DNA from: Paludibacteraceae bacterium
GTDB taxonomy: Bacteria; Bacteroidota; Bacteroidia; Bacteroidales; Paludibacteraceae
Length of the DNA: 64,000 nucleotides
Assembly (NCBI GenBank): GCA_017938155.1
Contig: JAGBCD010000016.1
Coordinates: 1-64,000 of the forward strand
Direction of reading: 5' to 3'
Shown here: piece after piece, positions 1 through 64,000 of the stretch
How the letters are laid out: every line of letters starts with the position of its first letter
Numbering within the stretch: the stretch's first letter is position 1
Notes under the pieces: model-generated
The model's input: only the letters and a program-made list of their open reading frames with translations
Databases searched by the model: none
Told to the model about the DNA's origin: nothing
Program-made: the position numbers and the translations under genes

Positions 1-35
1 CGTTCATCCTGAGCCAGGATCAAACTCTTCGTTGT
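1..35 (-). rRNA. rrs: 16S rRNA, 5' end only
   Basis: Read on the minus strand, the first bases are the universal 16S start (GAAGAGTTTGATCCTGGCTC and on through AGGATGAACG). The mature 5' end is placed near 35 by alignment with the usual AAATTGAAGAG start. The rest of the gene lies outside the window, to the left. It is transcribed leftward from the two promoters at 242-273 and 456-487. Confidence 0.95.
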
Positions 36-241
36 AAAATTATTTAATCGTGCTCAGAACTCTCGTCTTAATTGAGTGTACTAATTAACGGGAACTTATT
101 TTTCCCAATTTGAGCATTTATTGCTCGCTTGTACTACACTAATTGTTTCAAACTTTCAAAGATCATTTTTTAGAGCGGATCTGACCGAGTCAAATCATCT
201 GATTTTCGTAGGCTCATTTTCGTTGAGCGCGAAACCGACTG

Positions 242-273
242 CAAAATTACTGCTATTTTTTGAATTGACCAAA
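242..273 (-). promoter_or_regulatory. rRNA promoter P1 (proximal)
   Basis: On the minus strand TTTG (273-270), a 20-nt spacer and TAATTTTG (249-242) match the Bacteroidota -33/-7 consensus exactly. It lies about 210 bp upstream of the mature 16S end. Part of the spacer and the -33 box are repeated word for word in P2. Confidence 0.8.
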
Positions 274-365
274 TTTTTTTGAAACTTTTTTGAAAAAAGT
301 TTGTAAGTCATTGATTTTCAATCACAGCATTTTTTCAACACTTTTGGACCAATTTCGTTTTTCGG

Positions 366-394
366 GCAAAAAAAAGGAATCTAATTAAAGATTC
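366..394 (-). terminator. Hairpin plus T-run between rRNA promoters P2 and P1
   Basis: GAATCT (377-382) pairs with AGATTC (389-394) around a 6-nt loop. On the minus strand the hairpin is followed by a run of eight T (complement of 368-375). It has the shape of a weak intrinsic terminator and lies within the leader of any transcript from P2. The six-pair stem is short and AT-rich, so function is uncertain. Confidence 0.35.
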
Positions 395-455
395 TATTTT
401 AGCACCGTTTGGCGGAAAAGGGAGGATATTCACTCTATCTCTCTCAAAAGCGATG

Positions 456-487
456 CAAAGGTAGTGCTATTTTTTGAATTGACCAAA
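456..487 (-). promoter_or_regulatory. rRNA promoter P2 (distal)
   Basis: Minus-strand TTTG (487-484), 20-nt spacer and TACCTTTG (463-456), a perfect consensus match. The 24 bp at 465-488 equal those at 251-274 in P1, so the two promoters look like a duplication. The arrangement is the usual tandem-promoter design of rRNA operons. Confidence 0.8.
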
Positions 488-603
488 TATTATAATCACT
501 TTTTTGTTCATATATTTCATAACTGATTGATAATCAATATGCACACCCTGTTGAGTTTTGGATTTTGCAATATTTAGTTTGCATTTTGGGGCAAAAATAG
601 GGG

Positions 604-716
604 TTGGGGAGCGCAAGCGCTCAGTTTATAGGACGGGCAAAGCCCTACTGTTTAGAGGACGGCACACTGTGCCTACAGAGAGAATTGGAGATTGGGGAGC
701 GCAAGCGCTCAGTTTA
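604..716. repeat. Two 25-bp hairpin repeats and two smaller hairpins
   Basis: The same 25 bp, containing the palindrome GAGCGCAAGCGCTC, occurs at 604-628 and 692-716. Between them lie the small hairpins GGGCAAAGCCC (635-645) and GGCACACTGTGCC (661-673). No reading frame is conserved, and the spacing of repeated stem-loops suggests an intergenic repeat family or remnants of one. Confidence 0.6.
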
Positions 717-777
717 AACTAAAATTCTCTACTACATGAAAAATTAAACAAAAGCCACTCTCTACTGTATTATATAA

Positions 778-821
778 ATGTACGTGCACGCATGCGCGCG
801 TACACTACGCGTATATATATA
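778..821. other. Alternating purine-pyrimidine tract (Z-DNA prone)
   Basis: Bases 778-805 alternate purine and pyrimidine without a break for 28 nt and include GCGCGCG. After one phase slip, 806-821 alternate for another 16 nt, ending in a TATATATATA run. Such tracts are known to favour left-handed DNA under negative supercoiling. A role at the upstream edge of an rRNA operon is only inferred. Confidence 0.5.
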
Positions 822-856
822 ATAGGATATGAGGGATGAGGGGATGGGAGGTTGCG

Positions 857-1108
857 GCTTTTGCAAGGGGCGGGGGGGGGACTTCCGATGGGAGTCCCGC
901 CGCACCACTTGCAAAAGCTCAATAAAAGAACTAAAGAGACAACATACAAGCGAGCTTGTGGGGGGAGGGAAAGTGGAAGGTGAGAGGGAATTGGGGAGGG
1001 AGGCAAATTGCTGCTTTTGCAAGGAGCGGGACTTCCGATGGGAGTCCCGCCGTGGAACTTGCAAAAGCTCAATAAAAGAACTAAAGAGACAACATACAAG
1101 CGAGCTTG
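857..1108. repeat. Two-copy direct repeat of about 100 bp
   Basis: Copy 1 (857-958) and copy 2 (1012-1108) share the same order of elements: GCTTTTGCAAGG, a hairpin GGACTTCCGATGGGAGTCC, ACTTGCAAAAGCTC (pairs back to the first element), then a 24-bp A-rich block starting CAATAAAAG, and the palindrome CAAGCGAGCTTG. Copy 1 carries a run of nine G (872-880) where copy 2 has three. The nested inverted repeats make each copy a long hairpin, like a small non-coding mobile or structural repeat. Confidence 0.7.
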
Positions 1109-1133
1109 CGTTGTCTCTTTAGTTCTTTTATTG
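1070..1133 (-). terminator. 24-bp perfect inverted repeat downstream of tRNA-Leu
   Basis: Bases 1070-1093 and 1110-1133 are perfect reverse complements (24 bp), with a loop that itself contains CAAGC/GCTTG. It begins eight bases past the tRNA-Leu 3' end and so probably ends that transcript. The right-hand copy of the long repeat supplies one arm. The earlier copy at 920-943 has no complementary arm. Confidence 0.6.
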
Positions 1134-1140
1134 CTTTCAG

Positions 1141-1226
1141 TACCGCGGGCGGGACTTGAACCCGCACAGCCATCACTGGCCAAAGGATTTTAAGTCCTTC
1201 GTGTCTACCGATTCCACCACCACGGC
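1141..1226 (-). tRNA. tRNA-Leu (anticodon TAA)
   Basis: The minus strand folds as a class II tRNA of 86 nt: acceptor GCCGTGG pairs with CCGCGGT and discriminator A; T arm GCGGG-TTCAAGT-CCCGC; anticodon stem AAGGA/TCCTT with loop CTTAAAA, anticodon TAA (reads UUA); a long variable arm, as expected for leucine. CCA is not encoded. It has its own promoter at 1239-1270. Confidence 0.95.
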
Positions 1227-1238
1227 CAAAATCTTTGG

Positions 1239-1270
1239 CAAAGGTAAGGCAAAAAAATGGAATATGCAAA
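1239..1270 (-). promoter_or_regulatory. Promoter of tRNA-Leu
   Basis: Minus-strand TTTG (1270-1267), 20-nt spacer, TACCTTTG (1246-1239). It sits between the stop of the dus gene and the tRNA, about 13 bp before the tRNA 5' end. I see no terminator between dus and this promoter. Confidence 0.75.
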
Positions 1271-1293
1271 TTTATCAAAATAAAATTGATTAT

Positions 1294-2280
1294 TTACCCC
1301 CATTTATCCACTATGAAATCCATTATCTGGAAAACTTCTTGCTTGCTATCTGCCCTCAATAAATCTATTCTCGTTTGCTTGAAATCAAACAAACCCTTCA
1401 ACACGGGCGAATTGGCAAAATGCCTTCGACTATGCACTATCCCCTTTCTCTCATCCCCTATCCATTGAATACTCGCCTCCACATGCTCCTTGAGTATATC
1501 CATACACCACCGCATAGAACGCTCAGGATAATGCTCATGCGTCTCCAAATAATGACGAATATCCTCAAAAATCCAAGGGTTACCAAAAGTAGCCCGACCT
1601 ATCATAATAGCATCCACATTATACTTCTGAAAACACTCATAAGCCCTTTCTGGAGTCGTCACATCACCATTACCAATAATAGGGATATGCATTCTCGGGT
1701 TGTTCTTCACCTGCCCTATCAATTCCCAATCTGCCTCTCCTCGATACATCTGACTTCTGGTTCGTCCATGAATAGCCAACTCTTTGATTCCACAGTCTTG
1801 CAAAGCCTCGGCGAGATCAACAATAATCTTCTCTTCATCATTCCATCCGAGTCGCGTTTTGACCGTAACAGGTAATTGAACCGCTTTGACAACAGCCTTA
1901 GTGATCTGAAGCATCTTGGGAACATCTCTCAACAACCCTGCACCTGCTCCCTTACCCGCCACTTTCTTGACAGGACATCCGAAATTGATATCAATAAAAT
2001 CCGGTTGCGCTTGCTCTACTATCTTCGCCGCCTGTACCATAGACTCAGCTTCTCGACCATAAATCTGTATGGCAACAGGGCGCTCGTCCTCACTAATCTG
2101 CAACTTGCGCGTAGTGGAGGCAACATCACGAACCAAAGCATCAGCATTCACAAACTCGGTATATACCCTATCGGCACCAAAGCGTTTGCAGAGCATTCGG
2201 AAAGCAGGATCCGTCACATCCTCCATAGGAGCTAAATACAACGGAAAATGAGACGTTTGAGATGGGGATAAGTGGCTCAT
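1294..2280 (-). CDS. dusB: tRNA-dihydrouridine synthase
   Basis: A 328-residue FMN enzyme of the Dus family, which reduces uridine to dihydrouridine in the D-loop of tRNAs in the cytoplasm. The FMN-binding start LAPMEDVTD (residues 16-24) resembles the family's PMxGVTD. The catalytic cysteine is Cys102 in NFGCPVKKV, followed by KTRLGW (141-146), HGRTRSQ (171-177), IGNGDV (202-207) and MIGRATFGNPW near 227. Length is normal. It is the last gene of the gldD-led operon, and its ATG overlaps the stop of the HD gene by 4 nt, so translation is probably coupled. Assignment to the B subgroup rests on general resemblance; the family is certain. Confidence 0.92.
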   Translation of the reverse strand: MSHLSPSQTSHFPLYLAPMEDVTDPAFRMLCKRFGADRVYTEFVNADALVRDVASTTRKLQISEDERPVAIQIYGREAESMVQAAKIVEQAQPDFIDINFGCPVKKVAGKGAGAGLLRDVPKMLQITKAVVKAVQLPVTVKTRLGWNDEEKIIVDLAEALQDCGIKELAIHGRTRSQMYRGEADWELIGQVKNNPRMHIPIIGNGDVTTPERAYECFQKYNVDAIMIGRATFGNPWIFEDIRHYLETHEHYPERSMRWCMDILKEHVEASIQWIGDERKGIVHSRRHFANSPVLKGLFDFKQTRIDLLRADSKQEVFQIMDFIVDKWG

Positions 2281-4166
2281 TTGACAGTAGGGTATTGAAT
2301 ACGATGATGATTGATGGTTATAAGTCTCTCTGTGAACACCTCTTGAATGATGGTGATATCTTGGAAAGTAAGAGGTGTTTGGGCAAACTGTCCATCGTTA
2401 ACCTGCTGCAAGACCATATCGTTAACCATATCACGTATGCTCTGCTCTGTATATTCCTTGAGACTACGTGAACGCGCTTCGATGGCATCTGCCATCATCA
2501 AAATAGCTTCCTCCTTGCTGGCAGGAGTAGGTCCTGGATACCTAAAATCATTCGGGTCAACCACCTGGTCTGGGTTTTGATTTTTCTCTGTGTTGTAAAA
2601 ATAACGCACCAAAGAGGTTCCATGATGAGTGGAGATAAAACGTATGATCACTTCGGGTAGTCCATTTTTTCTGGCAATCTTCTCTCCTTCCTTGACATGT
2701 TGAATGATAATCTTAGCTGCATCAATATTGGACATAGTGAGCAAGATGTTTTGTCCATCTCCTTGATTTTCGGTATAGTACATAGAATGCTCCATCTTGC
2801 CTATATCGTGGTATAATGCTCCTGCTCTAACTAACAAAGCATTGGCACCTATACGTTTGGCCGCATCGGTAGCTAAGTTGCTCACCTGCAAGGAGTGCTG
2901 GAAAGTGCCAGGCGCTTCTTCTGCAAACCGATGCATGAGATCCGAATTAACATTGGTCAACTCAACCAAAGTAACGTTGCTAACGAGTTTGAAAGCTTTC
3001 TCAAATATGAAAATAGGTCCATACACACATAGCATAAGAACAAAAATGAAAACCATAGCGATGGGAAATTTCCAAGTCAATAGCGGGTCTATATGTCCAA
3101 ACTTCGCCAGAGAGGTAATGATAATAGCCAACACATACGTTAGCAAGATGGTAGCCGCTGTTCGTACCAGTTGTGAACGTTGACTCATGTCGTTGAGGGT
3201 CGTAATGACGACTTGTCCCACGCATATCTGTATGCACAAAAAGAGTAAAGAGGCTGGCGTAAGCAATGCAACGATTAGCACTGTGGCGATATTAACAACA
3301 AAAGCTGTTCGCGCATCGTAAAAGACTCTGGTTATAATAGGAACCCAAGCGAAAGGAACCAAGAAAATGTAATTTGAGTTGAAAAACATAGCAACGAAAA
3401 AGGCTGGAAAAATAACCAATCCCATCACCACACAGAAAAATAACAAATCTCTGGTTTGCCAAAGCCGTGGACGAAAAACATAGACATACATACCCAACAA
3501 AGTTATTGCCATTAGGATAAAGAAAAATAGTCCTATCTGCATGAGTACGGAATGATGTCTAAATACTTTTTTCTCTGCTAATATTTTGAAATATGACTCA
3601 AGCATACGTTGCAATTCTGGCGTCACTATCTCACCTCTATCCACAATTTTCTGCCCTTTTTGCACCACACCTTCAGTCAAGGAGACACTTTGTATGAGTT
3701 CGTTTTTTATCTTTTGCGTAGTAAGTGTATCCAGTTGCAAATTAGGTTGCCAATCTTGTTGAAACGTTTCAAAAGCTGTTTTGGGAGTATAGACTTGTTT
3801 GAGCGATATGCTTTGCGCCATGTGTGTGGACTTATCCAAAATAAAAAGGTGCTCATACCCCTGTTCTTGCAACTCCGTCATGTCCGAACCTGAGATAACC
3901 CACAGTTTGGGTGTGATAGGGGTAGTAGCAATAAAATAGGGTGCATAGTCTTGTAGGGCATCTTGTCTATCATTAGCCAATTGTTGTTCGGATTTGTAGA
4001 TAGGGAAATCATACTCCGCACTCAAGGACTCGTATGTCCAAGGTTTGCCCAGTTCAAAGATATAGTCTTGTGCTTGTTCTCTATTGGGATATAAATACCA
4101 AGTGATGATAGCAAACACGATGAGTATTGACACATTCAAGACTTGTTTCATCCAAGATGGTTTCAT
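2277..4166 (-). CDS. 7TM-HD membrane phosphohydrolase, PgpH-like
   Basis: 629 residues. There is a TM helix at about 8-26, an extracytoplasmic region to about 206 (7TMR-HDED type), then a bundle of about seven TM helices (about 208-390), and a cytoplasmic HD domain with H424, HDIGK (453-457), a later HHGT motif and MADAIEARSRS. This is the order of Listeria PgpH, a c-di-AMP phosphodiesterase, and of Bacillus YqfF. By analogy it would lower c-di-AMP in response to an envelope signal; the nucleotide specificity is inferred. ATGA overlaps join it to tadA upstream and dus downstream. Confidence 0.9.
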   Translation of the reverse strand: MKPSWMKQVLNVSILIVFAIITWYLYPNREQAQDYIFELGKPWTYESLSAEYDFPIYKSEQQLANDRQDALQDYAPYFIATTPITPKLWVISGSDMTELQEQGYEHLFILDKSTHMAQSISLKQVYTPKTAFETFQQDWQPNLQLDTLTTQKIKNELIQSVSLTEGVVQKGQKIVDRGEIVTPELQRMLESYFKILAEKKVFRHHSVLMQIGLFFFILMAITLLGMYVYVFRPRLWQTRDLLFFCVVMGLVIFPAFFVAMFFNSNYIFLVPFAWVPIITRVFYDARTAFVVNIATVLIVALLTPASLLFLCIQICVGQVVITTLNDMSQRSQLVRTAATILLTYVLAIIITSLAKFGHIDPLLTWKFPIAMVFIFVLMLCVYGPIFIFEKAFKLVSNVTLVELTNVNSDLMHRFAEEAPGTFQHSLQVSNLATDAAKRIGANALLVRAGALYHDIGKMEHSMYYTENQGDGQNILLTMSNIDAAKIIIQHVKEGEKIARKNGLPEVIIRFISTHHGTSLVRYFYNTEKNQNPDQVVDPNDFRYPGPTPASKEEAILMMADAIEARSRSLKEYTEQSIRDMVNDMVLQQVNDGQFAQTPLTFQDITIIQEVFTERLITINHHRIQYPTVK

Positions 4167-4600
4167 AGTCGTTTATTTTTAAAAAAGTTTTGCATTAGTT
4201 GTTTACACTCTTCTTCTCTAACTCCCTTAATCACTTCACATTTGGGGTGCAAGGCGTTGGGGGCTATCTGAGTGAACCCTTTTTTCTCATCATCTGTTCC
4301 CCAAACAATTCTGCGTATCTGCGCCCACCCTATGGCTCCCGCGCACATGGTGCATGGTTCGACTGTGACGTACAGGGTGCAATCGGTAAGATACTTCCCA
4401 CCCAAGGTCTGAGCAGCCGCCGTTATGGCTTGCATCTCCGCATGTGCCGTTACGTCTTGTAGTGTTTCGGTCAGGTTGTGCCCTCTGCCTACAATCTGAT
4501 TGTTGGCTACAATGATGCATCCGATAGGCACTTCATCATTGCGTAGTGCTTTGTTGGCTTCGATGATGGCCAAGTCCATATATTTTTCGTGCTCTGTCAT
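4163..4600 (-). CDS. tadA: tRNA adenosine(34) deaminase
   Basis: A 145-residue zinc deaminase converting A34 to inosine in the wobble position of tRNA-Arg(ACG). The zinc/catalytic signature is complete: HAE (53-55, Glu55 as proton shuttle) and PCTMC (82-86). Other family hallmarks are DEVPIG near residue 22 and a C-terminal basic helix ending in KNKR. Length is typical. It lies in the gldD operon with 4-nt overlaps on both sides. Guanine or cytidine deaminase is less likely because of the HAE-x-P-C-TMC spacing and the DEVPIG motif. Confidence 0.93.
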   Translation of the reverse strand: MTEHEKYMDLAIIEANKALRNDEVPIGCIIVANNQIVGRGHNLTETLQDVTAHAEMQAITAAAQTLGGKYLTDCTLYVTVEPCTMCAGAIGWAQIRRIVWGTDDEKKGFTQIAPNALHPKCEVIKGVREEECKQLMQNFFKNKRL

Positions 4601-5349
4601 TGTTGGTGTAATGTTTTAGCAAAATGGGGTATCATCTGTGGGTGATGTTCAAAATAGTTGCCTATCACCACCACGTTGGCACCAGCAGCCGCAGCGGCAT
4701 TCATACGTTCGATGGAATCGATGCCTCCTCCTACAATAAGGGGAATGGATAGGGTCTTTCGAACAGCTTGAATAGTAGGTGTAGGAACAGGTGTATGTGC
4801 TCCGCTCCCCGCTTCCAGATAGACGAGCTGTTTCCCTAACAGTTGTGCTGCCAACGCATACTGCGCTATCTGTGCAGCATCGGTATTCGCAAGCGGGGTA
4901 GCATGGGTGACCCGAACGACAGTCGTTTCGTGGCCTCCATCCACCAAGATATATCCCATCGGCAATACTTCAATGCCCGACTGGTGGACTTGCTTGGCAA
5001 TCTGGATATGTTGTCCTATCAGTAGTTCATGGTTGGTACTATTGAGTAAGGATAAAAAAAGTAACGCATCGGCTTGCGGAGTGAACTGCTTTAGGTTGCC
5101 CGGAAAGAGGACAACGGGTATCGTGGTGTGGTGTTTGATGAAAGTGACCAGCGATTCCGTTGACGAAGCAGTGCTTCCCCCTACAAAAATCAAATCAGGC
5201 TGTGCATCACATTCTGGATGGGATAGATGGGTGATGAGTTCTGAAGACATAACGACCTTGTCGGGGTCCAATAAGACTGCGAGTAATGGTTTGTTCTTTG
5301 TTTGGGCCTCAAGGATTTTGCTGTACACTATGTGTGGGGTCATTTCCAT
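4597..5349 (-). CDS. Geranylgeranylglyceryl phosphate synthase-like (PcrB family)
   Basis: A 250-residue TIM-barrel prenyltransferase of the PcrB/GGGPS family, which joins a polyprenyl diphosphate to sn-glycerol-1-phosphate. Visible marks are LLDPDK (25-30) at the first strand, FVGGSTAS, VVLFPGN, YLEAGSGA and VGGGIDS, then VVIGNYFE at the phosphate-binding end. Bacteroidota members make ether-linked polyprenyl glycerols rather than archaeal lipids; chain length cannot be read here. A second Met at residue 3 (5343) is an equally good start. It overlaps the end of gldD by about 10 nt and tadA by 4 nt. Confidence 0.85.
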   Translation of the reverse strand: MEMTPHIVYSKILEAQTKNKPLLAVLLDPDKVVMSSELITHLSHPECDAQPDLIFVGGSTASSTESLVTFIKHHTTIPVVLFPGNLKQFTPQADALLFLSLLNSTNHELLIGQHIQIAKQVHQSGIEVLPMGYILVDGGHETTVVRVTHATPLANTDAAQIAQYALAAQLLGKQLVYLEAGSGAHTPVPTPTIQAVRKTLSIPLIVGGGIDSIERMNAAAAAGANVVVIGNYFEHHPQMIPHFAKTLHQQ

Positions 5350-5909
5350 CTAAACGTCTCCATCATCATCATGATATCTTCTCTCAAATAATCAATCACC
5401 GGTGCTAACGAGTCCTGGTTGGGGATATTATTGAAATATAGAGCGGCTCTAAAAAAATGCTTGGTGGAATCGGTCAAATAGAACTGAATAGGTGATGCCG
5501 TATTCCCTTTCATTTGATAAAGCATCCCATAAACGCGGTTGTCGTGGTTGTAGTATTCCGTTTCTGGGATAGCAGAGGCTTTCATAGCATGGCTATAAAC
5601 GAACTCTTGCGCATCGTCGGTGAGTTGTTTTAAGTTCTTTTTGACCGGTTTGTAACTACAATGCAGGTATGCGTTGAGTTGGGGATAAACGACATTGATC
5701 CAATATTTCTCCTTCTCATAGCTCACGTCCTTGATTTGTGCCATCTTGGCATACTCAAAATGGTATGGGAAATGCTCTATATCCATCAATTGGTATGTAT
5801 GAGGGGGCAAATCAATGCGAAAATACCCATATTCTTTGGGTACAGAGGGCTTGGAGCATGCCACACAGCATGATATCAAGAGAATCAATATGAATAGTTT
5901 GTTTTTCAT
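5340..5909 (-). CDS. gldD: Gliding motility lipoprotein GldD
   Basis: 189 residues with a lipoprotein signal (hydrophobic stretch 5-13, lipobox VAC with Cys18). The mature start, PKEYGYFRIDLPPHTYQ, is the GldD family signature. GldD is essential for gliding in flavobacteria and occurs with the T9SS machinery in non-gliding Bacteroidales. It is the first gene of a five-gene overlapping operon (gldD, pcrB, tadA, HD, dus). The partners often found beside it in relatives (gldE, ssb, mutY) are not in the preceding DNA; what precedes is about 285 bp of non-coding sequence and a BspA-like gene. Confidence 0.85.
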   Translation of the reverse strand: MKNKLFILILLISCCVACSKPSVPKEYGYFRIDLPPHTYQLMDIEHFPYHFEYAKMAQIKDVSYEKEKYWINVVYPQLNAYLHCSYKPVKKNLKQLTDDAQEFVYSHAMKASAIPETEYYNHDNRVYGMLYQMKGNTASPIQFYLTDSTKHFFRAALYFNNIPNQDSLAPVIDYLREDIMMMMETFRWK

Positions 5910-6194
5910 CGAGGTGGTGAACGTGGATTATTCGCAGAGCGAATGTTTCAAGGTTACGTGGACGAAATTCATCATCCTTCACGCAGTATCTCTTAGTGAG
6001 CGAGGTGAACTTTAGCGCGCAGCAAATTGTTTTACCATCCTTCAATATTATCCATGGGGATATCATTGATATAGATGCTTGCGCACAAAAATGTGCTTGG
6101 TTCGAGATCTACTACTTGCGTGTCAGGAGTTTGATATACATTCTTTTTCATACTATGGTGATATATTTATTATCGTTTTACATCTATTTTATCT
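5910..6194. other. Non-coding gap upstream of gldD
   Basis: 285 bp between the BspA-like gene and gldD, both on the minus strand. One minus frame is open for 84 codons across the gldD start, but it has no start context and no recognisable motif, so I do not call it. I find no full consensus promoter. The nearest -7-like box is TAACCTTG (5956-5949), with one mismatch and no -33 partner. Confidence 0.5.
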
Positions 6195-8396
6195 TTATAG
6201 TGCAACGAATACTTTCTTTCCGTTGATGATATAGAAACCACTTACAATTGGGGCATCCACTTTGCGTCCTAAGATGTCGTATATACTTTCTTGCATTGGA
6301 GCAACGATGGATTCGTCGGTTATATTGTCCAACGCAGTCGTTGCATTCTCTTCGGAGTAATCCAAGCTGACACGTTTTATGCCTGGTATAGCTGGTTTTT
6401 CTTTGTCAGGTATCTCGTCCAATTCTATGTATGCACGATTTGCAGCCAAAGAGCATCCGTTTCCGCACAATACAATGCTATTGCCAACAACAAGGTACTT
6501 ACCTTTTAGCAAATTGGATGCAGCCGTGATGCCATCAAACGTACCATGCAAACCATTATGCGAAAGTGGGATGGCGCTGGTGGTATTGTCGTAGTAAACG
6601 GTTACTTCGTTGCTGTGAGGATAGAAGATATAAGGCTTGCCTGCTTCAAGAGTCTTCACTTCGTCGAAGAAGATCTTCTTTTTGTTTTTGAGGATGTGTG
6701 CTATCTCATAGAAGGTCGCTCCTGTGAAGTGACTTGAACCATGAGGCAAACAAATGGTGTTGTAACCTATACGTACATTGCGACTATAGGAACCATTATC
6801 ACAATCCTCTACAAATTCGCTTACTTGACTTGCCCAAGCAGATGCCTCGTATGCCGCTTTTGTACCGCAAGGAATGTAACAGAGAGGGGAAGGAGTTCCT
6901 GCAAAAGTACTAGTCCCTAATTCTGGGGGAGTAGTTGCTCCTACGTAAATGGTATTAAGAGAGGAGCAATTTTCGAAAGCCCAATCTCCAATGCTCGTCA
7001 CGCTCTCGGGGATAGTGATAGAGGTGAGCCTATAACAATAGCCGAAAGCCGAACTTCCGATACTCGTCACGCTATTAGGAATGGTCACCGAAGTCAAAGA
7101 GGAGCAATCTCTGAAAGCATAATCAGCTATAATTCGTGTTCCATTTTTAAATGTATAAACACCTGATAAACTATCTTTTGTATCTACTAAACAATTGCTA
7201 ATGTATAGCACCCCATTCTCCCAATTTGAGTTATCGTTGAATATCCCAGTACTTTCGAAAGCAGAACCTCCAATACTCGTCACGCTATTAGGAATGGTCA
7301 CCGAAGTCAAAGAGGAGCAACCACGGAAAGCCCAATATCCGATACTCGTCACACTATTAGGAATGGTCACCGAGGTCAAAGAGGAGCAATTATGGAAAGC
7401 ATAACGTCCTATGCTCGTCACGCTATTAGGGATTGTCACTGAGGTCAAAGAGGAGCAATCACTGAAAGCACCTTCTCCGATACTCGTCACGCTATTAGGA
7501 ATCGTAAGGGACGTAAGGGAAGAACACCTAGAGAAGGCTCTATTTCCAATACTCGTAACGCTGTTTGGGATGGAGATAGAGGTGAGTTTAGAGCAATTAC
7601 TAAAAGCCCATTTTCCAATAGTCGTTACACTACCGGGAATAACAACGGAGGTAAGAGAGGAACACTGACGGAACGTACTCTCCCCTATGCTCGTCACACT
7701 ATTGCCGATGGTGAGGGAGGTGAGGGAGTGACAAAAATCAAAGGCAGACTCACCAATGCTCGTGACGCTGTTGGGAATCGTAATGGAGGTAAGATATTCG
7801 CAACCCTTAAACGCATATCTTCCAATGCTCGTCACACCTTCAGGTATCACAATAGACTTAAGATAGTTGCAGTAATGGAATGCATCATCCCCTATGCGTG
7901 TCACACTATTGGGAATAGTTGTATTTTGGCAACCTACAATTAATGTATTTGTTGCTGTCTCAATAATAGCACTGCAATTATCACGGCTATCGTAGATAGG
8001 ATTACTATTATCAACCTCAATAAACTCTAAAAATGAACAACTTTTAAAGACTTGCTCCCCAATACTCGTTACACTACTGGGAATTTTAAGTATTTGGAGA
8101 CGAGAAAATTGGAAAGCCTTATTTCCAATACTCGTTATGTTATTGGGCATGACAACATCATAAGCATGGCTACCTTCAAAAGCAGACTCACCTATTCTTG
8201 TCACCGCATAAGTAATATCGTTGTAGGTTACTGAAATTGGAATCACAACTTCATCAGAATAGTTAACATCTCCCTTGGTTACCTCTACTGTAGCACTGCT
8301 GGTGATGTTGTAGTACAAACCTCCTGATTGAAAATCGTATGCCAACATGGACATGACACAAAGGGTAGATAACAAGAATGCAAATGCTCTTTTCAT
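6195..8396 (-). CDS. BspA-type leucine-rich-repeat surface protein
   Basis: About 733 residues starting with signal peptide MKRAFAFLLSTLCVMSML (start ATG at 8396). The frame is open 30 codons further, but that lies upstream of the promoter at 8438-8468. The centre holds about 16 LRR_5 repeats of 23 residues with the consensus LTSVTIPNSVTSIGxxAFxxCSS. A C-terminal domain follows and ends YDILGRKV...GFYIINGKKVFV, a tail resembling Bacteroidales sorting domains. BspA proteins bind host matrix or other cells in oral species; the ligand here is unknown. The gene is monocistronic. Confidence 0.9.
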   Translation of the reverse strand: MKRAFAFLLSTLCVMSMLAYDFQSGGLYYNITSSATVEVTKGDVNYSDEVVIPISVTYNDITYAVTRIGESAFEGSHAYDVVMPNNITSIGNKAFQFSRLQILKIPSSVTSIGEQVFKSCSFLEFIEVDNSNPIYDSRDNCSAIIETATNTLIVGCQNTTIPNSVTRIGDDAFHYCNYLKSIVIPEGVTSIGRYAFKGCEYLTSITIPNSVTSIGESAFDFCHSLTSLTIGNSVTSIGESTFRQCSSLTSVVIPGSVTTIGKWAFSNCSKLTSISIPNSVTSIGNRAFSRCSSLTSLTIPNSVTSIGEGAFSDCSSLTSVTIPNSVTSIGRYAFHNCSSLTSVTIPNSVTSIGYWAFRGCSSLTSVTIPNSVTSIGGSAFESTGIFNDNSNWENGVLYISNCLVDTKDSLSGVYTFKNGTRIIADYAFRDCSSLTSVTIPNSVTSIGSSAFGYCYRLTSITIPESVTSIGDWAFENCSSLNTIYVGATTPPELGTSTFAGTPSPLCYIPCGTKAAYEASAWASQVSEFVEDCDNGSYSRNVRIGYNTICLPHGSSHFTGATFYEIAHILKNKKKIFFDEVKTLEAGKPYIFYPHSNEVTVYYDNTTSAIPLSHNGLHGTFDGITAASNLLKGKYLVVGNSIVLCGNGCSLAANRAYIELDEIPDKEKPAIPGIKRVSLDYSEENATTALDNITDESIVAPMQESIYDILGRKVDAPIVSGFYIINGKKVFVAL
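7265..7850 (-). repeat. 69-bp tandem coding repeats of the LRR region
   Basis: About eight consecutive 69-bp units encode one 23-residue LRR each. The block coding for TIPNSVTSIG is nearly identical at DNA level between neighbours, while the following codons vary. Another unit lies at about 7050-7120 after an insertion of non-repeat sequence. Such near-identical units can change number by recombination. Confidence 0.7.
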
Positions 8397-8437
8397 ATTA
8401 TATACATATAAATATAGTTTCGTAATAAAATAGCACG

Positions 8438-8468
8438 CAAAGATACAAAAAAAAGTTGGATATACAAA
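8438..8468 (-). promoter_or_regulatory. Promoter of the BspA-like gene
   Basis: Minus-strand TTTG (8468-8465), 19-nt spacer, TATCTTTG (8445-8438). Transcription would begin near 8433, some 35 nt before the ATG at 8396. This rules out the upstream in-frame Met at 8486. Confidence 0.75.
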
Positions 8469-8556
8469 ATTTATTATCCGTTTCAAAACCTATCCCCACA
8501 GTACCATCTATTTAACTGATTAACACAACGGCGAGGTTACAACATTATGAAAAAAA

Positions 8557-8588
8557 ATTGCAGTAATCATTTTTTTTTACTACCTTTG
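8557..8588 (+). promoter_or_regulatory. Promoter of parE
   Basis: ATTG (8557-8560; three of four -33 bases), 20-nt spacer, TACCTTTG (8581-8588), a perfect -7 box. Confidence 0.7.
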
Positions 8589-8642
8589 CAGCGTTGTTAC
8601 TCACATGTTTCTCACGAAATGAGTTTGGGAAACATTATTTTT

Positions 8643-8680
8643 GATTTCTTCAACACCTCCGCAAGGGGTCAAGAGAAATC
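8643..8680 (+). promoter_or_regulatory. Stem-loop in the parE leader
   Basis: GATTTCT (8643-8649) pairs with AGAAATC (8674-8680), and an inner ACCTC / GGGGT pairing flanks a CGCAA loop. It lies about 55 nt upstream of the parE ATG. It could be an mRNA-stability or regulatory element; nothing identifies it with a known riboswitch. Confidence 0.3.
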
Positions 8681-8735
8681 ATTTGGGTGTGGAATATCGT
8701 AAAGTAAAAACAATAGAACAATCTAAATACACACA

Positions 8736-10664
8736 ATGGAAACATTAGACAAAGTTGACGAAGCATTGACTTATACCGATGACAACATCATCCACTTGGA
8801 TGATCGTGAACATATTCGTAGACGTCCTGGTATGTATATCGGCAAATTGGGAGATGGTGCCCATTCGGATGATGGTATATACGTGCTAATCAAAGAGACA
8901 ATCGATAACTCCATTGATGAGTATCGCATGGGAGAGGGTAAGAGCATTGAGGTAACTGTAGCCAACGGCAGCGTTAGCGTTCGAGACTATGGACGAGGTA
9001 TCCCATTAGGAAAAATGATAGACGCTGTATCCCTGCTGAACACCGGAGGTAAATACGATACCAAAGCATTCAAAAAATCCGTTGGATTGAATGGTGTAGG
9101 TACCAAAGCCGTCAATGCCCTATCGTCGGAGTTTAAGGTACAATCGTTCCGCGAAGGAAAGACACGTTTGGCCATCTTCAGACAAGGACATTTGATAGAA
9201 GATAGTGGAATCATGGATATCGAAGAATGGATGGCAAAAGAAGGCATCAAACAAGAACCTAAACGTGGCACATTGATTCATTTTACACCGGATTCATCGA
9301 AAGGTTTGTTTGAAAACTACCAGTTTAGAAATGACTATATTGAGAGTATGATGCGCAATTACTCGTACTTGAATACAGGACTAACGCTGGTATATAACGG
9401 ACAAAAATTCTTGTCCAAGAATGGTTTGTTGGATTTGCTGACAGAGAACATGACGGTCGATCCATTGTACCCTATCATCCACATCAAAGGAGAAGACATT
9501 GAGATTGCCCTCACCCACTCGCAACAAAACAACGATGAATACTACTCATTCGTCAACGGCCAACATACAATTCAAGGTGGTACGCATCAAGCTGCATACC
9601 GCGAAGCTATCGGACGTACTATCAAAGAGTTTTTCAACAAAAACTTTGAGTTGGTAGATGTGCGAAATGGTGTCGTGGGAGCCATTGCTATCAATGTGGA
9701 AGAACCTGTTTTTGAGAGTCAAACGAAAGTTAAACTGGGTTCAAAAGACATGTCTCCTACAGGCGGTGTGAGTGTGAATAAGTTTGTAAACGACTTCGTT
9801 AAACAGCAACTTGACAACTATCTGCACAAACACACTGAAGTGACCGAAGTGATGTTGCAAAAAATATTGGATTCGGAAAAAGAGCGTAAGGCGATAGCGG
9901 GGGTAACAAAAGCAGCTCGTGAACGTGCCAAAAAGAACCTATTGAACAATCCAAAGTTGAGAGACTGTCAAGTGCACTACAATGATGCTAAGCCATTTAG
10001 ATCGTCCAAAAATGCGGACGATGATTTGCGTCAAGAGAGTTCGTTGTTTATCACCGAGGGTTTGTCTGCATCTGGCTCAATCACTACCAGTAGAGATGTA
10101 CGTACACAAGCCGTCTTCTCACTAAGGGGTAAACCGTTAAACTGCTATGGTCTAAGCAAACAAGTGGTGTACGAAAACGAAGAATTTAATTGCCTACAAT
10201 CGGCGTTGAACATAGAAGATGGGTTGGATGAGTTGCGCTACAACAAAGTGATAATAGCAACCGATGCCGACGTGGACGGAATGCACATCCGTTTGCTAAT
10301 GCTGACATTCTTCTTGCAATTCTTCCCAGACTTGGTAAAGAAAGGGCACGTTTATATTCTGCAAACGCCACTGTTTTGCGTGAAAAACAAAAAAGAAATT
10401 CGCTATTGCTACAACGAAGAAGAGCGCTTGTTGGCTATCAAAGAAATAAGCAATCCTGAGATAACTCGCTTCAAAGGATTAGGTGAGATTTCTCCCGATG
10501 AATTCAAGAATTTTATTGGCAAAGATATTCGTTTGGACCAAGTTACCCTACGCAAAGAAGATGCGGTGGCAGACCTCATGAGTTTTTATATGGGTAAGAA
10601 CACAGCTGAACGCCAAAACTTCATTATAGACAACTTGGTGGTAGAAGAAGACGGAGCTAACTAA
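8736..10664 (+). CDS. parE: DNA topoisomerase IV subunit B
   Basis: 642 residues, GyrB/ParE family: the ATPase half of a type IIA topoisomerase that decatenates or relaxes DNA. The GHKL ATPase has RRPGMYIG (29-36), Glu54 in [17 protein letters not shown] (84-90) and the ATP lid [14 protein letters not shown] (117-130). The TOPRIM domain has Glu441 in [14 protein letters not shown] (510-515) and a terminal [11 protein letters not shown]. The frequent EGDSA(G/S)G box reads EGLSASG, with the catalytic Glu and both DxD acids kept. I favour ParE over GyrB from overall resemblance to Bacteroides ParE. No parC follows. Confidence 0.88.
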
Positions 10665-10679
10665 CAAAGAATAGAGAGT

Positions 10680-11105
10680 ATGATTCCATTGATACTATTT
10701 GTATGCTTAGGCATCGTTATTCTTTTCATTTTTGAGTATCGTGCTCGCAAAGAAAAGATGGACGAAGAAGCCCTGCGCAAGTTGGCAGAAGAAGCTGCTG
10801 AGCTCCAACGCCAAAACGAAGAAGGTGAGTGCTGCGGTGAGCACTTGGTGTGTGAGCGTGAGACACTATTACAAACCCAAGCAGAGATTGTCTATTACGA
10901 TGATGAAGAGTTGGATGTTTTGGCTGGCATTGAAGCACAAAACTACACGTTGGAACAAGCAGAACAAATTCGTGAGGTGTTTCACTCACTCAAAGAATAT
11001 GATGTAGCCGGATGGGTACGAAGCATGCAAATGCGTAATATTCAATTGCCTATGGATGTGCGAGAAGAAGCACTACTGATTGTAGTAGAGCGTCGCAGCA
11101 GGTAA
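10680..11105 (+). CDS. Small membrane-anchored protein, unknown function
   Basis: 141 residues: one N-terminal TM helix (2-18), a basic stop-transfer RARKEK, a charged, probably coiled-coil stretch (25-50), a cysteine cluster GECCGEHLVCE (about 49-59) that could bind a metal or form a disulfide, then an acidic helical domain. I know such CCGxHxxCE proteins only as conserved Bacteroidales hypotheticals. It starts 15 nt after parE, probably in the same transcript. Its last 64 bp overlap the end of the convergent CPBP gene. Confidence 0.7.
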   Translation: MIPLILFVCLGIVILFIFEYRARKEKMDEEALRKLAEEAAELQRQNEEGECCGEHLVCERETLLQTQAEIVYYDDEELDVLAGIEAQNYTLEQAEQIREVFHSLKEYDVAGWVRSMQMRNIQLPMDVREEALLIVVERRSR

Positions 11106-11947
11106 AAGGCGCCTATCGTTAATAACAGGCTACACACTCCCACCCACAACGTATCTCCTGTACCGAAGTTATCTAAGACTTGGGGATCCCACTGTTTTTG
11201 GTGAGCAATATAGGTGAGCACAACAACTATTGCGTTGTTGAGCGAATGCATGAGTATAGGTACCCATATTGAACCTGACCACACCAAGGCATAACCAAAA
11301 AATGCTCCCATCAACATCCGAGGAATAAATCCATAAAACTGCATATGAATGGCAGAGAACAAAAAAGCGGTTGCCCATATAGCCATATGAGGGATAGCGC
11401 GGGATGAGCCGAACTTATCCGACGTGAGTAGCCCTTGAAGTACCCCTCGAAACGTAAACTCCTCGCCTATACCTGCCAAGATAGCAATAATGAAGATATT
11501 GAGCAGTAATAGTCCTACATCACTCGTATCAAGAAGGACCTGTAGCGCTTGAGCCGAACTTTCTTCCATTGACTGCATAAGTTCCTCAAGCGGATGCAAC
11601 GAGGGTGGGAGTTTGATGAGACGGTTGATGTATCCCAATAGATTATTGAGCGGCATGGAACATATGGTCACCAATGCTGCTACTCCAAAAACTCGCCCTT
11701 GAGGGATGGTGTTCAGTCTGAGCCAATGAGCAGGTTGAGCACTTCTCCAATGTGCCACCACCAACGCAGGGAGAATGAAGATAACTATATTTTGATACAC
11801 CAAGCTCCATCGCATAAGCGCAGTAGCGGAAATCCCACGAAAAAACTGCGTAAAGCAAATGAAACCTATAAACGCTATCGCAATCACCAATAACCACAAC
11901 AATAAAATCGTCATGGGATGCGCCTGAGAAAGTCTGCCATGTTTCAT
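11042..11947 (-). CDS. CPBP family intramembrane protease
   Basis: 301 residues with about eight TM helices. All three CPBP (Abi/Rce1-like) motifs are present: EEFTFR (162-167), FSAIH (197-201) and HSLNN (234-238), which supply the glutamate and histidines of the active site. Bacterial members are membrane glutamic proteases, often of unknown substrate. A -7 box sits so close to the first ATG (11947) that initiation there would be nearly leaderless; Met12 (11914) is an alternative start just before the first TM helix. The 3' end overlaps the neighbouring convergent gene. Confidence 0.88.
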   Translation of the reverse strand: MKHGRLSQAHPMTILLLWLLVIAIAFIGFICFTQFFRGISATALMRWSLVYQNIVIFILPALVVAHWRSAQPAHWLRLNTIPQGRVFGVAALVTICSMPLNNLLGYINRLIKLPPSLHPLEELMQSMEESSAQALQVLLDTSDVGLLLLNIFIIAILAGIGEEFTFRGVLQGLLTSDKFGSSRAIPHMAIWATAFLFSAIHMQFYGFIPRMLMGAFFGYALVWSGSIWVPILMHSLNNAIVVVLTYIAHQKQWDPQVLDNFGTGDTLWVGVCSLLLTIGAFYLLRRSTTISSASSRTSIGN

Positions 11948-11951
11948 GCTG

Positions 11952-11959
11952 CAAAAGTA
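11952..11959 (-). promoter_or_regulatory. -7 box of the CPBP gene
   Basis: Minus-strand TACTTTTG fits the -7 consensus exactly, but no TTTG stands 19-21 nt upstream. Transcription would start at or within a few bases of the annotated ATG. Confidence 0.4.
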
Positions 11960-12040
11960 GGCAAAAACAATGAATTTTAGAAATGTAGATTATAAAATAA
12001 TCTCTTTCGCCACAAAAAAGTTATAAATAACATAGTGTTC

Positions 12041-12072
12041 TTTGTTGATTTGAGAAAAAAGTATTATCTTTG
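12041..12072 (+). promoter_or_regulatory. Promoter of the pot operon
   Basis: TTTG (12041-12044), 20-nt spacer, TATCTTTG (12065-12072), a perfect match, about 65 bp before the potA ATG. Confidence 0.78.
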
Positions 12073-12136
12073 CGCCGTATTTGTTAAGATACCTTTTTAT
12101 GCGTTTTTGTGTACCATAGTAATATTGAATTAACGG

Positions 12137-13561
12137 ATGACCAAGTCTCAGTTTATTATCGAGGTAAATCACGTCTCTAAGAAGTTTGAAGACGGTAAAT
12201 ATGCTTTGGACGATGTAAGTCTTCAAGTTAAGAAAGGCGAGTTTGTAACCATATTGGGTCCTTCGGGTTGTGGCAAAACCACGCTATTGCGTTGCATAGC
12301 AGGTTTTCAGGTAGCAACTTCGGGGGATATTCTTTTGAATGGTGAAGATGTAACGAAGATGCCTCCGCATCAACGAGATGTGAATACTGTCTTTCAAAAG
12401 TATGCGTTGTTCCCTCACTTGAATGTGTATGACAATGTTGCTTTTGGTCTTCAGTTGAAAAAGCGTCCCAAAGCGGAGATAGAAAAGCGTGTGAAACGTG
12501 CGCTGAAGATGGTGAGCATGTCGGATTATGAATATCGCGATGTGGACTCATTATCTGGTGGACAACAACAGCGAGTAGCCATAGCGCGCGCCATCATCAA
12601 CGAACCAGAGGTGTTGTTGTTGGACGAGCCATTGGCTGCACTTGACCTCAAGATGCGCAAAGACATGCAGATGGAGCTCCGTGAAATGCACAAGAAATTG
12701 GGTATCACATTCATATACGTTACTCACGACCAAGAAGAAGCACTCACGTTGAGCGACCGCGTGGTAGTAATGCGCGATGGCAAGATTCAACAAATAGGCA
12801 CTCCTACAGATATATACAACGAGCCTCAAAACTGCTTTGTAGCCGATTTCATCGGAGAAAGCAACCTATTGGATGCTACCATGATAAAAGACCGTTTGGT
12901 ACATTTCTGTGAGCAGGACTTTGAATGTGTAGATGAAGGTTTCGGTGAAAAACAAGAAGTAGATGTGGTTATCCGACCCGAAGATATTTATTTGGGACGC
13001 ATCAAACCCGAAATGGTAGGTACTGAAGATGACCCATGGCAGTTGCATGGGACGGTGCAAAGCTGTATCTTTAAGGGAGTTCATTATGAGATGACCGTTT
13101 TGACTGATAATGGATACGAACTTCTATTGCAAGACTATCACGCTTTCGAACCCTCAACCTACGTAGGCATGTTGGTAAAACCTGAAGATATACAGGTGAT
13201 GAAAAAAGAACGACTTTACAACGTGTTTGATGGCGAGATTTTGGAAGGGAACAAGGTTTTGTTCTTGGATGAAGAGTGGGAAATATCTGAGAGTGTGGCA
13301 CAACGTTACGAAGTGGGACAAAAAGTAGAAGTACGTGTCAACTTTGACAAGGTCAATCTACAAGATGATGAAGAAGATGGTGTGCTATCAGGAGAAGTGT
13401 ATTTCATTCTCTACAAAGGTGACCATTACCACATACAAGTACGAACGGATGATGGAGATGATCTCTATGTGGACACCAACGATATATGGGACGATGGTGA
13501 CCGTGTAGGTGTGAAAATAGCCCCAAGTTCTATTCGTATAGTGAATGCAAAGAGTAACTAA
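12137..13561 (+). CDS. potA: Spermidine/putrescine ABC transporter, ATP-binding subunit
   Basis: 474 residues. The ABC ATPase domain has Walker [10 protein letters not shown] (41-49), signature LSGGQ (139-143), Walker B LLLDEP (160-165) and the switch histidine in [10 protein letters not shown]-terminal TOBE region follows. The protein is about 100 residues longer than E. coli PotA: residues about 370-474 form what looks like a second TOBE-like segment ending [13 protein letters not shown]. It would energise polyamine import with PotB, PotC and PotD, encoded next. It is the first gene of a six-gene operon; potB starts 14 nt downstream. Confidence 0.92.
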
Positions 13562-13575
13562 TATCCGTAGATGAC

Positions 13576-14376
13576 ATGAGCAAACTTCTATCCATATTTG
13601 GCAGTCGTCGCACATGGGCATGGCCCTATGTGTTGTTCATGTTGTGCTTTGTGATATTGCCACTCATCTTGATTGCTTTTTACGCATTCACAGATGCAGC
13701 AGGAGCGTTTACGATACAAAACTTCGTAAGTTTCTTCAGCAAGTCAGAAGCAGTCAACACGTTCATATACTCCATTGCAATCGCACTGATAACTACCATC
13801 ATTTGTATCTTGATAGGCTATCCAGCGGCATATATCATGGCTATGCAATCCTTCCGAACACCCCAAGTAATGGCCATTTTGTTTATTCTCCCCATGTGGA
13901 TCAATTTTCTATTGCGTACCATAGCGACAGTAGAGTTGTTTCATATGTTTGGGTTACCTTTGGGTGAGGGTGCATTGATATTTGGATTGGTGTATGATTT
14001 TCTGCCTTTTATGATTTACCCTATTTACAACACCCTTCAGAAATTGGATACCAACTTGATAGAGGCAGCACAAGACTTAGGCGCCAGTCAACGAAAAGTG
14101 TTTACTAAGATTATCATTCCTCTATCTATGCCTGGTGTATATTCGGGTATTATCATGGTGTTTATGCCGACTGTTTCGACATTTGCAATTTCGGAACTAT
14201 TGACCCATAATAAGATTACTTTGTTTGGTTCACTGATTCAACGCAGCTTCAGCGAGGGAGGTATCACCATGTGGAATTATGGTGCTGCACTATCATTGAT
14301 TCTATTAGTAATAATTGGTCTGACATCCTTCTTGGGACAGAATGATCACGAAAATCACGAAGGAGGTTTGGTATGA
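13576..14376 (+). CDS. potB: Spermidine/putrescine ABC transporter permease PotB
   Basis: 266 residues, about six TM helices, binding-protein-dependent permease fold. The ATPase-docking EAA loop reads EAAQDLGASQRKVFTKIIIPLSMPG in spread form around residues 157-180. Typical PotB position, second in the operon. Its stop overlaps potC by 4 nt (ATGA). Confidence 0.9.
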   Translation: MSKLLSIFGSRRTWAWPYVLFMLCFVILPLILIAFYAFTDAAGAFTIQNFVSFFSKSEAVNTFIYSIAIALITTIICILIGYPAAYIMAMQSFRTPQVMAILFILPMWINFLLRTIATVELFHMFGLPLGEGALIFGLVYDFLPFMIYPIYNTLQKLDTNLIEAAQDLGASQRKVFTKIIIPLSMPGVYSGIIMVFMPTVSTFAISELLTHNKITLFGSLIQRSFSEGGITMWNYGAALSLILLVIIGLTSFLGQNDHENHEGGLV

Positions 14377-15221
14377 GTACAGGTAGTATGACAGAACGTA
14401 GAGGGCTCATATCCCGTATAGCAGGGCAAGCATACCTATGGTTGATCCTCATAGTGCTATATGCTCCCATTCTACTAATTTTCGTATTCTCTTTTACGAA
14501 TAGCAAGGTGATTGGAAACTGGACAGGATTTACTTTTGGGTTGTATGAGAACTTATTCTCCGGATATGACTATTCGGCTCAGGTACAAGTGGACCCAAAC
14601 TTATATCGAGCTATTTTCTATACTGTGGTTATTGCGTTGACATCAGCCTTTTTTGCTACTTTTATTGGCACATTGGCTTCGATCGGCATCTATAATATGC
14701 GTCATCGTGAACGCCGTATAGTGAATTTTATGAACTCAATCCCGATGATCAACCCCGACATATTGACGGGTATCAGTTTGTTCTTGTTGTTTGTTTTTCT
14801 TGGCATTAGTCGCGGATTAGGTACCGTCATTATTGCTCATGTTGTTTTTTGTACTCCTTATGTAGTATTAAGTGTAATGCCTCGTCTTACCCAGATGAAT
14901 CCAAATATTTATGAAGCCGCTTTGGACTTGGGAGCTACTCCTTGGCAAGCCCTAAGAAAGGTGCTCTTACCCGAATTGTTACCCGGTATGATAAGTGGTT
15001 TTATCCTATCGCTTACCTTGTCTATTGACGACTTTGGTGTGACCTTCTTCACCAAAGGTTCCAACGGACTGGAAACGCTATCTACTTTTATCTACGCAGA
15101 CGCACGCAAAGGCGGTCTAACCCCAGAATTGCGTCCATTATTTAGTATTATATTCCTAACCATTTTAATTGGGTTATTGATTATTAATATTCGAACCAAT
15201 AAACAATCAACAAAAAAATGA
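14373..15221 (+). CDS. potC: Spermidine/putrescine ABC transporter permease PotC
   Basis: 282 residues with about six TM helices. The EAA loop EAALDLGATPWQALRKVLLP lies near residues 189-208. The periplasmic segment TKGSNGLETLSTFIY after the signature SIDDFGVTFF resembles PotC of other bacteria. It pairs with PotB as a heterodimeric channel. Overlaps of 4 nt on both sides. Confidence 0.9.
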   Translation: MSTGSMTERRGLISRIAGQAYLWLILIVLYAPILLIFVFSFTNSKVIGNWTGFTFGLYENLFSGYDYSAQVQVDPNLYRAIFYTVVIALTSAFFATFIGTLASIGIYNMRHRERRIVNFMNSIPMINPDILTGISLFLLFVFLGISRGLGTVIIAHVVFCTPYVVLSVMPRLTQMNPNIYEAALDLGATPWQALRKVLLPELLPGMISGFILSLTLSIDDFGVTFFTKGSNGLETLSTFIYADARKGGLTPELRPLFSIIFLTILIGLLIINIRTNKQSTKK

Positions 15222-16555
15222 AAAAGAGTTTTTTATTTCTTGGAGTAGTTGCTTTGGCCTTCACTATGGTGGTGGACGGCATAGCAGCAGAACGTTCTCA
15301 AACCCTCAAAGTGTACAACTGGGCAGACTATATTGATATGGATAATGTGCTTGATAAGTTTCCCGCTTGGTACAAAGAGCAAACAGGAGAAGATGTAGAG
15401 GTGGTTTATCAAACCTTTGACATCAACGAGTCAATGCTCACGCAGATTGAAGTGGGACAAGAAGATTATGATGTGATATGTCCAAGCGAATATATCATTG
15501 AACGTATGTTGCGTGAGAACCTCCTATTGCCTATCAATAAAGACTTTGGCAATACTCCTGACTACACAGCCAATGTGGCTCCTTTTGTGGTGGAGAAATT
15601 TCAAGAGATGGCTCCCAACGAGAACGTGAAAGTGAGTGACTACGCAGTTGGATACATGTGGGGAACAACCGGTATCTTGTATAACCCTAATTTTGTAAGT
15701 GAGCAAGAAGTACAATCATGGGAGTGTATTCTCAACCCTAAGTTTGAGAATCATATTTTTATGAAAGATGCTTTTCGAGATATCTATTCTGTGATGGTTC
15801 TGTATGCATACCGTGATGCTATTGCCAAAGGAGAAGTAGACAAAGATGATTTGGTAGCCAATCTTACCCCTGAGCGTATCCAACGCGTAGAGGAGATATT
15901 ACTCCAAGCCAAAAACAACATTGCCGGATGGGAAGTGGACTTTGGTAAAGAAGAAATGACCAAAGGCAAAGCCTGGATGAATGTATCTTGGTCTGGTGAT
16001 GCGCAATGGGCAATAGATGAAGCGCAAACTGTAGGACTGGATTTGAAATATATCGTTCCTCAAGAAGGTTCAAACGTATGGTTTGATGGTTGGTGTATCC
16101 CCAAATATGCAAAGAATACCAAAGCAGCAAGTTATTTTATCAACTACATGTGTATGTCACAAAATGCCATCAAAAACATGGAGGAGATAGGTTACGTAAG
16201 TGTGATAGCAACCCCTGAGATTATGGAATGGGCTAACGATGCAGAAGCCAACGAACAAACAGTGGACTTGACTTACTTCTTTGGCGAAGATGCAGATTCT
16301 ATTCATGCCAACCCTGTTTTCTATCCCGATGCAAGTGTAATTGCTCGCTGCGCTTTGATGCATGACTGCGCAGACAAAACAGAAGATATGTTGTCCATGT
16401 GGAACAGAGTGAAGGGGGACAACTTAACTTCAAGCAAGATTTGGATAATATTGGGAGTGTTGGGTGTGATTGCTATTATGGTGATTACCCACGCCTTGAA
16501 TGTTCGTCGTCAAAATGCTTTACGAAACAAAAAAAGAAAATCACATAGAAGATGA
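15218..16555 (+). CDS. potD: Polyamine-binding protein PotD with a C-terminal membrane anchor
   Basis: 445 residues. Signal peptide 1-24 (VVDGIAA), then a PotD/PotF-type binding protein: KVYNWADYID near 32-41, VVYQTFDINESML, YDVICPSEYIIERM, WGTTGILYN and the ligand-side FDGWCIPK. Unlike E. coli PotD, it ends with a TM helix (about 408-427, IWIILGVLGVIAIMVITHAL) and a strongly basic tail RNKKRKSHRR. It would thus be tethered to the inner membrane beside PotBC, with the tail inside. The 4-nt overlaps with potC and the TPR gene show operon membership. Confidence 0.9.
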   Translation: MKKSFLFLGVVALAFTMVVDGIAAERSQTLKVYNWADYIDMDNVLDKFPAWYKEQTGEDVEVVYQTFDINESMLTQIEVGQEDYDVICPSEYIIERMLRENLLLPINKDFGNTPDYTANVAPFVVEKFQEMAPNENVKVSDYAVGYMWGTTGILYNPNFVSEQEVQSWECILNPKFENHIFMKDAFRDIYSVMVLYAYRDAIAKGEVDKDDLVANLTPERIQRVEEILLQAKNNIAGWEVDFGKEEMTKGKAWMNVSWSGDAQWAIDEAQTVGLDLKYIVPQEGSNVWFDGWCIPKYAKNTKAASYFINYMCMSQNAIKNMEEIGYVSVIATPEIMEWANDAEANEQTVDLTYFFGEDADSIHANPVFYPDASVIARCALMHDCADKTEDMLSMWNRVKGDNLTSSKIWIILGVLGVIAIMVITHALNVRRQNALRNKKRKSHRR

Positions 16556-19530
16556 AAAAACGTATTGGTCTGATAACTCTATTGTTATGTTTGTTTAGTT
16601 TCGTTCATGCCTCCGACATGGAACAACGTTTCATGGAAGTGAAAGAACTATATGAACAACGTGACAAAAATGCGCTCAAATCCTTGAGAGAGTACATACA
16701 AACCTATCCTTATACCACCTACCGAAGCGAGGTGTATATGATGACAGGTGTACTGCAAGTTGAGAAACAACGCTACAAAAATGCCCTCAAAGCTTTTGAT
16801 GAGGTGAAATGGAAACAGTTGGAACGTGGTCAACAACCTACGTACCTGTTTTACAGAGGATATGCCTTTGCTGAAGTAGCTAAGTTTCCAGAAGCAGCAT
16901 CGTGTTTCAAGACGTTGAAAAATAGCACCAACCCTTACACACTACAAGCTAAGTATTACTACGCCTATTGTTGGTATTTGATGAAGGACTATCAAAAAGC
17001 CCTTCCAGAGTTTTTGGCAATAGAGCATACCAGCCAATACAAGGATATTGTACCTTACTATATTATCCAAATATACTACCTACAAGGTCAGTATGACGAA
17101 GTATATGAGCGTGCTGAATACTTGCTAACGCAAAACCCACAAAACGAGTACAATGCAGAAATCAACCGCATTATGGGAGAGATCTATTATAGCAAGCAAG
17201 ACTATGCCAATGCAGCCAAACACTTGTTGCAATATGAAAAAGCATTCAGTGCAAAGAAACTACCTTTGGTACGCGAGGACTTGTACTTGCTGGCGATGTC
17301 AGAATTTCAAGTTAATAAGTGGCAAGAGGCTATCGAACATTTCAAGCAAGTCAAACAGCAAAAAGACACCATCTCAGAAAGTACTTGCCTTAATATGGGA
17401 CATGCATACATCAAGATGAAGGATGTAGAAAAAGCCAAGTTGGCTTATTCTGCGGCTATGACCTATAATTTAACCCCAAGCGTACACGAATTGGCGATGT
17501 TTAATTACGCACTCACCACATACCAAAGCAATAGTGCTTTGGGAGAGAGCGTACATGCTTTTCACGATTTTCTAAAAGCTTATCCCAACACCGCCTACGC
17601 AGAGCAAGTATATGAGATATTGGCTGATGTGTATATGGATAGCAAAAACTACAAAGCAGCATTGGAATCTGTGTTGTCCATCAATCAATCCAATGAGAAA
17701 TTGGAAAACACCAAACAATATCTACGCTACCAAATCGGTGTGGATGCTTTCGTTCAAGGAAACATGAGACAAACAAACAAATGGATGACTGAGGTAATAG
17801 AAAATGCTCCTAAACCTTCTACGTACAAGACTGAGGCCTTGTATTACCGAGCAGAAGCAGCTTATCGTCTCCATAACTTCCAAAAATGTTATGACGATTT
17901 GCAACTCTTCCTCGCCCAACCAGAATCCAACGTTTCTCCTAACAAAGCCATGGTGGATTATTTGTTAGGGTATTCCTTGTTCAGTATGAAACGATATGGT
18001 GAAGCAGAAACGATTTTTAAGCGTTACATCACCCATGCTGATCCCACCCATAACACATATGCTGATGCTTTGAACCGTTTGGGAGACTGTTGTTTTAACC
18101 GTCGTTCATTCAAAGAGGCAGAAGAGATTTATCACCAAGTGGAAGAATTGAATCGCACAGGAGCTGACTATGCTATTTTCCAACGAGGATACGCATTAGG
18201 ACTATTGCGTAACTACCAAAAGAAAGCAGAAGTGATGGAACAGTTGGTAAGCAAGTATCCTAAATCAGACTATGCTGATGATGCATTGTACGAGACAGCA
18301 CGAGCACGATTGGAAGAGAACAATAGTTCCGCTGCTACTTTGGCTTACATCAAGTTGATACAAGACTACCCAAATAGCAACCACGCACGAAAGGCTTCTT
18401 TGGAATTGGGTATGAACTACCGCAATGCACAAGACTACGAAAACGCAATCAAGACATTCAAACAAACCATACAAAACTATTCAGGAAGTAGCGAAGCATA
18501 TTCGGCGTTAGAAGGTTTGGAACAAATATATGTAGAAACGAATCGAGTGAGCGAATACTTGGCTTATACCAAAGAGTTGGGAAAAATAAACATGGCCATA
18601 TCCAACCAAGACGACTCATTGACCTATACAGCAGCCGAACTTCAATACATGTTGGGTAACTATACGGATGCTATTGCAGGCTTGACCACTTACCTATCTC
18701 AATATTGTAGTGGTGGACGCTACTGCACCATGGCTACTTACTATGCAGCAGATAGTCATTATCGTTTAGGTCAAAAAGACGAAGCACTGAATTTGTTCGC
18801 TCAACTTCTCTCAACAACAACCAATCCATATATGGAAGAGGCAGCAACACGTGCAGCGGAAATAGCTTATGACAAAAAAGACTACGAACCTGCTCGAGCA
18901 TATTTCAAGTTGATGCGTCAGTATGCAAGCAAGCAAAAGAGCATCATTGAAGCAGATTTGGGTATCTTACGCTCAAGTTATTTCTTGAACGACCACACTA
19001 CAACGATAGATGTGGCTACTCAGTTGTTGGCCAACGATGCTATATCGCAAGAAGTGAGAGATGAAGCGCTTTACAACCGTGCAAAGTCCTTGTTGGCGGA
19101 AGAGAAATATGGGTTGGCTTCGGTGGATTTCACTCCACTATCCAATGATGTACGTATCGTGACAGGAGCCGAAGCAAAATATTGGGTAGCATATTGCTAT
19201 TTCCAATTAGGAGCATTGGACAACGCAGAAGAAGAGATTATGAGTTTTGCAGGAATGAAAACGCAACACCAATATTGGTTGGCAAAAGCCTTTATCTTGC
19301 TTTCAGATATCAATGTACAAAAAGGCGATTTGTTCCAAGCTAAACAATATCTACTATCTCTCCAAAACAACTATAGAAACGCCACAGATGATATCCATTC
19401 TATCATTGCACAACATTTGGAAGAGATAGATAAGATGATGAACGCATCAGAGGAAAAGAAAGAGGTTGAAAATGATTCGATCTATGAATCACAAGAATTT
19501 GAAGTAGAAAAGGAGGCAATGTATGAATAA
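16552..19530 (+). CDS. Large secreted TPR-repeat protein
   Basis: 992 residues: signal peptide (MKKRIGLITLLLCLFSFVHA), then tetratricopeptide-type helical repeats almost throughout (for example AAKHLLQYEKAF, AETIFKRYI, AIKTFKQTIQNY, EALNLFAQLL), and an acidic tail. Such long TPR proteins in the periplasm act as protein-interaction scaffolds. Here it overlaps potD by 4 nt and the outer-membrane barrel gene by 8 nt. The pairing with the barrel is known to me from other Bacteroidales, without a firm function. Linkage to polyamine transport is by operon only. Confidence 0.85.
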   Translation: MKKRIGLITLLLCLFSFVHASDMEQRFMEVKELYEQRDKNALKSLREYIQTYPYTTYRSEVYMMTGVLQVEKQRYKNALKAFDEVKWKQLERGQQPTYLFYRGYAFAEVAKFPEAASCFKTLKNSTNPYTLQAKYYYAYCWYLMKDYQKALPEFLAIEHTSQYKDIVPYYIIQIYYLQGQYDEVYERAEYLLTQNPQNEYNAEINRIMGEIYYSKQDYANAAKHLLQYEKAFSAKKLPLVREDLYLLAMSEFQVNKWQEAIEHFKQVKQQKDTISESTCLNMGHAYIKMKDVEKAKLAYSAAMTYNLTPSVHELAMFNYALTTYQSNSALGESVHAFHDFLKAYPNTAYAEQVYEILADVYMDSKNYKAALESVLSINQSNEKLENTKQYLRYQIGVDAFVQGNMRQTNKWMTEVIENAPKPSTYKTEALYYRAEAAYRLHNFQKCYDDLQLFLAQPESNVSPNKAMVDYLLGYSLFSMKRYGEAETIFKRYITHADPTHNTYADALNRLGDCCFNRRSFKEAEEIYHQVEELNRTGADYAIFQRGYALGLLRNYQKKAEVMEQLVSKYPKSDYADDALYETARARLEENNSSAATLAYIKLIQDYPNSNHARKASLELGMNYRNAQDYENAIKTFKQTIQNYSGSSEAYSALEGLEQIYVETNRVSEYLAYTKELGKINMAISNQDDSLTYTAAELQYMLGNYTDAIAGLTTYLSQYCSGGRYCTMATYYAADSHYRLGQKDEALNLFAQLLSTTTNPYMEEAATRAAEIAYDKKDYEPARAYFKLMRQYASKQKSIIEADLGILRSSYFLNDHTTTIDVATQLLANDAISQEVRDEALYNRAKSLLAEEKYGLASVDFTPLSNDVRIVTGAEAKYWVAYCYFQLGALDNAEEEIMSFAGMKTQHQYWLAKAFILLSDINVQKGDLFQAKQYLLSLQNNYRNATDDIHSIIAQHLEEIDKMMNASEEKKEVENDSIYESQEFEVEKEAMYE

Positions 19531-21304
19531 GAAAATAATGACTACATCCAATCTTATGAGACCTATAGGTTTGCTCATGTTCATGTGTTTTGTATGCACA
19601 TCTTGGGGACAACAGGTGGATAGCACCGATACGTCTTTGGAAAGACAAGTAACCGTAGAGCGAGCATATCAACCCATCATCCAAGATGCTGGAAAAATCA
19701 GTTTTACTCCTCAACGCATTGAGGCGAACATAGAGCGAAGTGAATTGGTATATCCACTTACCTCTACCCCTTTGCATATAGATGAGAATTTCAATCGACT
19801 GCCTGCTATCACAACTAAATTCAATCCTCCTACCCCAACTCAAGGATATCTACAAGCAGCTATAGGCCACGCAAATAGTGACTTTAAGTTTGGCTATCGG
19901 ATGAAAGAAAAAAAATCCATTGTCCTGGACGTTTTTGCTACTCATGAAGGACAATGGGGAAGAAAAGCATGGTCTAATAGCAGTTTGGGCATGAACTTCA
20001 CCAAGAAAACGTCCGCATTGGATGTTTACTTTAACTTAATGGGCAAGAATGTCTATTTTACTCGATATGGAAGACATTATGATGGTGCCAACGGATTGAC
20101 CGTAGACAAGGTGAGTCAAATGCATCCAAGTGACAAACAACTGATATGGGATGCAAGTGCGAACATTGGTATCAAATCGGGCAGTGGAAGTGACTTCAAG
20201 TACATGTTACAAACGGGTTATGAAGCGTATATCATCCCACAAACAATTACCGAACATGCTATCAAAACGCAAGGAATGTTTGAATGGAGCAGTAACGATC
20301 ACGTAGTCGGTGCGAAACTATCCGTTCAGAACTCTATGTACAGCGCAGACACGCTACACATCACTGATTCGTCTCTGTTCCATAGCAGACATGCTTTCAG
20401 AATTGAGCCATACTACGAGTTTAGTCACAAAAAAGTATCTTTGCACATAGGAGTAAATCTTGATTTTAATATCGGACGTGGTCAATTGTTGTCTAATATA
20501 GAGAACCTGGCTTTTGCGCCCTCCCCTAATGTACACTTTGAATATCGAATCGTTCCAGAATGGTTTGCTCTCTATATGAAAGCCGAAGGACGTTTGAGTT
20601 CAGGTATGTTGCAAGGTTTTATGGACAAAAACCCATACCGTGCCATTTCACGAGGGGCCTTGACTAACCATACCAGTCAATACAACCCAATAGATGCAAC
20701 TTTGGGCTTTATCATCAAACCAGCAGACTGCTTGCTCATTAACTTATACGGCGGCTATACGTGGATAAATGATGATGCCGTATTCTTGGCTCCATCAGTA
20801 GAAGAATTGCAGAAAGATCCATATACCTTTATTGATTATAGATATTCCGATTGGCAACGTTGGCAAGTGGGTTTGGAATGTACCTACCACTACCAAGATA
20901 TCATTCATATTGCTTTAGGCGGACACTACTATCATTGGATAAATACTGGCATAGAAGGAAAAGGATTGGAAATACCTTTGGATAGTTATGATCGTCCCGC
21001 ATGGGATGCTTCGCTTGATATCCATGCTAATATCAATTCTAAATGGGCAGTATATGCTAACAACCAATTTATCGGTGGAAGCAAAGTTCTCACTTATACA
21101 ACGGATAGCAATGGAAATATCACGTTCAATACAGCCCAAAAGAAAGCATTCATAGATTTGTCTTTGGGCGTTGAGTATGCCTTTAATAAATGGTTGGGAT
21201 TCTATTTTGAATTGAACAACTATATCAATCGTAAAAACGACATCTACTATGGTTACCAAACCCAAGGAATCAATGGAGTAATAGGAGTAGAGTGGAAGTT
21301 TTGA
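19523..21304 (+). CDS. Outer-membrane beta-barrel protein, TonB-receptor-like
   Basis: 593 residues. The signal peptide probably starts at the first Met or Met12 (MRPIGLLMFMCFVCTSWGQ). Residues about 35-95 contain the VERAYQPIIQDAGKISFTP segment seen in the Bacteroidota proteins paired with long TPR proteins. The rest alternates aromatic-rich beta strands and ends in WKF, a typical barrel C-terminus. No complete plug domain is visible. It is last in the pot operon and may be the outer-membrane partner of the TPR protein; a pore for polyamines is speculative. An intrinsic terminator follows at 21374. Confidence 0.8.
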   Translation: MNKKIMTTSNLMRPIGLLMFMCFVCTSWGQQVDSTDTSLERQVTVERAYQPIIQDAGKISFTPQRIEANIERSELVYPLTSTPLHIDENFNRLPAITTKFNPPTPTQGYLQAAIGHANSDFKFGYRMKEKKSIVLDVFATHEGQWGRKAWSNSSLGMNFTKKTSALDVYFNLMGKNVYFTRYGRHYDGANGLTVDKVSQMHPSDKQLIWDASANIGIKSGSGSDFKYMLQTGYEAYIIPQTITEHAIKTQGMFEWSSNDHVVGAKLSVQNSMYSADTLHITDSSLFHSRHAFRIEPYYEFSHKKVSLHIGVNLDFNIGRGQLLSNIENLAFAPSPNVHFEYRIVPEWFALYMKAEGRLSSGMLQGFMDKNPYRAISRGALTNHTSQYNPIDATLGFIIKPADCLLINLYGGYTWINDDAVFLAPSVEELQKDPYTFIDYRYSDWQRWQVGLECTYHYQDIIHIALGGHYYHWINTGIEGKGLEIPLDSYDRPAWDASLDIHANINSKWAVYANNQFIGGSKVLTYTTDSNGNITFNTAQKKAFIDLSLGVEYAFNKWLGFYFELNNYINRKNDIYYGYQTQGINGVIGVEWKF

Positions 21305-21373
21305 TAAAATGAGAAATGAAAGGTGTGCATTCGGTAACGAGATAGCACAGATACGACACTGCAATACAATTAA

Positions 21374-21400
21374 AAACCCCGATAATTTTATCGGGGTTTA
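21374..21400 (+). terminator. Terminator of the pot operon
   Basis: AAACCCCGATA pairs with TATCGGGGTTT around a TTTT-rich loop. It lies 70 bp past the last stop, and the arms end in an A-run and T-run, so it may work in both directions. Confidence 0.8.
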
Positions 21401-21490
21401 TTGTAAGTGATAACAAAGGGCTGAGTACATCACGAATAAGCGGAACTTTTGAAAATACGGTGTTAAATTAAGTCGGAACTTAAAACTGAC

Positions 21491-21527
21491 AAAAAAAGGA
21501 CTGAACCCATTAACGGATTCAGTCCTT
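21491..21527 (-). terminator. Terminator of rpoD
   Basis: AAGGACTGAA and TTCAGTCCTT form a 10-bp stem (21498-21527 region). On the minus strand the hairpin is followed by eight T, a strong intrinsic terminator about 30 bp past the rpoD stop. Confidence 0.85.
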
Positions 21528-21555
21528 AAATATACTATAACCAATGATGTATGCA

Positions 21556-22413
21556 TTACAAGTAGGTTTTTAAAACTCTACTCTTATTGCTTGTTTTGAG
21601 TTTGTAAATTGCTCTTTCTTTGATTTGGCGCACACGTTCACGCGTCAAATGCAGGTCCACTCCTATCTCTTCTAAGGTTTTCTCTGGCATCCCTATACCG
21701 AAGAATTTGCGAATGATGTCGGCTTCACGGGTAGTCAATGTACCAAGTGCTCTATCTATCTCCTTGGACAAAGACTCATTGATCAATCCTCTATCCGCAT
21801 TAGGAGAGTCTTCGTTGACCATGACATCTATCAAACAGTTGTCCTCACCTTCAACAAAAGGAGCATCTACAGATACGTGACGACCAGACATTTTGAGTGT
21901 GTCAGCAATCTTATCTACTGGGATATCCAACTCTTCTGCTAATTCCTCTGCTGATGGTTTTCTCTCATGCTCTTGCTCAAAACGCTGAAAAGCCTTATTA
22001 ATCTTGTTCAATGAACCAACTTGATTCAATGGCAAGCGCACAATACGGGATTGCTCTGCCAAGGCTTGCAAAATGGACTGTCTAATCCACCATACGGCAT
22101 ATGAGATAAACTTAAATCCTCGAGTCTCATCAAACTTCTCAGCTGCTTTGATAAGACCTAAATTACCTTCGTTGATAAGGTCGGGCAAGCTTAGTCCTTG
22201 ATTTTGATATTGCTTGGCAACTGAAACGACAAAACGTAAATTAGCACGAGTTAATTTTTCAAGAGCTTTACGGTCTCCATTACGAATACGACCAGCCAAT
22301 TCTACTTCATCTTCAACGGTAATCAAATCTTCGCGACCTATCTCCTGAAGATACTTATCCAAAGAAGCTGATTCACGATTGGTAATGGATTTCGTTATTT
22401 TAAGTTGACGCAT
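21556..22413 (-). CDS. rpoD: RNA polymerase sigma factor, primary sigma-70
   Basis: 285 residues from the Met of [22 protein letters not shown], the conserved Bacteroidota sigma start (ATG at 22413; an in-frame Met 12 codons upstream is less likely). It has no region 1.1. Region 2 includes the [19 protein letters not shown] and [15 protein letters not shown] core, region 3 follows, and region 4 contains the [23 protein letters not shown] helix-turn-helix. This family is the primary sigma in Bacteroidota and reads the TTTG/TAnnTTTG promoters seen through this window. It lies downstream of tRNA-Arg under a shared promoter. Confidence 0.93.
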
Positions 22414-22498
22414 AAAAAATGATTTTACATAAAACAACCGCCGGTTCACCGGTCAAAAGAAATCTTACACGGAGAACTGGCAATCTAAAAAAAGTACG

Positions 22499-22572
22499 TG
22501 ATCCGGCCGGGATTCGAACCCGGGACCCACAGCTTAGAAGGCTGTTGCTCTATCCAGCTGAGCTACCAGACC
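22499..22572 (-). tRNA. tRNA-Arg (anticodon TCT)
   Basis: 74 nt on the minus strand: acceptor GGTCTGG with CCGGATC and discriminator A; D arm GCTC...GAGC; anticodon stem ACAGC/GCTGT with loop CTTCTAA, anticodon TCT (reads AGA); T arm CCGGG-TTCGAAT-CCCGG. It sits between the promoter at 22640-22671 and rpoD. Confidence 0.95.
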
Positions 22573-22639
22573 TAACCATTTGGTATGCAAAAGAAGAACT
22601 TAAGACACACCAAATTGAGCCGTTAGGCTTTTGCGCTTG

Positions 22640-22671
22640 CAAAGGTATTACTTTTTTTTTGTTTCTGCAAA
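22640..22671 (-). promoter_or_regulatory. Promoter of tRNA-Arg and probably rpoD
   Basis: Minus-strand TTTG (22671-22668), 20-nt spacer, TACCTTTG (22647-22640). No terminator or second consensus promoter is visible between tRNA-Arg and rpoD, so rpoD mRNA may arise by processing of a tRNA-mRNA transcript. Confidence 0.75.
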
Positions 22672-22712
22672 TTTTGCAAGCATTTTTGTTTCCTTGCCTA
22701 GTGCATTTAGTA

Positions 22713-23027
22713 TTATAGAAGGGTTTCTATTACCTTTTGCACGTCATTTTTTCTGGCAGCCCCTACGATACGTTCTACCAACTCACCATTCTTGAAGAAA
22801 AGCAATGTAGGAATACTCATGATACCATACTCTTCACACGTGTCGGGATTCTCATCCACGTTTAGTTTTCCTACAGGCACGCGTCCTTCATACTCAGCAG
22901 CCAACTCTTCTACTACTGGCAACATCATCTTGCAAGGTCCACACCAAGGTGCCCAAAAATCTACTACTAAAATTGAATTTTCTGCTAATAATGCTTTGAT
23001 ATTAGCATCTAATACTTCTAAAACCAT
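22713..23027 (-). CDS. trxA: Thioredoxin
   Basis: 104 residues, a cytoplasmic disulfide reductase. Active site WCGPCK (about residues 28-33) after VVDFWAP, and cis-proline IPT in the [12 protein letters not shown] motif. It has the full thioredoxin fold with no signal peptide. It follows clpA/C by 12 bp in the same direction and ends the long minus-strand run. Confidence 0.95.
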
Positions 23028-23039
23028 AATTTATTTTTT

Positions 23040-25313
23040 TTAATTGTTATATATTAATATTTTCTTATTCTCAGGATGTTGAAGCATGTTGTTGATGATC
23101 ATGTCTTCAAGTTCTTGTTGAATGACTTTTTTAACCAATCGGGCTCCTAACGAAGGGTCGTACGATTTGTCCAAAAGGTTTTTACGTGTCGTCTGGTTCA
23201 ATTCCAACGCATAGCCCCGTTGGGATACTCGGTTGGATATCTTATCAATCTCAATATCTAAAATGCGAGCTATTGATTCAATCGACAACTTATCAAAAGT
23301 AATAATGTCTCCCAGTCGGCCAATAAACTCGGAAGGAAAATGGTTTTGCAGTGCTTTTTTCAATACTTTCTCTTCCATTTGGTAGGTTAGATTTGCAGGT
23401 TCAAATCCCACATTGGTTCTACTATCCAATAGTTGTTTGGTTCCGACATTGGATGTTAGGATAATGATTGTGTTTCTAAAGTCCACTTTCTGTCCAGTGC
23501 GGTCGGTGAGATGGCCTTCGTCTAAGACTTGCAGTAGCAAGTTAAATATATCCGAATGTGCCTTTTCTATCTCATCAAACAAGATGATGGAGTAAGGGCG
23601 CCTTCTCACTGCTTCAGTCAGCTTGCCTCCTTGCTCATGGGCTATATACCCTGGAGGAGCTCCCACCAACAAAGATACGGCGTGTTTTTCCGAATACTCT
23701 GACATATCCAATCGGATGACTGCATCTTTGGTCCCAAATAGTTCTTGCGCCAGGCACTGTGCCAAATAGGTTTTTCCAACACCAGTAGCACCCAAAAAGA
23801 AGAAAGTAGCAATTGGCTTGGTAATATCGCGCAATCCAAGTCGTGACGCTCGAATCGAACGCACGACTCTATCAATGGCAATATCTTGTCCTACTACATT
23901 TTGTTTGAGTCGTACATCCAAGTCACGCAACGTGTCGTTTTGTGTGATGGAGTTTTGGATAGGAATGTTAGACATCCTGCTTACAATCTCTCGCACATCC
24001 TCCTCAGTCACCAAATGAGGTAGATCGGTAAGGTGAGGTTGAAGCGCCTTGTACGCGCCTGATTCGTCCATCGCGTCTATCGCTTTGTCGGGTTGAACGC
24101 GTTCGTACACATACCTGTCGGTATAATCAACACATGCCTTGAGTGCATCATCTGTATAGACAACATGATGATGATTCTCATAGTAGGGTTTGAGATTGGA
24201 TAGGATATTCAGTGTTTCGTCATAATTATTGGATGAAACCAATATTTTTTGAAAACGTCTCTCCAATGCACCATCTTTCTCTATGGATTGCTTATACTCA
24301 TTGATGGTAGTAGCACCTATGCATTGTATCTCACCCCTCGCTAAAGCAGGTTTGAGTATATTAGCCGCATCTAATGATCCAGGGGAACTTCCCGCGCCAA
24401 TCATGGTATGTATCTCATCTAAAAAGACAATGATATCGGGATGTTTTTTCAATTCATTGATTACATCTTTGAGACGCTTTTCAAATTGTCCTCTATACGT
24501 AGCTCCAGCCAACAATGCTGCCAAATCAAGTGAGACAATCTTCTTGGTGCTCATTGAGGGTATTAGGCCTTGTTGTATTTGGCGTGCGAGTCCTTCTACG
24601 ATAGCAGACTTACCCACTCCTGGTTCGCCAATCAAAATAGGGTTATTCTTTTTGCGTCGTGAGAGAATCTGAATGATACGCTCTATCTCTTTTTCCCTTC
24701 CTATCACAGGATCTAAGCATCCCTCTACGGCTTTTTGATTCAAATCAGTTCCATACTTTTTGAGCATAGGTGTATCGTTGGACGATGCTTGCGGAGTCTG
24801 CTCTCGCTTGGATGTCATCTGCTCAATGAAATCATCATCTATTCCTGCTATCTGAAAATCCGCCCACTCATTCTCCATATCATAAGAGTCGTCTGCAGGA
24901 TGAGGATAGAAAGCCTCAATGGTTTCATAAGTAGTATTATACTCCTGCTTGAGTAGGATAGCTGCAAAATTGATACGTTCTCGTAGTATTGCCATCAAGA
25001 GATGCAACGTTCCTATTTGCGGTTGCTGATATGCATTCGCTTCTACCTCCGCCAATCGCAAGATACGTTCAGTAGCTCTGGAAAAGGGGATATGGTGGGT
25101 GGAAGTTTTGTCTCTAAAGAGATGTTGATCCAATGCAGTTTTGAGAGCAGATAAATCAATGTGAACCTGCAACAAAGCATTATAGGCCTCCCCCTTCTCT
25201 ATTCGCAAAATCGCTAATAAGAGGTGCTCAGGAGCAACCTGCTCGTTGCCTAAGCGTTGCGCTTCCTGGGTAGCTAAAGATAATAATTTGTTTAAATTTT
25301 CAGAATGTTTCAT
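23040..25313 (-). CDS. ATP-dependent Clp protease ATP-binding subunit (ClpA/ClpC type)
   Basis: 757 residues, an unfoldase that feeds ClpP. The N domain (about 1-140) contains two Clp_N repeats. D1 AAA+ has Walker A GEPGVGKS (229-236) and Walker B LDE (298-300). D2 has Walker A GATGVGKT (508-515) and the GAPPGYIAHEQGG pore-side motif. The ClpP-docking loop is probably NVGF after the SNVGTKQLLDSR segment. There is no long middle domain, unlike ClpB, and no UVR-containing ClpC insert, so it is closest to ClpA in build. Its start is 17 bp after the porin stop; trxA follows. Confidence 0.9.
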   Translation of the reverse strand: MKHSENLNKLLSLATQEAQRLGNEQVAPEHLLLAILRIEKGEAYNALLQVHIDLSALKTALDQHLFRDKTSTHHIPFSRATERILRLAEVEANAYQQPQIGTLHLLMAILRERINFAAILLKQEYNTTYETIEAFYPHPADDSYDMENEWADFQIAGIDDDFIEQMTSKREQTPQASSNDTPMLKKYGTDLNQKAVEGCLDPVIGREKEIERIIQILSRRKKNNPILIGEPGVGKSAIVEGLARQIQQGLIPSMSTKKIVSLDLAALLAGATYRGQFEKRLKDVINELKKHPDIIVFLDEIHTMIGAGSSPGSLDAANILKPALARGEIQCIGATTINEYKQSIEKDGALERRFQKILVSSNNYDETLNILSNLKPYYENHHHVVYTDDALKACVDYTDRYVYERVQPDKAIDAMDESGAYKALQPHLTDLPHLVTEEDVREIVSRMSNIPIQNSITQNDTLRDLDVRLKQNVVGQDIAIDRVVRSIRASRLGLRDITKPIATFFFLGATGVGKTYLAQCLAQELFGTKDAVIRLDMSEYSEKHAVSLLVGAPPGYIAHEQGGKLTEAVRRRPYSIILFDEIEKAHSDIFNLLLQVLDEGHLTDRTGQKVDFRNTIIILTSNVGTKQLLDSRTNVGFEPANLTYQMEEKVLKKALQNHFPSEFIGRLGDIITFDKLSIESIARILDIEIDKISNRVSQRGYALELNQTTRKNLLDKSYDPSLGARLVKKVIQQELEDMIINNMLQHPENKKILIYNN

Positions 25314-25330
25314 ATGGTTAGGTCGGTTGA

Positions 25331-27352
25331 TTATTTGTAGAAGTGGAATGCCAAACCTGCACGGAAAACATCAGGATTGAGTGGATAGTTTGGCATTGTA
25401 AAGTATTGATAATTCATAAAGGACGCATTGAGATGTTGGTACTGAGCGAAGAAACGCAAGTGCAACAATTTGACATAAAAATTGGCATAAGCACTCATAA
25501 TTGGATAGTTGCCTATCTTCACTTTGTCTTGTACACAGAACTGCCCTGTCGCAGGGTTGAGAAGTGGTGCATAATAGGCCGTATTGTACTGCACATCTAC
25601 TCCTATCTGTACATCCAACGCTTTGAACCATGTACCATGGTAATAAAGGTTACTATATAAAGCCAAAGTAGGCAATGGGATATTAGGCGAAGATACATAT
25701 TGATAGACTACACTATTATCCATATTCACCCATGGAGTGATAAGATTGAGTTGTAAATTAGCCGCTATGATGCTAATGTTCTCCTCCGACTGTATGGGTG
25801 TCCCTTGAGGGCCAAAATAGATATGATTGGTGAGGTTCTCGTAATCCACTCCTAACTGCGTATGAACCCATTTCGTTGGATAAGCAAGACGTCCTGCAAC
25901 ATGGAAAACATATGGTTTTTTGAAGTCGTTATACCATTGATAGTGATTGCTATTGTAATTGAGATGATAGAAATCTGGGGTGACGTTACGTAAATCAGCC
26001 TCAGCGGAAATGGTCATACTATCCTTGCCTAATCTAAATCCTGCATCTACATGACCATGCACATTGAACTGACCTATTTTTCTACCCAACAAACACACTT
26101 CCCCACCAAATCCGTAAAACACATACTTACCTCTATTCTTATAAAGTTCACCTCCGACAAAAGTGTTGTTGGACCAAAGACTTTGATAGAGTGTATCGGG
26201 TACATGATGCATGGTTTGGCTCAATACTACTCCTAATGGGTTGTTGAATGGTTCGAGAGGAACAATAGCTTCTGGTTGTCCTACACCTAATAAGTGACAT
26301 TGCGCTTCGTTGGTCGCATAGACTGTGGCGCCAAACTTGAGTTTGGTATTGAACTCCTCTTCGAAGGTTACAGAAAGAGTATTACGAATCGTGAGTGCTG
26401 AGGCAGAATCGTTGGTGAGTTTGGGATTACGATAGGTCACATCATAAAAACTCTGTGATGCATTCTTTTCAATGTAGCGTCTATTCGCATCGTTGACTTC
26501 AAACACATGTCTAAACGTAGTAACTGGTACATAATTAATCTTTGTAGAGTCTTTCTCCTGCCAATTACCTTCTTCATCTCGTTCACGATAATGCACTTTC
26601 TCTTTGCGTTCTACGCATATACTATAATAATGGTTGATGTAACCTGATAGGTATCTATAGCCAGACATTGCCTCCAAACTGGTCGGGATATCTTCGGTAT
26701 TCAAATCCGTGTTTTGGATATCCTCCATATTACGAATACCACCATTTTCAAAATTAGACAGATTATTGAATGTAAATGCGGCTTGAAGAGAATAATGATT
26801 TCCATTGTAAGAACCAAATACGGATCCATTGAACACTTTACCTGCTTGATTTTGATAATGCCCCACAGCATTCAAGTAGTTCAATGATAATCCAAAATTG
26901 GTTTTTTCATTCAAATTGCCTGTAAACATAAAGGCCAAATCATTGTCTTCATGATATGTTTTGAAACCTTTTTTGTAGGACACATATGAATAGGGAGTCG
27001 TGGTACTGAAAAACCGTACATCTTGAGGGGTAATCGTATAAGGGTCATATTGTCTTCCCAATACAAAATCTACCTTAGCCGTCCTATCAAAATATATAGC
27101 CGACTGAACAGGCGATACCAAATTGCCATTGTACACATTGCATATAGAATAGTCGTACAAGGCATTACGCATGGGGAAGTTGAGATACGACGTATCGGCG
27201 GCAGACACAGAGTCTGCCATACCGATAGGATCTTGTAATCTCCACGCACGCACATGAATCACTTCTTTGGCAGAAGCACTCCAAGGTACGAACAAAACAA
27301 AACACGTTACAAGGCCTAATACCCTTAGGATGATGTACCTTAAGTTTCTCAC
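25331..27352 (-). CDS. Putative porin (Porin_10-like outer-membrane barrel)
   Basis: 673 residues with a signal peptide ending SASA. The mature part shows the Porin_10 pattern: DTSYLNFPMRNALYDYS, GNLVSPVQSAIYFDR, TITPQDVRFFSTTTPYSYVSYKKG, then alternating aromatic strands and a final GLAFHFYK with aromatic and charged C-terminal residues. It is expected in the outer membrane; the substrate is unknown. It overlaps the GH57 stop by 4 nt, placing a pore in the same operon as glycan enzymes. Confidence 0.82.
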   Translation of the reverse strand: MRNLRYIILRVLGLVTCFVLFVPWSASAKEVIHVRAWRLQDPIGMADSVSAADTSYLNFPMRNALYDYSICNVYNGNLVSPVQSAIYFDRTAKVDFVLGRQYDPYTITPQDVRFFSTTTPYSYVSYKKGFKTYHEDNDLAFMFTGNLNEKTNFGLSLNYLNAVGHYQNQAGKVFNGSVFGSYNGNHYSLQAAFTFNNLSNFENGGIRNMEDIQNTDLNTEDIPTSLEAMSGYRYLSGYINHYYSICVERKEKVHYRERDEEGNWQEKDSTKINYVPVTTFRHVFEVNDANRRYIEKNASQSFYDVTYRNPKLTNDSASALTIRNTLSVTFEEEFNTKLKFGATVYATNEAQCHLLGVGQPEAIVPLEPFNNPLGVVLSQTMHHVPDTLYQSLWSNNTFVGGELYKNRGKYVFYGFGGEVCLLGRKIGQFNVHGHVDAGFRLGKDSMTISAEADLRNVTPDFYHLNYNSNHYQWYNDFKKPYVFHVAGRLAYPTKWVHTQLGVDYENLTNHIYFGPQGTPIQSEENISIIAANLQLNLITPWVNMDNSVVYQYVSSPNIPLPTLALYSNLYYHGTWFKALDVQIGVDVQYNTAYYAPLLNPATGQFCVQDKVKIGNYPIMSAYANFYVKLLHLRFFAQYQHLNASFMNYQYFTMPNYPLNPDVFRAGLAFHFYK

Positions 27353-28626
27353 TTAATTTTCTTCTTGAGTTGTTTAATCTTTTCGTTCAACGAATTAATT
27401 TCCTTCTCCTGATTGTGAATGGTTTTCAACAACGAGTTCAACTCTTCATTCTCAATCGTTGTTGGATATTGTTCTTCTACCCGTTGCAAGAAATCAGATA
27501 AGATATTCATATAATTGATAAAAGCATCGTATGCGGTATCAAAATTAGAATATCCTCGGTCTATATGATTCATGTAATGGAAAGAATTCAAATCTTGGAG
27601 TTGCAACCAGTCTGTTTTCAACATCTTATCTTCACAAAGATGTACGCGCTCTGCTACTGCATATAGTTTTTGCAAAGCCTCTTGTTGTAAGTCATTGCCA
27701 CAGAAAACACTGATATCCTTGCTCTCGCCCGTCCACGTCATAGGATAAGGTGACACGATAACATCCTTGGCAGCGAAATGCTTAGCAGCCTCTGATGGCG
27801 TCATGAAACTCATCTCACGCTCTAATGCGTAGTAAGGTAATGCTTTCAAGAAATCAAAGATACCTGTGTGAGCAGGTTGAATGATACCAAAAGTCTCTGC
27901 TCCCATCCAAATATTAACCAAGTCTTCACCCTCTGGTAATGCCACTAACTGGTTGGCAAACTTCTCGGCATCCATTGGATAACTTGCGTGGTTATAGTCA
28001 GAGAAATGGAAACTGAGTTCATCAGATATATGCATGTTACGTAACAAAAGTGTTTGCTTGGGAGACACGCATGAGTGATAGAGATAATTAGGTGATTTCC
28101 ATGACAAAAGATGTTTAGCTCCCTCAATCATCAATGTTTTATAACCAAATTTCTGAGCCATGATAGCGATATCATCTGAATACAATAATTCAGCGTTGCA
28201 CAAGGTGTTGGATTTGACTCCAAACACGTCTTGAAGTTTAGCAGCATGCATCTTCAATTGCTCTTCAAATTCGGTCTCATTATATTGTGCACTTAGTGAA
28301 TGTGCATAAGGGGTAGCAACAAACTCAACACATTTGGAGTCTGCCAATTCTTTGAGCACATCAATCATCTCGGGATAATACATTTCGAAAAGTTCTAATG
28401 TAGTACCAGATATAGCCAATGCGCAATGGAACTTGCCTTTGGATAGGCGTATCATCTCCAACAGAGTTTTAGTCAATGGTAGGTATGAAGTAGTTACCAA
28501 CCAATTGAGGTGTTCCTCTGTTTGCATATCATCGTAATAGTAATGGTCTTGTCCTATCTCAAAAAAACGATAACGTTTGAGGCGATAAGGAGCATGCATT
28601 TGAAAGCAAAAACAAAGTTTTTTCAT
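27349..28626 (-). CDS. Glycoside hydrolase family 57 (alpha-amylase-like)
   Basis: 425 residues without a signal peptide, so cytoplasmic. GH57 marks are His11 in CFQMHAPYRL, the PYAHSLSAQ box (106-114) and Glu146 in CNAELLYSDD, the likely nucleophile. A C-terminal coiled coil (about 395-425, ending KIKQLKKKIK) may mediate oligomerisation. Beside the debranching enzyme and glycosyltransferase it should act on alpha-glucan (glycogen) turnover; exact specificity, hydrolase or transferase, cannot be read. Confidence 0.88.
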   Translation of the reverse strand: MKKLCFCFQMHAPYRLKRYRFFEIGQDHYYYDDMQTEEHLNWLVTTSYLPLTKTLLEMIRLSKGKFHCALAISGTTLELFEMYYPEMIDVLKELADSKCVEFVATPYAHSLSAQYNETEFEEQLKMHAAKLQDVFGVKSNTLCNAELLYSDDIAIMAQKFGYKTLMIEGAKHLLSWKSPNYLYHSCVSPKQTLLLRNMHISDELSFHFSDYNHASYPMDAEKFANQLVALPEGEDLVNIWMGAETFGIIQPAHTGIFDFLKALPYYALEREMSFMTPSEAAKHFAAKDVIVSPYPMTWTGESKDISVFCGNDLQQEALQKLYAVAERVHLCEDKMLKTDWLQLQDLNSFHYMNHIDRGYSNFDTAYDAFINYMNILSDFLQRVEEQYPTTIENEELNSLLKTIHNQEKEINSLNEKIKQLKKKIK

Positions 28627-28672
28627 TGTATTATGTTGTTATATGATTATACTTAATTAGGAGTTAAAATGA

Positions 28673-29932
28673 TTATCTATAACTGAGTACCTTGTCGTAC
28701 ACAGCGCGCACTTTGAGTCCAGCATCATACCATCTGATGGCATTCACTTCGTCACGTCCAAGATTTCTAAGCGAGTTGTACATCGCAGGATATTTGACAA
28801 TGGCATAGATAGCATCTGCCATCGCATCAATATCCCAATAGTCCGTCTTGATAGCATGGGTAAGAATCTCTGCACATCCAGATTGGTTGGAGATGATGGA
28901 TGGACATCCTACTTGCATGGCCTCTAATGGGGATATACCAAATGGTTCACTGACGGAAGGCATAATATAAACATCCGAATCAGCCAATACCTCTTGCACC
29001 TGTTTGCCACGCATAAATCCAGGGAAATGGAATCGGTCCGAAATACCTCTTTGTGCTACCAAATCTATCATTTTGTTCATCATGTCGCCGCTACCTGCCA
29101 TAACAAAGCGCACTCCATCGGTTTTCTCTAATACGCGTGCAGCAGCTTCTACGAAATACTCTGGTCCCTTCTGCATGGTAATACGACCTAAGAAAGTTAC
29201 CAGTTTATCTTTCCTTGGATGTTTAACAAACTCCTCTGGGTTATCCAATGGTTCAACAGCATTGTGTACTGTAGTTACCTTGTTGGGGTTTTGACCATAC
29301 TTGTCAATCACTGTTTGTCTTGTCAAGTTGCTTACACAAATAATGTGATCGGCCTCATCCATTCCACGTTTCTCTATTTCATATACCACAGGGTTAACGT
29401 TTCCACGGCTACGGTCAAAATCGGTTGCATGTACGTGGATAACCAAAGGTTTGCCCGAAATTTGTTTAGCAAACACTCCCGCAGGATAAGTCAACCAGTC
29501 GTGTGAATGGATGATATCAAACTCCAAAGAGTGTGCCAAAACGCCTGCAACTGCCTCATAGTTGCCAATCTCTTCGATGAGATTGTCTGGGTAACGACCT
29601 GAAAAATTGACACATCCCAAGGCATCTGTACCTATGCGATGATAGTCATAATGGATGTTATTTCTAAACAAATAATAGTCATCCACAGGGAGTCTCCCAT
29701 ACATCTGTTGTTGAACATATTCATGCGCATTTTCTTTCCAAACGATAGGAACAGCATTGGCTCCTATGATGCGCAAAAAGGATTGATCTTCATCACCCCA
29801 AGGACGTGGAATTACAAATGTTAGTTCCATATCTTCTTGTTGGGCCATACCTCGTGTGAGTCCGAAACTTGCCGTACCAAGACCACCAAGGATATGAGGG
29901 GGAAACTCCCAACCAAACATTAAAGCTTTCAT
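28673..29932 (-). CDS. Glycosyltransferase, glycogen-synthase-like
   Basis: About 419 residues from the ATG at 29932 (MKALMFGWEFPPHILGG; an upstream TTG in frame lies inside the debranching gene). GT-B fold: the N-terminal HILGGLGTASFG nucleotide-sugar loop, HSHDWLTYPAG and HVHATDFDRSR in the middle, and the retaining EPFGISPLEAMQ signature with VGCPSIIS in the C-terminal domain. Located between the debranching enzyme and GH57, it is probably the glycogen-type alpha-glucan synthase of this group, but some family 4 transferases share these motifs. Confidence 0.85.
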   Translation of the reverse strand: MKALMFGWEFPPHILGGLGTASFGLTRGMAQQEDMELTFVIPRPWGDEDQSFLRIIGANAVPIVWKENAHEYVQQQMYGRLPVDDYYLFRNNIHYDYHRIGTDALGCVNFSGRYPDNLIEEIGNYEAVAGVLAHSLEFDIIHSHDWLTYPAGVFAKQISGKPLVIHVHATDFDRSRGNVNPVVYEIEKRGMDEADHIICVSNLTRQTVIDKYGQNPNKVTTVHNAVEPLDNPEEFVKHPRKDKLVTFLGRITMQKGPEYFVEAAARVLEKTDGVRFVMAGSGDMMNKMIDLVAQRGISDRFHFPGFMRGKQVQEVLADSDVYIMPSVSEPFGISPLEAMQVGCPSIISNQSGCAEILTHAIKTDYWDIDAMADAIYAIVKYPAMYNSLRNLGRDEVNAIRWYDAGLKVRAVYDKVLSYR

Positions 29933-29936
29933 GGTA

Positions 29937-31922
29937 TTATATATTTTGTTGTGTTTCAAAGTTTTTCATTGTATCCATCACAGAAATAACAGCTGCCACT
30001 GATGGTGCATAAGACATTCCACCGTGCCCTCTATAAGGAGGGTTGCCGTCGTACAACTCGTTCAGTGTACCAATGCACAACTCAGACATCTCTGCTTCGT
30101 AACCAACCAACAAACGCTGCATAAAACTCAGACCACTCTTGCTATACACCGACATATATGCCCTTGCATATGCTGCGATAGTCCAAGGCCAAATAGGTCC
30201 GTTGTGGTAGTTTCTATCACGCTCCAATTGCCCACCAATGTATTCAGGACGATATCCTCCACTCTTAGGTGATAAGGTACGCAAACCACGAGGAGTAAGA
30301 AGTTCTTTCGTACAAATATCTACCACCGCCTTGCGTTGTTTCTTATCAAGAGGAGAATAAGGAAGAGCCACTGCCCAAATTTGATTAGGTCTCACTTCTT
30401 TGTCATGATAATCTTCGGTCACATAGTCATCCAAATAGATACCATTCCAGAAAATTTGCACATAAGAGTCGCGCATCAAACAACTTTGGTACTCCATCAA
30501 GTCCGCAGCTTGTTCTCTACCCATAATTCGTAGCAGTTCGGCTGTGAAACACATCGCATTGTACCACAACGCGTTGATTTCAACTACATACCCCGTTCGT
30601 GGGGTGATGGGGCGATTATTCTCTACGGCATTCATCCAAGTAGCAGGTCTATCTTTACCATCCACCCACAACAATCCATTGGAATGAATAAAAGCTCTTG
30701 GGTGTCTTTGTTTTCTATAAAAATCAATGATTTCAACACAAAGATTACCATACTTGTTAGCAGCATCCTCAATGGTGTACTTGTGTGCATACTTTTGGAA
30801 TGCACGTATTAGCCACAACAAAGCGTCTGGTTCATCCATTCCGCGCAAACGAAGATTCGTTGCCTGTAGAGTTTCAGCTCCAGTGCAACGATTCATCTGT
30901 TGGTCCATGAAAGCGCGCACTTCTCCTATGGCCGTTTTGTCAATGATAGCATCCCAATACTCTGGACGATCAATATCCAAGGTACAAGATGGCGTCGCAA
31001 AAAATTCTTCACGAGCTGAAGCATGATACCAAGGATAACCTGCTAATAAATAGCAACGATCTCCTTCGCGTTTGTAGAACTGGGCTGCTGAGTTTTTGAG
31101 ACATGAAAACATATCATCACGAGAGATACGTCTTCTCATCTCTTTGGTCCAAATAGGTTTGAGTGTCTTAGGATTAACCTCCGTGATACCTGCAGAGAAA
31201 ATAATTGACTCACCTTTCTTCATTGGCACCTCAAAATAACCTGGCACCAACAAATCCTCCTTGAACTCAAAACCACGCTCTTCTTCTTTTTGGTACTCTA
31301 TATTCTTGTACCAAGATGGTTCGTGGTGATATTCAGCATTCTTGGAGAACTGCATGAATAATTGTGGAAACTCAGGATACATCTGGTTGACACGTCCGTT
31401 AGCCACCTCCATCATATCAACATTAGCACGACTATTCTCATGGGTAAGTTCGTTTACACTACGAAAAGCCAAGAATGGTCGCAAACGGAGAGTGGTAGGG
31501 GAACCTGACTCAACAAGTGTGTACTTGATTAACACGCGGGGTTCAAAACTGACCAACATACGTTCTTTGGTAAGTACTACACCTCCCACACGATAGGTGG
31601 TCTTGGAAATCACTATACAGTCAAACTCACGAATATACTTATGCCCATTGGGATAATAGGTATTATAACCATACTTATGAAGACCTAAGTTAAATTCGGC
31701 TCCGTGCTGAATAACTGTTTCATCTAATGATGATAGCAACACATAGTTGTCATCACTCAGTTCTGGCAAAGGCAAAACTAACTGCCCGTGATACTTGCGC
31801 GTATTGCAATCTACCAACGTGGTAGAATTGTACGCCCCAGCACGATTGGTTCGAATCATTTCCTTGCTCAAGCTTCTTTCCAGATTGACCAATAACGTTT
31901 TGTCAAAGTTCAAATAGCTCAT
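29937..31922 (-). CDS. Glycogen debranching enzyme (amylo-alpha-1,6-glucosidase)
   Basis: 661 residues, cytoplasmic. The N-terminal GDE-type beta domain contains NRAGAYNSTTLVDCNTRKYHGQL (residues about 22-44). The C-terminal (alpha/alpha)6 barrel carries VDGKDRPATWMNAVENN, INALWYNA and YHNGPIWPWTIAAYARA. The enzyme removes alpha-1,6 branch stubs of glycogen. It starts 25 bp after manC and its stop is 4 bp from the glycosyltransferase ATG, so the three are co-transcribed. Confidence 0.9.
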   Translation of the reverse strand: MSYLNFDKTLLVNLERSLSKEMIRTNRAGAYNSTTLVDCNTRKYHGQLVLPLPELSDDNYVLLSSLDETVIQHGAEFNLGLHKYGYNTYYPNGHKYIREFDCIVISKTTYRVGGVVLTKERMLVSFEPRVLIKYTLVESGSPTTLRLRPFLAFRSVNELTHENSRANVDMMEVANGRVNQMYPEFPQLFMQFSKNAEYHHEPSWYKNIEYQKEEERGFEFKEDLLVPGYFEVPMKKGESIIFSAGITEVNPKTLKPIWTKEMRRRISRDDMFSCLKNSAAQFYKREGDRCYLLAGYPWYHASAREEFFATPSCTLDIDRPEYWDAIIDKTAIGEVRAFMDQQMNRCTGAETLQATNLRLRGMDEPDALLWLIRAFQKYAHKYTIEDAANKYGNLCVEIIDFYRKQRHPRAFIHSNGLLWVDGKDRPATWMNAVENNRPITPRTGYVVEINALWYNAMCFTAELLRIMGREQAADLMEYQSCLMRDSYVQIFWNGIYLDDYVTEDYHDKEVRPNQIWAVALPYSPLDKKQRKAVVDICTKELLTPRGLRTLSPKSGGYRPEYIGGQLERDRNYHNGPIWPWTIAAYARAYMSVYSKSGLSFMQRLLVGYEAEMSELCIGTLNELYDGNPPYRGHGGMSYAPSVAAVISVMDTMKNFETQQNI

Positions 31923-31947
31923 GGTATATTTGTTTTAAGTTTACATA

Positions 31948-33090
31948 CTAATTATACTTGCCGTTGAATTGCACATCGGCATCCATTGTGATTTGTCTGA
32001 TTTGTTGTTCTTCTGAGCGAGGACAAATCAACAAAACATTATCTGCTTCTGCTATGATCATGTCGCTCACACCTCTCACAACCGCCAAATGACCTTCTGG
32101 AAGAGCAACCATATTATTCTGCCCATCATAATACATCGCATTGCCCTTCAAGGTAACATTACCCTCTGGCGACTTGCTACTCAAATCATACAACGCTCCC
32201 CATGTTCCAAGGTCACTCCAACCAAAATCGGATGGTAATACATATACACATTTCGCTTTCTCCATCACACCGTAATCAATGGAAATATTGGGACAAGTAG
32301 GGAACATATCTTGTATGAAGGCTACCTCCTTATCAGTACCCATATAAGGCTCACCTTCCACAAACTTAGCCACCATATCAGGCAAGTGTTCGCTCAAAGC
32401 ATGACGTATCGTGCGTAAGTTCCACAAAAAAATGCCCGAGTTCCACAAAAACTCACCACTATCCATAAACACTTGTGCCAAATCCTTGTTAGGTTTCTCG
32501 GTAAAGGTTTTGACACGATATATGCTTCCATCCACAACTTCCTCAACAGATGACATCTGAATATATCCATAACCCGTTTCTGGGCGAGTAGGCTTCATTC
32601 CCAATGTCAACAAAGCATCATGCTTTGATATAAAATTAAGACCTTTCTTGATAGTCTCCACAAAAGCCAATTCCTGCAAAATTAAGTGATCCGAAGGAGT
32701 AACGATTATATTGGCATTGAGTCTGTCATCATCCCAATCAGCTTCTTCCAACGTAAGCCCTGTGCGTTGACGAATAATACCTTTGATGCGTGCCACTGCA
32801 TAGGCTATACAAGGAGCCGTATTACGTCTTGCTGGCTCACATAGCACTTGGTCAGGAGACAAATCCGGAATCTGCTCCAATATGGTATCCTTGTACAAAA
32901 CATTGGTTACAATTAACATATTCTCAATAGGAACCAAGGAACGAAAACGATCTACAGTCATTTGTAGCAAGGAATGTCCAGTATCAAAAAAATCTAAAAA
33001 CTGCTTAGGTCGGTCATTCCGACTAAAAGGCCAAAAGCGACTACCTATGCCGCCTGCCATAATAACGCAAAAATTTGCACTCGTATTCAT
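31948..33090 (-). CDS. manC: Mannose-1-phosphate guanylyltransferase
   Basis: 380 residues. The nucleotidyltransferase signature is MAGGIGSRFWPFSRNDRPKQF (residues 11-31), then TPSDH, RPETGYGYI, EKPNKDLAQ, WNSGIFLW and IDYGVMEK, all typical of GDP-mannose pyrophosphorylases. There is no C-terminal isomerase domain, so it is the monofunctional form. It makes GDP-mannose for glycans or for fucose synthesis. It is the first gene of the seven-gene run, with its own strong promoter. Confidence 0.92.
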   Translation of the reverse strand: MNTSANFCVIMAGGIGSRFWPFSRNDRPKQFLDFFDTGHSLLQMTVDRFRSLVPIENMLIVTNVLYKDTILEQIPDLSPDQVLCEPARRNTAPCIAYAVARIKGIIRQRTGLTLEEADWDDDRLNANIIVTPSDHLILQELAFVETIKKGLNFISKHDALLTLGMKPTRPETGYGYIQMSSVEEVVDGSIYRVKTFTEKPNKDLAQVFMDSGEFLWNSGIFLWNLRTIRHALSEHLPDMVAKFVEGEPYMGTDKEVAFIQDMFPTCPNISIDYGVMEKAKCVYVLPSDFGWSDLGTWGALYDLSSKSPEGNVTLKGNAMYYDGQNNMVALPEGHLAVVRGVSDMIIAEADNVLLICPRSEEQQIRQITMDADVQFNGKYN

Positions 33091-33129
33091 GATATTGATG
33101 TATTTTTCTTATATATTATTATATCGTGG

Positions 33130-33161
33130 CAAAGTTACAATTTTATTTTATCATATGCAAA
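33130..33161 (-). promoter_or_regulatory. Promoter of the manC-to-trxA run
   Basis: Minus-strand TTTG (33161-33158), 20-nt spacer, TAACTTTG (33137-33130). I found no further consensus promoter in the short gaps down to trxA, so it may serve manC, GDE, glycosyltransferase, GH57, porin, clp and trxA. Confidence 0.75.
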
Positions 33162-33178
33162 TAAATCGGCACTTAAAC

Positions 33179-34792
33179 TCATTTGTCTATAGCGATTATG
33201 AGGTGTTGCTCTATCCAAGTATCTAAATCATCTTCATTGCTCAATCCCAAATGTTTTTTTATTCGCAGCCTTCTGCTCCATATTGTACGTTTGGTCAAGT
33301 TCAAAAGAATGCATATATCTGAAATGCTCAATCCTACAGCATGTAAGGAAATGATAAGCAAGTCCATTTGTGTCAACGAAGGATATTTCTCTTTGAGTAT
33401 GGTAAGCACATTGCCATATAATTGATTGAACTCACTTTGAAAATCCTCTTCATTTTCCAATAGATTGGTAGACAAGAACTGATTGATCCAATCTGGCAAT
33501 TGGGTAGTAACATTGTTTTTCATTCGGTACCACCTCATCTTCTGAGTTAATTCTACTTTCTGTAACAATACACGCCTTAGGCTATCTCGTCTCAATAATA
33601 ATTCATTATTCAGACTCTCGACCTTAAGTTGCGACGCTTTTCTTCGGGAATTTTCAATCAAAAAGCCAACAAGGAGTAACAACACCCCTATAAGCAACAA
33701 ACCTATCAAAAGATAAGCACGTTGTTGTGCAATGATTAGTTTCAAATTACGTTCTTGTTCTAAAACCAAATCGTATCGTTTGGAGATAGCATAAGCACGG
33801 GTTTTACCCGTCTTTTCCAACTCATCACGTTCCTGCATATAGAGGTTACTTAACATAGTATAAGCTTCTTCTTGTCTCCCTAAGGATAATAATAACTTGC
33901 TCTGCAAATAAGTGTAGCGATGCTTGCTCCATGACATCAAGAGTGTATCTTGAGCAAACTTGTTGAGATAAGTCTGTGCTGAATCTAAATAACCATGAGT
34001 AATATACCAATCAACCAATCTGTTGGCATAACGGAGTTGATTGCACTCGTTTACCAAGGTCGAATATAAAGCAATTTTATCGGTTTCATCACAAGTTTCA
34101 CTATATTCTAACTGCAACAAACGGAGTTCATAAATGAACGACTGATCGTGCAACGCATTAGTATAATATTTAGCCTGTTCGAAATGCGCTTCTCTTATGC
34201 TATCACAAGCCGATAATCTACCTATATCACGATGTACGCATGCCAAAAAAAGTTTCAAGTCGGTTTGAGATAAATACTGCAAAGCATTATGATAGTAATC
34301 CAATGCTACTTCATTCAATATCTCCTCTTCAGATAATGTACCTAATTTATAATAAACGACTCCCAACCATTCGCACGAAATATTTGAAGTCAAAAGTAAA
34401 GATTCTGCTTTCTTGAGGTTTTGCATCGCAGTATAGACATGTCCTTCCCACTCATTAACATTACCTAATGCACAATAAACTTGACCTGCGAAAAGGTTAC
34501 TTTTCATATCTTCCAACTTGACAGCAGTAGATTGTAGGTCGTATGCAACTTTATGGGGTTGTATTCTAAAACGTGAATAAGCAAGCATAGCTTCACAATA
34601 GAGTTCGTGCTCTTTTTCCAAATCGCATTGGCTCACACTATCCAAAATCAAAAGGGTGGCTTGAGGATCGTACCATATTTGTTGAGATATTCGTTCTAAT
34701 TGCTCACCGACTATTTTGTGATGTTGTGCACAACTTGCCATAAGAAAAAGAACTCCAAATAGATAAATTTTAGGCATTTTGATTTGCTGCAT
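33179..34792 (-). CDS. Membrane-spanning TPR regulator with LuxR-like HTH
   Basis: 537 residues. N-terminal lipoprotein-like signal (LFGVLFLMASC), a TPR-like helical sensor region (about 25-345), one TM helix (about 358-380, LLIGLLLIGVLLLLVGFLI), a coiled coil, and a C-terminal helix-turn-helix (about 482-522; LSISDICILLNLTKRTIWSRRLRIKKHLGL). This is the layout of Bacteroidales TPR-HTH regulators, with the sensor outside and DNA binding inside. A signal-peptidase II site on a protein that also crosses the membrane is odd. It stands divergent to the lipoprotein genes at 34952, its probable targets. Met6 is an alternative start. Confidence 0.8.
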   Translation of the reverse strand: MQQIKMPKIYLFGVLFLMASCAQHHKIVGEQLERISQQIWYDPQATLLILDSVSQCDLEKEHELYCEAMLAYSRFRIQPHKVAYDLQSTAVKLEDMKSNLFAGQVYCALGNVNEWEGHVYTAMQNLKKAESLLLTSNISCEWLGVVYYKLGTLSEEEILNEVALDYYHNALQYLSQTDLKLFLACVHRDIGRLSACDSIREAHFEQAKYYTNALHDQSFIYELRLLQLEYSETCDETDKIALYSTLVNECNQLRYANRLVDWYITHGYLDSAQTYLNKFAQDTLLMSWSKHRYTYLQSKLLLSLGRQEEAYTMLSNLYMQERDELEKTGKTRAYAISKRYDLVLEQERNLKLIIAQQRAYLLIGLLLIGVLLLLVGFLIENSRRKASQLKVESLNNELLLRRDSLRRVLLQKVELTQKMRWYRMKNNVTTQLPDWINQFLSTNLLENEEDFQSEFNQLYGNVLTILKEKYPSLTQMDLLIISLHAVGLSISDICILLNLTKRTIWSRRLRIKKHLGLSNEDDLDTWIEQHLIIAIDK

Positions 34793-34852
34793 AAGTTTGT
34801 GTTTTTAATATTATGCGTAACACGCTTATTTTCTTATACTTATTTTAATTGC

Positions 34853-34880
34853 AAAAAATACTGCTGCATCAGTATTTTTT
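34853..34880. promoter_or_regulatory. Perfect palindrome abutting the lipoprotein promoter
   Basis: AAAAATACTG and CAGTATTTTT are inverted around CTGCAT (11-bp arms if the outer A/T are counted). The right arm touches the -33 box at 34880-34883, and a third AATACTG follows at 34897-34903 next to the -7 box. It is well placed as an operator for the divergent TPR-HTH regulator; it could also serve as a weak terminator. Confidence 0.5.
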
Positions 34881-34911
34881 TTGTTATATTTAAATAAATA
34901 CTGTACCTTTG
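34880..34911 (+). promoter_or_regulatory. Promoter of the lipoprotein/VWA genes
   Basis: TTTG (34880-34883), 20-nt spacer, TACCTTTG (34904-34911), about 40 bp before the first ATG. Confidence 0.78.
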
Positions 34912-34951
34912 CAGTCACAAAAGTACATCATTTTTTTTACATAAGCAATAT

Positions 34952-35218
34952 ATGAAAGCAAAATTTTTATTATTTATTTTAGCACTATTCCTTGTGAGTT
35001 GTTCAGACTCAGAAGGTGGTAAAAATGATTTCAACACCGTGGTAGTATTGGCCAAAGCTCCAACGGATACCTATGAAGTCAGTAGCAGTCAAGTAAGTAA
35101 TTTTCAGGGGAAGTGGATATACAATTATGTTATCAACCCTGCGATAATAAAAAATAGCGATACACCTCCTATTCGTCCCTATTTACCTCCTCATACAAAA
35201 TATATCAATAACGATTAA
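34952..35218 (+). CDS. Small lipoprotein, unknown function
   Basis: 88 residues: lipoprotein signal with lipobox VSC (Cys17), a short polar body and a proline-rich C-terminal stretch (PPIRPYLPPHT). No family recognised. It is the first of three lipoprotein genes under the promoter at 34880, and the next starts 11 nt downstream. Confidence 0.75.
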   Translation: MKAKFLLFILALFLVSCSDSEGGKNDFNTVVVLAKAPTDTYEVSSSQVSNFQGKWIYNYVINPAIIKNSDTPPIRPYLPPHTKYINND

Positions 35219-35229
35219 TCACTACCTAT

Positions 35230-35691
35230 ATGAAAAAGTTCTACTATATACCTTTTATATTATTGCTTGTCATTATTTCTTCTTGTGAGGGTAATGATAA
35301 TTCAACCGAAAAATTACTACATGGAATATGGAACGCAGATAAAGTTTTCTACAATTTGGCGGATAGTTTGCACAAACGAAACACCACCTATACTCAAGAA
35401 TTTAAGAAAGAAGAAAACGTCTGGGTTTTTAACACACAAGAAGAGCGTATTTATAGCTATCAGAATGGCAAAGTGGGTTCGGAATATACCGAATACTTCA
35501 CAAACTATTCAGATGAATATCCCAAGATCATTATTGACTATGGCAAGGACTCTGCCATGTGGTATGTGGAAGAGGTGAATGAACAACAGTTGGTATTGTT
35601 TTCATATATCGCTATTCAAGATTCAACTCGCAAACAATGCAATAGTACCTTACGTTGTCACCTATTTTTCACCAAACTAAATAACCAATAA
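35230..35691 (+). CDS. Lipoprotein, lipocalin-like body
   Basis: 153 residues. Signal MKKFYYIPFILLLVIISSC with lipobox Cys19, then EKLLHGIWNADKVFYN, a pattern like the first strand of small Bacteroidota lipocalin-like proteins (LxGxW), followed by alternating beta-type sequence. No ligand can be assigned. It sits between the small lipoprotein and the VWA lipoprotein, 12 nt from each. Confidence 0.7.
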   Translation: MKKFYYIPFILLLVIISSCEGNDNSTEKLLHGIWNADKVFYNLADSLHKRNTTYTQEFKKEENVWVFNTQEERIYSYQNGKVGSEYTEYFTNYSDEYPKIIIDYGKDSAMWYVEEVNEQQLVLFSYIAIQDSTRKQCNSTLRCHLFFTKLNNQ

Positions 35692-35703
35692 ATTATCAAC
35701 ATT

Positions 35704-37173
35704 ATGAAGAAGACATTTATTTTTCTATTTATCACATTGTTATGTGCTTCTTGTAGTATGACAGAACCTTCGAATTTTGACGGAGCCTATGAAAATGGCA
35801 TATTCAATGAAACTTCTACCCCTATTAGTGGGGATCGCTTTGAAGAGTATCAAGATAATCCTTTCATAGAAACCTCGGAAAATCCCGTCTCTACCTTTTC
35901 AATAGATGCCGATGGTGCCAGTTATGCCTATGCACGCATGTGTGTTAAAAATGGTGGATTACCATCTCCTAACGCAGTTAGAATAGAAGAGTTTATCAAC
36001 TACTTCAACTTCAACTATCCTGAACCACAAGAAGGAGAGGCTTTAGCAATCAATGCAGAAGTGGGAGATTGCCCTTGGAATGATACACATAAACTTATTC
36101 GTCTGGGACTAAAAGGCAAAAGCATTGCAAAAGAGGACTTACCCAAAGCTAATTACGTTTTCTTGATTGACGTTTCTGGGTCAATGGATATGCAAAATAA
36201 ATTGGGGCTTATAAAGGAAGGGATGATTATGTTGGTGGGCGAATTGAATCCAAATGACAGGATATCCATCATTTCCTATTCTGGTACAGTAGAAAGAGTA
36301 CTTGAGTCAACAAAAGTTGCTCAATCAGAGCAGATTATCTCTGCCATCATGCAATTGGATGCAAGTGGAGGCACTGCTGGTGGAGCAGCATTGGAAATGG
36401 CATATGCAGAAGCTCTTGAGCATTTTATAGAGGATGGAAACAATCGCATCATTTTGGGAACAGATGGTGATTTCAATTTAGGTGTCACTTCAACGGACGA
36501 ATTGCTAGAAATAGTTAGCGAGCAAGCTGACAAAGGAATCTATCTGACAGCATGCGGCGTAGGAACAGGCAATTGGAATGACGAAATGATGGAGAAAATA
36601 TCTAATAGAGGAAATGGAACATATTATTACATTGATTCTTCAGATGAATTGGTGAAAATCTTTATACATGATCGTTCTTATCTCCAAGCTGTAGCCAATG
36701 ACACCAAGTGTCAAATAAGCTTTGACTCAACTATGGTAAAAAGATATCGTTTGATAGGTTATGAAAATAGAGTGATGAGCAATGAAGACTTTGAAGATGA
36801 TAAGAAAGACGCAGGAGAGATTGGAGCAGGTCAATCTATCACTGCCCTCTACGAAATTGAGCCTACTGAACAATGGCAAACCAATGCAACATGCGCTACA
36901 TTTGAATGCCGTTACAAAACGAAACTTAACACCAACAGCTGCAACCTATCACTACCTATCAACCAATGGGTTGGTCAACAATCTGAAGATTTGAATTTTT
37001 GCGCTGGTATTGCAGCTTATGGAATGTTACTAAGAGGATCCGAATATATGGGTACAAGTTCATACAAAATGGCCACCAATCTTATCAAAGACGCATCTAC
37101 TTATGACCCTCATGGCTATCGAAAAGAATTGGTAGAGTTAATACAAAAAGCAGAAAAAATATCCAATAAGTAG
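35704..37173 (+). CDS. VWA-domain lipoprotein (YfbK-like)
   Basis: 489 residues. Lipobox ASC at Cys17. An N-terminal conserved part (NPVSTFSIDADGASYAYARM..LPSPNAVRIEEFINYFNFNYP) typical of YfbK-type proteins, then a von Willebrand factor A domain with an intact MIDAS: Asp156-x-Ser158-x-Ser160 (DVSGS), the GGTAGG threonine loop and GTDGDFN. The C-terminal YfbK-type domain is present. Family members are surface or periplasmic metal-dependent adhesion or assembly factors of unclear role. Last of the regulated trio; a good terminator follows. Confidence 0.88.
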   Translation: MKKTFIFLFITLLCASCSMTEPSNFDGAYENGIFNETSTPISGDRFEEYQDNPFIETSENPVSTFSIDADGASYAYARMCVKNGGLPSPNAVRIEEFINYFNFNYPEPQEGEALAINAEVGDCPWNDTHKLIRLGLKGKSIAKEDLPKANYVFLIDVSGSMDMQNKLGLIKEGMIMLVGELNPNDRISIISYSGTVERVLESTKVAQSEQIISAIMQLDASGGTAGGAALEMAYAEALEHFIEDGNNRIILGTDGDFNLGVTSTDELLEIVSEQADKGIYLTACGVGTGNWNDEMMEKISNRGNGTYYYIDSSDELVKIFIHDRSYLQAVANDTKCQISFDSTMVKRYRLIGYENRVMSNEDFEDDKKDAGEIGAGQSITALYEIEPTEQWQTNATCATFECRYKTKLNTNSCNLSLPINQWVGQQSEDLNFCAGIAAYGMLLRGSEYMGTSSYKMATNLIKDASTYDPHGYRKELVELIQKAEKISNK

Positions 37174-37245
37174 TGAGATATTTATCTTTAGGCATTAAAT
37201 GCGATTACTATAGATGACATATGAAGTAATAGGTTTTAATGCACG

Positions 37246-37271
37246 GGCTGACCAACAGGTCAGCCTTTTTT
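37246..37271 (+). terminator. Terminator of the VWA lipoprotein operon
   Basis: GGCTGACC-AACA-GGTCAGCC, an 8-bp GC-rich stem with tetraloop, followed by six T. Confidence 0.9.
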
Positions 37272-37664
37272 ATTCGATTGTTTTACAAAAGAATGGAGAA
37301 GATCATTTAAAAATAACAAGGATAATGGACATAGGCACATGTGTCGAAGAAATTGAATTAAGAGAAAAAAATGACAATATTTAAGATGAGGAAATAAGTT
37401 ATTGTAGTTAGAAGAAAAATTTAATCATGCACATTTAATTTTCATTTATACTGCACAAAAAAAGTTACAATATAAGCGAGTTCTATCAAGAATCCGCCCT
37501 GTTTGTAACATATAAATGGTTTTTCGACTTATTCAAGAAACTAATTATATAAAATGAAGAATGTGGCAAAATGTCACAAAACCATAAAACCAAAGTATTA
37601 TCTTTGCAGGTAAGAACGCGAAAACAATGTTCAAAAGATACGGTCATCCTACGGAATCGTCCAC

Positions 37665-37801
37665 GATGCGAACGAGATGCGAACGAGATGCGAACGAGAT
37701 GCGTATGAGATGCGAACGAGATGCGAACGAGATGCGTATGAGATGCGAACGAGATGCGTATGACATTGTCTCGAAAATGTCTCGAAAATGTCTCGAAAGC
37801 A
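37665..37801. repeat. 11-bp tandem repeat array, two unit families
   Basis: Nine 11-bp units fill 37665-37763 without gaps: GATGCGAACGA (A) and GATGCGTATGA (B) in the order A A A B A A B A B. After a 5-nt break, three more 11-bp units of a different sequence follow (TCTCGAAAATG twice, then TCTCGAAAGCA; 37769-37801). The constant 11-bp period puts every unit on about the same helical face. Because 11 is prime to 3, translation cycles every 33 bp. Confidence 0.85.
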
Positions 37802-38049
37802 TGTCAAGATGTGTTGAGATAATAATACCATTACCATTAATAATTATAGTTTTATAATTATCAATTCTTCTTAAATATTGATAACAATCAACATTAGAAG
37901 TTGTACAATAAGCACAGGGCTATAAAGTGATCGTTATATCGTTTGACATTATGCTGTTCACAACTCATCTTACCAATTCGCCACTATATTTACACATTCA
38001 CCACACAAAACGAGGTTTAATAGATTCATTCGCACCAAAAAACCAAATA

Positions 38050-38081
38050 TTTGTCCATTCTGAAAAAAAAATTTACTTTTG
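38050..38081 (+). promoter_or_regulatory. Promoter of the acyl-CoA ligase gene
   Basis: TTTG (38050-38053), 20-nt spacer, TACTTTTG (38074-38081). The leader to the ATG is about 110 nt and very AT-rich. Confidence 0.75.
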
Positions 38082-38198
38082 CAGCAATCGTGTTAATTAG
38101 ATAATAACATCACACACGTTATTTTAATAATTGTGTACACTTTTAATTAACATTTCACACACAGTAATATAATAATAACACACTTTTGATATAAGATT

Positions 38199-39821
38199 AT
38201 GAAACATTATTTCAATTACATTCAAGAGGTTGTCAAGAATCACTGGGACGCTCCTGCTCTTTCTGATTTTGAAGGTACCATTTCTTATACCTATGGTGAA
38301 TTAACAACCCAAGTTTGCAAATTAAAGATTTTATTTGAACAATTAGGATTAGAAAACAATAACAAGATTGCCATTTGTGGCAAGAACTCATCAAATTGGG
38401 GAATATCGTTCTTGTCCACCATTGCATACAAGGCTGTTGCAGTAAGTATCTTACCTGATTTCACCGAAGAAAGTATCCAATATCTCATAGAGCACTCCGA
38501 AAGTAAGGTGTTGTTTGTTTGTCCATGGGTGTTGCATCGTATAGACATCAACAAACTACGTCATTTGGAAGCTATTATAAGTATTGAAGATCTCAAACCT
38601 ATATACAGCAAGAACAATATTGACCTATCTGCGTTGGATGCCCAATTCAATCAGTTATATCCCGAAGGAAGTAAATCTATTTTAGACAATCTATCCAGCG
38701 TTTTCCCAACGGATAATCTGGATGAGTTGGCATTGATTAACTATACTTCTGGTTCGACCGGTTCTCCTAAAGGTGTGATGGTAACTCACAAGAACCTTGC
38801 TTCCAACGTTATTTTTGGACAAGACAACATTCCTAATCACCCTGGCTTGACCTTGGTAAGCATGTTGCCATTGGCTCACATGTTTGGTATGATGTTTGAG
38901 TTCTTGTATCAGTTGGCAGGCGGAACACACGTATATTTCATAACAAAAAACTTGACACCTTCTATTTTGATGAAGGCGTTTGGAGCGGTTCATCCTTATA
39001 TGATATTGACTGTTCCATTGGTTGTGGAGAAGATTTTCAAGAAAAAGATTTTCCCTATCATCAACAAACCCCTTATCAAAATGCTTTGGTACACTCCAGG
39101 AATCAATCAACTTATTCGCCGCAAGGTGTATAAGCAATTGATGGAATCATTTGGTGGTAAACTAAACTTTTTGATTATTGGTGGCGCCGCCTTAAATGAA
39201 GAAGTAGAAAGATGCATGAAACAAATCCACTTCCCTTATACATGTGGCTATGGTATGACAGAATGTGCACCTTTATTGTGCTACGCTAAATGGAATGAGT
39301 TTGAATTCAAATCTTGTGGACGCATTATAGATCGAATGGAAATAAGAGTAGATTCAAACGATCCGACCTCCATACCAGGTGAGATACAAGTTCGTGGAGC
39401 AAATGTAATGTTGGGTTATTATAAAAACCCAGAAGCGACCAATAACGCATTTACAAAAGACGGTTGGTTACGCACTGGAGATATTGGCGTGATTGACCAA
39501 AAGCACAATGTTTTCCTTCGTGGACGTTCCAAAAATATGATTTTAGGACCAAGCGGACAAAACATTTACCCCGAAGAGATTGAAGATAAGTTAAATTCTT
39601 TGGATGGTATATTAGAATGTGTCGTTGTAGAACGCAAAGGTGTATTGGTAGGATTGGTTTATCCAGAAGACCTTACAAATCGTGAGGAGTTTGCCAAAAC
39701 TACATTGGAAAAAGTAAACAAACTGCTACCTGCATATGCTCGCTTAGGAAGCATTGAAATAGTAGAACAAGAGTTTGAAAAGACTCCTAAAAAGTCTATC
39801 AAACGTTTCTTATATAGCTAA
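38199..39821 (+). CDS. Long-chain acyl-CoA ligase, AMP-forming
   Basis: 540 residues, ANL adenylate-forming family. P-loop-like YTSGSTGSPKG (182-192), the GYGMTE adenylate motif near 345, the LRTGDIG and FLRGRSKNMI hinge region, and the catalytic lysine in KTPKKSIKR at the C-terminus. It activates fatty acids to acyl-AMP and then acyl-CoA; an acyl-ACP synthetase role is possible. Somewhat shorter than E. coli FadD. Monocistronic with its own promoter; a hairpin follows that overlaps the tRNA-Met promoter. Confidence 0.9.
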   Translation: MKHYFNYIQEVVKNHWDAPALSDFEGTISYTYGELTTQVCKLKILFEQLGLENNNKIAICGKNSSNWGISFLSTIAYKAVAVSILPDFTEESIQYLIEHSESKVLFVCPWVLHRIDINKLRHLEAIISIEDLKPIYSKNNIDLSALDAQFNQLYPEGSKSILDNLSSVFPTDNLDELALINYTSGSTGSPKGVMVTHKNLASNVIFGQDNIPNHPGLTLVSMLPLAHMFGMMFEFLYQLAGGTHVYFITKNLTPSILMKAFGAVHPYMILTVPLVVEKIFKKKIFPIINKPLIKMLWYTPGINQLIRRKVYKQLMESFGGKLNFLIIGGAALNEEVERCMKQIHFPYTCGYGMTECAPLLCYAKWNEFEFKSCGRIIDRMEIRVDSNDPTSIPGEIQVRGANVMLGYYKNPEATNNAFTKDGWLRTGDIGVIDQKHNVFLRGRSKNMILGPSGQNIYPEEIEDKLNSLDGILECVVVERKGVLVGLVYPEDLTNREEFAKTTLEKVNKLLPAYARLGSIEIVEQEFEKTPKKSIKRFLYS

Positions 39822-39830
39822 TGTTTGAAC

Positions 39831-39878
39831 GAATCTTGCATTTTTTTCTTTTCTTTTAAGGAAAAATTTGCAAGATTC
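39831..39878 (+). terminator. Hairpin after the acyl-CoA ligase gene
   Basis: GAATCTTGCA (39831-39840) and TGCAAGATTC (39869-39878) pair over 10 bp. The intervening sequence carries a T-run and an A-run that extend the stem. The right arm overlaps the -33 box of the tRNA-Met promoter (39867-39870). Confidence 0.5.
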
Positions 39879-39898
39879 AAAATAAAACTGTACCTTTG
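39867..39898 (+). promoter_or_regulatory. Promoter of tRNA-Met
   Basis: TTTG (39867-39870), 20-nt spacer, TACCTTTG (39891-39898), about 60 bp before the tRNA. Confidence 0.75.
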
Positions 39899-39958
39899 CA
39901 TCCGCTTTTGATGGTTAGGACTTGTTATTAGGTCACGCACTATTGAAAGTTGTGTATT

Positions 39959-40032
39959 GGCGGGATAGCTCAGCTGGTTAGAGCGCATGATTCATAATCA
40001 TGAGGTCCCCAGTTCAATCCTGGGTCCCGCTA
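39959..40032 (+). tRNA. tRNA with CAT anticodon (tRNA-Met, or tRNA-Ile2)
   Basis: 74 nt: acceptor GGCGGGA with TCCCGCT, discriminator A; D arm GCTC...GAGC; anticodon stem CATGA/TCATG with loop TTCATAA, anticodon CAT; T arm CCCAG-TTCAATC-CTGGG. The anticodon stem lacks the three G-C pairs of initiator tRNA. Elongator Met is the simplest call; a lysidine-modified Ile2 tRNA cannot be excluded by eye. Confidence 0.9.
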
Positions 40033-40035
40033 CTG

Positions 40036-40062
40036 AGAGTAACGTGAGTTACTCTTTTTTTT
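40036..40062 (+). terminator. Terminator of tRNA-Met
   Basis: AGAGTAAC-GTGA-GTTACTCT, an 8-bp stem starting 4 nt past the tRNA, followed by a run of T to 40062. Confidence 0.85.
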
Positions 40063-40073
40063 GTCATTATGTC

Positions 40074-40117
40074 AAAAAAGAAGGAGGGGTTTTAAAGTGA
40101 ACCCCCTCCTTTTTTTA
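40074..40117 (-). terminator. Terminator of efp (probably bidirectional)
   Basis: AAGGAGGGG-TT (from 40081) pairs with AA-CCCCCTCCTT (to 40111), with an A-run on the left and a T-run on the right. It lies 17 bp past the efp stop and can serve both strands. Confidence 0.8.
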
Positions 40118-40133
40118 GTGTGTTGTTGTAGGA

Positions 40134-40697
40134 TTAACGTACACGTTCGCAGTAACTACCATCTCTGGTATCCACACGAATCATTTCACCCTCGTTGATA
40201 AAGAGTGGAACACGAATCTCAGCACCTGTTTCCAATTTAGCAGGTTTCAATGTATTGGTAGCTGTATCACCCTTCAAACCTGGTTCGGTGTAAGCAACTG
40301 CCAATTCCACTTTGGTTGGTAACTCAGCATAGAGGATAGTGTCGGTAGAAGCATCACTCACTACGTCACATACAAAACCTTCTTTCAAGAAATCTACACC
40401 TGTAATTAAGTCATGTGCAATAGGTACTTGCTCAAAAGTCTCTTGGTTCATGAAGATATAGTCTTCTCCTTCTTGATAGAGGTATTGATAAGGACGACGT
40501 TCTACTCGTACATCTTCTAATTTCTCGCCGATATTGAAACGACGCTCTAATACGCGACCATCCACTACATCTTTGAACTTAACACGCATAATTGTGTTAC
40601 CTTTTCCTGGTTTAACGTGAAGAAAGTCTATCACGAAATAAAGACGTCCATCCATTCGGATACATACGCCATTCTTAATGTCTTGAGAGTTAATCAT
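40134..40697 (-). CDS. efp: Elongation factor P
   Basis: 187 residues, three-domain EF-P that relieves ribosome stalling at polyproline. The tip loop HVKPGKGN carries Lys32, the position modified in many bacteria; the flanking prolines and glycines are kept. The C-terminal domain has VKGDTATNTLKPAKLETGAEIRVPLFINEGE and ends DTRDGSYCERVR, the usual terminal motif. No modification enzyme (epmA/earP) is adjacent. Own promoter at 40753-40784. Confidence 0.95.
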   Translation of the reverse strand: MINSQDIKNGVCIRMDGRLYFVIDFLHVKPGKGNTIMRVKFKDVVDGRVLERRFNIGEKLEDVRVERRPYQYLYQEGEDYIFMNQETFEQVPIAHDLITGVDFLKEGFVCDVVSDASTDTILYAELPTKVELAVAYTEPGLKGDTATNTLKPAKLETGAEIRVPLFINEGEMIRVDTRDGSYCERVR

Positions 40698-40752
40698 ATA
40701 ATAGAATTTTGAAATGTTTATTTAGCCATATATAAGCACGCATAATCGTTGA

Positions 40753-40784
40753 CAAAGGTAGAAATTATTTCCGAAATAAACAAA
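40753..40784 (-). promoter_or_regulatory. Promoter of efp
   Basis: Minus-strand TTTG (40784-40781), 20-nt spacer, TACCTTTG (40760-40753). Its -33 box stands 35 bp from that of the divergent marC promoter. Confidence 0.78.
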
Positions 40785-40818
40785 TTTTGAACTATATATT
40801 TCAAATCAGCCACTATTA

Positions 40819-40850
40819 TTTGCATAGTTATACATTTTTTTTTATCTTTG
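40819..40850 (+). promoter_or_regulatory. Promoter of the marC operon
   Basis: TTTG (40819-40822), 20-nt spacer, TATCTTTG (40843-40850), about 36 bp before the marC ATG. Confidence 0.78.
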
Positions 40851-40886
40851 CGCTAAAGTTATCAATCATTCAAAGCAATTATTTTT

Positions 40887-41477
40887 ATGGCTGAGTTTTT
40901 ACAATCATTGGATTTTTGGCAAATCATTCCTTCATATATTTTCCTGATTGCCATTATTGACCCGTTGGGAAATATTCCTGTAACCATCTCAATGGAAGAC
41001 AAAGGGACTAAAATTTATCCATTTAGAGTTTGTTGCGCATCATTTATTATTCTTATTGCATTTTTATTGTTAGGTGAGTGGGTGTTAAAACTTTTTGGGG
41101 TGAGCATTGAATATTTCGCCATTGCCGGTGGTTTTGTTATTTTTCTTATGGCATTGGAGATGATTTTAGACATCGTTATTTTTAAGACCGATGGTGTTAG
41201 CGGAAATGGTTCCATTGTTCCATTAGCATTCCCAATGTATGCTGGTCCAGGAGCCTTTACTGCCCTCCTTTCCATCACAGCCGAGTATAGTACTTTCAAT
41301 CTCATTGTGTCAGTGCTACTATGCATGGTTACACTATACATTGTTTTAGTGGCTACCCATTGGTTAACTAAATACATCGGACAAACAACGCTATATATTT
41401 TGCGTAAGTTTTGCGGTATCATTGTGTTAGCAATTGCTTGTAAATTGATGTTTGGTAATTTAGCTGCTGTATTTTGA
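40887..41477 (+). CDS. MarC family integral membrane protein
   Basis: 196 residues with about six TM helices. Family marks are DPLGNIPVTISM near the start (residues about 26-37), FGVSIEYFAIAGGFVIFLMALEMI and PLAFPMYAGPGAFTALL. MarC proteins are conserved inner-membrane proteins of unknown function; the old link to multiple antibiotic resistance is not upheld. First gene of the marC-queG-rpiB-radical SAM operon; queG starts 6 nt after its stop. Confidence 0.9.
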   Translation: MAEFLQSLDFWQIIPSYIFLIAIIDPLGNIPVTISMEDKGTKIYPFRVCCASFIILIAFLLLGEWVLKLFGVSIEYFAIAGGFVIFLMALEMILDIVIFKTDGVSGNGSIVPLAFPMYAGPGAFTALLSITAEYSTFNLIVSVLLCMVTLYIVLVATHWLTKYIGQTTLYILRKFCGIIVLAIACKLMFGNLAAVF

Positions 41478-41483
41478 CAAGAG

Positions 41484-42149
41484 ATGGTGGATATAGGCGA
41501 ACATATACGTCAATTAGCACTTTCTTTAGGTTTTGATGATTGTGGTTTTGCCAAAGCATGTAGATTGGAAGAAGACGCTCTATTCATGCAACAATGGGTA
41601 GAGAATGGGATGCATGGTAAGATGGATTATTTTGAACGTAACCAAGAACTGCGTTACGACCCCACCCAACTGGTCCCTGGAGCAAAAACGGTAATGGTAT
41701 GCCTTCTCTCATATAAAAAATGCGGTAGAGACTATCATCGCAAAATCAAGTCTATGCTTTACGAACTTGAGAAAGTTATTAGAGAGAGGTGGGGTAACGA
41801 TATAGTCAACATAGACAAACAGCATATTTTTTGCGATTCGGCACCATTTTTGGAGCGAAGTTGGGCAGTACGTGCAGGTTTGGGATTTATAGGCAAGAAC
41901 CGCCAACTTATTCACCCCTCTTTGGGCAGTATGGTACATATAGGCGAAATAATCTTATCTATTGAATTGGACGTTCAAAGACCTATCATTCCTTCTCAAT
42001 GCGGCGAGTGCAATCAATGCATAAAACACTGTCCCAACCAAGCATTAGGACAAGCCAACTGGGATGCACGCAAATGCATCGCTTATGTAACACATAAGTG
42101 TGTCGTGTGCCAAAATGTTTGTCCTTATAACAGAGTAGAAACAAAATAA
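41484..42149 (+). CDS. queG: Compact epoxyqueuosine reductase (QueG)
   Basis: 221 residues, shorter than the usual 300 or more. QueG reduces epoxyqueuosine to queuosine in tRNA using cobalamin and two 4Fe-4S clusters. Present: GFDDCGFA at the start, the catalytic Asp in FCDSAPFLERSWAVRAGLGFIGKN, cluster motif CGECNQCIKHCP, and the second set C-IAYVTHK-C-VV-C-QNV-CP. Compared with standard QueG, segments seem to be missing before GRDYH and between CIAYVT and the final cysteines, and there is no C-terminal HEAT region. All eight cluster cysteines survive, so a minimal active form is plausible. Confidence 0.83.
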   Translation: MVDIGEHIRQLALSLGFDDCGFAKACRLEEDALFMQQWVENGMHGKMDYFERNQELRYDPTQLVPGAKTVMVCLLSYKKCGRDYHRKIKSMLYELEKVIRERWGNDIVNIDKQHIFCDSAPFLERSWAVRAGLGFIGKNRQLIHPSLGSMVHIGEIILSIELDVQRPIIPSQCGECNQCIKHCPNQALGQANWDARKCIAYVTHKCVVCQNVCPYNRVETK

Positions 42150-42157
42150 CTATCCAT

Positions 42158-42607
42158 ATGAAACCTTTAAGTGAATTGAAGATTGCTTTGGCCAGCGACC
42201 ACGCAGGTTATTCTCTCAAACAAACCATCATTGAACACTTGCAACAAGCAGGTGCGACCGTATATGATTTTGGGTGTTACTCTCAAGAGAGTTGTGACTA
42301 TCCCGATTTTGCTCATGCTATGGCAGCAGCAGTAGTAGCAGAAACCTATTCGTTCGGCATAGCCATTTGCTCGACTGGCAATGGTATTACTATGACCGCT
42401 AATCATCATACAGGCATTAGGGCTGCTCTTTGTTGGGATGTTCCGTTAGCATCCTTAGCACGTCAACACAACAATGCAAATGTATTGGGCCTCCCCGCTA
42501 ACTTTATCTCTCCTACATTGGCACTTGAGATTGTTGACACTTTTTTAAGTACTGACTTTGAAGGTGGAAGGCATTTGAGACGAATCAATAAGATTGATTT
42601 TTGTTGA
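42158..42607 (+). CDS. rpiB: Ribose-5-phosphate isomerase B
   Basis: 149 residues, LacAB/RpiB family, interconverts ribose-5-phosphate and ribulose-5-phosphate. SDHAG (13-17), catalytic Cys71 in AICSTGNGITMTANHH, and RAALCWDVPLASLARQHNNANVLGLP. The sequence at the active site (CSTGNG rather than CGTGIG) is the variant I associate with Bacteroidota. Third gene of the operon. Confidence 0.93.
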   Translation: MKPLSELKIALASDHAGYSLKQTIIEHLQQAGATVYDFGCYSQESCDYPDFAHAMAAAVVAETYSFGIAICSTGNGITMTANHHTGIRAALCWDVPLASLARQHNNANVLGLPANFISPTLALEIVDTFLSTDFEGGRHLRRINKIDFC

Positions 42608-42619
42608 GATTGACAGCAC

Positions 42620-43603
42620 ATGTCCAAGCATTTGTTTTCACGTATAAAAAACCTTGTAATATCCGAGTGGAATTACACTTTGTCACGGATGGGGGTGGTT
42701 AGATGTAGCCATTACCCCACTTTCGTAAGCATTGAACCTGCAAATTTTTGTTCTCTCCACTGTCCAGCTTGTCCGGTAGGACTAAGAGGAAAAGATGAGC
42801 AGCACCGCAAGTTGCTGCCAATGGAAAGTTACCTCAATGTATTGGGTAAACTATCCCCTTATGTTCATACTATACAATTCTATTTTCAAGGAGAACCTTT
42901 ACTGAATCGTCACTTACCCAAGATGATTGCATTGGCCAAGCAAGAAGGACTTTACACCAGTTTGTCCACCAATGCTCAAGGGATGAATCGTTTGTTGGCA
43001 GATCAATTGGTAGTTTCAGGGTTGGATCACATCATTGTCTCTATAGACGGATTAAGTGAAGAGTCTTATAATGCCTATCGCCAAGGGGGAAGTCTTCACA
43101 AAGCCCTTGACGGATTATGCTACGTTAGACAGGCCAAGAAAAAACACAATGCGCACATTCGTATTGAACTGCAATGTTTGCGACTCAAAAGCAATGAACA
43201 CGAGTGGCAACTCTTGAAACGGAATTATCGACATATGGGGGCAGACACCCTCACTTTGAAAACGGCACAATTCTATGATTATGAACAAGGCAATGACCTC
43301 ATGCCTTCTAATAGTAGATATAGTCGATACATTTTTGATGCCACGATAGGGAAATATCGTCCTAAGAACCGTCAAAAATCTCAAAAGAATATTCCATGCA
43401 GACGTCTATGGAAAGGATGTGTTATAGATGTGCATGGAAATATGTTACCATGTTGCTTTGACAAGGATGGGCAACACATCTTTGGTAATCTCGTCCAATC
43501 CTCTTTAGATGATGTATGGTTTTCTCCTCAAGCGATCCTATTTCGTCAATCGGTTACTCAAGATAGAATGCAGTATAAGATATGTACTAATTGCACCGAA
43601 TAA
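42620..43603 (+). CDS. Radical SAM / SPASM-type protein
   Basis: 327 residues. The radical SAM cluster motif CSLHCPAC (Cys44, 48, 51) follows SIEPANF; then FQGEPLLN, the SAM-binding glycines and LSTNAQGM. The C-terminal cysteines (IPCRRLWKGC, LPCCFDKDG, ICTNC) form a SPASM-like set for a further iron-sulfur cluster. Such enzymes modify peptides or sugars. There is no precursor-peptide gene beside it, so the substrate is unknown. Last gene of the marC operon, 12 nt after rpiB. Confidence 0.85.
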   Translation: MSKHLFSRIKNLVISEWNYTLSRMGVVRCSHYPTFVSIEPANFCSLHCPACPVGLRGKDEQHRKLLPMESYLNVLGKLSPYVHTIQFYFQGEPLLNRHLPKMIALAKQEGLYTSLSTNAQGMNRLLADQLVVSGLDHIIVSIDGLSEESYNAYRQGGSLHKALDGLCYVRQAKKKHNAHIRIELQCLRLKSNEHEWQLLKRNYRHMGADTLTLKTAQFYDYEQGNDLMPSNSRYSRYIFDATIGKYRPKNRQKSQKNIPCRRLWKGCVIDVHGNMLPCCFDKDGQHIFGNLVQSSLDDVWFSPQAILFRQSVTQDRMQYKICTNCTE

Positions 43604-43754
43604 AGGTCAATCCTAAAAATCTCCTCTCATTGTATTCCCTCCATAGATTGTGATATCCATGCGACTGGGTATTTTTATCTATATGACACATACGCACTTG
43701 CATGCTATTTGGCATATTTTTTGTACAAACACATAAGCACCTAAAACTCATTAT

Positions 43755-44606
43755 ATGAAAGAATTAAAGTTACATCCATCCATTACTCCTCGTAATTCTA
43801 ACGCTATTAACAAGTATTTTAACGACATACATTCTACATCTTTTCTAACACCAGATGAAGAAGTAGAGTTGTCTTTTCGCATCAAACAAGGAGATGTTCA
43901 TGCACGCAACCGATTGGTAAAAGCCAATCTAAGGTTTGTGATTTCTGTGGCCAAACAATATCAGAATCAAGGGATTGAATTGGAAGATTTAATCAACGAA
44001 GGTAATATTGGTTTGATCAAAGCAGCAGAAAAGTTTGACCCTACTCGAGGATTTAAATTTATTTCATGTGCGGTATGGTGGATTAGACAATCCATCACAA
44101 GTGCATTGGCAGAATCGTCTCGTTCGATTCGTTTGCCATTGAATGTAGTCAATAGCATATCACGCATACAAAAGGCAATCCACACATACGAGCAAAATAA
44201 TTCTTGTCCCCCATCTTTGGAAGAAATATCACAAATGGTAGACCTTCCACCTGATAGAATAGATGAGTTGCTCAAAATTTCTCAACACACAGTTTCTCTA
44301 GATGCGCCATTGACATCAGACGCAGAATCTTCGCTCATTGACGTATTGGAGGATACCAATAGCAAAGGGGCTGATGATCAACTGCTCAATCAAGGAACAC
44401 AGAAAGAGATTAGAGAACTTATTTCAACCCTATCACCACGTGATGCAGAGATTATACGCAAGAGTTTCGGTATAGATGGCCCAGAAATATCTATTGATGA
44501 CATTGCATTGGAGTTTAACCTTACCCGGGAACGAGTACGACAAATCCGCGAACAATCTATCAGACGCCTGCAAATAAAAGCAAAACAAATACTTTCTTCT
44601 AATTAG
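43755..44606 (+). CDS. Second sigma-70 factor, RpoD paralogue
   Basis: 283 residues with regions 2-4 of a primary-type sigma and no region 1.1. Strongly related to rpoD in this window: [18 protein letters not shown] there, [18 protein letters not shown] here, and [15 protein letters not shown] in region 2.4. Region 4 has [25 protein letters not shown]. Differences concentrate in regions 3 and 4.1. It probably acts as an alternative sigma (group 2). No TTTG/TAnnTTTG promoter is visible in the 150 bp upstream, unlike nearly every other transcription unit here. Confidence 0.9.
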   Translation: MKELKLHPSITPRNSNAINKYFNDIHSTSFLTPDEEVELSFRIKQGDVHARNRLVKANLRFVISVAKQYQNQGIELEDLINEGNIGLIKAAEKFDPTRGFKFISCAVWWIRQSITSALAESSRSIRLPLNVVNSISRIQKAIHTYEQNNSCPPSLEEISQMVDLPPDRIDELLKISQHTVSLDAPLTSDAESSLIDVLEDTNSKGADDQLLNQGTQKEIRELISTLSPRDAEIIRKSFGIDGPEISIDDIALEFNLTRERVRQIREQSIRRLQIKAKQILSSN

Positions 44607-44624
44607 AGTAATTGAACACGACAA

Positions 44625-44652
44625 AGAGGGCCACCTTAACAGGTAGCCCTCT
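44625..44652. terminator. Bidirectional terminator between the second sigma gene and rpsT
   Basis: AGAGGGCCACCT and AGGTAGCCCTCT pair over 12 positions with one mismatch, loop TAAC. The following T-runs are short on both strands, but it stands midway between convergent stops. Confidence 0.65.
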
Positions 44653-44675
44653 ATCATATTGTCAGAGGTAATTAA

Positions 44676-44930
44676 TTAAGCTAATTTATTAATATAAATA
44701 GCCAAAGAAGATTTCAAGTTAGCAGCTTTATTCTTGTGAATAATGTTGCGCTTTGCCAATTTGTCCAACATTGATGTAACTTTTGGCAACATAGCTGCTG
44801 CTGATTCTTTCTCCTTAGTTGCACGCAAATCACGCACTGCGTTGCGAGCTGTTTTAGCGTAGTAATGATTGTGAGCCTTGCGAGTTTTCGTTTGGCGGAT
44901 ACGCTTCAAAGATGATTTATGGTTAGCCAT
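44676..44930 (-). CDS. rpsT: 30S ribosomal protein S20
   Basis: 84 residues, highly basic, helical: [21 protein letters not shown] at the start and the [20 protein letters not shown] end typical of S20, which binds 16S rRNA. It lies 45 bp behind tRNA-Glu and probably shares its promoter. Confidence 0.96.
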
Positions 44931-44975
44931 CTTAAAATAATTCGTTAATAATGTTTAGTTTTTTACTTTTATTAG

Positions 44976-45047
44976 TAGTCCATAGCAGAGTCGAACTGCT
45001 CTTTACAGAATGAAAATCTGTCGTCCTAACCGATAGACGAATGGACC
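44976..45047 (-). tRNA. tRNA-Glu (anticodon TTC)
   Basis: 72 nt on the minus strand: acceptor GGTCCAT with ATGGACT, discriminator A; anticodon stem ACAGA/TCTGT with loop TTTTCAT, anticodon TTC; T arm GCAG-TTCGACT-CTGC. Followed at 45 bp by rpsT without an obvious terminator. Confidence 0.94.
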
Positions 45048-45099
45048 ATCGTCTCTCAACTTGCCTCCAAACTTGGCACAATTCTGCTGAAAGCGGATG

Positions 45100-45131
45100 C
45101 AAAGGTACGGTAAAAGTTTGAATTGTGCAAA
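45100..45131 (-). promoter_or_regulatory. Promoter of tRNA-Glu and probably rpsT
   Basis: Minus-strand TTTG (45131-45128), 20-nt spacer, TACCTTTG (45107-45100). Confidence 0.78.
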
Positions 45132-45167
45132 TAATTCTTGAAAAAAGTTTAGTTTTTGTGCATTTTT

Positions 45168-45199
45168 ATTGGAAATTCAAATTTAATGTACTACCTTTG
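45168..45199 (+). promoter_or_regulatory. Promoter of the barrel gene at 45237
   Basis: ATTG (45168-45171), 20-nt spacer, TACCTTTG (45192-45199). It fixes the start of the downstream gene at 45237, because the earlier in-frame Met (45156) precedes it. Confidence 0.7.
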
Positions 45200-45236
45200 C
45201 AAAAATAATACGGCAAAAATTACGGATTTATTGTTC

Positions 45237-46043
45237 ATGAAATTAAATTGTTTCCATACTTCATCCTTGCGATGTATAGTGATCGTTCTTTGGGTTGTTT
45301 TTGTGTCTATTGATCTTATGGCACAAGAAGCAGAGATCAAGCGTCCCGACTTACAAACTACTGATTCCATCTTCTTTGGTACTACTGAGAAGAAAAAGGA
45401 AGATTATAAGTTCGGTATGGAGTATCGTATCCAAGCGGGATACCTACAAAACAACCAGCATTCTGAGCAAGACTCCGTATCACAACTTTATTTGCATGGC
45501 CTTCGTTTGGGAGTAACATTCGACTTTCTTTTACCCTATCGTTTTAGTGTACAAACAGGTCTTTTGTACTCCATAGCATATGGTCATAGCACACAGTATT
45601 GGCCAGGAATGGATGCAGAAGACATTTATGCTCACGACAATTACATCTCCCATCGTGTGTTGCAACATCGCCTTGTCATTCCCGCGCGCGTATATTATAA
45701 TATAAAGTTGTGGAAGAAGTTGAATCTATTTTTCTATACAGGCCCCCAACTGCAAATAGGTTTATCCGAAAATGATTATTTAGTGACTCATATCACCGAT
45801 AAGACCAAAGAACAACTCCAATTGATAGGCGCACATATTGAGCCTTATGAACGCTATGGTAGCAAAGAGTTGTTTAGAACCAACATCCAAATAGGTTTAG
45901 GTGGCGGTTTGGAATGGGATGCTTATCGTATCGAAGCTGGTTATGATTTTGGGTTGAATAATATTATACGCAACCAAGTCATTCCGAATCAACAATTGTC
46001 GGAATGGGGTTGGTTTGTAAGTTTCAGTTATAAATTCAAATAA
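45237..46043 (+). CDS. Outer-membrane beta-barrel protein (PorT / OM_b-brl-like)
   Basis: 268 residues. Signal peptide MKLNCFHTSSLRCIVIVLWVVFVSIDLMAQ, then an acidic linker and a predicted small barrel: FGMEYRIQAGYLQ, LGVTFDFLLPYRFSVQTGLLYSIAYG, LVIPARVYYNI, FFYTGPQLQIGL, IQIGLGGGLEWDAYRIEAGYDFGL, FSYKFK. It ends in Phe-Lys like many Bacteroidota barrels. General family only; PorT itself cannot be claimed. The TPP riboswitch starts about 10 nt after its stop. Confidence 0.75.
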   Translation: MKLNCFHTSSLRCIVIVLWVVFVSIDLMAQEAEIKRPDLQTTDSIFFGTTEKKKEDYKFGMEYRIQAGYLQNNQHSEQDSVSQLYLHGLRLGVTFDFLLPYRFSVQTGLLYSIAYGHSTQYWPGMDAEDIYAHDNYISHRVLQHRLVIPARVYYNIKLWKKLNLFFYTGPQLQIGLSENDYLVTHITDKTKEQLQLIGAHIEPYERYGSKELFRTNIQIGLGGGLEWDAYRIEAGYDFGLNNIIRNQVIPNQQLSEWGWFVSFSYKFK

Positions 46044-46052
46044 TAACATTCT

Positions 46053-46133
46053 CGTTTCAAGGGGAAGGGGTGCTGCTTTCAGCGGCTGAGAATATACCCT
46101 CAGAACCTGAACAGGTAATGCTGTTAAGGGAAA
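46053..46133 (+). promoter_or_regulatory. TPP riboswitch (THI element)
   Basis: The aptamer core is complete and in order: GGGGTGC (67-73 of 46,0xx), P3 arms GCTGC/GCGGC, CTGAGAATATACCC (46086-46099), GAACCTGA (46103-46110), CAGGTAATGCTG (46112-46123) and TAAGGGA (46125-46131). These are the bases that bind thiamine pyrophosphate. The ATG of the TonB receptor is at 46134, two bases past the core. Ligand binding would stabilise the closing helix beside or over the start codon and shut translation. There is no separate expression platform. Confidence 0.93.
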
Positions 46134-48407
46134 ATGAAAAAAGTTTTATTATTTTGTTCGGCCTTTTTAGGCCTTAGTGTTGTTGCTCATGCTAAGAGTG
46201 ACACCTTGACCATTGTCCGTACTATGGACGAAGTGGTAGTTAACGCGCCTGTAGCGCAAGTCACTAACAATAAGGACGTATTGTCTCATGAGGTTCTCAA
46301 TCGAACCAATACGGGACAAAACCTTCCTTATCTTCTTTCTACTGTTCCTAACCTTCAGGTTACAAGTGATGATGGATTGGGAATAGGCTATACCTATTTT
46401 CGTATTAGGGGAACGGATCATACTCGAATCAATATGACCGTCAACGATGTGCCTCTCAACGACTCGGAAAGTCAAACTGTTTTTTGGGTAAACATGACCG
46501 ACATGAGTTCATCATTATCATCTCTTGAGGTACAGCGTGGCGTGGGGACATCCACTAACGGAAGTGCTTCCTTCGGAGCATCCATCAATATGCAAACCCA
46601 TGGTATTGAAGATAGTCTTAGTCACTACACCTTAGGATTTAATGGAGGAATGTACAACACTTTTAGAGAATTGCTTCAAGCTAAAATTGCATTACCTAAT
46701 CATTGGATAGCTAATGCTCGGTTTAGCAAAGTGAACTCTGATGGATTTCTATACCGAACCTCATCAGACCTCTACTCTTACTATACCGACTTAGGATGGT
46801 ATGGGAAACAGACGCAAGTAGTAGCCAGATGCTTTGGGGGAAGTGAAAAGACTGGTATGGGATGGGATGGTGTTGATTATAATACTGCATATGGTATTGA
46901 CGGCGCAGACCGCCGTTACAATCCTGCTGGTGAATATACACTTGTGGGAAGTAATGGAGAAGATTCGGTAGCATATTATGACAATCAAACCGATAATTAT
47001 TCGCAATTACATGCCCAACTAAGTCTCTATCATCGATTCTCATCTCAATGGTCTCTCACTGCTACAGCTCACTACACACATGGATATGGATATTATGAGC
47101 AGTATAAGAAAAAAAGTTTCTCATACTGGGGGTTGCATAATTATACTGATGCCGGAGGCAATGAGATAAAAAAGGCCTATGGACTATATCGTAAACACCT
47201 CAACAATCATTTCTATGGAGGAATAGTATCTGCCAAATATATTTCCGAGGCTATTGATATCCAAATAGGAGGGGCTGCCAATCACTATATGGGTGTTCAC
47301 TATGGTACACTACATCATCTACAAGATTCGTTGTATGGAGGAAGCATTCCTGTTCAATATGAGTATTATCGAAACAATGCAGACAAGGTAGATGCCAATA
47401 TCTATAGCAAGCTCAATTGGCGCATCTTACAAAAGGGGAAACATCGTTTGAGTCTATATGCAGATATGCAATACCGTTTTGTACGATACATGCGCAATGG
47501 TTTGAATGACGAAGATATGCAAGACCTTCCCTTGCAAGTAAATTACCATTTTTTCAACCCCAAAGCGGGCTTGAGTTATCAATTTCGTCAGCACCTTTGG
47601 TATGGTTCATTTGCCATTGCCAATCGAGAACCCAGCCGCAACAATTATAAGGAAAACGTAGTATATGACGCATTGACACAAACTTATACTGGATTACCTC
47701 AAGCAGAGCGACTTTATGATTATGAGTTGGGATATCTATTTAATCATCGAATCTTCTCCATTGGGGCCAATCTATACTACATGGATTATGACAACCAATT
47801 GGTTTTGACAGGTAAAGTTAATGATGTAGGTGCTCAATCAACCATCAACGTAAAAGACTCCTATCGCATGGGAATAGAACTATCAGCACAGGTGCAAATA
47901 GCCAAATGGTTGACTTGGCAAGGAAACGTCACACTTTCCAGAAATAAAATACAGAACTATAAGGAGACTATCACTCGTTATGATGACGATTACAACTGGT
48001 TGGGAGAAGAAGAAGTGATATTCAAAGAAACAACTATTGCATTTTCTCCAAGTATAACAGCCATGTCTTTGTTTCAATTTGCATATCGAGGAATAGGTGC
48101 CGACCTCTATACTTCTGTAGTGGGTAAGCAATACCTTGACAACACACAAAATGAAACGGCAGCATTGAAGACCTATACTACTACCAATCTGCAGTTGACC
48201 TATCAACTCCCATTGGAACAATGGCTAAAGCGTCCTAAGGCGCCACAAATACGCCTGCTATGTCAAGTAAACAACCTATTCAATGCTAAATATGCAAGTA
48301 ATGGAGGAAGTGACTGCAGCTATTTTGAGAATGGTACGGCATGCTGGCCTTGGTACTACGCACAAGCTGGAATCAACGTTCATGCTGGCGTGAGAATAGA
48401 GATGTAA
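46134..48407 (+). CDS. TonB-dependent receptor, probable thiamine importer
   Basis: 757 residues. Signal peptide ending VVAHA, TonB-box-like TMDEVVVNA (30-38), plug domain with IRGTDHTRINMTVNDVPLNDSESQ and VQRGVGTSTNGSASFGASINMQT, then a 22-strand-type barrel ending HAGVRIEM. Under a TPP riboswitch, and by analogy with the TPP-controlled outer-membrane thiamine receptor of Bacteroides thetaiotaomicron, it should import thiamine or its phosphates. No pnuT or thiamine pyrophosphokinase follows, unlike in Bacteroides. A stem-loop ends the unit at 48429. Confidence 0.9.
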   Translation: MKKVLLFCSAFLGLSVVAHAKSDTLTIVRTMDEVVVNAPVAQVTNNKDVLSHEVLNRTNTGQNLPYLLSTVPNLQVTSDDGLGIGYTYFRIRGTDHTRINMTVNDVPLNDSESQTVFWVNMTDMSSSLSSLEVQRGVGTSTNGSASFGASINMQTHGIEDSLSHYTLGFNGGMYNTFRELLQAKIALPNHWIANARFSKVNSDGFLYRTSSDLYSYYTDLGWYGKQTQVVARCFGGSEKTGMGWDGVDYNTAYGIDGADRRYNPAGEYTLVGSNGEDSVAYYDNQTDNYSQLHAQLSLYHRFSSQWSLTATAHYTHGYGYYEQYKKKSFSYWGLHNYTDAGGNEIKKAYGLYRKHLNNHFYGGIVSAKYISEAIDIQIGGAANHYMGVHYGTLHHLQDSLYGGSIPVQYEYYRNNADKVDANIYSKLNWRILQKGKHRLSLYADMQYRFVRYMRNGLNDEDMQDLPLQVNYHFFNPKAGLSYQFRQHLWYGSFAIANREPSRNNYKENVVYDALTQTYTGLPQAERLYDYELGYLFNHRIFSIGANLYYMDYDNQLVLTGKVNDVGAQSTINVKDSYRMGIELSAQVQIAKWLTWQGNVTLSRNKIQNYKETITRYDDDYNWLGEEEVIFKETTIAFSPSITAMSLFQFAYRGIGADLYTSVVGKQYLDNTQNETAALKTYTTTNLQLTYQLPLEQWLKRPKAPQIRLLCQVNNLFNAKYASNGGSDCSYFENGTACWPWYYAQAGINVHAGVRIEM

Positions 48408-48428
48408 ATCTACCTACATAGATACAAG

Positions 48429-48471
48429 CAACTGCACTTATAGGTTTTCATTCCCCTCATAAGTGCAGTTG
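48429..48471. terminator. Terminator between TonB receptor and esterase
   Basis: CAACTGCACTTAT and ATAAGTGCAGTTG pair over 13 bp, with a 17-nt loop. It stands between convergent stops (48407 and 48488) and can serve both strands. Confidence 0.8.
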
Positions 48472-48487
48472 TTTGTTATAGAGTTAA

Positions 48488-49372
48488 TCAAAATATCTGC
48501 TTCAAGAAACGACAAAGATAATCTTGCCAGTTAACCCAACTATGTCCTCCTGGGCTTTCATAGTAGGTATATTCAAGATGATTTTGTTCCAACCAGTGAC
48601 GATAGTCTTGCAGTTGATCGTACAAAAAATCATCTTCTCCCATGCCTATCCAATAAAGTGATGCATTTGCAACCGTCTCACGTACCTCATCCTGCCAATG
48701 GATATAGACCTCACCACTATCAGGAGTAGCCACCAATGCAGAAAAAAGTCCTATATAGGCAAACTGACCATGCAAATAATGCGACACATGCATGGTATGA
48801 AACCCACCCATTGACAATCCCGCTATAGCACGCATAGCAGGATCAGTACTTACACTATAGTGATTTTCAACTTCCTTCATAAAGGCAGGGAAATGTTCTT
48901 CCCAATATCCAGACATCTCATAGGATTTCTCTTGTTGATAAGTCAACTTACACCAATGCTTCTCGCCAGATTGGGTTGAAAAGGGTTCTCCATTGGGTTT
49001 GATATTAGGAGCGTCCATCAGTGCTTGACGCTCAGTTGGAGGAATACTTCCTAAGAAATTATCCGGCATGACAACTACCATTTCCTTGACAGACTGCTCC
49101 TGCAACAAACTATCCATCCAATGGAGCAGACGACCTTGCTTACTCCAATCATCTTCCGAACCATACATGCCATGTTGCAGGTATAAGACAGGAAAAACCT
49201 CTTGTTTTTCTTGGACACGTTCTGCATAAGCATGAGGAAGATACACGATACATGGTACGCCGAGTAATGTATCACGTTCAAGGGTACCCACTATAGGCAA
49301 TTGGTCTGAAGAGTTGTGAGTACAACTTGCAAATAAACAAACGAGAAGAACAGCAACAATAGATTGACGCAT
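48488..49372 (-). CDS. Esterase-family alpha/beta hydrolase lipoprotein
   Basis: 294 residues. Lipobox FASC (Cys17). Alpha/beta-hydrolase of the esterase D / enterochelin-esterase type: PVLYLQHGMYGSEDDW as oxyanion region, nucleophile Ser187 in AGLSMGG, acid in GMGEDDFLYD, His in PGGHSWVNW. Related Bacteroidota proteins are feruloyl or acetyl esterases acting on glycans; the substrate is open here. Single gene with its own promoter. Confidence 0.87.
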   Translation of the reverse strand: MRQSIVAVLLVCLFASCTHNSSDQLPIVGTLERDTLLGVPCIVYLPHAYAERVQEKQEVFPVLYLQHGMYGSEDDWSKQGRLLHWMDSLLQEQSVKEMVVVMPDNFLGSIPPTERQALMDAPNIKPNGEPFSTQSGEKHWCKLTYQQEKSYEMSGYWEEHFPAFMKEVENHYSVSTDPAMRAIAGLSMGGFHTMHVSHYLHGQFAYIGLFSALVATPDSGEVYIHWQDEVRETVANASLYWIGMGEDDFLYDQLQDYRHWLEQNHLEYTYYESPGGHSWVNWQDYLCRFLKQIF

Positions 49373-49424
49373 ACGATTGAAGATTTAATAATTAGTAATG
49401 TGAGGTTATATTTCATATCGGTTA

Positions 49425-49455
49425 CAAAAGTATAAAAAATATAGTATTCTACAAA
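49425..49455 (-). promoter_or_regulatory. Promoter of the esterase gene
   Basis: Minus-strand TTTG (49455-49452), 19-nt spacer, TACTTTTG (49432-49425), about 50 bp before the ATG. Confidence 0.72.
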
Positions 49456-49501
49456 TGAAATATCAAAATATATGATTATAAAAACGACCTATAAAGTGAA
49501 G

Positions 49502-49531
49502 AAAAGGAGTTGGAATGCTCCAACTCCTTTT
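49502..49531 (-). terminator. Terminator of the amidase cluster
   Basis: AAAAGGAGTTGGA-ATGC-TCCAACTCCTTTT, a 13-bp perfect stem. It lies 33 bp past the stop of the last amidase, and its outer A/T pairs give a T-run on either strand. Confidence 0.88.
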
Positions 49532-49564
49532 CTGTGTGTTTGATTTAAATCAAATAAGTACGAA

Positions 49565-52500
49565 TTAGTAACGCAAGAATGATACGCCATTTTGGATAAC
49601 GATTCCCTTATAGTTTTCATCTACGATACGTCCAAGTACGTCGTACATAGGAGCATTGAGATTCAACTGCACATCTTCAATACCTACGGTACCAGCATCG
49701 TGGTGAGTTACTGTCAACGCTTTGCGAGCAGGAATCAATACTTGGTTTTCTTCGCTTGACTTAGGCAATGATACAACATGAATACCTGCATCACCTGAGC
49801 AAATAATGTTGCCTGCATAATCCCAGTTCATTTGACGGATAGCTGAGATACCATGCTTGATAGTATAGCGTAGTGCCAATACTGGTTTATCGCCTTGCCA
49901 AGTAATATCAAATACAAGGAATCTCATATCGCCATCGTTGAAAATCAATACAGACTCATCTGGAGATACTACATAACCACCTGCGTTAGAACCTGTGATG
50001 ATCTCCTTGTACTCATCAGAAGCAGCAGACATTTGCTCGGTGCCATCGTTGGAATAGAACTTGAGTGAAGTAGCACTTGCGTTATTGTTACCTGAAGTAC
50101 GCACTTGACTTACGAAGAAACCGTGGCTGGTAGCCCATGGGTTACCCTCGGTGTTGGATTGACCTGTCAAAGTATATACTGCACTTGGAGCAGTTTCCCA
50201 CTTATGGAGAATAGATCCGTCTGGTTGACCGATATTATAAACTGCCATACCATTTGCAGGCAATGTACCCTTAGCATCCTCGTTATAAACAAAGAGTTTC
50301 ACATCGGTACCATTGTCATATACATAGCAACCTGGAGTAGAGGAACCGGTGTAAACGCCACCATTGTTGAATGCACCATTACCTTCGCGTGTACCAGCGA
50401 AGAATTGTGTGAATGGTTGGGTCATATCTGCGGTGTTAGCCATAAAGATACCTGAATTGCCATCTGCCCAATCTGCTATATAGAGGTAACCCTCGCGGTC
50501 CATAGACATACGGGTTGGGTTTCCAAATTTCGCTACACCACCCTTGTAAACCGTAGAGTTTTGTTTAACAAGTCTATAGTCATACTCCCAAATACCACTA
50601 TTTGGAGCAAGTGAAGAAGAAGAAGAACCTGCACGGTGCATGATGTAGATGTTACCAAATTTTTCTGATTGTGGATTCACATTTACAGCATTGAACAAAC
50701 GAGATGTGCCAGATGCAATCAATGAGTTGTCTTCATACAAGAAACCAAAGTTGTCGATTGAATCTCCTTGTAGGCTAACAGCCCAAGTCATCTTTTGTCC
50801 ATTGGTACCAGGAAGATCAGCCGCAGCGATTGTAATCTCGTTATAGCCTTTAACTACGGTAATTGGCTTGTTACCTACTTCGGTACCTACTTCATCGTAG
50901 AAGTGCAATGCAGCTTGTGTTGCGTCATCGTTTGCTTCGAAAGCAAAGATATAGTTAACACCACTACCTGTTACAGAGAGGTTGTAAGCACAAATAGAAG
51001 GTTTACCTGATTGGTGTACACCCTTGGTAGTAAAGGTATGGATACGACCTGCAACAAATAGGTAGAGATCCAAATCAACACCATCTACTCTGGCTGCAAC
51101 ACTTGCGTGAAGGTCTTTAATAGGCTCACCGATTGTTGTATTGTAGGTTTTAACAACGGTTGCCTTATCTAAACCATCGGTAATATCCAATACTTGCACA
51201 CCTGTTACGTTGTCCAAAGTATCGGTAGTAGGAGCAGCCATGAGGCTACGACCTGCATATTTGAAATAGGTAGAACCATTCAACTTCACATTGAGTAAGT
51301 CTGCAGAAATATTACTTAATATAGTTACGTCTTGACCTGTAGATTCTGGCAAACGGAATTCTCTTGGAGCGATCTTATCTGCATCGAAGATAAAATCTTT
51401 CTTTGCGCCACGTGGAGACAGTGTAAATTGAATGTTCTCACCATCACGTGAAGCATCAAGAGGAGGATTCTCTGATGCAGATATACTATAACCATAATAA
51501 ATATAACTTGCGATGCCTTCTGTTACAGAATAGCAAGAGAAACGTAGTGCACCACCACCAGAAGAAGCACTATAATGGCGTTGTGATACGAGCACTTGGC
51601 AATCATCAGATACTCCCTTAACGGCGAAAGTATAACCACCATCGTTTCGATAAGAATTTGCAGAGTCATCCGCTGTGAACCATACACGTGGGTCACCTTT
51701 GAATCCGTCCCAAATGTAGAAAGTCTTCACACCACGTTTGTAGCCTGCATCCACCTGGCCATTATCATATTGACAACGGATGTAATTCATACCCACCAAT
51801 TTACCATCACAAGTAAGAGCTATGTCAGAAAGTGCAAGGTAGTCACCTAAGTTGGTGGTGTCGCAAGGAATTATACCTTTGGTAGAAATCGTATCAATCT
51901 TACCTGCGCTATGCTTAATCAAGTAGATGTGTGCTTGACCATTGTCTTCTAATGTCAACAAGATGGTTGAGTCACCACTAGGAAGGGTACGCTTGATGTC
52001 ACCTTTGATGATTTGAGTATAATCACGATAAGTGGTTTCTTGCATTTCAAACGCCTCTGGCATACCAAGATAAGATGGTTGTACAGGGTTTGGATAATCT
52101 TCATAAACAACTACAGGAGGTACATAAGAAGTATCCACTAAATAAATCATTGGATATGCTGTCTCATTTGCTTTTACAACGATAGGTTCTTTGTATTTAT
52201 CAGCCAATGGGTGATAACCATCACAAGTAGCTTCCAAAGTGTAGTCATTACCAGGAGTCAAACCTTCGAAGATGAAAAGACCATTGTAATTGTTGTCCAC
52301 TTTATAACGAGCAACTTCTGCACCTGCTTTCTTTAAAATAACTTCTGCACCATTACATGGCATCCATTGGTCGTTAGTCTTGGCTGTATATTTGAAGAGT
52401 GGATGACTGATCTTGTTGTTCTCATCTTTTACAGTACCCATGATGTAACCAACATTCTCTTTATCTGCACCATAATAGTCAACGATACCACGATAGTATG

Positions 52501-53278
52501 CCAAACCTTCCATATGGCAATAGTCATAGTTTAACGCACGGTGACGAGCTGGTTGATAGGTGTGGAAATATCCCTCTACCAAGTAGCCAGATACACTATG
52601 TTTCAATACGCCTAATGTATAACCATAGAAATCATCGCAACCACGCAAGTTAGTACTTGTCTTGTAGTGAGATGATGGGTCAATACCGCTAGTCATGATT
52701 TCGTTGCGGTAGTTCCAGCACGCATTAGCTTTTTCCCAGTTACCTTCTATATAGTTACTTGAATTAGAGTTATGAGCATCATTACCTTTGTACAAGAACA
52801 ATGGATAATTGGATGAAGTACCATCTGATGTCGTTGCGTTGGAGTGAATAGAGATAAAATAGTCGATATTATTTGCTTCTACCTCTTCGCAGATCTCAGA
52901 AAGTGCTCGGTTGTATTTCTCGTAGTCTGGCAAGGCTTTGTATGCCTCAAAACTATAGTCTGGATAGTTACCATTTTCATCTTTTACATATGGCCAAGGA
53001 CCACATTGGGTATGTGAGTACATTACTTCGGCACCAGCAGCTTCCAATTTTTGACCGAGATACAATGCTTTTTGCAAATTGGTATTCGACTCATAGAATC
53101 CGCAAGTATCAGGCATACCGTGTGATAAGTTTGGATAAGAGATAGTCGCACAGGGACGATCGTTAGGACCAAAGCTTCCGTGACCAGGGTTCACATAGAA
53201 CTTAATGCCAGTCAAATCTTTCGCTGACATGGATACCGTTAGCAGCACAGCTGCCAAGAACATAAATATCTTTTTCAT
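49565..53278 (-). CDS. Secreted amidase A with long propeller-like region
   Basis: 1237 residues, the largest of four paralogues. Signal peptide 1-19. Amidase_3 domain (about 21-275) with zinc ligands His33 (NPGHGS), Glu63 (FYESNTNL), His145 (SIHSNA) and catalytic Glu235 (LVEGYFHTY); this fold cuts the lactyl-L-Ala bond of peptidoglycan. A carboxypeptidase-regulatory-like domain follows (about 280-385, GTVKDENNK...VDNNYNGLFIFEGLTPG). About 800 residues of beta-rich repeats, probably propellers, come next, and the tail MYDVLGRIVDENYKGIVIQ resembles a sorting domain. Its catalytic domain is closest to amidase B. Last gene of the cluster, 9 nt after propeller 1. Confidence 0.88.
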   Translation of the reverse strand: MKKIFMFLAAVLLTVSMSAKDLTGIKFYVNPGHGSFGPNDRPCATISYPNLSHGMPDTCGFYESNTNLQKALYLGQKLEAAGAEVMYSHTQCGPWPYVKDENGNYPDYSFEAYKALPDYEKYNRALSEICEEVEANNIDYFISIHSNATTSDGTSSNYPLFLYKGNDAHNSNSSNYIEGNWEKANACWNYRNEIMTSGIDPSSHYKTSTNLRGCDDFYGYTLGVLKHSVSGYLVEGYFHTYQPARHRALNYDYCHMEGLAYYRGIVDYYGADKENVGYIMGTVKDENNKISHPLFKYTAKTNDQWMPCNGAEVILKKAGAEVARYKVDNNYNGLFIFEGLTPGNDYTLEATCDGYHPLADKYKEPIVVKANETAYPMIYLVDTSYVPPVVVYEDYPNPVQPSYLGMPEAFEMQETTYRDYTQIIKGDIKRTLPSGDSTILLTLEDNGQAHIYLIKHSAGKIDTISTKGIIPCDTTNLGDYLALSDIALTCDGKLVGMNYIRCQYDNGQVDAGYKRGVKTFYIWDGFKGDPRVWFTADDSANSYRNDGGYTFAVKGVSDDCQVLVSQRHYSASSGGGALRFSCYSVTEGIASYIYYGYSISASENPPLDASRDGENIQFTLSPRGAKKDFIFDADKIAPREFRLPESTGQDVTILSNISADLLNVKLNGSTYFKYAGRSLMAAPTTDTLDNVTGVQVLDITDGLDKATVVKTYNTTIGEPIKDLHASVAARVDGVDLDLYLFVAGRIHTFTTKGVHQSGKPSICAYNLSVTGSGVNYIFAFEANDDATQAALHFYDEVGTEVGNKPITVVKGYNEITIAAADLPGTNGQKMTWAVSLQGDSIDNFGFLYEDNSLIASGTSRLFNAVNVNPQSEKFGNIYIMHRAGSSSSSLAPNSGIWEYDYRLVKQNSTVYKGGVAKFGNPTRMSMDREGYLYIADWADGNSGIFMANTADMTQPFTQFFAGTREGNGAFNNGGVYTGSSTPGCYVYDNGTDVKLFVYNEDAKGTLPANGMAVYNIGQPDGSILHKWETAPSAVYTLTGQSNTEGNPWATSHGFFVSQVRTSGNNNASATSLKFYSNDGTEQMSAASDEYKEIITGSNAGGYVVSPDESVLIFNDGDMRFLVFDITWQGDKPVLALRYTIKHGISAIRQMNWDYAGNIICSGDAGIHVVSLPKSSEENQVLIPARKALTVTHHDAGTVGIEDVQLNLNAPMYDVLGRIVDENYKGIVIQNGVSFLRY

Positions 53279-53287
53279 AATGGCTGC

Positions 53288-54121
53288 TTATTTAACGTTC
53301 ATAATATAAGTTTCACCCTCAAGTGTTGAGAACACAATTGCATTCTTAGCTGTATAAGGATACATTGCTATCATGGAATCGTCGGTCAACACTTGGCTCT
53401 TGCCGTCCAATGTGTAAGCTACGATGCTGGAAGCTGTAGTAACGTGACCATCGTCATATGAAGCCATTGCTACCAAAGTATTGTTGTCATACCACTTAGC
53501 GGCTTGCACTTTGCGACCAATGAAACGAACGTCAGAACCATCGATATTGCAAACATAGCAACCTTCTGTGGTTACGAAGTAGCAAATCTTGGTTCCATCA
53601 GGACTGATAGAAGGCCAAATGTAACTCTTGTCATTACCATTAGGAGCAAAAGTATTGGTAATACCATTGATGGTAAGCTCCATGAGGCGATTGTTGATAG
53701 TAATGCTTGGTTTCACAACATCCATATTCATTTTCGCCATGTTACGTTGACCTTGAGCAACTACGGCTCTACGTTGGGTAACGAAGTTGTGGTGAATGAT
53801 ATTATGACGACGGAGTCTATCTTTTCCATAAACAGTCTCTCTATGGATAAGTTCTTTTCCATCTCCAGAAATCTTCACATTATAACCAGCGCCTTCAGCA
53901 TCGGAAATACGTACAGAGGTCTTCTCTACCATTTTGAACATGGTGAGTCCACGGTTAGCACCATCTGTCAAGAGAATATAGTCTCCTTTAGGACTGATAC
54001 CTGCTACTTTAACATCACCGGTCATGTTGGTCGGTAATTGCTTGATAGATTGTACCTCAAGCACTTGAGCACTAACAAGAGCTGTCATCGCTAATGCCAA
54101 GATTAGAAAATGTTTTCTCAT
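53288..54121 (-). CDS. Secreted PD40/TolB-like propeller protein 1
   Basis: 277 residues: signal peptide ending VSA, then beta-propeller blades of WD40-like PD40 type (GISPKGDYILLTDGANRGLTMF, WPSISPDGTKICYFV, IVFSTLEGETYIMNVK). Related along its whole length to propeller 2 at 59131. No catalytic motif. It stands directly before amidase A (9 nt), as propeller 2 does before amidase C, so the two products probably work together. A binding or scaffold role outside the inner membrane is inferred. Confidence 0.82.
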   Translation of the reverse strand: MRKHFLILALAMTALVSAQVLEVQSIKQLPTNMTGDVKVAGISPKGDYILLTDGANRGLTMFKMVEKTSVRISDAEGAGYNVKISGDGKELIHRETVYGKDRLRRHNIIHHNFVTQRRAVVAQGQRNMAKMNMDVVKPSITINNRLMELTINGITNTFAPNGNDKSYIWPSISPDGTKICYFVTTEGCYVCNIDGSDVRFIGRKVQAAKWYDNNTLVAMASYDDGHVTTASSIVAYTLDGKSQVLTDDSMIAMYPYTAKNAIVFSTLEGETYIMNVK

Positions 54122-54168
54122 GTGATTAAAATTTAATTAGTTAATAATTGTGTTAATTGTAAATAATA

Positions 54169-56598
54169 TTATTGATTGACTAAAATGTATTTTTTACCTT
54201 GTTGTATTATGATGCCTTTATAGTTTTTATCCACTTGTCTGCCAAGCAGGTCATATACAGGGTAGTTCCAATTGATGCTTTCGGTATCGATGGTTTCTAA
54301 GTTGTTGTATTGACGTGTTGAATACCTCGCAATACCTACCTTAGGTAAATACATCACCATATTAAGGTCTTCACCTTCCACCACTGCAGCTGTGTGTACA
54401 AAATTGACAGCTGCCGTATTGAGCCCAACCTGAGGCATTTTACCAGAACGTGGTGTATTGATTGATACTAACAATTTGCCAGCTTTGCTTTCTATCATCT
54501 CATACAACTGCATGCCATACTTCAGTCCATTAGCGTCACACGTAGGGATGATGGAATAGTAGGTTCCAGCATATTGGAAATAGGACGCTCCTTGTGAAGC
54601 AGCAGGTATCTCATTTTCTTCTATAGTATTGAGTTTGACCAGTGACGAACGATCGGATACTGTCCAATCAAACATATACTCGGACAATTCCATATTGGCA
54701 CCATCTACTACAAAATAACTATGGTCATATGTTGGAACAATCTGGAAGTAGAAATCACTACCCCATTTTGCCTCTGTGTAGGTGTTGCGTGATGCCATGT
54801 ATTTGGTTTGACGTATATCCTTATCTTTCATATACTCCAATCCAAAGATGGTCACGTAGCGTTTGCTATCTTCCGATACAGCAGAAACAAATAATCTATG
54901 CCACCATATATTGCCTGTAACGGTCATCGTTTCTCCCAACTCTGCCGAGGTGTAACCTGCAGCATGTTGCAAACTGTACATAACCGTAGGATCGGCATTG
55001 TCATTATCCCACTTATAGACATTCATTTGAGTAGTAGGATTGTCTTTGGCCACAGATACTTTGTTACAAGCCAATAGAACAGTATCTGACGTGAAAGCGA
55101 TATCAGAGATAGGCAAAGTAGCGGTCATATCTACGCCTTTGGTTGACAGTTTACTGATTTGTTGTCCAGTATAGGTATTGACTACATAAATCTCTGATTG
55201 GTCATTCAATACATACGTTTTGGTTCCTCTGGTCAGCATACGACGGATGTTCATACCATCCAAGAAGGGTGTAGGAACGATAGGATATTCCTCCAAAACT
55301 ACATTCTCTGCCAAGGTTGCATTCTCTGCTTGGTTAGGGAAGTCTGGTGTCAATGGACTGATAGATGCAGAAATGAAAGTCGTATCCACCAAGTAAATCA
55401 TAGAGTAAGTGGTAGCATTGGCTTTGACTGAGAAGGGGGCCTTGTATTGTTCCTCTAATGGATAGTATCCATCACAACTTGCCTCCAAGGTATAGTCATC
55501 ACCAGGAACCAAATCCTCAAACATAAAAATACCATTGTAGTTATTATCCACTTTGTACGTAGCTACTGGTTCTCCTCCTTTTTTGAGAACGACGGTAGCT
55601 CCGTTACATGGTAACCATTGGTCATTGGTTTTCGCTTTGTAAGAGAAAAGAGGGTGATCTATCTTGGTGTATTGATCTTTGATGGTACCCAACACATATC
55701 CTGTTTCCTCTTTATCTGCATTGAAATAGTCAAGGATGCCACGATAGTAAGCCAAGCCTTCCATATAACAATAATGAGGATTCAATGCTCGGTGACGTGC
55801 GGGTTGATAGGTATGGAAATATCCTTCTACCAAAAAACCTATTGCGCCATGTTTCAATACTCCATAATACCCCTTGTATCGCTTACCATTGGAACGAGTT
55901 GCTGTGGAATAGCCATGCATAAAATCCACGTCACCACGAATATTCGTCTTGGTGTCGGAATACGCATTGTGAGGATCCAAACCACTGGTCATTATTTCCA
56001 TACGATAAGGCCATGATGCAGCACATGCTTCCACACTACCTTCAACATACTCAAAGCCATTGGTCTTGTCCGCTGTTTTGTAGGCATCAGGACCTCTATA
56101 TAAATAAACGGGATAGTTTGTCACTGAACCTTCTGTAGCAGCATTCGAGTGAACAGAAATGAAATAGTCAAAATTGTTCGCTTCGACCTCTTCACAAATA
56201 ACGGACAAGTCCTTGTTGTATTTTCTATAGTCAGAACGATTTTCGTATGCGGACCATGTATAAGTAGGATAGTCTCCATCTACTTTGGGATAATCCCATG
56301 GACCAGAAGCGGTACGTGAGTACATCACATAAGCACCTGCTTCTTCCAATTTTTTACCCAAATACAAGCATTTCCAAAGATTGGTGTTCGTTTCATAAAA
56401 TCCACATGTATCGGGCTTGCCAGACTTAGGCAAGTTGGGATAAGGAATGGTGGCCATGGGGCGGTCATTTGCTCCATAACTACCATGACCTGGATTGACG
56501 TAAATACGCTTGCCTGTTAAGTCTGCTGCACTGAGAGTTACAGCAAATGAGATGAGTGCAAAAAATAGAGCTGTGTTTTTCATTACCTTTGTATTCAT
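54169..56598 (-). CDS. Secreted amidase B (mosaic paralogue)
   Basis: 809 residues. Met6 (56583) is an alternative start just before the signal peptide. Amidase_3 domain with His38 (NPGHGS), Glu69 (FYETNTNL), His150 (SVHSNA) and Glu258 (LVEGYFHTY), close to amidase A, then the same regulatory-like domain as A (VDNNYNGIFMFEDLVPG). From PLTPDFPNQAENATLAE onward (DNA 55356 down to 54169) it instead matches amidase C almost residue for residue. The tail is VYDLLGRQVDKNYKGIIIQQG. It thus combines the catalytic half of A with the propeller half of C. Confidence 0.88.
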   Translation of the reverse strand: MNTKVMKNTALFFALISFAVTLSAADLTGKRIYVNPGHGSYGANDRPMATIPYPNLPKSGKPDTCGFYETNTNLWKCLYLGKKLEEAGAYVMYSRTASGPWDYPKVDGDYPTYTWSAYENRSDYRKYNKDLSVICEEVEANNFDYFISVHSNAATEGSVTNYPVYLYRGPDAYKTADKTNGFEYVEGSVEACAASWPYRMEIMTSGLDPHNAYSDTKTNIRGDVDFMHGYSTATRSNGKRYKGYYGVLKHGAIGFLVEGYFHTYQPARHRALNPHYCYMEGLAYYRGILDYFNADKEETGYVLGTIKDQYTKIDHPLFSYKAKTNDQWLPCNGATVVLKKGGEPVATYKVDNNYNGIFMFEDLVPGDDYTLEASCDGYYPLEEQYKAPFSVKANATTYSMIYLVDTTFISASISPLTPDFPNQAENATLAENVVLEEYPIVPTPFLDGMNIRRMLTRGTKTYVLNDQSEIYVVNTYTGQQISKLSTKGVDMTATLPISDIAFTSDTVLLACNKVSVAKDNPTTQMNVYKWDNDNADPTVMYSLQHAAGYTSAELGETMTVTGNIWWHRLFVSAVSEDSKRYVTIFGLEYMKDKDIRQTKYMASRNTYTEAKWGSDFYFQIVPTYDHSYFVVDGANMELSEYMFDWTVSDRSSLVKLNTIEENEIPAASQGASYFQYAGTYYSIIPTCDANGLKYGMQLYEMIESKAGKLLVSINTPRSGKMPQVGLNTAAVNFVHTAAVVEGEDLNMVMYLPKVGIARYSTRQYNNLETIDTESINWNYPVYDLLGRQVDKNYKGIIIQQGKKYILVNQ

Positions 56599-56604
56599 CT
56601 AACG

Positions 56605-56764
56605 TTAATAATAAATATCTCCCTCTTCGGTAGAATATGCCAGCAACCTTGATATCTAAAGTGTGAATAATTGGGGCATCTCACATAGCCCCAATTTATA
56701 GTAATTGAGCATTAGCAGTTGTTGAAACTGCTAATGCTAATAATATAATGAGATACTTTCTCAT
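56605..56764 (-). pseudogene. Remnant of a third propeller gene
   Basis: ATG at 56764 opens a signal peptide MRKYLIILLALAVSTTANAQLL, like that of propeller 1 (MRKHFLILALAM..), and then hits TAA at 56696. Some 40 bp further another frame reads LLAYSTEEGDIYY-stop (ending 56605), matching the end of propeller 1 (IVFSTLEGETYI). About 250 codons between are gone, replaced by a short stretch with a hairpin (AATTGGGG..CCCCAATT). Its position, 15 nt after amidase C and 6 nt before amidase B, equals that of the intact propeller genes. Confidence 0.7.
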
Positions 56765-56779
56765 TGCACACTCAATATC

Positions 56780-59134
56780 TTAGTCAATGATTCTGTATTT
56801 GCAACCTTGTTGAACCACTACTCCTCGGTAACTCTTATCTACCTCTCTTCCTAAGATATCATAAACAGGGATATTCCAATTGATATTCTCTACTTCTATA
56901 TTTTCAATCGCATTATATGTACGTGTAGAATATCTTGCAATACCTATTTGTGGCAAGTACATAACCAAGTTGAGATCATCACCTTCCACTACAGCGGCTG
57001 TATGTACAAAATTAACTGCTGATGTATTGAGGCCAGCTTGAGGCATTTTGTCAGAACGTGGCGTGGTCAGTGAAACCAACAATTTCAAAGCCTTGTTCTC
57101 AATAATTTGATACAATTGCATACCATAATTGAGACCATTGGCATCGCATATTGGAAGAATCGAATAGTATGTTCCTGCATATTGGAAGAAAGATGCGCCA
57201 TAGGAAGCCATTGGCAACTCATCTGCATCCAATGTATTGAGTTTCACCAAAGCAGAACGATCGGTTGCATTCCAATCAAATGTATATTCCGTCATTTCTA
57301 CATTAGCTCCATCTACAATAAAGTAACTATCATCCTCTGTTGGAGCAACTTGGAGGTAGAAGTCGCTACCCCATTTTGCCTCAGTATAAGCATTGCGAGA
57401 TGCCATGAACTTGGTTTGCTTGATACCTGATTCTACTTCGTTGGACATATATTCAATACCGAAGATGGTGATGTATCGTTTGCTATCTTCCGAAACAGCA
57501 GAAACAAACAACTTGTGCCACCAAATATTTCCAGTAACGGTCATTGTCTCTCCCAATTCAGCAGAAGTGTATCCAGCTGCGTGTTGAAGGCTATACAAAA
57601 CCGTAGGATCGGCATTGTCGTTATCCCACTTATAAACATTCATTTGGGTAGTAGGATTGCTCTTGGCTACAGATACTTTGTTACAAGCCAACAAGACACT
57701 ATCAGAGGTGAGAGCGATATCTGAGATTGGTAGAGTAGCTGTCATATCGATTCCCTTGGTAGAGAGTTTGCTGATTTGTTGTCCTGTATAGGTGTTGATA
57801 ACATAAATCTCGGACTTGTCGTTCAACACGTATGTTTTGGTACCTTGGGTAAGCATACGACGGATATTCATTCCGTCCAAGAATGGTGTAGGAACAATAG
57901 GATACTCTTCCAAAACCACTTTCTCTGCCAACGTTGCATTCTCTGCTTGGTTAGGGAAGTCAGGGGTCAATGGACGAATATAAGCAGAGTCAGTCACGTA
58001 GATATTGCTGGTAGTGGTCTTACCTGCCACGGCTGTGATATCGATAATTTCCTCTACTGCATGATGAGCATTTACACGAACTTGATACTCGCCTGGTTGT
58101 ACATCGTAAAAGGCGTAGATACCATTGCAATAATTATCTGTGTAAGTAGTTTGAATCACTGTGCCATTTTGCATCAACTCAACCTTAGCACCATCCATCG
58201 TTTTCCATTTATCTTTAGGCATATCATGGTTGGTAGGTTTGGCAATGTAACTACCCATGCCAGCACGTGTTTCTTTGAAGTTTTTGCTTCTCACATCCCC
58301 GCATACGATAGCAGTAGTTGGGAAGTCTGCTTTCCAGATATCGCATATAGCATAATAGAAACGATATGCTTCTAATGTTTGATAGTTGCGATTGAGGAAA
58401 CGGTGCGTATTAGGTAAGTAGCTATGGAAGCTTGCTTCGCACAAAACGGTTGGACTATTACATCCTGGAGTTAACAAAGAATACGAACTGGTAAAGGTCC
58501 AATACTTTGTATCGTCTTGAGTTCCCTCGTGCAAGCAATCCAACAAGTTGTCATACATATAATAGTAAACCTTGTCTGCATATTCTACCGATTTGGCATT
58601 GGTTGCTCCTTTTTTGTATGCCCAATCTTCTTCAACACCTGGCAAGAAACAAGCTACATAATTGGCAGCTTGTCCTACGCTGCCTGCTGCATTAGAGTGG
58701 ATAGAAAGGAGCATATCTGCGTTCATTGCATTCGCTTCTTCTTTCATCAAAGAGAAAGAGCGGTCACCAATGTTTGGATCCGTAATGGATGGTTTGTCCG
58801 TACCTATCACTTTACCATCCCAGTCCAATTTACCATTATCACGTGTTCCTGATTGATTTGTCCAACGTGACATTTGCACTATAGCACCTGCTTCTGTTAA
58901 TAAGTCGTATAAGTCAAAAGCGACTTTCAAGTTACTACTTGATTCCCAAAAACCAAGTGTATCCACATGACCATCTACATACTCTGGAAAAGGTATGGTC
59001 TCAATGTGTCTGTCATTTACTCCATTCCATCCACCGTGACCTGGATTAAGATATATTCTAACCCCAGATAAATCTGCGGCTATCACCATAGTAGTCATGA
59101 TACATACTATGATGAGTGATGCGATTTTTTTCAT
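56780..59134 (-). CDS. Secreted amidase C
   Basis: 784 residues. Signal peptide 1-19. Amidase_3 domain of the second subtype: His33 (NPGHGGWNGVNDRH), Glu64 (FWESSSNL), His146 (SIHSNA), Glu233 (LCEASFHSY), with the shared insert SGTRDNGxxDWDG (96-107). Then a regulatory-like domain (YCNGIYAFYDVQPGEYQVRV) and a propeller-like C-terminal half shared with amidase B. The tail is VYDILGREVDKSYRGVVVQQG. Its ATG overlaps the stop of propeller 2 by 4 nt, so translation is coupled. Confidence 0.88.
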   Translation of the reverse strand: MKKIASLIIVCIMTTMVIAADLSGVRIYLNPGHGGWNGVNDRHIETIPFPEYVDGHVDTLGFWESSSNLKVAFDLYDLLTEAGAIVQMSRWTNQSGTRDNGKLDWDGKVIGTDKPSITDPNIGDRSFSLMKEEANAMNADMLLSIHSNAAGSVGQAANYVACFLPGVEEDWAYKKGATNAKSVEYADKVYYYMYDNLLDCLHEGTQDDTKYWTFTSSYSLLTPGCNSPTVLCEASFHSYLPNTHRFLNRNYQTLEAYRFYYAICDIWKADFPTTAIVCGDVRSKNFKETRAGMGSYIAKPTNHDMPKDKWKTMDGAKVELMQNGTVIQTTYTDNYCNGIYAFYDVQPGEYQVRVNAHHAVEEIIDITAVAGKTTTSNIYVTDSAYIRPLTPDFPNQAENATLAEKVVLEEYPIVPTPFLDGMNIRRMLTQGTKTYVLNDKSEIYVINTYTGQQISKLSTKGIDMTATLPISDIALTSDSVLLACNKVSVAKSNPTTQMNVYKWDNDNADPTVLYSLQHAAGYTSAELGETMTVTGNIWWHKLFVSAVSEDSKRYITIFGIEYMSNEVESGIKQTKFMASRNAYTEAKWGSDFYLQVAPTEDDSYFIVDGANVEMTEYTFDWNATDRSALVKLNTLDADELPMASYGASFFQYAGTYYSILPICDANGLNYGMQLYQIIENKALKLLVSLTTPRSDKMPQAGLNTSAVNFVHTAAVVEGDDLNLVMYLPQIGIARYSTRTYNAIENIEVENINWNIPVYDILGREVDKSYRGVVVQQGCKYRIID

Positions 59135-60054
59135 TGTATTTCAACTTTCATTACATAAACAGTTCCTTCAGTTTCAAAAGCAATCATATCACCTTTTACA
59201 GATGCTGTAGGGTAAAGGATTACCTCGTGATTAGGCACTTCAATCACTTGTCTATTTGTTCCATCTATTTTGGATGTCACAATAGGTGAACGAGTGTATT
59301 TGTACCCATCATCCCAAAGATCCAACATACCTACGATATATTCATTACCCAACCATTGTGGTGCTCCAATATATCCAAGAGAAACAGCATTCTCGCCCTG
59401 CATATCGCATACATATGTTCCAAAAGCATCTCCTTGGGTAACGGTATAAACAATATGTTTTTTGTCTGGAGAGATAACTGGCCATACATAACTGCCTTTT
59501 CCTTGTGGATTAAGCACTTTGCGTACATTATTGGTATAGAGAACCAAGTTCATATCCTCAATAGCCACTACATAGTTTGCTTCTACTGGACGAATGTCTG
59601 TAACCAAACGTTTGCTACGAATCATCTTATGTTTAGCGATATGTATGGTACCACCAGAAAAATCAAAAGCATATTTCTCACGGCTTGGCTCATCCACTAC
59701 TTGGATATCACCTGTTTCTACCACGATACGTTTGATAGAAGTGTAACGGCGATTGTTGACATATTCTACATCGCGATAAACAACTACCTTGCCACCATCA
59801 CTGATTTGTGTTTCATAACCCGCATTTTCTGCTCCGGTCAACTGTTTCATTTCTTGAGTTGCAAGGTCGTACATCATTAGACCTTTGTAACTCATGGTAG
59901 AGAACAATAGATAATCTCCTTTGGGAGAGAATTTAGGGTGATAGAAACCCTGATTTTCGGTTCCTTTCAAAGGCTCGATAGATAGCACTTTGATCTCTGC
60001 ATTCATCATGGTTGTCATCATACAAGCCATGAGTGCAATAATCAGTTTTTTCAT
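59131..60054 (-). CDS. Secreted PD40/TolB-like propeller protein 2
   Basis: 307 residues. Signal peptide MKKLIIALMACMMTTMMNA, then PD40-type blades: HPKFSPKGDYLLFSTMSYKGLMMYD, WPVISPDKKHIVYTV, IAFETEGTVYVMKV. Paralogue of propeller 1, about 30 residues longer. Lies 19 nt after amidase D and overlaps amidase C. The order propeller then amidase is thus repeated. Confidence 0.83.
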   Translation of the reverse strand: MKKLIIALMACMMTTMMNAEIKVLSIEPLKGTENQGFYHPKFSPKGDYLLFSTMSYKGLMMYDLATQEMKQLTGAENAGYETQISDGGKVVVYRDVEYVNNRRYTSIKRIVVETGDIQVVDEPSREKYAFDFSGGTIHIAKHKMIRSKRLVTDIRPVEANYVVAIEDMNLVLYTNNVRKVLNPQGKGSYVWPVISPDKKHIVYTVTQGDAFGTYVCDMQGENAVSLGYIGAPQWLGNEYIVGMLDLWDDGYKYTRSPIVTSKIDGTNRQVIEVPNHEVILYPTASVKGDMIAFETEGTVYVMKVEIQ

Positions 60055-60073
60055 ATGAGTATTGGATTATAGA

Positions 60074-62440
60074 TTAAAAAATAACTTTTTTACAGGTTTC
60101 TCCTTGTTGCATGATATACACACCTTTGAGAAGATTTGCTTGGTTAGCATCGCCTTGATACATTAGCAGACCACCCAAATTGTAAATCTTAACCTCACCT
60201 TGGAGTTGTACATCTTCGATAGATGTAGCTTGTTGACCCAAAGTAACAGCATAAATCGCGCTACCAACACCCTTTGCATACGTATATAAGGAGATATTAT
60301 CACTACCATCAATCATAAATCCAGCAAACATCGGATGTTTAGCCTCTGCTGGAGTTGCATTGGCTGATGCCAAAACATAAGCATTGCTCAAACCATTTTT
60401 AGCATAGTAGAACTCTACACCATTGGTTCCTACTACAGGCGCTACCATCAAAATACTGGAGTCGTTTGAATATCTAAAGAAGGACATGTCAGTGACTGCT
60501 GCATCAATGTTTTCGGCTGTTCCTTTGTGAATAAGTGGAGAACGGCTTACTGCATTCCAATCAAATTGCATATCCATTGGTTTGATGGACTTACTATCAA
60601 TAATAAACGCATCTTCATTGAATGGAGAAGGAGAAAGTTTAACATCATTTCCTAATGCTGCATAGGATAATGCATCTTGATTAGCTTCATCAAACATGTA
60701 TTTGTTGTTCAACAACACTTCATCTTCTGCGTTGTAGTGCAAACCCATGATACGAATCTTTCCACTGCTTGCAGCGGTTGCTACTGGCATATACAATTTG
60801 AATTCCCAACTGTTGCCTCTAAACGCCATCGATTCACCTACAAGACCATCGGTCCAGTTAGCGTTGACATTGTTACCAGAGTTTTTGAACACCACTACTG
60901 GGTCAGCATCATCACTTTCCCACTTGTAAAGTTTGAAATGTACATTGGTATCATAATAGTTAATCTTGTTTGCGTTACATGCAAATAAGAATCCATCTGC
61001 TGAGAAAGCAATATCCGAAAGAAGTCTTGTTCCCTCGCTCACACCAACGGTTGATAACTCTTTGATCTTTTCACCCGTAAGGGTATTAATAAGGAGTATC
61101 TTGTTGTCGTCTGTCAACACATAAGTTTTCTCACCACGTACAATAGCACGACGAATGTTCACACCATCCAACACATTGCTACTTGGAGTAGAAGACAATG
61201 CCAATGTAGCAGTTGCATTCCATGATTTCTCAGGAGCATAAACAGGGAAATCTGGGAAAGATGCATGAGTGACAGGAACGTAGTTAGGGTCAGACAGCAA
61301 TACGTTGGTGGTGGTTATCTTACCAGCCTCAGCCACTACAGCCACTTCTTGAGAGGTATAATCCTCGTACTCAAAACGCAAAGTATAATTGCCTGGTTGC
61401 AACTCACGGAAGCAATACATACCATTGTAGTAGTTATCTACCGTATAGGTTTTGAGAACGGTAGTTCCTTGCAACAAGGTTACTGTGGCACCATTCAGTG
61501 GAGTCCATTGGTCTTTGGAACCAGAGATATAATCGGTATAACCTTTGATTTTGGCTCTGTAGTCACCAGCACGCACATCACCACATAGACAAGCAGTAGT
61601 AGGTCTATCTGCACCAAAGAAATCACAATAGAAATAATGCAAGCGGAGCGCTTCCATATATTGATAGTCTCTATTCAAGAAACGGTGAGTGTTTGGCATA
61701 TAAGTGTGGAAACTTGCTTCGTAGATAAAACCAGGAACAGTCAAGTTGTTGTCCTTAAGCAACGTGTAGTCAGAAACACAAGGAATGTTTGGTTTTAAAG
61801 GATCAGAGTCTGATGAATAAACATCCAATGGATTATCCAACACGTATGGCCACATTGCTTTTGCCATATCAACGTCTTGTTGTTTAGCATAGTTGGTAAA
61901 ATCCCAACCAGCAGGAGCTGAAGCAGATGCTGGCAACATAAGTACTACATAGTTGGTTGCTTTACCTATTGCAATAGCATTGGAGTGGATGGAAATGAAC
62001 GCATCCACGTTGAGTGCAGAAGCTTCTGCTGCTATTTGTTGCAAATTACGGTCACCTACCATAGGGTCAAGAATAGAGTCCTTGTCTACACCTATCTTGA
62101 GACCATCCCAGTCGTAAGAACCATTGTCACGTGTACCAGATTGATTGGTGCGACGAGACATATAAACAGTGGCACCAGAATTGAGCAACATGGTTTCCAA
62201 ATCTTGGGCAACCTTCAAGTTGCTACTGGACTCCCAGAAACCTAATGTATCTCTATATTGAGATGCTTGGTCTGTAAACTCAGGAAATGGAATGGTAGGA
62301 ATATGTCTATCGTTAGCACCATTCCAACCGCCGTGTCCAGCGTTTAAGTAAATTTTTACACCTGCTAAATTCTTAGCAAACACATTTGTCAGTCCACCTA
62401 TCAAAAGGAGAACAAGAATCAATGGTAAATGTCTCTTCAT
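60074..62440 (-). CDS. Secreted amidase D
   Basis: 788 residues. Signal peptide ending VFA. Amidase_3 domain: His36 (NAGHGGWNGANDRH), Glu70 (FWESSSNL), His152 (SIHSNA), Glu241 (YEASFHTY), with the same SGTRDNGxxDWDG insert as amidase C but a longer loop after SIHSNA. Then a regulatory-like domain (VDNYYNGMYCFRELQPGNYTL) and a propeller-like half that is homologous to, but clearly diverged from, B and C (DGVNIRRAIVRGEKTYVLTDD). The tail IYNLGGLLMYQG..LLKGVYIMQQGETCKKVIF is the most typical T9SS-type sorting domain of the set. Follows the GHL10 gene by 36 bp. Confidence 0.88.
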   Translation of the reverse strand: MKRHLPLILVLLLIGGLTNVFAKNLAGVKIYLNAGHGGWNGANDRHIPTIPFPEFTDQASQYRDTLGFWESSSNLKVAQDLETMLLNSGATVYMSRRTNQSGTRDNGSYDWDGLKIGVDKDSILDPMVGDRNLQQIAAEASALNVDAFISIHSNAIAIGKATNYVVLMLPASASAPAGWDFTNYAKQQDVDMAKAMWPYVLDNPLDVYSSDSDPLKPNIPCVSDYTLLKDNNLTVPGFIYEASFHTYMPNTHRFLNRDYQYMEALRLHYFYCDFFGADRPTTACLCGDVRAGDYRAKIKGYTDYISGSKDQWTPLNGATVTLLQGTTVLKTYTVDNYYNGMYCFRELQPGNYTLRFEYEDYTSQEVAVVAEAGKITTTNVLLSDPNYVPVTHASFPDFPVYAPEKSWNATATLALSSTPSSNVLDGVNIRRAIVRGEKTYVLTDDNKILLINTLTGEKIKELSTVGVSEGTRLLSDIAFSADGFLFACNANKINYYDTNVHFKLYKWESDDADPVVVFKNSGNNVNANWTDGLVGESMAFRGNSWEFKLYMPVATAASSGKIRIMGLHYNAEDEVLLNNKYMFDEANQDALSYAALGNDVKLSPSPFNEDAFIIDSKSIKPMDMQFDWNAVSRSPLIHKGTAENIDAAVTDMSFFRYSNDSSILMVAPVVGTNGVEFYYAKNGLSNAYVLASANATPAEAKHPMFAGFMIDGSDNISLYTYAKGVGSAIYAVTLGQQATSIEDVQLQGEVKIYNLGGLLMYQGDANQANLLKGVYIMQQGETCKKVIF

Positions 62441-62476
62441 GTTTTTTAAATTTAGTTTAAATAATTATTTTGTGAG

Positions 62477-64000
62477 TTATTTGAATATCTTGTACACATC
62501 GTTTCCAGAAACGACGATATAAACACCTTGACGTGGCAAGTCTTCAATACGATGGCCTACCCATCGTCCCATGATGTCGTAAATTTGTAAGGATTGATTG
62601 CCTTGAATGGTAGGAAGTGCAGAAGTAGTAGAGGTCCACTTTGCATACAAAATCCCACTCCATCCTGCTGGGATAGAAGTGATAGAATTTCCGCTAAATG
62701 TAGCATTATCATACCATCCTAAGAACGTGTCATTTGCCTTTACTGGTATAGGTAAGGTATAGGGAGCTGACACAGAAGTAGGAAATACAAACGGATTGGC
62801 AGCTTGGTAAGCACTGCCCCAATTGGCAGGCAGTCCTGCTGAAGAAAAGTCTGCCGTGGCCACTTTCTGCAAACCGGCTACCGTACCATCGGAAGCATTG
62901 AAAAAGGCTCTCACATGCCATCTCCATGCGGATTCGCTATCCAAACTATAAGACTGTTGGGTAGCTACACCATAAACATAATCGCCCAACCATTTGTATG
63001 CCGACTTGGTGTTGGTCATGATGTCTTGCATATACTTGTACGCAAAAGTAGCTGCATTCTCTTTGGGCTGATCCGAACGCTCCTCGCCATAATAGGTTAT
63101 ATAATAAGGCTTGAAGGCATTCCATAACGAATCATTCGTGGGTACTTGAGGTAGTACCATTCCACCGTTCAACACCCACTCAATATCCGTGGAAACGGCT
63201 CCCTCTGTATAAAGAGCTGGTTCATATTCGTTACCATATCGGTCATAAGCACATACGGCAATGTTCTGTCCATTTAGATTTTGAATATGCGACAAATCAA
63301 ATGATTTTTGCCATACTATTCCTTGCAGGTATGCAGGATTCTCTATCGCACTACTCACATTCACACCTTGAGGAAATACATAAACAGTAAATCTTTCTGC
63401 CTTGCTGTGGGTCCAAGACAAAGTGGTGCCAGTCAAAGTAAGATGAGTCGGTTTGGTCAACGTCTCGGCTGGTTTCCAGTCCATTGCTGGTGGCAAAGCT
63501 TTGTATTGGAAGTGAGTAGCTGCCAATTCGCTATACATTTTTTGGTAGGCGCTCGTATTGTAGAACACACTACCCGTATATCCTGATGATAAGTTGGCTC
63601 GATTGCTTTCTATCTGACGCTTAATCTCTAATACGCCATCATCATATCCTCTATAACCATCATAAGCATGGTATGCGGCTTGACTGGAGAAGAAATGTAC
63701 TTTCTTACCATTTGGCAATAGGTTGGAGAAATGTTCGCAAACATCTTTTGCCCACCACTCAGCCAATACGTCATAGTCTTGAGCTGCCAACTGAGTGGAC
63801 CAATACAATTGAGGAGCAATATAATCTACATAACCACCCTTAACCCACTCTACCGTATTACAAGCTTGCACATCATAATCGTCCAATCCGGAAATACCTG
63901 ATGGCAAAGTCAAACCATAAGCCTGAGCTGCTTTCTTTTGAGTGGACCAAATACCAAATGGTCCCATACCAAAACGAACCCAAGGTTTAACTGCTTGAAT
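62477..64000 (-). CDS. GHL10-type glycoside hydrolase, N-terminus outside the window
   Basis: The frame is open to the window edge (IQAVKPWVRFGMGPFGIW from base 64000), so the first visible Met is internal. The visible part ends a GHL10/DUF187 TIM barrel: KPWVRFGMGPFGIW, WVKGGYVDYIAPQLYWSTQ with the usual IxPQLYW strand, and WWAKDVC. A fibronectin-like segment, an InlB-type repeat module (FLGWYDNATFSGNSITSIPAGW) and the tail IYDIMGRWVGHR..GVYIVVSGNDVYKIF, resembling a T9SS sorting domain, follow. The family contains predicted glycosidases (YngK-like). It leads the visible amidase operon. Confidence 0.85.
   Translation of the reverse strand: MQAVKPWVRFGMGPFGIWSTQKKAAQAYGLTLPSGISGLDDYDVQACNTVEWVKGGYVDYIAPQLYWSTQLAAQDYDVLAEWWAKDVCEHFSNLLPNGKKVHFFSSQAAYHAYDGYRGYDDGVLEIKRQIESNRANLSSGYTGSVFYNTSAYQKMYSELAATHFQYKALPPAMDWKPAETLTKPTHLTLTGTTLSWTHSKAERFTVYVFPQGVNVSSAIENPAYLQGIVWQKSFDLSHIQNLNGQNIAVCAYDRYGNEYEPALYTEGAVSTDIEWVLNGGMVLPQVPTNDSLWNAFKPYYITYYGEERSDQPKENAATFAYKYMQDIMTNTKSAYKWLGDYVYGVATQQSYSLDSESAWRWHVRAFFNASDGTVAGLQKVATADFSSAGLPANWGSAYQAANPFVFPTSVSAPYTLPIPVKANDTFLGWYDNATFSGNSITSIPAGWSGILYAKWTSTTSALPTIQGNQSLQIYDIMGRWVGHRIEDLPRQGVYIVVSGNDVYKIFK

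Follow-up and report, generated by a model that had tools for sequence, protein, structure and literature searches.

The N-acetylmuramoyl-L-alanine amidases of the Amidase_3 type are represented by AmiC, CwlD and Rv3717; the enzymes presented here differ from these in being large, secreted multi-domain proteins with a regulatory-like domain (CRD), a propeller of their own and a tail. A wall hydrolase and a propeller have been described together in the case of Tse1, a type VI enzyme, and its immunity protein Tsi1, which is reported to be a partial propeller that resides in the periplasm and blocks Tse1 (PMC3391265). The present locus resembles the pair in that a wall-hydrolase gene adjoins the gene of a (here presumably) periplasmic propeller-type protein. 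There are several differences: Tse1 has an NlpC/P60 fold and the enzymes of our locus belong to Amidase_3, no type VI secretion system was seen in the locus, the propeller is sometimes fused, and inhibition is putative here. Further, Tsi1 is a partial propeller, whereas the stand-alone propeller P1 is a full one and belongs, as far as compared, to another family.

On balance, the genes described below probably form an expanded version of a cassette conserved in Bacteroidales, consisting of GHL10, a WD40/TolB-like propeller and a large secreted Amidase_3 protein, that degrades peptidoglycan for wall scavenging, beyond the inner membrane and most likely outside the cell. The amidase would sever stem peptides from MurNAc and the GHL10 protein would cleave the glycan strand, while the amidase itself would hold or bind through its C-terminal propeller and its Ig-like domain, and its C-terminal tail would export or anchor it (in many relatives by type IX). 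The amidase half would have the stand-alone propeller as a cognate partner dedicated to it. Shed bacterial wall is plentiful in gut and rumen, and the DNA probably derives from a gut lineage of Paludibacteraceae. If these are exported wall-degrading systems, the cassettes name the enzymes and supply a marker gene pair for metagenomes; they also pose the question of how a wall-cutting amidase passes the producer's own periplasm without harm.

The window, a stretch of 64,000 nt, belongs to a genome of 1.96 Mb (45 contigs, 93% complete). At its right end the ORF list gives seven protein-coding genes, together with the remnant of another, on the minus strand (Table 1), separated by 36 nt (GHL10-A1), 19 nt (A1-P1), −4 nt (P1-A2), 181 nt (A2-A3), 47 nt (A3-P2) and 9 nt (P2-A4). 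The original prediction had described just such an array on one strand, with gaps of −4 to 47 nt apart from one of 181 nt which it took for a remnant; the latter indeed holds the 5′ end of a P2-like propeller gene. Its statement that amidases alternate with stand-alone propellers was only partly exact, as P1 and P2 are intact but are the only two.

Table 1. Features of the propeller-amidase locus and their positions in the window
Feature	Position	Strand	Basis
GHL10 protein, 5′ part past window end	62477..64000	(-)	Pfam GHL10 1.8e-60; Cwp19 5oq2 5.6e-75
A1: signal peptide, Amidase_3, CarboxypepD_reg-like domain, C-terminal beta domain, tail	60074..62440	(-)	
P1: secreted stand-alone WD40/TolB-like propeller, cognate of A2, 4-nt overlap	59131..60054	(-)	
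A2: amidase (23-270), CRD, propeller (about 400-738), tail	56780..59134	(-)	
P2-type propeller gene remnant, before A3	56599..56779	(-)	tblastn with P2, E 2.6e-9; family profile, two stops
A3: chimeric amidase	54169..56598	(-)	half-by-half identities to A2 and A4
P2: secreted stand-alone propeller, cognate of A4	53288..54121	(-)	
A4: amidase, weak CRD-like domain, C-terminal beta domain, tail	49565..53278	(-)	
Likely operon terminator: 15-pair hairpin, T-rich 3′ arm, 3′ of A4	49500..49533	(-)	consensus scan

The terminator call comes from the consensus scan only, which lists this near-palindrome on the plus strand. Extension of the contig, as the original prediction had proposed, yields a full GHL10 ORF of 750 aa (L007:478-2730, corresponding to 62477-64729 of contig C7), preceded by genes for a membrane protein of 295 aa and a peptidase of family M3. 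Relatives of this membrane protein (28-34% identity), of the M3 peptidase (66-86%) or of both also stand before the cassette in L040/L110, L041, L061, L117, L122 and L125, so the site looks conserved. Chance gene neighbourhood was rejected as an explanation because the same order is kept in other genomes. A plasmid origin was weakened, as A2 matched nothing in the plasmid collection, and a phage origin was not supported, since in the PHROGs search A1, A3 and A4 matched a single endolysin family, and that only weakly.

Pfam Amidase_3 (PF01520) recognizes A1, A2 and A4 above its cut-off of 27 bits; A3 scores 24.6 as a whole protein and 27.1 in the genome search. The fold model of A2, too, shows the Amidase_3 fold. 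As had been predicted, the His/Glu/His/Glu set is intact in all four amidases, and it is invariant in the alignment of A1-A4 with a fifth paralogue; we take the His/Glu/His to be zinc ligands and the last Glu to be catalytic. In A2 the four are His33, Glu64, His146 and Glu233. Among 108 aligned family members the four residues are kept in 107, 107, 108 and 108 cases, the sole gap at the first His and first Glu belonging to a fragment at a contig end. The cognate propeller gene sets the enzymes apart from AmiC, CwlD and Rv3717, and a conserved FHxYxPxxHR-like motif that follows the catalytic Glu in the alignment of this family may do so too. The CRD, predicted for each amidase, is clear in A1-A3 but weak in A4. 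The long propeller-like part was correctly called for A2: its fold model shows 24 strands in the C-terminal part, arranged as a propeller (six blades by manual count), and among the solved folds that match this propeller are a DUF4623 protein and Bacteroides proteins described as “auxiliary nutrient binding”. A second region of A4 (about 835-1190) has weak propeller similarity.

A2 and A3 share 36.8% identity in the N half and 80.3% in the C half, A3 and A4 64.4% and 25.5%, respectively; by these values A3 is a chimera with its amidase half from the A4 lineage and its C-terminal half from the A2 lineage. The remnant before A3 resembles P2 (44% over 54 residues), and the family profile places two stops in it. 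As this dead propeller is P2-like, the propeller type goes with the amidase half and not with the back half, and the amidase half would be the partner of the propeller; this is a single case, but it agrees with the fusions described below.

The GHL10 gene, incomplete in the window, had been announced as that of a predicted glycosidase. The profile match bears this out, and homology goes further, as the protein matches Cwp19 of Clostridioides difficile, a reported peptidoglycan lytic transglycosylase, and belongs by sequence to the Cwp19 family; the same activity is predicted for it. Of the residues proposed to form the active site of Cwp19 (Asp196, Tyr197, Arg132, Gln77, Gln295 and Tyr297), most are present (alignment by eye), but the position of Ser250 is occupied by Gly, and the C-terminal region carries a List_Bact repeat where Cwp19 has CWB2 domains. 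Also unlike Cwp19 and DigH, the gene lies in an operon-like set with secreted amidases. The GHL10 profile gives a match in the E. coli control genome, where DigH (alias YddW) presumably represents the family.

Both stand-alone propellers are TolB-like only, since they score 16.4 and 27.4 bits against TolB model TIGR02800, far under its cut-off of 343. TolB is the best family when the propeller profile is compared with solved structures (12 of 13 matches, best E 6e-10). Differences to TolB are that the propeller is too short for the TolB N-terminal domain and that it is paired with an amidase. P1 is a full propeller in its fold model; the 50 matches listed by the fold search are propellers of the WD40 kind, Swd1 and WDR5 among them, and TolB does not figure in that list, which may still leave kinship with TolB. 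A relation between the stand-alone propeller and the C-terminal domain of the amidases was discarded because the profile comparison aligns the signal peptide only.

Alternatively, the enzymes might act on the producer's own peptidoglycan, in septal splitting or turnover. The characterised GHL10 relatives Cwp19 and DigH work on the wall of their own cell, which also speaks against a foreign wall as target; the propeller sequence is TolB-like, and Tol-Pal is linked to septal wall cutting (PMC7391070). In addition, no ordinary AmiC-like amidase was found in the host's 93% complete genome (best Amidase_3 match E 1.1e-12), an absence that may be due merely to the incomplete assembly. We nevertheless regard a role in the producer's own wall as quite improbable: export tails occur on the relatives, all ten genus-mate carriers searched have a separate, propeller-less Amidase_3 gene (ORFs of 193-448 aa), and the distribution is patchy. 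Across the order, 5 of 198 sampled genomes, the host's own being one of the five, carry propeller and amidase and 193 carry neither, with only the best first-pass candidates scored. The ordinary Amidase_3 genes of the genus-mates match at E 3e-37 or better in 10/10, unlike anything in the host genome.

The gene order recurs in other genomes, which takes away half of what was to refute the original prediction, the other half being a lack of co-transcription. The original prediction knew of no described system with the repeated layout of the window; a cassette of one propeller and one amidase is found in relatives, and the window locus is a local expansion of it with four amidases, one of them chimeric. 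In 79 named loci a propeller lies directly upstream of, or is fused to, 82 of the 88 amidases that have room for one; 11 of the 82 pairs are N-terminal fusions to the amidase. Conversely, all 96 strong propeller matches from 38 genomes stand before such an amidase, which in one locus is broken off by the contig end (the count omits G108 and G073, which duplicate G014 and G019, as well as five second gene fragments, the pseudogene row of the window and the second rows of two weak matches). Nine weak propeller matches (E 8e-8 to 4e-4), kept separate, adjoin no listed amidase. Propeller and amidase distances correlate over 93 cognate pairs (r 0.715; 0/999 permutations), and in loci with two pairs the cognate combination beats the swapped one in 6/6. 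In FastTree trees, P1 and A2 both cluster with UBA1714 (L061), and P2 and A4 both with L041, L117, L125 and L040. The propeller alignment comprised P1, P2 and 62 of the 66 propellers of relatives. Joint inheritance of adjacent genes can by itself explain this co-divergence. A1 has no propeller gene directly upstream, A3 only the dead one, and 6/88 amidases of relatives lack one with their catalytic residues intact; the partner is therefore not indispensable. The component families are already known; among the titles and abstracts listed from an open-access library, no description of the near-strict pairing of propeller and amidase alongside GHL10 was found.

What the propeller does may be read in two ways. 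It could be a subunit, exported or at the surface, with affinity for wall glycan or for some other envelope component, to which it would bring the amidase; this would be compatible with scavenging. Propellers commonly bind ligands, the second propeller of the amidase resembles nutrient-binding and DUF4623 folds, and the N-terminal fusions suit a binding module no less than a pro-domain that inhibits, which weighs against restraint. However, P1 and P2 have no type IX model match at E ≤ 1, and unfused propellers finish, by eye, at the last strand, without the tail of the amidases; a binding subunit is thus a real possibility, if short of a probable one. The original prediction saw binding or assembly parts; given the near-obligate pairing, the tailless propeller and the precedent of Tsi1, a periplasmic chaperone or inhibitor is at least as likely, and by analogy with Tsi1 we favour it, with the binding subunit nearly as likely. 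The propeller would then fold on the amidase and restrain it in the periplasm, sparing the own wall until export. Type IX cargo crosses the periplasm, and the inhibitory propeptides of gingipains are a parallel. The wider proposal, that the propeller is a cognate inhibitor-chaperone which silences an exported wall amidase in trans (in cis if fused) and represents a new class of hydrolase and guardian in Bacteroidales, is tentative and more doubtful; if true, the pair would enable extracellular peptidoglycan foraging. The pairing is directly testable, also in cultured Bacteroides nordii and B. salyersiae.

Export of A1-A4 can only be deduced from the tails of relatives, since those of the window stay under the type IX cut-offs: A2-A4 have no model match at E ≤ 1, A1 reaches E 0.13 and the GHL10 protein 0.018. 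The sorting-like tails of the original prediction were consequently not recovered as type IX signals. Its general interpretation fared better, in that the locus combines closely packed, secreted, predicted peptidoglycan-degrading enzymes with propellers as integral parts; a location outside the cell, for which the window's tails give no recognised signal, and a foreign wall as substrate are presumed. Of the 77 tails compared, four belong to the window and 73 to relatives. The type A model TIGR04183 recognizes 34 of them at E ≤ 0.01, every one from a relative; two match the type B sorting model and nine Dockerin_1, the latter by eye in loci labelled Muribaculaceae and similar ones. Dockerin-like amidase tails (by eye) where others have type IX occur in L073, L077, L080, L081, L091, L093, L094, L133 and L136. 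The idea that the A2-A4 tail is a genome-wide sorting signal was dropped, as the host genome has four strong matches to it, three of them A2-A4 themselves. The sortase PorU is present in the host genome and in 56 of 61 relatives, above cut-off in 41 of 50 carriers; it was dropped as evidence of export because the background is equally high and carriers are no richer. Full-length PorU above cut-off is encoded in the B. nordii (L066; 1081 bits) and B. salyersiae (L078; 1114 bits) genomes; Bacteroides is often said to lack the type IX system.

Released amidases might also be weapons that lyse live neighbours, with the propeller as immunity protein. The partner gene is adjacent, near-obligate and co-diverging, as in effector-immunity pairs, and the window displays expansion and domain shuffling. 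Yet the locus genes include no delivery machine, the amidases are large, multi-domain and tailed, the wall of intact Gram-negative neighbours is shielded, and SusC/D neighbours in many relatives suggest feeding; we consider warfare unlikely. As in polysaccharide utilization loci, SusC/SusD lie behind the cassette in several relatives, while a scan of 93 distinct loci found no such pair at the window locus. SusC occurs within 6.5 kb downstream in 18 of the 93 (overlapping genes allowed, duplicate contigs merged), according to a model built from six of these loci; the SusC/RagA model confirms three. Where at least 4.5 kb of downstream sequence exists, SusC accompanies 15/25 loci with GHL10, 1/4 with GHL10 and NAGPA, 0/6 with NAGPA only and 1/16 with neither, the remaining locus of the 18 having less downstream sequence. 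This suggests that the SusC-bearing lineages feed on the fragments released.

Several further arrangements were seen. A PD40-TPR protein near the window locus (L007:6273-7637) has homologues (36-39%) that adjoin GHL10/propeller-amidase/SusC cassettes in L104, L105, L114 and L116. A second cassette type in the host genome (L008:600-8767, contig C25) encodes a List_Bact-repeat protein, a propeller-amidase fusion in which Big_5 stretches occur twice, and a phosphodiester glycosidase of the NAGPA type; similar cassettes are present in L058, L059, L107 and L109. Right after a NAGPA-propeller-amidase cassette of a Barnesiella MAG lies a BadF-type, weakly NagK-like gene (L121:12661-13500), perhaps for an amino-sugar kinase, its BadF/NagK matches being below the family cut-offs. 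The protein of L009:6369-9365 has a Golvesin domain and matches part of Amidase_3, slightly below cut-off; no propeller was seen next to it. Finally, L043:327-7073 (= L075), L068 and L096 encode single proteins of ~2240 aa which combine amidase, CRD and GHL10, with the propeller gene upstream.
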